Source: a virus
Strand: one strand, 5' to 3'
DNA: 20,511 nt
IMG/VR virus record: IMGVR_UViG_3300045119_000472
Location: 1 to 20,511 of that record
Shown: piece after piece, positions 1 to 20,511 of the stretch
Numbering within the stretch: position 1 is the first letter of the stretch
How the letters are laid out: the number at the start of each line of letters is the position of its first letter
Program-made: the position numbers and the translations under genes
Notes under the pieces: generated by a model
The model's input: the letters and a program-made list of their open reading frames with translations, nothing else
Told to the model about the DNA's origin: nothing
The model's database searches: none

Positions 1-388
1 CTCCGGCCCCGAACTGGAGCGCGCGCGCGCCGTACTCCCCGACCTTGGACTGCGGCTCCGCTCCGGGACGAATCATGCCAGCGCCGCGCATCTTCCCCTC
101 GATCCACTGCGAGCCGCCGGGCGTGCCTTCTACGAGCGGGAAGTCCTGCGGCCGGCCGGTGGCTGTACCGACCGCCGCCTTGCCGAGATTGTAGATATTC
201 TGCGCGGTATCGACTGGCATGCCCGCTACGCCAGCCAGACCCTTATTCAGGTTCCCGGCGATGAAGTCGGTTGCCGTGCCTTCCGGCTCCTGTGCGGGTG
301 CGGCAGCAGGCTTGGCCGGTTCCGGTGTGCTGGCGTACTTCTCCCACGGCTTTGCGTCGCCGCCAGCGTATTTTTCCCACGGTTGCAC
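1..388 (-). CDS. N-terminal part of a large virion protein, probably ejection protein (partial)
   Basis: The frame is open from GTG 388 to the window edge (129 complete codons). An in-frame TGA at 398-400 and a GAGAGG site fix the start. It begins with a duplicated PWEKYA unit (QPWEKYAGGDAKPWEKYAS), a Pro/Ala-rich linker, then FIAGNLNKGLAGVAGMPVDT and QNIYNLGKAAVG, a helical Gly-rich type seen at the start of long phage internal proteins; WxxY openings are frequent there. The protein is probably much longer, and any catalytic domain lies outside. The identification is tentative. Confidence 0.6.
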   Translation of the reverse strand, partial: MQPWEKYAGGDAKPWEKYASTPEPAKPAAAPAQEPEGTATDFIAGNLNKGLAGVAGMPVDTAQNIYNLGKAAVGTATGRPQDFPLVEGTPGGSQWIEGKMRGAGMIRPGAEPQSKVGEYGARALQFGAG

Positions 389-389
389 G

Positions 390-2030
390 TCAGCCTCTCA
401 CGCCTTGCATGGCACCGACAGGCTCCCAGTTCTCACGTTTACCGGGATCTCCGCCCTTGAACTTGTACCCGCTTTCGACAGTACCAGGAGTCGGCGCGCC
501 TCCTGTTGCAGCCTTCGGCTTGGCGGGAGCACCGGCGCCCTGCTTCGCTTCCTCGACTTCCTCCGGTTTGATGCCCGGCGCCCACATTGACGGATCGCTC
601 GCGAACTTGTTGAAGAACGCTTTGCTCGTTCCACTGATGTTGTCCCTGATCGTCTTGACCTTGACCGCGCGGCTGGCAGGATCATCTCCCGGTCCAGGTG
701 CCTGCTCGATCAGGAACCGGCGGAAGGCGTCCGAACCGCGCAAGCCGCCAGTGAATACTGGGATCGCCTCGTCGATGAATCCGGCCCACTTCGCGTCCAC
801 CTGCCGCGCTTTCGATCCGATGGCGCTGCGGCCCATTCCGTAGGCGCCTTTGGTGAGCGGATTCTCGCCGTGCGTGCCGAAGAACACGGAGGTATTGTCC
901 TTCGGGTACTCCTTCTCGATTTCGTCAAGCAGCCGGAGGGAGTTCGTCACGCCTGCCCGCACGATGTTCTGCCGCACGACGTTCGTCACTCCTACCCGGC
1001 TCGCCTTGTCCTCGCTCGCCGTGCCGCCCGCGAGCGCCGCGGCTGTGGTCTGCAATCCGTCCGCGTCCAGGTACACGATCTTGCCGGTCTTTGTGGTCGC
1101 GCGCGTGCCGATGGGCGGTTGGGTCTGATCGACCTTCCCTTGAGCGTCTTTCGGGTAGATGAGGTCGATCTTGCCCTTGAGGTTGCCAGAGCCACCGATG
1201 GACGCTTCGGCGCGCTTTCTCATGATCTCGTTCCGGGCATCGCCTTGACGTTCGCGCCGGTCCGCCTCCTGCTGCTTGATCTCCATTCCCTTCTGCGCCT
1301 TGTATTCCTCGATGACCGCCCGGTAGGAGTGGATTGCCGCCTCCTGTGCGCGAGTCGTCGCCTTGAACATTTCCAATTCGGACTTGTTCTGCGCGTTCAT
1401 GATCGGAGAAAGCGAGTCGAGGACATCCATCGCCTTCGCGGGCGGGACGCCTGACTGCTTGAGGTCCGTAACGATCTTTTGCAGATTGAGCGGGTTGGGC
1501 TGCGCGACAGCCTCCGGTGCCGGTTGCGGCGCAGCAGTAGGAGGCGGCGCTATCTGCCCCGGCGCGCCAGGTTGCGCTGCTCCTGGAGGCGGTCCGGGCA
1601 TGGGACGGAAGGGCGGGATGGGCGCTGGGGCTCCTGCCGACATCCCGGTTCTCATCATGGGCGAAGGCGGTCCGCCTGCTCCCCCAGCCATCGGAGGAGG
1701 AGGCATCTGCGGCCCCATCTGCGGAGGGGGCATCGCCCCGGGAGGCGGTCCTGCCTGCGGTTGCGGTGGCGCCATATTCATACCCGGCGGCGGCGCCTGT
1801 GGCCCGCCCTGCGGCGATCCCGGAGGTGGCGGGGGTATGCCACCGCCCGGAGCCGCCTGCGGGCCTAGAAGCCGTGCCAGCGCCTCGAAAGCCGGTCCGC
1901 GTGCCTGCTGCTGGTTCTGAGCGGCGGCGTTCTCCATCATCAGTCGCTGCAAAGCAGCCTGCTGTAGCGCCCGCTGCTGGTCCTGCTGCGCGAATTCTAC
2001 GTATCCTGCCCCGAGTCCGGCCATTGGCAT
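390..2030 (-). CDS. Pro-rich internal virion / DNA-ejection protein candidate, 546 aa
   Basis: A Gln/Ala-rich helical start (FAQQDQQRALQQAALQRLMM) leads to a very Pro/Gly/Met-rich stretch (about 58-178), then a charged coiled coil (about 205-275, SYRAVIEEYKAQKGMEIKQQ), then a globular part with KTIRDNISGTSKAFFNKFAS and a C-terminal GYKFKGGDPGKRENWEPVG. Low-complexity start, long helix and neighbours match internal virion proteins delivered into the cell. It has no lytic motif or transmembrane helix. ATG 2030 follows the previous stop by five bases with no clear Shine-Dalgarno, so re-initiation is likely. The role is inferred. Confidence 0.6.
   Translation of the reverse strand: MPMAGLGAGYVEFAQQDQQRALQQAALQRLMMENAAAQNQQQARGPAFEALARLLGPQAAPGGGIPPPPPGSPQGGPQAPPPGMNMAPPQPQAGPPPGAMPPPQMGPQMPPPPMAGGAGGPPSPMMRTGMSAGAPAPIPPFRPMPGPPPGAAQPGAPGQIAPPPTAAPQPAPEAVAQPNPLNLQKIVTDLKQSGVPPAKAMDVLDSLSPIMNAQNKSELEMFKATTRAQEAAIHSYRAVIEEYKAQKGMEIKQQEADRRERQGDARNEIMRKRAEASIGGSGNLKGKIDLIYPKDAQGKVDQTQPPIGTRATTKTGKIVYLDADGLQTTAAALAGGTASEDKASRVGVTNVVRQNIVRAGVTNSLRLLDEIEKEYPKDNTSVFFGTHGENPLTKGAYGMGRSAIGSKARQVDAKWAGFIDEAIPVFTGGLRGSDAFRRFLIEQAPGPGDDPASRAVKVKTIRDNISGTSKAFFNKFASDPSMWAPGIKPEEVEEAKQGAGAPAKPKAATGGAPTPGTVESGYKFKGGDPGKRENWEPVGAMQGVRG
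394..399 (-). promoter_or_regulatory. Ribosome binding site GAGAGG for the last, partial gene
   Basis: GAGAGG lies inside the end of the preceding gene, five bases before the GTG at 388. It supports that GTG as the start of the gene cut by the window edge. Confidence 0.6.
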
Positions 2031-2035
2031 GATCG

Positions 2036-3409
2036 TCAGCCCGCGAATTGGGAGAAGTCCATCCCGCCGCCGCCCGCTCCGGCGAGCATGGTCGGATCGG
2101 TCCAGCCACCCGAGTAATCGTTGAACCCGCCGCCAGCGGGTCCGGCCGTGTTTCCGGGCATTCCGCCGCTGAAGTTGCTCGATATCGGGTTGCCGAAGGC
2201 GTCCACGTTACTGCCGTACATGCCCGCTTGACCGGCAGGAGGCTGGGCGCCGCCTTGGCCGAACATGCTGTTATACCACTGGCTGAGATAGTTGGTCCCC
2301 GGCATGCCCACTCCGCCGACGCCGCGTCCAGCGCCACCGGTGAGGCCAGATAGACCGGTCAGTGCCGCGTTCATGTTGCTCGCGTTCTGGCCGGCGCCGA
2401 ACTCGCGGTTTGCGAGGCCGAGCTGGCCGATTCCGGTTGCTGCCGTGTTCGCCTGTCCCATTGCGCCGAGCCCCTGAACTTGCCGCCCGAGCTGCTGGTT
2501 TTGCCAGTCGATGTTGAAATCGCTCATCGCCTTGTTTTCTACGCCGGCCGAGTAGGGCGACATCGCCACGCCGCGGGCGGAGTCCGATGCTCGCACCTGA
2601 TCCTGTAGCTGCTGCTGCGTGCGTCCGTACAGCGCCTGCTGCGGGTCGAGCGCGGTGTTGTAGGTCTGCTGTCCGGCATTGACGAGCGCCTGCTGTTGCG
2701 GATCCAGACCGGGGTTCGACAGCCGGTTTCCTTGCGTGAGTCCGTAGATGCCCGCTCCGCCACCGAGCAAGGGGCCGAGCCAACTGAGGTCGCCGCCGGG
2801 AGGCTGTCCGCCACCGTAGCCCACCGGCCCTTGTGGACTGCCGCCTGCCTGCCATGAATAAGGTTGCTGCTGCATAGTGCCTCCTTGACCGCCGCCAAGT
2901 GCGCGCGTTGCTGCATTGACTGCGGGGCCGGTATACCACGGTAATCCAGAACCGCCGGTTGCGCCACCGGCGCCCGCGGCGGCTCCCGCTCCTCCGGCTC
3001 CACCAGTCGCCCCAGCGCCGCCCGCTCCGGCAAGGGGATCAGCCGCGTAGGGCAACGCTCCGGCGCTCCCACCAGCGCCAGCGCCCGCACCACCCACTGC
3101 ACTAGCATCAGCCGCGCCACCAGCCCCCGCTCCGTATGCTGCCAGTCCAGCCCCGCCGACTAGCGCAGCCACGCCGTAAAGACCTGGATTTTGATACCAC
3201 GGAGTATTCACCCCCGAAGTCGAAATCTCGGACGCGTTATCGCGATCGTACAAAGCCTGCGCCCCGCCACCTTGAAACCACGCCAAGTCAGCAGCGTGCT
3301 GAGGATCGTTCGTGGCGTTCCACTGAGGCGAGCCCCAAATCGGACCGGCAGAACCGAGACCGGCAGAACCGAAATCGCTAGCTGGCGAGAAGCCGCGGTC
3401 TTGGATCAC
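2036..3409 (-). CDS. Gly/Ala-rich internal virion / DNA-ejection protein candidate, 457 aa
   Basis: Residues about 78-160 are almost wholly Gly, Ala and small residues (YGVAALVGGAGLAAYGAGAG onward), able to form membrane-active helices. The region about 235-350 is Gln/Asn-rich helix with QQQLQDQVRASDSARGVAMS, AGVENKAMSDFNIDWQNQQL and LGAMGQAN, an order I associate with ejection proteins of short-tailed phages. The C-terminus is Gly/Met/Asn-rich. Such proteins are injected with DNA to help form a channel across the envelope. It starts at GTG 3409, overlapping the previous stop (GTGA). The role is inferred. Confidence 0.6.
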   Translation of the reverse strand: MIQDRGFSPASDFGSAGLGSAGPIWGSPQWNATNDPQHAADLAWFQGGGAQALYDRDNASEISTSGVNTPWYQNPGLYGVAALVGGAGLAAYGAGAGGAADASAVGGAGAGAGGSAGALPYAADPLAGAGGAGATGGAGGAGAAAGAGGATGGSGLPWYTGPAVNAATRALGGGQGGTMQQQPYSWQAGGSPQGPVGYGGGQPPGGDLSWLGPLLGGGAGIYGLTQGNRLSNPGLDPQQQALVNAGQQTYNTALDPQQALYGRTQQQLQDQVRASDSARGVAMSPYSAGVENKAMSDFNIDWQNQQLGRQVQGLGAMGQANTAATGIGQLGLANREFGAGQNASNMNAALTGLSGLTGGAGRGVGGVGMPGTNYLSQWYNSMFGQGGAQPPAGQAGMYGSNVDAFGNPISSNFSGGMPGNTAGPAGGGFNDYSGGWTDPTMLAGAGGGGMDFSQFAG

Positions 3410-4068
3410 GCCGCCACCTTCATCTTCGCCGCCTTCACGCGCTCAATCGCCTTCGGCACTTCGTTTATCAGCCATGCGCGATACAGCCTTTCCCACTCGT
3501 GGCTTAACATGCGCGCCCACTGGTAGGTCGAATCGTCGGGTGCTGTTCCCCACACCGGATTCAGGTGCGTGTAGGTCAACTGCGGGAAATATCGCAGCGC
3601 GCCCAGCCGCTCGCCGATCACGCCCCACGCATTGTCGATCGCCCAGTGGAGCAAACACTCCGGCGCGAGATAGCCGATCGCGCGCACGAGCTCGCCCCCG
3701 AGACATGGCATCGTCGGGAGTTTCGCCCCCCAGTGCTTGTCGTTCGCATAGGCGACGTTCCAATCGCCCGCGGCTTCTTCGAGCATGCGGAGCATACCCT
3801 GCTCGTCCAGGATCGCGTCATCGGCCAAGAACCCGTAGCACTCCTCGTTCGGATACATCTCGAATATCGCGTTGTACGTCGGTCCGTTCCCGCGGGGCTG
3901 AACGATCTTCGTTTGCCAGCCGCCCGGCCACTTCTGCGAGAGGTACTCCTGCAAGCGTTTGTCCCCGCCCCACAGCGCGAGGATGACGCGCGACTGATCC
4001 CCCCAGTCGTATGAATCCACGACCTTGCGGATACGTTCCGGACGACCAAGGGAGCTAAGAATCCACAC
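3406..4068 (-). CDS. Glycosyltransferase-like protein, GT-A / family-2 type, 220 aa
   Basis: The N-terminus WILSSLGRPERIRKVVDSY is the first strand and helix of a GT-A fold. PRGNGPTYNAIFEMYP (58-73) then leads to YGFLADDAILDEQGML (78-93), where Asp83-Asp84 replace a canonical DxD for metal/sugar-nucleotide binding. HWAIDNAWGVIGERLG (141-156) and a late THLNPVWG complete the usual order. There is no membrane anchor. Donor and acceptor are unknown. It starts at GTG 4068, the only start close behind an in-frame TAG, with no clear Shine-Dalgarno. GTGA overlap joins it to the next virion gene, suggesting it acts on phage particles or the host surface. Confidence 0.75.
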   Translation of the reverse strand: MWILSSLGRPERIRKVVDSYDWGDQSRVILALWGGDKRLQEYLSQKWPGGWQTKIVQPRGNGPTYNAIFEMYPNEECYGFLADDAILDEQGMLRMLEEAAGDWNVAYANDKHWGAKLPTMPCLGGELVRAIGYLAPECLLHWAIDNAWGVIGERLGALRYFPQLTYTHLNPVWGTAPDDSTYQWARMLSHEWERLYRAWLINEVPKAIERVKAAKMKVAA

Positions 4069-4071
4069 GGG

Positions 4072-4266
4072 CTACTTGGCGGCGCGAGCCTTCGCGATTG
4101 CGGTATCCAGGAGCGCCTTCGCGACATCGTCATCGTGGGCGATGTTGTTTAGCTCCTCCTCGGAAACGTCCCGACCTTGCGCTCGGGCGTTCTGGAAAAG
4201 CGTCCCGAGGGCGGTCTGCGCGTTAGCGAGCGAGGTGAGCAGTGCGATGATTTCAGCGGGGGTCAT
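4072..4266 (-). CDS. Small helical protein following the lipoprotein, 64 aa
   Basis: The protein is predicted all-helical: MTPAEIIALLTSLANAQTAL, then SEEELNNIAHDDDVAKALL and a Lys/Ala-rich end. It has no signal peptide or strong membrane helix. The ATGA overlap with the lipoprotein indicates a coupled pair. I do not recognise a function. The stop is TAG, and the next gene starts six bases later in the same reading frame (TAG CCC GTG). Confidence 0.55.
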   Translation of the reverse strand: MTPAEIIALLTSLANAQTALGTLFQNARAQGRDVSEEELNNIAHDDDVAKALLDTAIAKARAAK

Positions 4267-4601
4267 GATCTTCCCTTCAGGTAGTCGTTGAGTGCATTGA
4301 GGATCAGGGTTGCCGAGGCCAGTTTTGTGTCTCCCCCTGACGGGTTGGTTGCGTGAAGCTGCCGCGCGATCTCGATAGCCGCGCGAGCATGATCGCACTG
4401 ATTCTGCACGTTCTGTGCGTCGTCGGGGCTGATCTTGCCGGCGCTGACAAGCCCTGCCGCTGTCCCTCGAACGGTGCTTACCGTTGTGTACGCAGCGGCG
4501 ACTTTTTCGTTGAACGTCTGCGCGACGGGAAGCCCGAGAGCAGCGCAGCCTTGCAGCAGGACTAGCAGAACAAAAGCACAGTTGTATCTGATGCGTTTCA
4601 T
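4263..4601 (-). CDS. Phage lipoprotein, 112 aa
   Basis: The N-terminus MKRIRYNCAFVLLVLLQGC shows a basic start, a hydrophobic core and a lipobox (LLQGC) with the lipidated Cys at residue 19. The mature part is helical (QTFNEKVAAAYTTVSTVRGT, GKISPDDAQNVQNQCDHAR) and matches a small phage lipoprotein type I recall near lysis genes. It should be anchored in the host envelope. An outer-membrane spanin role is possible but it is longer and less Pro-rich than Rz1, and I see no Rz-like partner. Superinfection exclusion is another option. Its TGA overlaps the next ATG (ATGA). Confidence 0.7.
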   Translation of the reverse strand: MKRIRYNCAFVLLVLLQGCAALGLPVAQTFNEKVAAAYTTVSTVRGTAAGLVSAGKISPDDAQNVQNQCDHARAAIEIARQLHATNPSGGDTKLASATLILNALNDYLKGRS

Positions 4602-4608
4602 GCTCGTA

Positions 4609-4616
4609 CTTCCTTT
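4609..4616 (-). promoter_or_regulatory. Ribosome binding site AAAGGAAG for the lipoprotein gene
   Basis: AAAGGAAG lies seven bases upstream of the ATG at 4601. It selects this start over the in-frame start at 4619, which lies upstream of the site and so cannot be served by it. Confidence 0.65.
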
Positions 4617-4629
4617 CACATAAAGTCGT

Positions 4630-4905
4630 TTATCGGAAGTTCACTATGGGATGCCCGGCGAAGCTGAGCAGGAAGTTGATGAGGATGAGGACCGCGATCA
4701 CCATGAGGACGACGCGGATCACCTTGTTGAACGGCTCCGGTATCCCCGCGTAGCCGATGAGGAACCAGAGCAGCCAGAACACCAGACCGATGACCACGAT
4801 CCAGATGACCATGCCGATGATTCCGTCTGCTGAGACGGTCGTGGCGGCTAGAGCATTTGAAGCGAAGAAGAGGAACGATAGCAGGAACGTTTTCAGTGAG
4901 TTCAC
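4630..4905 (-). CDS. Membrane protein with signal-like N-terminus and two helices, 91 aa
   Basis: An N-terminal hydrophobic segment ends in ASNALAATT, a good signal-peptidase-I-like site (Ala-x-Ala around residue 19). Two hydrophobic helices follow (GMVIWIVVIGLVFWLLWFLI and VVLMVIAVLILINFLL) flanking YAGIPEPFNKVIR. The second part resembles a small membrane-protein type seen in phages and proteobacteria with an 'l.WlI.y.glPepf.kv' core. Its function is unknown; a holin-like role is possible given the cassette. The start is GTG 4905, set by the Shine-Dalgarno and the GTGA overlap. A 28-base gap follows. Confidence 0.6.
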   Translation of the reverse strand: MNSLKTFLLSFLFFASNALAATTVSADGIIGMVIWIVVIGLVFWLLWFLIGYAGIPEPFNKVIRVVLMVIAVLILINFLLSFAGHPIVNFR

Positions 4906-5075
4906 GGTGACTCCTTTGTGTCTCCCTGTTGAGGCAGCGGCTGTATTGGAACGCAACCGTCAGCCCATGTGAAAGCTACTGGGGGCTTGCAATACTTCAC
5001 GACCACTGCTGCGGGCACGCTAAGCATGAAGACGATCAGCACGGTCAGGGCGGTTATGATGCCGCGCTCCTTCAT
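4902..5075 (-). CDS. Small single-span membrane protein, 57 aa
   Basis: The start ATG at 5075 overlaps the previous stop (ATGA). A short basic start (MKERG) precedes a hydrophobic helix (about 6-28, IITALTVLIVFMLSVPAAVV), then a 30-residue Pro/Cys/Gln tail (YCKPPVAFTWADGCVPIQPL). The topology suggests an inner-membrane protein with a short tail, or a secreted peptide. Proline content recalls outer-membrane spanins, but there is no lipobox Cys, so I do not call it one. Its TGA overlaps the next GTG start (GTGA). Confidence 0.55.
   Translation of the reverse strand: MKERGIITALTVLIVFMLSVPAAVVVKYCKPPVAFTWADGCVPIQPLPQQGDTKESP
4911..4917 (-). promoter_or_regulatory. Ribosome binding site AAAGGAG deciding a GTG start
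   Basis: AAAGGAG lies five bases upstream of the GTG at 4905. No ATG in that frame is well placed, so this site fixes the start of the membrane-protein gene at 4630..4905. Confidence 0.7.
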
Positions 5076-5341
5076 GCGCGCACCTCGCTTTGAATGGGAG
5101 CCGGGTCGGGAATCCGTGAGCCGACTGAGCGTGCTACCGCGACAGAAGCCCCAACAGACGCCTTGGTGCAAGCACCCCCGGCCCCCAATCGAAGCCCCCT
5201 GACTGCGGCATTGATCGCCTCACGGTGGGCGAGGCCGAGCTTCCCGCGCTTGCCCAAGTTGACGAGGCTTTTGAGAAGGCGCACACGTTGCTCCTCGGTC
5301 TGCTCAGGAGACAGCAAGCTGCATGCATCGAATTCTCTCAT
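5072..5341 (-). CDS. Small soluble protein in the lysis cassette, 89 aa
   Basis: The first half is charged and helical (LSPEQTEEQRVRLLKSLVNL, GLAHREAINAAVRGLRL). The second half is Ala/Val/Gly-rich and less ordered. There is no clear transmembrane helix or signal peptide. I do not recognise it. It is placed within a run of membrane-protein genes with ATGA overlaps at both ends, so it is probably translated with them and may regulate or accompany lysis. That is a context inference only. Confidence 0.5.
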   Translation of the reverse strand: MREFDACSLLSPEQTEEQRVRLLKSLVNLGKRGKLGLAHREAINAAVRGLRLGAGGACTKASVGASVAVARSVGSRIPDPAPIQSEVRA

Positions 5342-5649
5342 GCTGGAGGTGATGGTGGAACAACCACCAGCGGCGGCGGTTGCATGAACTTCTGCATCCG
5401 GTCCTGCGTATCAGCCGCGCCCTTGCTCGACCCGAGCCAGAAGCCCACGACGATCATCGTGATATTGATGACCGTCTGAATTATCATCGAGCGCTCCGCG
5501 AGGTCCGTGCTGTAGAGAAAGATCGCCGTGACCACGCCTGCGAATATCGCTATCAGGACCACCGAAAGAATCTTCTGCGTAGCGAACTTCGCCTCGTCAA
5601 GAACGAACGGTTGCTGCCTGCGCTCAACGGGTACTACCGGTTCAGTCAT
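5338..5649 (-). CDS. Holin candidate with two transmembrane helices, 103 aa
   Basis: Hydrophobic segments at about 27-46 (ILSVVLIAIFAGVVTAIFLY) and 57-74 (IQTVINITMIVVGFWLGS) are joined by a short polar loop. VVGFWLGSSKGAADTQDRM after the second helix is a segment I associate with phage holins. The C-terminus is Pro-rich (PPPLVVVPPSPPA). Two helices, small size and position two genes after the endolysin make this the strongest holin candidate. It would form lesions in the inner membrane that release the endolysin. ATGA overlaps link it on both sides. Confidence 0.75.
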   Translation of the reverse strand: MTEPVVPVERRQQPFVLDEAKFATQKILSVVLIAIFAGVVTAIFLYSTDLAERSMIIQTVINITMIVVGFWLGSSKGAADTQDRMQKFMQPPPLVVVPPSPPA

Positions 5650-5867
5650 GGGCCTTTCCTTTCGTCGGCACTATGCGCGTCACTCCTCACCTGTTGTGCG
5701 TCCTTTTCCAGAACGATGCCCGCAGAGATTCCCGACTGTTTAGCCTCGTCAGCACGCTTGTCTGAAAGTCCGTTGACTTTATTCTCTATGGAGTGCAGTT
5801 TGATCCAGACGACAGCTACCCCTCCGCCTGTAACGATTAACTGCTGGATGATGGGAGTCCAGTCCAT
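5646..5867 (-). CDS. Small membrane protein, holin-like, 73 aa
   Basis: One N-terminal hydrophobic segment (residues about 6-24, IIQQLIVTGGGVAVVWIKL) is followed by a charged, probably helical tail with SIENKVNGLSDKRADEAKQ. One transmembrane helix plus a soluble coiled tail resembles BhlA/UviB-type holin-related proteins. The gene follows the endolysin with a TGATG overlap, which supports a lysis role. I used ATG 5867 rather than GTG 5870. It might instead be an antiholin or accessory factor; the sequence does not decide. Confidence 0.65.
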   Translation of the reverse strand: MDWTPIIQQLIVTGGGVAVVWIKLHSIENKVNGLSDKRADEAKQSGISAGIVLEKDAQQVRSDAHSADERKGP

Positions 5868-6280
5868 CACGGTCTAAAAACGGTATGTCCGGACGCGGGC
5901 GGAACTGACTGCCAGTGCGACCAGTGCGGCGTTGCGTCCGGATGCTCGATGCAGATTCCGTGCTCCTTCAAGCGGTCCTGATGCACCATGCACCAGTTGT
6001 CGATCGCGTCGAACGGATCGTAGCGGTCCACCGCGCGCCCTTCCTTGTGGTTCGAGTGGGAAGCGCCAATCGGGCAGGACTGCGGGCGAAATCCGCCGTA
6101 CACTTCGCCGCTCACCTGCGTTGTCGTTTTCGGATTGACCGGAAACTCTACGCCCGCCTCCATCATTTCGGCTTCGAGCGCATCGCACTTTGCGAGCAAT
6201 GCTTCTGCGTTCGCCTGCCGCTCCGGCGTCCAGTCCGGAGAGTCCGACCACGGGCCGACGTATTGGGAGAGGGTAATCAT
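5867..6280 (-). CDS. Endolysin, peptidase M15-like, 137 aa
   Basis: M15 enzymes are zinc carboxypeptidases/endopeptidases that cut peptidoglycan peptides. The GASHSNHKEGRAVD segment (72-85) gives the H-x6-D zinc pair (His78, Asp85), and the later PHWSHWQ segment (118-124) gives the third ligand, probably His122. GGFRPQSCPIG before the first motif is typical of phage members. There is no signal peptide, so release needs a holin, and holin candidates follow directly. The helical N-terminus (about 19-42) is not a recognised wall-binding domain. ATGA overlaps the fibre stop, and TGATG joins it to the next gene. Confidence 0.85.
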   Translation of the reverse strand: MITLSQYVGPWSDSPDWTPERQANAEALLAKCDALEAEMMEAGVEFPVNPKTTTQVSGEVYGGFRPQSCPIGASHSNHKEGRAVDRYDPFDAIDNWCMVHQDRLKEHGICIEHPDATPHWSHWQSVPPASGHTVFRP

Positions 6281-7356
6281 CCGATCCTGAACGCCGTGAT
6301 GGTCGAGTCTTTCGAGTTGCCGGATGAATTGAACACAATCTTGCCGTCTGTAGCAGTAATGTCCTTCACGTCTATTCTTAGGTTGCCCGCCGGGCTAGTC
6401 ATAAATCCAGACAGAGCGATGACAGTTACTGTAGCTCCTGCGAATGTGGTAGCAGCGCCGGATGCAATGACAGTCGTACCATCCCACAGTTTCGCAGTGA
6501 AAGTATTCGGAGAGGCACCCGATAGGCACGTAACAGAACCGGACACAAACCACGTTCCCGATGTACCTTGAGCGACAGCGGGACCGTTAAAATAGGTTCC
6601 CGTGTTGTTTAGGTTGACATCGCCACCGAGCGAATTTGTGATCGGAGAAAGATTTGCAACAACCTGAACTCCACCGCCTACTTGGACGAAATTGGAGCCA
6701 TCTAAGTAGACAAGATTGACATCGCCGCTGTTTCCAGCGTTGCGGGCGTTGATAGAAACGTTGTTAGGAACTCTTATAATTCCAGTCATCGCTGGATTAG
6801 TCCCAACGACTACGTTTCCAAATGTTCCGGTAGCTGTCTTTGGTGGGGGGCCGATTACGTTATAAAAGCTGCCATCGAATAGCAATTCAACCGGAACAGC
6901 AGCTTTCAATTCCCCACCGGCTAACGCCGATCCCATTTGCAGTATTGCAAACGAACCGAGCGAATCCCGGCTGAGAGACGCCGCTCCAGTGTTCGTCTGC
7001 GACGGGATCAGGAAAACGCTCTGTCCAGCGACGAGGGACGAGGGTATGACCAGTGCTGTTCTCGCGGTCAGCGTGTTCGTTCCAAAGGTACTTGTCAGTG
7101 CGAGATACGAGTTGTTCTGGACATCCTGCGCAATTACAAATTGCGATACTGCCTGCGCAGACACTCCGGCCTGAGGGAGAGTGAAAGAGTTGGTCACGTT
7201 GAGGAGTGCCGTATTCGCAAGCGGAGCCGCGTTCGCATTGACCTGAGTGACGATGAAATTCAGATCCGCCATTACCGGAACGGCGTCCGCAAGCGTGCCG
7301 TTCACCAGCGTATTCGGCAGGGTTCCTATGATCGCGGAGGGTCGGAACATGGTCAT
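6277..7356 (-). CDS. Tail fibre / receptor-binding protein candidate, 359 aa
   Basis: The N-terminus has NTLVNGTLADAVPVMADLNF followed by QVNANA, a motif common at the virion-attachment end of phage fibres and appendages. A Thr/Ser/Val-rich middle follows, and the C-terminal part (about 250-359) looks like a jelly-roll: AQGTSGTWFVSGSVTCLSG, KLWDGTTVIASGAATTF, SPAGNLRIDVKDITATDGKI and a terminal STITAFRIG. Such domains occur in receptor-binding tips. I chose ATG 7356 because it makes an ATGA overlap; the frame open from 7476 would overlap the previous gene by 120 bases. It directly precedes the endolysin (ATGA). Confidence 0.65.
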   Translation of the reverse strand: MTMFRPSAIIGTLPNTLVNGTLADAVPVMADLNFIVTQVNANAAPLANTALLNVTNSFTLPQAGVSAQAVSQFVIAQDVQNNSYLALTSTFGTNTLTARTALVIPSSLVAGQSVFLIPSQTNTGAASLSRDSLGSFAILQMGSALAGGELKAAVPVELLFDGSFYNVIGPPPKTATGTFGNVVVGTNPAMTGIIRVPNNVSINARNAGNSGDVNLVYLDGSNFVQVGGGVQVVANLSPITNSLGGDVNLNNTGTYFNGPAVAQGTSGTWFVSGSVTCLSGASPNTFTAKLWDGTTVIASGAATTFAGATVTVIALSGFMTSPAGNLRIDVKDITATDGKIVFNSSGNSKDSTITAFRIG

Positions 7357-8975
7357 GCCTTGTTCGTGTATCCGAGGTCTTGATAGCGTGCGAAGAATGT
7401 CCCGACAGAAAGAGCCGAGGCCGTAGATGCAGTTATTTGCAGCGCCATTTTCTTGAACACCAGGGGCGCCGTCCACGGCACGTTATACACGTGCGGGATG
7501 TTAAGCGAACTCGTCCAGAGCGTGCCATCCCCCCAGTTGAAGGCACCCCAGTTCTTTCCCTTTGAGGCCGTAATCATCTGCGTCTGGTTCAGTTGATTGT
7601 TCTGGTCATCCACCGCCGTAACTGTGTATGCGACCGCGCTTCCCGCGGCGGACAGTTCCTGCGTCGATTCGACCACCTGTTTCTCGGTCATGTGGCCGGT
7701 CTTCGGGAAGGTCGAAGAGGTCATCGTGGTCATCAGCGCAACGCCGTTGTCGGCATAGACTGAAGTCGAATCCGGAATGATCTGGCTCTTGAAAAGAATC
7801 GCAGGATTCGCGTTCGACACCAGGACGAAGTAGTTGCCGAGTTGCGTCCCGTTGTCGTATGCAAAGGTGTGCGGCCCGGTCCAGCGTTTGCGGTGCTCGT
7901 CGTACCAGTAGTCATTGACCGAATCGACGCCACGGATGACCGTTTCGAGCGACACGCGGTACACAGTCCCCGAATACACTCCGTTGATCCGAGAGGGCGT
8001 CACCGCGTTCTGGAACGGAACCTGGATGTCAGGATTGTCGTCGTCTCTGCCAGAGTGCGTCACGGGACGCACAAGCCCGAGCTGGTCAACGATGTACGGT
8101 CCCCCGGTCGAGACGAAGTAGCAGCCCTTTGGAGAGTTGGCAGTCGAGCGGGGCGCCGAGGTTCCCACCGTCAAGGACAGGTAATTCTGCGCGAGGTTGT
8201 TCGTCGCCGGATCGCCCGTGATCTGCCACACTTGGAACGGTTTGAATACGAGCAGAGCCTGCACGATTCCCGTCGATGTCGTTTGAACCGGCAGACCCTG
8301 GAGCGAGGTAATCACGTCCGCGTCGCCTATCGTCAGGGCCTGCGTGGCAGATGTCCGCGTGAGCGTCAGCACGTCCGTATAGGCGAGCGATTGCGGATTC
8401 GAGAGCGCGAAGTAGGCGCGGTTGTAGAAATTCGCCACAGCAATCGGCACTGAAGGCAGGGCGTTCGTCACCGTGTCCTGCGCGGTCCACGTCGGTGCGC
8501 TCGGAGTCGAAATGTCGAACACTCCGAACTTGATCGCGCCGCCGGAGAACCCCGGATGCGTGACGACGATCTTCGTTCCGATGTTCGCCATTGTCGGAGG
8601 TATCCACGCTCCGGTCGTCGCTTGGGTACTCGGGCTGTTGGCGTTCGTGATCCCGGTTACCGTGTCGAATGTACCGCTCGTATGGTTGAAGGAAAACGGT
8701 TCGTCCTTGCCGGAATTCCGCCCGCTCGCAATCATCCCGTAGGTGCGCGAGCCAATCGTCATATGAACGGAAACTGCTCCCGGCGTGGTGAAACCAGGGA
8801 AATTCGTAATGACCGTCACACCGGGCCTTGAAACCATGATCTCCGGATTCGACTGGTCGAAGATCAGGTTGATGAGCGAGATGCACGCCCCCGGAAACTT
8901 GTCCGTGGCGTCGAAAGCGTCAACGAGGCCGCGCGGAGTGAATCTGACTGGGTAGTTGCGTTCTCGGATCGGCAT
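7353..8975 (-). CDS. Tail nozzle/stopper-like structural protein candidate, 540 aa
   Basis: This large, soluble, beta-rich protein has many repeated strand-turn elements, starts MPIRERNYPVRFTPRGLVDA and includes VSRPGVTVITNFPGF, KPFQVWQITGDPATNN, GCYFVSTGGPYIVDQLGLVR and NDYWYDEHRKRWTGPHTF. 'RPGv..' early and 'v..yd...k.Wt' strand pairs are typical of propeller-like tail proteins such as P22 gp10 or T7 gp12, and its size and position after the adaptor suit that role. I infer the role. I chose ATG 8975, overlapping the HNH stop (TAATG), instead of GTG 8990. The stop overlaps the next start (ATGA). Confidence 0.55.
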   Translation of the reverse strand: MPIRERNYPVRFTPRGLVDAFDATDKFPGACISLINLIFDQSNPEIMVSRPGVTVITNFPGFTTPGAVSVHMTIGSRTYGMIASGRNSGKDEPFSFNHTSGTFDTVTGITNANSPSTQATTGAWIPPTMANIGTKIVVTHPGFSGGAIKFGVFDISTPSAPTWTAQDTVTNALPSVPIAVANFYNRAYFALSNPQSLAYTDVLTLTRTSATQALTIGDADVITSLQGLPVQTTSTGIVQALLVFKPFQVWQITGDPATNNLAQNYLSLTVGTSAPRSTANSPKGCYFVSTGGPYIVDQLGLVRPVTHSGRDDDNPDIQVPFQNAVTPSRINGVYSGTVYRVSLETVIRGVDSVNDYWYDEHRKRWTGPHTFAYDNGTQLGNYFVLVSNANPAILFKSQIIPDSTSVYADNGVALMTTMTSSTFPKTGHMTEKQVVESTQELSAAGSAVAYTVTAVDDQNNQLNQTQMITASKGKNWGAFNWGDGTLWTSSLNIPHVYNVPWTAPLVFKKMALQITASTASALSVGTFFARYQDLGYTNKA

Positions 8976-9406
8976 TACTGCGTTCCCCACAATTGCCAGA
9001 TTCGCTCCGGTGTAACGCCGTATCTCGCTGCAACAGTCTTTGCCTTTTCTTGTCCTTTCATTCCAAGAATCTCAGCAACCTGAACGTCAGTAAGTTTCGC
9101 CATTCCGTGACGCTCTCCTGTGGCCTGACGATGCTTTGCAACCTTATCGCGTATGTTGTCTTGTTGAGTACCCAAGAACAAGTGGTCTGGATTCACGCAG
9201 AGGGGCACGTCGCAATGATGCAATACGCATTGCCCATTGGGAATTTCTCCTTTGTGCAATTTCCATGAAAAGCGATGAGCAAGTACCGGTCTTCCTCTTA
9301 CTCCGAATCCTCCGTAACCGTCACGAAGTTCAAAGCTCGTCCATATCCAGCATCCGCATGATGCCTGAATATATTTCGTGGCGAAGCGTTGTTCGAGTGT
9401 GAGCAT
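8975..9406 (-). CDS. HNH homing endonuclease, 143 aa
   Basis: A CGCWIW segment (17-22) and GYGGFGVRGRPVLAHRFSW (30-48) lead to the core CVLHHCDVPLCVNPDHLFLG (60-79): HNH residues His63/64, Asn72 and His75, with Cys60, Cys65 and Cys70 as likely structural zinc ligands. QQDNIRD follows as usual in this group. Residues 103-140 form a helix-turn-helix (LTDVQVAEILG, VAARYGVTPERIWQLW) for DNA recognition. These genes spread by cutting alleles that lack them. GC content is about 49% by hand count over 9001-9360, lower than the capsid region. Start ATG 9406 overlaps the adaptor stop and its TAA overlaps the next ATG. Confidence 0.88.
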   Translation of the reverse strand: MLTLEQRFATKYIQASCGCWIWTSFELRDGYGGFGVRGRPVLAHRFSWKLHKGEIPNGQCVLHHCDVPLCVNPDHLFLGTQQDNIRDKVAKHRQATGERHGMAKLTDVQVAEILGMKGQEKAKTVAARYGVTPERIWQLWGTQ

Positions 9407-10095
9407 CAATATGGCGATAGCTTAGTAGGGCGCAGAGTCCTGTTGAGATGGAATCTCTGAGGGTCCAATCTTATTTCCTTGACCACCTTCTGCTCGTCGC
9501 CTTCCATAATGATGTGGGTTCTCAGCAAGGTTTCGCCATCCTTGACGAACTGCTCGTAGCGTTGGTCGTCCGTCGATTTCATCAAGCGCGTAGCGGTCGC
9601 GTGAATGAGGTAATCCTGATCGGGAAACCACGGCACGGTCGAAGAAGTTTCCGGCGTTGCGATGTCCGGCATGTTCACCATGTAGCGGTGAGTGAGGGCG
9701 AGCGCAGTGGTGGACTGCGGGAAGATGAATAGGCTCCCCTGCCCTTGCGTCTGCTGCGCCGTCAGGTCGGTTGCATAGGCGTAGGGGTAGTTCGCAATCG
9801 ACGGGTCTTTGAAAAGCGCGTCGTACTGCTCCTGCGACAGGGGAAACAGGAAATACGGGAAATTGTTGACCGTGTAGTAAAGGTCGTAGGTGCGAAGGTA
9901 ATCGGCCGGCAGTAGGAACGGCCCGTTCGATCCGATCGTGATATTGATCGTCGCCTGCTTCCGCAACATCTTCAGGTCGCGGTGCAGAACGAGATCGTTT
10001 AGAACGAGATTGAGGGCCTGACCGCCCCTCGACGTAAAGCCGGGAGCCTTCGCTACTTCACAGGCGTAATTGACGATCTGCGTCGAGGTGAGCAC
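9406..10095 (-). CDS. Head-tail adaptor / connector candidate, 229 aa
   Basis: The N-terminal helices (STQIVNYACEVAKAPGF, then GGQALNLVLNDLVLHRDLKM) resemble the helical bundle that adaptor proteins insert under the portal. A beta part follows (FLLPADYLRTYDLYYTVNNF, GSLFIFPQSTTALALTHRYM), then a C-terminal helix (EQFVKDGETLLRTHI). Size and order match podoviral adaptors such as T7 gp11 or P22 gp4 in role, but I see no decisive motif. The start is GTG at 10095, preceded by AGGGTGA; no ATG lies in frame near it. Its TGA overlaps the start of the HNH gene (TGATG). Confidence 0.5.
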   Translation of the reverse strand: MLTSTQIVNYACEVAKAPGFTSRGGQALNLVLNDLVLHRDLKMLRKQATINITIGSNGPFLLPADYLRTYDLYYTVNNFPYFLFPLSQEQYDALFKDPSIANYPYAYATDLTAQQTQGQGSLFIFPQSTTALALTHRYMVNMPDIATPETSSTVPWFPDQDYLIHATATRLMKSTDDQRYEQFVKDGETLLRTHIIMEGDEQKVVKEIRLDPQRFHLNRTLRPTKLSPY

Positions 10096-10099
10096 GACA

Positions 10100-10525
10100 T
10101 CACCCTACCCCGGCTTTTTTCTTTGCCTCCTGGATGGCTTCGGTTCCCTTGTCGATTTCCTCGGATACCTTTGCGATGTTGACGCGCATGTTCTTCAGGT
10201 TCATGCGCTCCTGCGACGAGATGTTCCCGGACTGCTGTTTCTCTTCAAGTTCGGCCAGAACATCGCGCGCCTGCTGCAAGCCCTTCACCATCTGCTCTTT
10301 CTTCGCCTCCAGCTCGGGGATCTCGGCGCGCGAACGCTGGCGCTCGATCACTTCCTGAAAAATGTCGCAGCGGTCGTTCAGAGATTCCTTCGATTCGCCG
10401 TCGTAGGCATAGAACTGAACCTGCATCCCTCGACCGGAATTCCCGGCCAGTTGGGCGGTCAGTGTGACGGTGCCGGTGATCGCGGTCTGAGCGGGGTTGG
10501 CAAGGACGGTCTTTTTCCCGAACAT
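10100..10525 (-). CDS. Phage protein with beta N-terminus and coiled-coil C-terminus, 141 aa
   Basis: The first 45 residues look like beta strands (VTLTAQLAGNSGRGMQVQFY). Residues about 52-135 form a long charged helix with heptad spacing (ERQRSRAEIPELEAKKEQMV, QQARDVLAELEEKQQ, RVNIAKVSEEIDKGTEAIQ). The C-terminus is Lys-rich. I do not recognise the family. It lies between the capsid and the adaptor candidate, with TGATG coupling to its upstream gene, so a head-completion or assembly-factor role is reasonable but unproven. The TGA stop is four bases before the next gene's GTG. Confidence 0.6.
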   Translation of the reverse strand: MFGKKTVLANPAQTAITGTVTLTAQLAGNSGRGMQVQFYAYDGESKESLNDRCDIFQEVIERQRSRAEIPELEAKKEQMVKGLQQARDVLAELEEKQQSGNISSQERMNLKNMRVNIAKVSEEIDKGTEAIQEAKKKAGVG

Positions 10526-10998
10526 CAGTGAACCCGTCCGCCGGTGCGCCCGGAGAAGCGCGCGTTCACCTTCGGACGGTAGGCGTTTTCGTCCGTCCCG
10601 TGGATCGTCGCTTCGTGCTCGCGCAGCTTGAATACGACCGCCTTCAGGTAGCGCAACTGGTCGATGTCCACTTCGTACACGACCCCATGCTGAAGCGACT
10701 CGCCGTTCAGCTTGATGTCCACACCACCCACGGGCGGCATGTCGATCTTGTAGAGGAAGGTCGGCAGTTCAACGTCCTGAAAGTCCTGGTCGTCCTCTTT
10801 CTTCTCCCAGGGCTTCATTGCCTTCCTGCGCGTGACGGTCTTGCCGGTCGGCTGTTCCTCGTTGTCGTTCTTGAAGAACATCGCTCGGCGAGCGGCATCG
10901 TCGGAGGCCGTGTTCGCGTCGGCGAGCGCCCCCTCGAGCCGCTTGATCTCGGCTCTGAGGCGCTCGATTTCGGCGTCAGATGTGACAGGCTTGGGCAT
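10525..10998 (-). CDS. Conserved-position phage protein of unknown function, 157 aa
   Basis: An N-terminal coiled coil (residues about 7-40, EIERLRAEIKRLEGALADAN) is followed by a Lys/Asp-rich linker and a mixed domain with ELPTFLYKIDMPPVGGVDIK and VYEVDIDQLRYLKAVVFKLRE. The C-terminus is basic (NARFSGRTGGRVH). There is no signal peptide or membrane segment. It sits just after the major capsid gene, a common place for small head-completion proteins, but I do not recognise the family and do not assign that role. Its TGA shares a base with the next ATG (TGATG). Confidence 0.6.
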   Translation of the reverse strand: MPKPVTSDAEIERLRAEIKRLEGALADANTASDDAARRAMFFKNDNEEQPTGKTVTRRKAMKPWEKKEDDQDFQDVELPTFLYKIDMPPVGGVDIKLNGESLQHGVVYEVDIDQLRYLKAVVFKLREHEATIHGTDENAYRPKVNARFSGRTGGRVH

Positions 10999-11004
10999 CA
11001 GGGG

Positions 11005-11009
11005 CTCCT
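11005..11009 (-). promoter_or_regulatory. Ribosome binding site AGGAG for the gene at 10525..10998
   Basis: AGGAG lies six bases before the ATG at 10998, in the 12-base gap after the capsid stop codon, and supports that start. Confidence 0.7.
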
Positions 11010-11010
11010 A

Positions 11011-12435
11011 TTACGGGGTCACAGTACCAATGTTGTAGCCAGGAGAAAATGCACTGGACGACTCTACGCGCATAAAGAAAGCCTGATTCAATATGATGCT
11101 GCCGTAGAACACCTTCCACGACACGACGCGCGTTTGGTTGAGCGGGTCGGACTTGTCGGCGCCGGTCAGGTAGTGGAACTCGGGGTTTTCCAGCAGCACC
11201 TGTCCGTAGGCGTGATCCCCGATGATGATCGTCGGGAACACGAATACGCCGGTGGCTGGTGCGGCCTGCGGGGTCTGCGCCGCGCCGATGCCGGTGATGA
11301 TGACCGTGGCGCCGCTCGCAAGCTGGGTGGCTTGGCCTGCCAGAGGTCCAGTCGCGGGGCCAGACGCGGATAGTCCGAGGTTCGTCGGGCTCGCCGACGT
11401 TCCGATGTAGACGTTGAACACGTAGTTCGCCACGGTCGGCAGGACGACGCTGATCGAGCCGTTCGGTCCGGTGACGACCACGCCCGCGCCCACTTGGTAA
11501 ATCTTTTCTTCGACCGATGTCTGCGCCTTCGACGCGGTGATCTGTACGAAGTAGGTATTCGAGGCGAGGTTGCCGCCCGAGGCGGACGCCGTGCCGTTGG
11601 TCGTGTTCGCAAGCCCCTGCCAGAACGGGATCATGTTCGACTTGCAGAAGCGCACTCCGCCCCATTCGCCGAGGTCGTTGTTGTAGAGCCGGTTTACATC
11701 TGACATCGACCAGGCGTTCGCCACGGTCGCGTTCTGGCGCATGTCGTTCACCGGCAGCGCGTGGATGAGCGCAACGTAGTGCTCCATCACCGAGGGCGAG
11801 CGTGAGCGGTCGTTGTACGCTCCGGCTTCCTTCATGATGTCTTCGCGCTCGTCGCCCATGAAGTGCGGCACGCCGTAGGCTTCCATCGAGCCGACCGCGC
11901 GATAGACTTCGGTCGGGGACAGTACGTCGGTTGCGACAAGCGCCGCGCGGTTCGCGCGCGAGTTGACGAAGTTGACCTGATTTCCGGCGATCAGGGTATT
12001 CATCGTGTTGCGTTCGAGCGTCTCGGGCAGTTGCAGGCTCACCAACTGAATCGCCTGCTGGAATAGCGGGTGCTTGATCGTGAGGTTCGCAACGTCGGTT
12101 ACGCGCACCAAGTCGCCCCACTGTTGGGCGGTGGCGGAAACCTGCGTGAGGGTCATGCCTTCGCCGGTCGGCGCGACGCCTTCCTGCAAGGCCGCGAAGG
12201 GGAGAGGCAGGCGTTCGTAGCGGGAAGCCGTGTAGGTCGTGCCCCGGTTGATGTCGAGGCGCAGCGGTACGCCGAACTGGTAGGCGACGAGCAGGCGCCG
12301 GGAAAGCGGTTCGACCTCCTCCTGAATGTACGCCTCTACGTCGGCGGTGAAGCCCGCAGCGGCGTTGGTCAGTCCCGGCCGGAACAGGCCAAGAACCAAC
12401 GAGAGGCTCAAATTGAAGGTCAGATTCGCTTTCAT
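11011..12435 (-). CDS. Major capsid protein, N4-gp56 family-like, with Ig-like insertion, 474 aa
   Basis: This is the HK97-fold shell protein. Recognisable family segments are EVEPLSRRLLVAYQFGVPLR (41-60), the E-loop region with GVAPTGEGMTLTQVSATAQQ (87-106), VTDVANLTIKHPLFQQA (112-128), MSDVNRLYNN, and the C-terminal VVSWKVFYGSIILNQAFFMR (437-456). Residues about 285-395 look like an inserted Ig-like domain (YFVQITASKAQTSVEE, NVYIGTSASPTN, GATVIITG), an insertion known in some members. The N-terminus MKANLTFNLSLSLVLGLFRPG is unusually hydrophobic. It has a good Shine-Dalgarno and a TAA stop. The family call is from recall of conserved segments; a profile search would settle it. Confidence 0.9.
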   Translation of the reverse strand: MKANLTFNLSLSLVLGLFRPGLTNAAAGFTADVEAYIQEEVEPLSRRLLVAYQFGVPLRLDINRGTTYTASRYERLPLPFAALQEGVAPTGEGMTLTQVSATAQQWGDLVRVTDVANLTIKHPLFQQAIQLVSLQLPETLERNTMNTLIAGNQVNFVNSRANRAALVATDVLSPTEVYRAVGSMEAYGVPHFMGDEREDIMKEAGAYNDRSRSPSVMEHYVALIHALPVNDMRQNATVANAWSMSDVNRLYNNDLGEWGGVRFCKSNMIPFWQGLANTTNGTASASGGNLASNTYFVQITASKAQTSVEEKIYQVGAGVVVTGPNGSISVVLPTVANYVFNVYIGTSASPTNLGLSASGPATGPLAGQATQLASGATVIITGIGAAQTPQAAPATGVFVFPTIIIGDHAYGQVLLENPEFHYLTGADKSDPLNQTRVVSWKVFYGSIILNQAFFMRVESSSAFSPGYNIGTVTP

Positions 12436-12440
12436 GAACG

Positions 12441-12446
12441 TCTCCT
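12441..12446 (-). promoter_or_regulatory. Ribosome binding site AGGAGA for the major capsid gene
   Basis: AGGAGA lies five bases before the capsid ATG at 12435 and overlaps the scaffold TAG. This fits strong initiation for the most abundant virion protein and couples it to scaffold translation. Confidence 0.75.
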
Positions 12447-13200
12447 AGATTTGCACGTCCTGCAACTTGCGTTCGAGTTTCTGCTTCGCGGTCATTGCGC
12501 CGCTCTTGCCGGTCACGTCAGACCGCGCGCCGGGGAGTTTCCCGCGTGCCACGGTTGTCTTTTCCTCGCCCTTGTCGGCGGCAGGTTTCTTCCGCGCGAA
12601 CTTGTCGTCCAGGGCGTCCTGTCCGATGAGGTACTTGAAGATCGCCTCGCGCTGGGCGTTGCCGCCGTTGGCGCGCACCTTCGCGAGTTCCTCCTCGACG
12701 CGCGCCTCGTATCGTTTGAAAAGCGCGGGCTTCTTGATGGCGACTGCGGCGAACGCAGTCTTGTCGGAAACGTCGTGCGCTTGCGCGAGTGCGAATTGAG
12801 CGGCGTTGCGGCCGGCCCGCAGTTCGCGGTTCGCCTGGATCTGCCACTTTTCAAGATCCGAAGTCTTCTCGTCTGCGAGGCGTGCGTTCTCCCGGCGCGT
12901 GACTTCATCCTCTGCCGGGCCGCGCTGGCGGCGCAGATCGCCGAGCTCGCGCTCGTACCGATCGGCACGCTCCTTCTCGGCTTTGACTGCGGCCTGCGCC
13001 GCGTTGAATTCGTCTGCCGAGGGGCGGGCGTCCTTGCCATCTGGCTTGTCCTTGTCCGGTGCGGCGTCCGGGAGGTCAAGATCGAGATCGTCGGCCGGGT
13101 CCGGAGCGTCTTCTTGTTTTTCTTCTTCCTTGTCGGCGTCCGGATCGGGCTCGCCCACGCCGAGGGCAAAAAACGCGAGCAAAAATGCGAGCAGTTTCAT
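12445..13200 (-). CDS. Capsid scaffolding protein, 251 aa
   Basis: Scaffold proteins guide capsid assembly and leave before maturation. This one has an acidic N-terminal third (Asp/Glu/Pro-rich, about 17-60), a long charged helical region (65-175), then a basic C-terminus ending KQKLERKLQDVQI, the type of helix that binds the capsid shell. It lies directly before the capsid gene. I chose the ATG at 13200, which overlaps the previous stop (ATGA); the longer frame from 13272 would run across the previous gene. The first 16 residues (MKLLAFLLAFFALGVG) are strongly hydrophobic and signal-peptide-like, odd for a scaffold. The stop TAG overlaps the capsid gene's ribosome binding site. Confidence 0.75.
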   Translation of the reverse strand: MKLLAFLLAFFALGVGEPDPDADKEEEKQEDAPDPADDLDLDLPDAAPDKDKPDGKDARPSADEFNAAQAAVKAEKERADRYERELGDLRRQRGPAEDEVTRRENARLADEKTSDLEKWQIQANRELRAGRNAAQFALAQAHDVSDKTAFAAVAIKKPALFKRYEARVEEELAKVRANGGNAQREAIFKYLIGQDALDDKFARKKPAADKGEEKTTVARGKLPGARSDVTGKSGAMTAKQKLERKLQDVQI

Positions 13201-13721
13201 AGGGTGAGTCCTCCGCCGATTCCGACGATGGTGACGGTTCCGGCATTTACGTTCGTATTGACGATGAAGCATCGAGCCGTGTCGGTCAATACGGTCAAGG
13301 TCTTCGCGTTGACGGTAACACCCGAGCCGCCCGCCAGTGTCACGGTCTGCCCGGTGCCGTCATTCATGAATACCCACAGGAAATTGAACCCGGCGCCCGG
13401 AATTGTCGGAGGCAAGGCGGCGATGATCTGCGCGGCAGTGGGCGTGGTGACGGTAATACCGGAACTCGCGGTGCTCGAAAAATCGACCACCATGTTTATC
13501 ATCTGCACGCCGGTCAGGGTGACAGCCGTTGCCGCCCCGCCAGCGACCGCGATCAGGTCCGGGTCCAAGCCGTCCAGGTTGGCGATGAGGCCCATGAGCC
13601 CGTACATGCCGACGTTGTCCGGAACGATCCCGGCCGGGACATTGGCGATTTGACCCGGCAACGAAGTGGTGTTCGCGGCGGCTTGCGGGCGGAACAGCGC
13701 GCGGATCAATTTGGAGATCAT
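13197..13721 (-). CDS. Decoration-type virion protein, 174 aa
   Basis: The N-terminus MISKLIRALFRPQ is followed by a Gly/Pro/Val-rich segment and a beta domain (about 95-172) with TAAQIIAALPPTIPGAGF, GQTVTLAGGSGVTV and ARCFIVNTNVNAGTVTIVG. The order matches the C-terminal domain of the 14403..14951 product, so I regard them as paralogues. Few charged residues and position immediately before the scaffold gene suggest a capsid-surface or head-fibre protein. The function is inferred. ATGA overlaps occur at both ends, giving tight coupling to the glycosyltransferase before and the scaffold after. Confidence 0.6.
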   Translation of the reverse strand: MISKLIRALFRPQAAANTTSLPGQIANVPAGIVPDNVGMYGLMGLIANLDGLDPDLIAVAGGAATAVTLTGVQMINMVVDFSSTASSGITVTTPTAAQIIAALPPTIPGAGFNFLWVFMNDGTGQTVTLAGGSGVTVNAKTLTVLTDTARCFIVNTNVNAGTVTIVGIGGGLTL

Positions 13722-14401
13722 GCTGCCTTCTCCTCTTGCACGGACGGAATTTGCGCGTGGGTGTACTGGAAATTCCCCACGTGCCCGATATGCCGCGAAA
13801 GGTCGTGGTCGATGTACGTCTCGAACCCGGCGTCCTCGGCCCGCTTGATGAAATACCAGTCCTCGCCGACGAACTGCTGGTGCTTGTCGGAGTAGCGAAG
13901 CTCGAACCAGGGTTTCGGCATCGACTTGAGTATCGAGCAGTCGATCATCATGACGCCCGACCCGACTCGCCAGACCTTTTCAAGCCCCATCGGATTCGAG
14001 GGCGAATTCGACAGGATCGGCACGCCGAAAGGCGAGGGGCCGCGCGCTCGAGCAGTCGGGTACGAGGGAATGGTTTTCAGCGGGATGTTGCACGCGACGA
14101 TGGACTTTTTCCAGCGCATCAGCCGGTGCGCTGTGTCCATCGGGAACGTCTGATCGGAGTCGAGAAAGAGAACGTGCGTGCAATCCTGCAACACGGCATC
14201 TTCCAGGATTTCCTGACGCGAGCGCGGCAGGTTGGAAGTGCGCTTGTCGATGAATAGGACTTCGCGCGATTGCCCTTCCTCGAACAGCGCCGCCGACATA
14301 TAGACGCACATCTGCGCAAGCGAGTACCCGAAGTCCGCTTTCCAGTCCCCGAGGGACGGGATGCCGATCGCGAGCTTGGTATGGTTGGGCGTGTTCGACA
14401 T
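13718..14401 (-). CDS. GT-A glycosyltransferase-like protein, 227 aa
   Basis: A beta strand ending VLFLDSD (residues 77-83) gives the DxD motif that binds the metal and sugar nucleotide in GT-A enzymes. Before it, RTSNLPRSRQEILEDAV resembles the helix 'R..i...Al' of this group, and afterwards CNIPLKT, a VGSGVMMID strand, and GEDWYF (179-184), an acidic motif of the acceptor/catalytic region, with a late SRHIGHVG. There is no membrane anchor, so it should act in the cytoplasm. The donor and acceptor are unknown. Within a virion operon it might modify a capsid or fibre protein, or host glycans. Its stop overlaps the next start (ATGA). Confidence 0.8.
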   Translation of the reverse strand: MSNTPNHTKLAIGIPSLGDWKADFGYSLAQMCVYMSAALFEEGQSREVLFIDKRTSNLPRSRQEILEDAVLQDCTHVLFLDSDQTFPMDTAHRLMRWKKSIVACNIPLKTIPSYPTARARGPSPFGVPILSNSPSNPMGLEKVWRVGSGVMMIDCSILKSMPKPWFELRYSDKHQQFVGEDWYFIKRAEDAGFETYIDHDLSRHIGHVGNFQYTHAQIPSVQEEKAA

Positions 14402-14402
14402 C

Positions 14403-14951
14403 CTACAGGCCCGCGGCGCTGGTGCCGCCGGTTCCGAGGTTCCAGGTAAAGAGGTTGGTCAGGCTGATGGTGTTCGAGCCGGTGACCTGTCCGAGGAATA
14501 GACGAGCCGTAGCCGAGCCGATGACCATCGTGCCGAAGAGCTGCACGCCGGTATTCGATCCGATGGTGATGGCGCCAGAGCCGAGATTGGCAACGGTAAG
14601 GGGAAAGGTCTGGTTGACTTTCGCCCCGGGGATGGCGGCGACGATATTGGTGCCGGTGTCGGTGGAGTCGGTAGTCGCGGCGCCGGGGGAAAATCGCATG
14701 ATGTACCCGCCGACCATTGCGGCGGCGGGGTACATCGTGGGCGCGGGGCTGTTAGGGATGATGGTTCCGCTCGCGTTCCCGAAGGCCGGGGAGGCGTTGG
14801 CCGAGAGCGCGGCGGCCAGCCCGACCATCGCCCCGTTCGGGACGAGGGCGCCCGCCTGTTCCAGGTTCTGCGCTGGGTCGTTCGGGCCGAGCTTGACTGT
14901 GGTGATGCCGAGGTTGAAGAACGAGAGGAACAACCGGATCAATGCAGGCAT
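14403..14951 (-). CDS. Decoration-type virion protein, paralogue of the 13197..13721 product, 182 aa
   Basis: I chose the ATG at 14951, preceded by GAAGGAGAAG six bases away, over the ATG at 14969, which lies inside that signal. The N-terminus is short and hydrophobic (MPALIRLFLSFFNLG), followed by an Ala/Gly/Pro-rich middle and a C-terminal beta domain (about 98-168) with TGTNIVAAIPGAKVNQTF, SGAITIGSNTGVQL and TARLFLGQV. This domain order (T..IvaaiPga...F...v.N.g...iti..g..l.g...i....r.fl..v) recurs in phage structural proteins and is shared with the gene two positions on. A capsid surface role is inferred. The stop lies one base before the next ATG. Confidence 0.6.
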   Translation of the reverse strand: MPALIRLFLSFFNLGITTVKLGPNDPAQNLEQAGALVPNGAMVGLAAALSANASPAFGNASGTIIPNSPAPTMYPAAAMVGGYIMRFSPGAATTDSTDTGTNIVAAIPGAKVNQTFPLTVANLGSGAITIGSNTGVQLFGTMVIGSATARLFLGQVTGSNTISLTNLFTWNLGTGGTSAAGL

Positions 14952-15014
14952 GGACTTCTCCTTCGGCATTCTGAGTGGGCGCTCGCTAACCGCATATTGC
15001 GCGGGATAGTCCGC
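14952..15014 (-). other. Longest intergenic gap (63 bases)
   Basis: The gap holds the GAAGGAGAAG ribosome binding region of the next gene and a weak inverted repeat (CCGC, seven-base loop, GCGG). There is no following T-run and no convincing -35/-10 pair. An internal promoter or weak terminator cannot be excluded by eye. Confidence 0.3.
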
Positions 15015-15536
15015 CTAAACCCTGAGGCTGTCAAGTCTCTGATTAAATGCGGTCTGATCGGCTGCGAGTTTTTTCACTTTCCCGACGAGGTCCGTCTCCG
15101 CCTTTTTGACTGCGGTTTCGCGGGCGCTCAAGTCCTTGTCGCGAGCGTTTTGCGCGTCCAGAATCGCCTGTTCGCGGGTGTCTTGCGCGGCCTGCCGGGC
15201 GTCCACCGTGGACTCGCGGCTTGCAACCGCCGACTCGCGGGCGGACACGGTAGCCTCGCGGGCCTTTGCCTTGTCCATCAATTCCTGCGCCGAAGCGGTT
15301 GTCAGGGCGGCGGCGGCACTTGCCTTTCCCGCCTGCTCGATTGCGTCGTCCTTGATCTTTTTCGCATCGGCGAGCGTGGCCGCGATTGCGACCGCCTCGT
15401 CGTGCTCCGCCTGCGCGGCTTTCAGGGCCGCGATTTTCTCGTCGAACGCGCCGTCCATCGCGAGCTTGACCGCGGCGGCGTGACTGACGATATCGGCCAT
15501 CCGCTCGACTTTCGGAAGTTGCATCTGTGAACTCAT
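15015..15536 (-). CDS. Ala/Lys/Glu-rich coiled-coil protein, 173 aa
   Basis: From about residue 35 to the end the sequence is almost uninterrupted charged helix with heptad character, including internal repeats of an ARESxV unit (SARESAVASRESTVDAR) followed by DTREQAILDAQNARDKD. There is no hydrophobic membrane segment or signal peptide. Such long coiled coils near phage structural genes can be scaffold accessories, fibre stalks or assembly chaperones; the sequence does not distinguish these. It has a strong Shine-Dalgarno, suggesting high expression. It ends at TAG before the longest gap in the window. Confidence 0.6.
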   Translation of the reverse strand: MSSQMQLPKVERMADIVSHAAAVKLAMDGAFDEKIAALKAAQAEHDEAVAIAATLADAKKIKDDAIEQAGKASAAAALTTASAQELMDKAKAREATVSARESAVASRESTVDARQAAQDTREQAILDAQNARDKDLSARETAVKKAETDLVGKVKKLAADQTAFNQRLDSLRV

Positions 15537-15542
15537 GGCAGG

Positions 15543-15549
15543 CTCCTTT
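15543..15549 (-). promoter_or_regulatory. Strong ribosome binding site AAAGGAG for the gene at 15015..15536
   Basis: AAAGGAG lies six bases upstream of the ATG at 15536 in a 27-base gap. It is one of the strongest Shine-Dalgarno sequences in the window, so this gene is probably translated independently of its upstream neighbour. Confidence 0.75.
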
Positions 15550-15563
15550 CGCGCGTCAATATA

Positions 15564-16277
15564 TCACCAAAGCAAAACCGGGGCGATGAACCCACCGACC
15601 GGAGGAACGACCACTGCCCCTCCGCCCGCTTGGGTTAGCGAGAGAAGAGCCGCAGTGCTGATAAGGTTTGTCGTACTTGTCGCGGTTCTGTTTCCAGTAG
15701 CTGCTCCATCGGTCGTGAGTCCATCGGCAAGGAAGATCGCCGGGTTGATGACCGAGCCGCCAAAGTTATTATTAACTGCCTCAGTGAAGGTCGGATCAGT
15801 CCCGCTATAGGCCGAAAATACCGCCAACCCCGCCCCGGTGTCTGACTGACACCCGGCAAAGACAACCATGTCTGTAGAGGTTCCAGGGGTGATTCCGGGA
15901 GCCGTTACCGTAGTTGAGGCGGCATTGTTCTGGCTATTCGAGGCACTGAAAGGGTCTCCAGAAGTGGTACAACCACTGTAGCCGGTAATCCTCGCTTGGA
16001 TGTCCTGCGTATGACCAGAGATCGTGGGTGCTCCTTCTGATCCCGAAGCCCTGCGCCATGCAATGGTCAGTTTATGCTGCGTGCCATTCGCAAGCTCGAT
16101 CTTCTTCGTCCAGCTTCCATCGTTCGCGTTGAACGAGAGTACATCCCCGCCAGCACCGTGGCAGGAGACACACACAAGAATGTCGTTGAGGGCGGTCCCC
16201 GCAGGTATACCAGGGGTGATATTCGTACCGGAACTCGCCTGAGCTACGGTTCCGACTGCCGTTCTGGCAATAGCCAT
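15564..16277 (-). CDS. Putative virion structural protein, 237 aa
   Basis: The protein is Gly/Thr/Ala/Ser-rich with few charges. It begins MAIARTAVGTVAQASSG, followed by GIPAGTALNDILVCVSCHGA, a WTKKIELANGTQHKLTIAWR stretch and a hydrophobic C-terminus (GGFIAPVLLW). The order 'P.GT..gDi.v' then a W..r.as..E segment resembles a beta-sandwich phage protein type found in fibres and decorations, whose exact role I do not know. CVSCHG contains two close cysteines but there is no haem-binding CxxCH elsewhere, and the fold context argues against a cytochrome. It starts at an ATG overlapping the fibre gene stop (TAATG). It may cooperate with that fibre; this is inference. Confidence 0.6.
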   Translation of the reverse strand: MAIARTAVGTVAQASSGTNITPGIPAGTALNDILVCVSCHGAGGDVLSFNANDGSWTKKIELANGTQHKLTIAWRRASGSEGAPTISGHTQDIQARITGYSGCTTSGDPFSASNSQNNAASTTVTAPGITPGTSTDMVVFAGCQSDTGAGLAVFSAYSGTDPTFTEAVNNNFGGSVINPAIFLADGLTTDGAATGNRTATSTTNLISTAALLSLTQAGGGAVVVPPVGGFIAPVLLW

Positions 16278-18265
16278 TACTTAAAATTCTTCCTCGCGAC
16301 GGCATAGCCCGCCGTGCTTTCCATGTAGAGCGAGAACACGTCGATGTTCGAGAATCCGCTTGAGAGCACTGGCAGCGTGCGGGCACCGGCGACCGCCTCG
16401 AATTTCCAGTAGGCGTTCCAGCCGATGTTCGGCAGGCCCGTTCCAAGCTGCATGATCCGCAAAATCGCCGAGCCAGCGTTCGGCACATTCGCCGGAGTGT
16501 CCATCAGACCGACTGCGGTCGAGTCCATCCCGAGAAGCCCGATCGCCCCGCTTTGCATGTTCCACTTGATTGCCGATCCGAACGTCAGAACCTGCGATTT
16601 CATCGTCGGGTTCTGGAACGTGCTCGACGTGAGCGTCTTGCCGCTCAGGGCCTGCGGCACGTCGGCGTTAGTCATCGCGCGGAATGAGGGCGTGCCCGGA
16701 AGGGTTCCGGTCCCCGGCCCGCCGAAGATGAAGTTTTGCGTCTGGAACACCCAGCTTCCCAAGAATTGCCCCGAGGTCGTGATCGGAGATCCGGCGATGA
16801 TGAACTCCGAACTCATGACCAGAGCGACCGAAGTCACCGTTCCGGTTCCTCCCGAGGGCGTCGGAGGAACTGCAAAGACGCCATCCCCACGCAGGAAATT
16901 GGAAGTCAAATTCGTGAGGGGCAATCCCTGAATCGGTCCGGTAGAAGTGAGTCCTCCCAACAGTACGCCGGGACCGAAACTCCCCATTGCCGTGCCGCCG
17001 TGGGCAACGCTCAAAGGCTGCACAAAACCGACGACGAGCGTCCCGGCTCCGGTGATCGGGTTACCGCTCGTCCTGAACTCCGAACTGAGTGACAGGTCAA
17101 CCGAAGTGACGCTGCCAGGATTGCTCGGGGGGAAGCCGAATACTCCATCTCCACGGAGGAAGTTCGATGTGAGATTTGTCAACGGCAACCCTTGCACCGG
17201 CGCAGTCGAAGTCAATCCGCCTTTCAGGATCGCCCCGACACCGATGCTGCCTAACCCCGTACCCCCGTGCGCGACCGCGAGGGGCTGCGTGAATCCGATC
17301 GTGAAGGTGCCGGAACCTGTGATCGGAGTCCCTTGCACCGAGAATTCCGAAGTCATCGCAAGCGCGACCGACTGCACGGTTCCGCCCGGATTGATCGGTA
17401 TGCGGAAAATTCCGTCGCCCGCAAGGAACGTGCTCGTCAGGTTCGTGAGCGGGAGCCCTTGCAGATTTCCGGTCGAGGTCAACCCGCCCATCACGAGGCC
17501 CGGTCCGAAACTTCCCATCCCGGTCCCTCCGTGGGCCACACCCAGTGGAGCGCGCCATCCGACGACGAGTTGACCGGCGTTCGTAATAGGATTCCCGCTT
17601 ACCGTGAATTCCGAGGAGAGCGCAAGGTCAACCGATGTCACGGTTCCCGCACCGCCGCCTCCGCCGGAAGGTGGCGTGCTGAAATTCCCTGTGCCGTCCA
17701 AGAACGTCGAAGTTAGATTCGTGAGCGGCGTTCCCTGGAAGGGAGCGGTCGAAGTGAGGCCGCCGCGCACCACGGCTCCGATGCCGACACTACCTAACCC
17801 TGTTCCGCCATGCGCGACATTCAACGGTTGGATGAATCCTGCGATCAGCACGCCCGCACCGGTGACCGGGTTTCCGCTGATTCTGAATTCAGAGCTGAGA
17901 GAAAGATCGACCGAAGTTACGGTTCCAGTTCCGCCGCCGGTCGGTACGGGAGGCGTCGAGAAGTTCCCGGTGCCATCGAGGAAGGTCGAACTCAACCCCG
18001 TGACCGGGATGCTCTTGAATGGCCCGGTGGAGGTTGGGCCGGCGGTGAGAATGGAGTTCGCGGCAAACGATCCCATGCCGGTGCCGCCGTCTGCAACCGG
18101 AATCGCGGTGCCGCTGAAGTCGAAGGTGAGGTTCCCGGACGAAGTGACCGCCGGGCCGGTGATGAACGGAGCGGGGCCGGTCAGGCCGACCGAAGTGACG
18201 CCGCTCCCGGAAAGCTGCCCTCCGCCTGTTCCCGCCGCTCCCTGGATTACACCTTTGAGCGCCAT
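16277..18265 (-). CDS. Repeat-rich fibre protein, 662 aa
   Basis: Six related units of about 90 residues fill residues 19 to about 560, the last one degenerate. Each typical unit carries TVTSVDLSLSSEF, an AHGGTG-type turn, GGLTST, LTNLTS.FL.GDG and a Pro/Gly linker. GGTG turns of this kind occur in phage fibres. The sixth unit changes into a FRAMTNADVPQALSGKTLTS segment, and residues 560-662 form a distinct, repeat-free C-terminal domain that could be the receptor-binding or trimerisation tip. The start ATG at 18265 overlaps the peptidase gene by 19 bases, with a weak GAGG upstream; the stop overlaps the next start (TAATG). Its place between portal and scaffold suggests a head fibre, but a tail fibre is equally possible. 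Confidence 0.75.
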   Translation of the reverse strand: MALKGVIQGAAGTGGGQLSGSGVTSVGLTGPAPFITGPAVTSSGNLTFDFSGTAIPVADGGTGMGSFAANSILTAGPTSTGPFKSIPVTGLSSTFLDGTGNFSTPPVPTGGGTGTVTSVDLSLSSEFRISGNPVTGAGVLIAGFIQPLNVAHGGTGLGSVGIGAVVRGGLTSTAPFQGTPLTNLTSTFLDGTGNFSTPPSGGGGGAGTVTSVDLALSSEFTVSGNPITNAGQLVVGWRAPLGVAHGGTGMGSFGPGLVMGGLTSTGNLQGLPLTNLTSTFLAGDGIFRIPINPGGTVQSVALAMTSEFSVQGTPITGSGTFTIGFTQPLAVAHGGTGLGSIGVGAILKGGLTSTAPVQGLPLTNLTSNFLRGDGVFGFPPSNPGSVTSVDLSLSSEFRTSGNPITGAGTLVVGFVQPLSVAHGGTAMGSFGPGVLLGGLTSTGPIQGLPLTNLTSNFLRGDGVFAVPPTPSGGTGTVTSVALVMSSEFIIAGSPITTSGQFLGSWVFQTQNFIFGGPGTGTLPGTPSFRAMTNADVPQALSGKTLTSSTFQNPTMKSQVLTFGSAIKWNMQSGAIGLLGMDSTAVGLMDTPANVPNAGSAILRIMQLGTGLPNIGWNAYWKFEAVAGARTLPVLSSGFSNIDVFSLYMESTAGYAVARKNFK
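16800..18210 (-). repeat. In-gene direct repeats of about 265-280 bp
   Basis: Successive copies of the segment encoding the SVDL..SSEF element lie near 18195, 17905, 17625, 17360, 17095 and 16820, giving a period close to 270 bp. The GGTG-encoding segments recur near 18085, 17810, 17530, 17270 and 16995. Copies are divergent in DNA but clear in protein. They code part of the fibre protein and are not mobile DNA. Confidence 0.85.
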
Positions 18266-18708
18266 GCGACCAGCCTCGCAACGCGCTCATCGACCGCAGG
18301 ATGCAGGGACGCACGCGCGTCGGTTTTCATGCGCGACAGGGCACTCGCGAGTTCGATTCCGCGATTGCACTCGGCTGCGAACCAATCGGCCTGAAATTCC
18401 TGCGTGACGCAAAGTTGCACGAACGCTCGAGGTGCAAACACGATTTGCCACGCGGCGAGGATGCGCTTTTCGATATGCAGAAGTTTCGCGTGCGCTACTT
18501 CGTGCAGGAGGATCGCTTCGCGCTCGCGCTCGGGGAACGCATTGAACGCGCGCCCGATCACGATTTTCTTCCACCACAGGATTCCTTGCGTCTGGATGAG
18601 TCCGGGCGCGGTCATGAATTTCCACGGCCACCACCAGCGATTGACAAGCGTGATCGAAACCGATTGCAGGTTCGGATCGTACTCGACCGGCACACCCAAG
18701 CAGTTCAT
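18247..18708 (-). CDS. M48-like HExxH zinc metallopeptidase, 153 aa
   Basis: HEVAH at residues 69-73 supplies the zinc-binding pair and catalytic Glu of a gluzincin. QEFQAD (residues 103-108) supplies the downstream Glu104 as third ligand with Asp108, the E-x3-D arrangement of peptidase family M48. The two motifs are separated by a hydrophobic stretch (about 82-101), as in membrane M48 enzymes. The N-terminal half is Trp-rich (NRWWWPWK). It is much shorter than HtpX-type proteins and lacks their N-terminal transmembrane helices. I chose the ATG at 18708, which makes an ATGA overlap with the previous stop, over the in-frame GTG at 18720. Lying between portal and scaffold, it may process virion proteins; that is inference. 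Confidence 0.75.
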   Translation of the reverse strand: MNCLGVPVEYDPNLQSVSITLVNRWWWPWKFMTAPGLIQTQGILWWKKIVIGRAFNAFPEREREAILLHEVAHAKLLHIEKRILAAWQIVFAPRAFVQLCVTQEFQADWFAAECNRGIELASALSRMKTDARASLHPAVDERVARLVAWRSKV

Positions 18709-18959
18709 ATCGGGAACCACGTCATGGTTGGCGCCACGATAAAGGTGACGCGTATGAAATCTCCGGGACAGAGGAAGAACATTCCGCCGAGGAGGCCGGT
18801 CGCGAAGAAGTTCGTCCCGTCTCTGGAAATTTCAATGATGGATACGGTGCCTGCATTGACCGTGATATTTCCGGGGACAGTGCTTTGAAACTGGTACGGC
18901 GAAGCACCGACCGTGACGGCGACGGAATTACCCGGCGGTTGCCATCCGGGTTGCGTCAT
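18705..18959 (-). CDS. Small beta-rich virion protein candidate, 84 aa
   Basis: The product is 84 residues, with NSVAVTVGASPYQFQSTVPG, then VSIIEISRDGTNFFATGLLGG and a C-terminal FIRVTFIVAPTMTWFPI. This layout (VTVGASP.. / EISRDG / RVTF.VAPT) matches a small phage protein type I recall from structural regions, without known function. The start ATG at 18959 overlaps the microprotein stop (ATGA), and its TGA overlaps the next ATG in the same way. There is no signal peptide or transmembrane helix. A capsid or fibre accessory role is inferred from context. Confidence 0.6.
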   Translation of the reverse strand: MTQPGWQPPGNSVAVTVGASPYQFQSTVPGNITVNAGTVSIIEISRDGTNFFATGLLGGMFFLCPGDFIRVTFIVAPTMTWFPI

Positions 18960-19057
18960 TCTTCCTCCCCGTCACCGAACGGCAGACCGCGATCCGCGTC
19001 CCACGGAAAACCGTCCTCGTCGTCCGACTCGTAAGGGTCGGGGACGTGATCGGGCAT
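18956..19057 (-). CDS. Acidic microprotein, 33 aa
   Basis: This small open frame starts at the ATG overlapping the preceding stop (TGATG) and ends in an ATGA overlap with the following start, so it exactly fills a gap that would otherwise be unexplained. Thirteen of 33 residues are Asp or Glu, with one Arg and one His; it begins MPDHVPDPYESDDEDG and ends GDGEEE. No membrane segment is possible. I do not recognise it. Such acidity could fit a chaperone-like partner for a basic surface or simply a translational spacer. Coding status rests on the junctions rather than homology. Confidence 0.55.
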   Translation of the reverse strand: MPDHVPDPYESDDEDGFPWDADRGLPFGDGEEE

Positions 19058-19419
19058 CACACCCCGAAGCCCGGCTGAATCCATACCGAGCACGAGGAAA
19101 GTCCCGCGCCTGCAAAAAATAGGTTGGGGGAGAGCGCGAGAACTTGGAGAGTTCCGGTCGGGGCGACGAACATCCCTCCGCCTTGCCCAGTGGCTACCAC
19201 CGGAGAGGACAGCACCAAAGGAACGGCGGCGTTTGCAACGGCCGAGGCCGAGGTCGGACCGTAGCCGATAAACGCATCGACTTGTGACGCGGGGTTATAG
19301 ACGAGGTAGCACACGTCTCCGGAGTTCGGCCCGGAAGGTTGAAATCCTGCGGTGGGTGCGGGTTTGACGGCGATGAGTCCGCCCACTCCCTGCGGCCTGA
19401 ATGGCAGTGCTGAGTCCAT
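19057..19419 (-). CDS. Small beta-rich virion protein candidate, 120 aa
   Basis: The protein is rich in Gly, Ala, Val, Ser and Pro, has very few charged residues and alternates short hydrophobic runs, as expected of a compact beta-sandwich. The middle (VCYLVYNPASQVDAFIGYGP) and end (LFFAGAGLSSCSVWIQPGF) resemble small phage proteins thought to sit on capsids, but I cannot name the family. It has no signal peptide or membrane segment. It directly follows the portal with a good Shine-Dalgarno and its stop overlaps the next start (TGATG). Position and composition suggest a capsid decoration or accessory protein. That role is an inference. Confidence 0.6.
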   Translation of the reverse strand: MDSALPFRPQGVGGLIAVKPAPTAGFQPSGPNSGDVCYLVYNPASQVDAFIGYGPTSASAVANAAVPLVLSSPVVATGQGGGMFVAPTGTLQVLALSPNLFFAGAGLSSCSVWIQPGFGV

Positions 19420-19423
19420 GTCG

Positions 19424-19430
19424 CTCTCCT
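19424..19430 (-). promoter_or_regulatory. Ribosome binding site AGGAGAG for the gene at 19057..19419
   Basis: AGGAGAG lies just upstream of the ATG at 19419, with six bases between the AGGAG core and the start. It overlaps the portal stop codon TAG, so termination and re-initiation are probably coupled. It supports the chosen start. Confidence 0.7.
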
Positions 19431-20511
19431 ATCCTCGTCCGGGTGCGGCGGCTGCGTCCGGGTGGATCATGCCGGGGGGCTGCTGCGGTCCCTTCGGCCC
19501 TGCGGGCGCGGCGCCCATGCGCGGTGAACCGGGCACACCGGGCCCTGAACCGCCGGGCATCCCTTGCGCGCCCGACTGTTGCGCCATCTGCTTTTGCAGC
19601 TTGATCTGCATTGCCATCGTGTGCTTTGCGATGTGCGCACGATACCGCCCGTTCGGGTCGCCGGTCAACTGCGCGCCCTGCAAGTGCTTCTGCAAGTGCT
19701 CCTGATCGTTGTCGGCTTCGTGGACATCGACCGGAAGGTTGTTGTGCATCATCAGGTTTTCGGTATCGGCGTCCACCGTGAACATGTTTCGCTCGTCGAT
19801 CAGGATTTTTGGGCCCATCTCGGCTCCGAACAATGCCTCGACCTGTTTTTCAAGGATCGGCGTCACGTCCACGCGCCGGCCGTTCAGTTGCTGCGGCGGG
19901 ATGCCGCGCAGCACGTTCATGAATCCGATCTGGAGTTGTTGCTGCTGCTGGCCCGCGACGATCGTCGTTCCGGCCCACTGGAAGCGGTAGCGTTCGCCGA
20001 ACTGCTGCGGCTTGATCTCGGTCATCTTCGCCTTGACGCCGATCTCGCCTTTGGTGACCACGCTTAAAGTGGAAGTGCGAAACTGGGTGTCGTACTCGAA
20101 AAGCCGCTCGACCAGGGGCGTGAGCATCGCCTCCTCGCAGTATTCCGAATCGTCCATGATGTTCGTCATCGACTCCTGCTGCATCTGGCCCATCAACTGG
20201 TTGTTCTTTCGCCCTTGAGGCATTTTCCCCATCATGAGTTCGTTCACGTCCATCGACTCCCAAATCTGGCGCTTGATCGTGTCGCAAAGCGGCAGCGCCT
20301 CCTTGTAGAGTTGCGGCATCGAGGCGAATTTGGTCTTGTTCGGATCGACCGACCACACCGCGGCGAGGCCGATCACCATGCTCGCGTAATTCGGGTTCGC
20401 AAGCGGATCGGTCATCGTGATCGGCAGGAGCGAAAACATCGCCGAGTCCTGCCCCATGTTCCAGTAGTCGTTCAGGTTCCACTGCATGAATTTCACGGGC
20501 GCGATTTTGGA
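19429..20511 (-). CDS. Phage portal protein, C-terminal part (5' end outside window)
   Basis: The frame is open to the window edge, so 360 residues of a longer protein are visible. The portal is the dodecameric ring at one capsid vertex through which DNA is packaged and ejected. Portal-like features are an ERYRFQW segment followed by a Gln-rich helix (QQQQQLQIGFMNVLRG) and a late DNDQEHLQKHL motif with a further HIAKH, a pattern I associate with podoviral portal C-termini. The last 40 residues are Gly/Pro/Met-rich and probably disordered. It precedes the scaffold and capsid genes in transcription order, as expected. The stop TAG overlaps the Shine-Dalgarno of the next gene. A GTG at 20496 is probably an internal Val rather than the start. 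The family call is from pattern recognition, not a search. Confidence 0.8.
   Translation of the reverse strand, partial: SKIAPVKFMQWNLNDYWNMGQDSAMFSLLPITMTDPLANPNYASMVIGLAAVWSVDPNKTKFASMPQLYKEALPLCDTIKRQIWESMDVNELMMGKMPQGRKNNQLMGQMQQESMTNIMDDSEYCEEAMLTPLVERLFEYDTQFRTSTLSVVTKGEIGVKAKMTEIKPQQFGERYRFQWAGTTIVAGQQQQQLQIGFMNVLRGIPPQQLNGRRVDVTPILEKQVEALFGAEMGPKILIDERNMFTVDADTENLMMHNNLPVDVHEADNDQEHLQKHLQGAQLTGDPNGRYRAHIAKHTMAMQIKLQKQMAQQSGAQGMPGGSGPGVPGSPRMGAAPAGPKGPQQPPGMIHPDAAAAPGRG

Follow-up and report, generated by a model that had tools for sequence, protein, structure and literature searches.

The prohead proteases described in the literature that we searched are of the gp21 or the HK97 type. 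In bacteriophage T4, internal protein III is directed into the head by its first ten residues, which the serine protease gp21 removes (PMC9026906), and a single protease of SPN3US processes numerous head proteins at a motif common to them (PMC10052503). In HK97 and D3, the genes are ordered portal, protease and capsid (PMC12749128). The locus described here lies in a 20,511-nt stretch of viral DNA (positions 1-20,511 of IMG/VR record IMGVR_UViG_3300045119_000472, hereafter the window) and resembles these systems in two respects, a putative protease gene placed between the portal and capsid genes as in HK97 and D3 (PMC12749128), and a head-gene protease accompanied by short N-terminal peptides common to several head proteins as in T4 (PMC9026906). 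However, the serine protease gp21 cleaves after L/I-X-E, whereas the present system combines a putative zinc peptidase of the M48 family with a hydrophobic leader ending in [PL]-[GA]-[VIL]. The HK97 and D3 proteases release a scaffold domain of roughly 100 residues that is fused to the capsid protein, whereas the M48 phages encode their scaffold in a gene of its own and have a leader of about 15-25 residues. The parallel with T4 is one of presumed function, not of homology.

The gene for the M48-like zinc metallopeptidase (18247..18708, minus strand) starts with ATG at 18708, stops at 18247 and encodes 153 amino acids; on the plus strand of the same interval a stop already occurs at the fourth codon. 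Its ATG overlaps the stop of the frame at 18705-18959 and its own stop overlaps an ATG at 18265, so that it shares bases with both flanking genes, in the manner of an operon. The protein contains HEVAH (residues 69-73), the predicted zinc ligand Glu104 within QEFQAD, and HPAVDER (residues 136-142). Its score against the Pfam model Peptidase_M48 (PF01435) is 22.0 bits, above the curated cut-off of 20.3. Scanning with the capsid protein returned 80 related loci, in which an iterative profile search recognised the peptidase in 56 frames, and all 24 aligned relatives matched the Pfam model at E<=0.1 (best 1.7e-9). The first relative found, from locus L003 (39-45% identity), retains HEAGH, QEYEAD and HPPLSER. 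Across the alignment of 24, in which identity falls to 25%, residues H69, E70, H73, R82, E104, D108, P137 and R142 are invariant, and HExxH is therefore not a chance match.

Among solved structures, the profile search matched Ste24p (1.7e-7) and ZMPSTE24 (about 2e-6), and the profile alignment with Ste24p pairs HExxH, the Glu-containing E-x3-D and the C-terminal HP..ER region. An AlphaFold model (pLDDT 87, pTM 0.82) placed ZMPSTE24 and Ste24p at the top of the Foldseek ranking with a probability of 1.00, at E-values of only 0.004 and above; by both profile and fold, these two enzymes are the best matches. Searches of the window peptidase against Pfam, PHROG and NCBIfam gave no match to a serine prohead protease family. 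By family and motif, the product of 18247-18708 is thus a small M48-type zinc peptidase, whose activity is predicted from these sequence features. A preliminary description had proposed an M48-like enzyme with an intact zinc motif, to be compared with peptidase family profiles; the Pfam score above the cut-off, the 24 matching relatives, the invariant residues and the fold match all bear this out, and H69, E70, H73, E104 and D108 lie where it had placed them.

Most cellular M48 enzymes are larger and carry membrane helices, transmembrane segments being common among them. The phage protein differs from Ste24p and ZMPSTE24 in its length (about 111-158 residues among the relatives and the window protein), in its lack of clear transmembrane helices and in its location in a phage head module. 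The highest hydropathy over 19 residues is 0.5-1.9 across the peptidases and 1.6 in the window protein. The Pfam M48 profile does not require transmembrane segments and small soluble relatives are known, so their lack does not exclude membership of the family. In size and predicted solubility the phage protein fits the minigluzincins (proabylysin, PDB 4jiu), which have a small soluble M48/M56-like core. The profile match (E 0.032) and the fold match to 4jiu are weak, however, and this similarity is partial; the E-x3-D region and the HP..ER tail are features that the phage protein shares with Ste24p. Giant viruses and other phages also have annotated M48 proteins, and phage M48 genes as such are therefore known. 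A search of 50,697 phage records gave no convincing relative of the peptidase (no match for the window and L024 proteins; E 0.3 and weaker for the L044 protein). The first viral match, L001, was rejected as a chance match of FNAFPERE within a helicase-like frame.

The other head-module genes of the window are likewise on the minus strand. They comprise the C-terminal part of the portal protein (19429..20511, truncated where the contig ends; identity to the L003 portal 69-70%), small protein A (14403..14951), its homologue B (13197..13721), a putative scaffolding protein (12445..13200) and the major capsid protein (11011..12435, PHROG 1357). The labels of portal, terminase and capsid rest on PHROG matches, and the portal call is backed by the L044 relative of the window portal, which matches a PHROG portal family at 1.3e-8. 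'Scaffold' was assigned from an acidic composition and a place directly upstream of the capsid gene, and the predicted fold of the capsid protein (pLDDT 34) was not used. Between A and B, positions 13718-14401 encode a weakly glycosyltransferase-like protein of PHROG 1574 (unknown function) that occurs in 9 loci only, and an inserted protein among the tail genes (8975-9409) appears, as judged by eye, HNH endonuclease-like.

Four of these proteins, in the window and in the other genomes of the clade that carries the peptidase, share a hydrophobic N-terminal leader that terminates in x-[PL]-[GA]-[VIL]; the leader is hence common to at least three unrelated protein families. In the window it reads MPALIRLFLSFFNLGI in A (encoded at about 14904-14951), MISKLIRALFRP in B (about 13686-13721), MKLLAFLLAFFALGV in the scaffold (about 13156-13200) and MKANLTFNLSLSLVLGLFRPGL in the capsid protein (about 12370-12435). 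The capsid proteins of the clade have a hydrophobic start ending in PGVTN or LGVxN, and a second example of the set is provided by L085, with MRKTILARLVGLVFPAV in an A/B protein, MSKLLQRLLGFLFPGV in the scaffold and MLTKILALLTGLMFPGV in the capsid protein. Start codons were judged from ribosome-binding sites and codon variation, not from protein data; good ribosome-binding sites precede most leaders of the scaffold, A and B. Differences at the first, second and third codon positions were 0.27, 0.17 and 0.64 in scaffold leaders and 0.44, 0.36 and 0.58 in capsid leaders. As the third position is the most variable, the leader is evidently translated and constrained. The idea that it is a block of DNA copied between genes was rejected, since leader DNA of the same genome is essentially no more similar (0.44) than that of different genomes (0.42).

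A position profile trained solely on 34 capsid leaders, with its threshold at the 98th percentile of 322 other genes, passed 29/34 scaffolds and 19/49 A/B proteins, and none of the 38 scaffolds from genomes with a leaderless capsid protein. No portal or peptidase passed, and only 1/65 of the genes just downstream of the capsid gene did so. Two other high scorers, a fibre-like protein of L019 (14400-14969) and the L094 homologue (about 9238-10359) of window gene 2036-3409, carry leaders that match the type of the capsid genes in their own genomes. Where the motif allows P or L, capsid and scaffold leaders have the same residue in 27 of 28 genomes (17 P-P, 10 L-L and one mismatch, which is the window itself), an agreement that tracks clades and offers only 2-3 comparable independent switches, all in the same direction. 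In five loci (L030, from 3464, L032, L039, L041 and L057), an in-frame insert, LTLQTIISFFVNYHKRDSGRTWTLMAYRQLPMY, splits the capsid leader between GLLWA and LFPGVTN; the peptidase is there wherever these loci extend to it.

On balance, we consider it somewhat probable that a small M48-type zinc peptidase of head assembly removes the hydrophobic leader common to the capsid protein, the scaffold, A and B. The leader would probably first gather these four proteins into the assembling prohead or at a membrane. The peptidase would then remove it from all four, cutting near the [PL]-[GA]-[VIL] motif, and its removal would release or mature the head proteins, as gp21 does with the capsid-targeting sequences of T4. 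We infer each of these elements, namely catalysis, the leaders as substrate, the point of cleavage and its timing. Leader removal is favoured because, in relatives without the peptidase, leaderless capsid proteins start just past the position of the leader, and their scaffolds are usually leaderless too. These relatives came to light with a distant capsid protein as the query; the L088 capsid protein, used likewise, gave no matches. B proteins that lack the leader also begin right after its position, and most scaffolds of genomes with a leaderless capsid protein open straight into their acidic part.

Of the distinct genomes in which a portal is encoded, 24 combine leader and peptidase and 30 are without either, L107 being the single case of a leader unaccompanied by the peptidase. 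The deeply branching L143 carries both. The full set of leaders nearly coincides with the presence of the peptidase. On the capsid tree, leader and peptidase each have about one origin, the two lying on adjacent branches, and the co-occurrence is therefore a single historical event that is unreplicated.

The same comparison bears on an alternative in which the shared leader is a retained signal for assembly or membrane docking, the peptidase having some other structural job such as clearing of the scaffold or trimming of the portal or fibre. This is unlikely in our estimate, and yet it is the strongest of the competing explanations. It draws on the sister clade (L107, L151, L153 and L156-L158), in which the capsid N-terminus is leader-like, scaffold leaders occur in L153, L157 and L158, and no M48 peptidase was found throughout the contigs searched; a Pfam scan of the proteins from portal to capsid in L153 revealed a beta-helix domain and capsid families but no peptidase of another kind. 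It also draws on scaffolds whose hydrophobic N-terminus closes with FAPP or a similar sequence, in eight loci (L109, L118, L124, L141, L154, L160, L165 and L169) that have a leaderless capsid protein and no peptidase. However, the leader set that is full in peptidase genomes is partial in the sister clade, where B proteins mostly begin past the leader and A proteins retain a short stub only. The preliminary description had named the hydrophobic N-termini of capsid proteins as a possible target. That suggestion gains strong indirect support from the finding of one leader on at least three unrelated families, mostly absent where the peptidase is absent, and is weakened by the leader-like termini that the sister clade has without the enzyme.

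Another possibility, which we regard as less likely still, is that the target of the peptidase lies in the host (a membrane or defence protein, for instance), its place among late genes being incidental. Cellular M48 enzymes do act on membrane proteins, and the tie of the peptidase to the head comes from genes, not from virions. Against this stands the strict location of the gene, kept even in relatives as low as 25% identical. Where both portal and capsid genes are present, the peptidase lies between them in 53 of 54 loci, and in all 53 of the clade, a count that includes near-identical copies and reduces to 24 distinct loci at 95% capsid identity. The one exception, L089, lacks the leader as well. 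The peptidase start overlaps or abuts the portal stop in most loci of the clade. A scan with the peptidase alone added 69 loci, all of the same head module, in which missing portal or capsid genes are explained by contig ends in every case except L238. This locus was considered as a peptidase outside the head module and rejected, being a decayed prophage remnant that has lost the terminase, portal and capsid genes and retains an intact peptidase beside its usual downstream gene. The placement in the head module that the preliminary description had read from one genome is thus upheld by synteny, and the homologues lie in structural modules, not solely outside them. The lack of any match to defence-system models and that of a clear transmembrane segment also count against a host target. 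A non-catalytic role for the protein, as a structural derivative of an M48 enzyme, might be suggested by its size, far below that of cellular M48 enzymes, but is very improbable, given that the catalytic and zinc-ligand residues are all invariant and that HExxH is kept in every untruncated homologue.

In its broadest form, the proposal is that a minimal soluble relative of Ste24p serves as a metallo-type prohead protease and strips one shared hydrophobic head-targeting leader from the capsid protein, the scaffold and minor head proteins. Peptidase and leader would then make up a system of assembly and maturation independent of the known serine prohead proteases; we put this broader proposal forward tentatively, at a little short of an even chance. 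No metallo-type prohead protease was described in the literature searched, which consisted mostly of non-subscription papers, so that its absence is unproven. What appears to be new is the position of an M48 peptidase in the head module together with the shared leader, and this pairing suggests that head proteins may be trimmed during assembly by an enzyme of a new type.

The carriers are a group of poorly known phages. Hosts known by name belong to Paraburkholderia (P. phenoliruptrix, P. tropica and one Paraburkholderia sp.), with prophages in P. phenoliruptrix LMG 22037 and P. tropica LMG 22274, and one further locus comes from a beta-proteobacterial MAG. As carriers are found in Paraburkholderia genomes, the proposed processing of the leader is approachable in culturable strains. 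A zinc prohead protease, if true, would mean that the proteolysis of capsid maturation has been recruited from a different catalytic class, and the leader could act as a tag directing proteins into the phage head, as the T4 sequence does.
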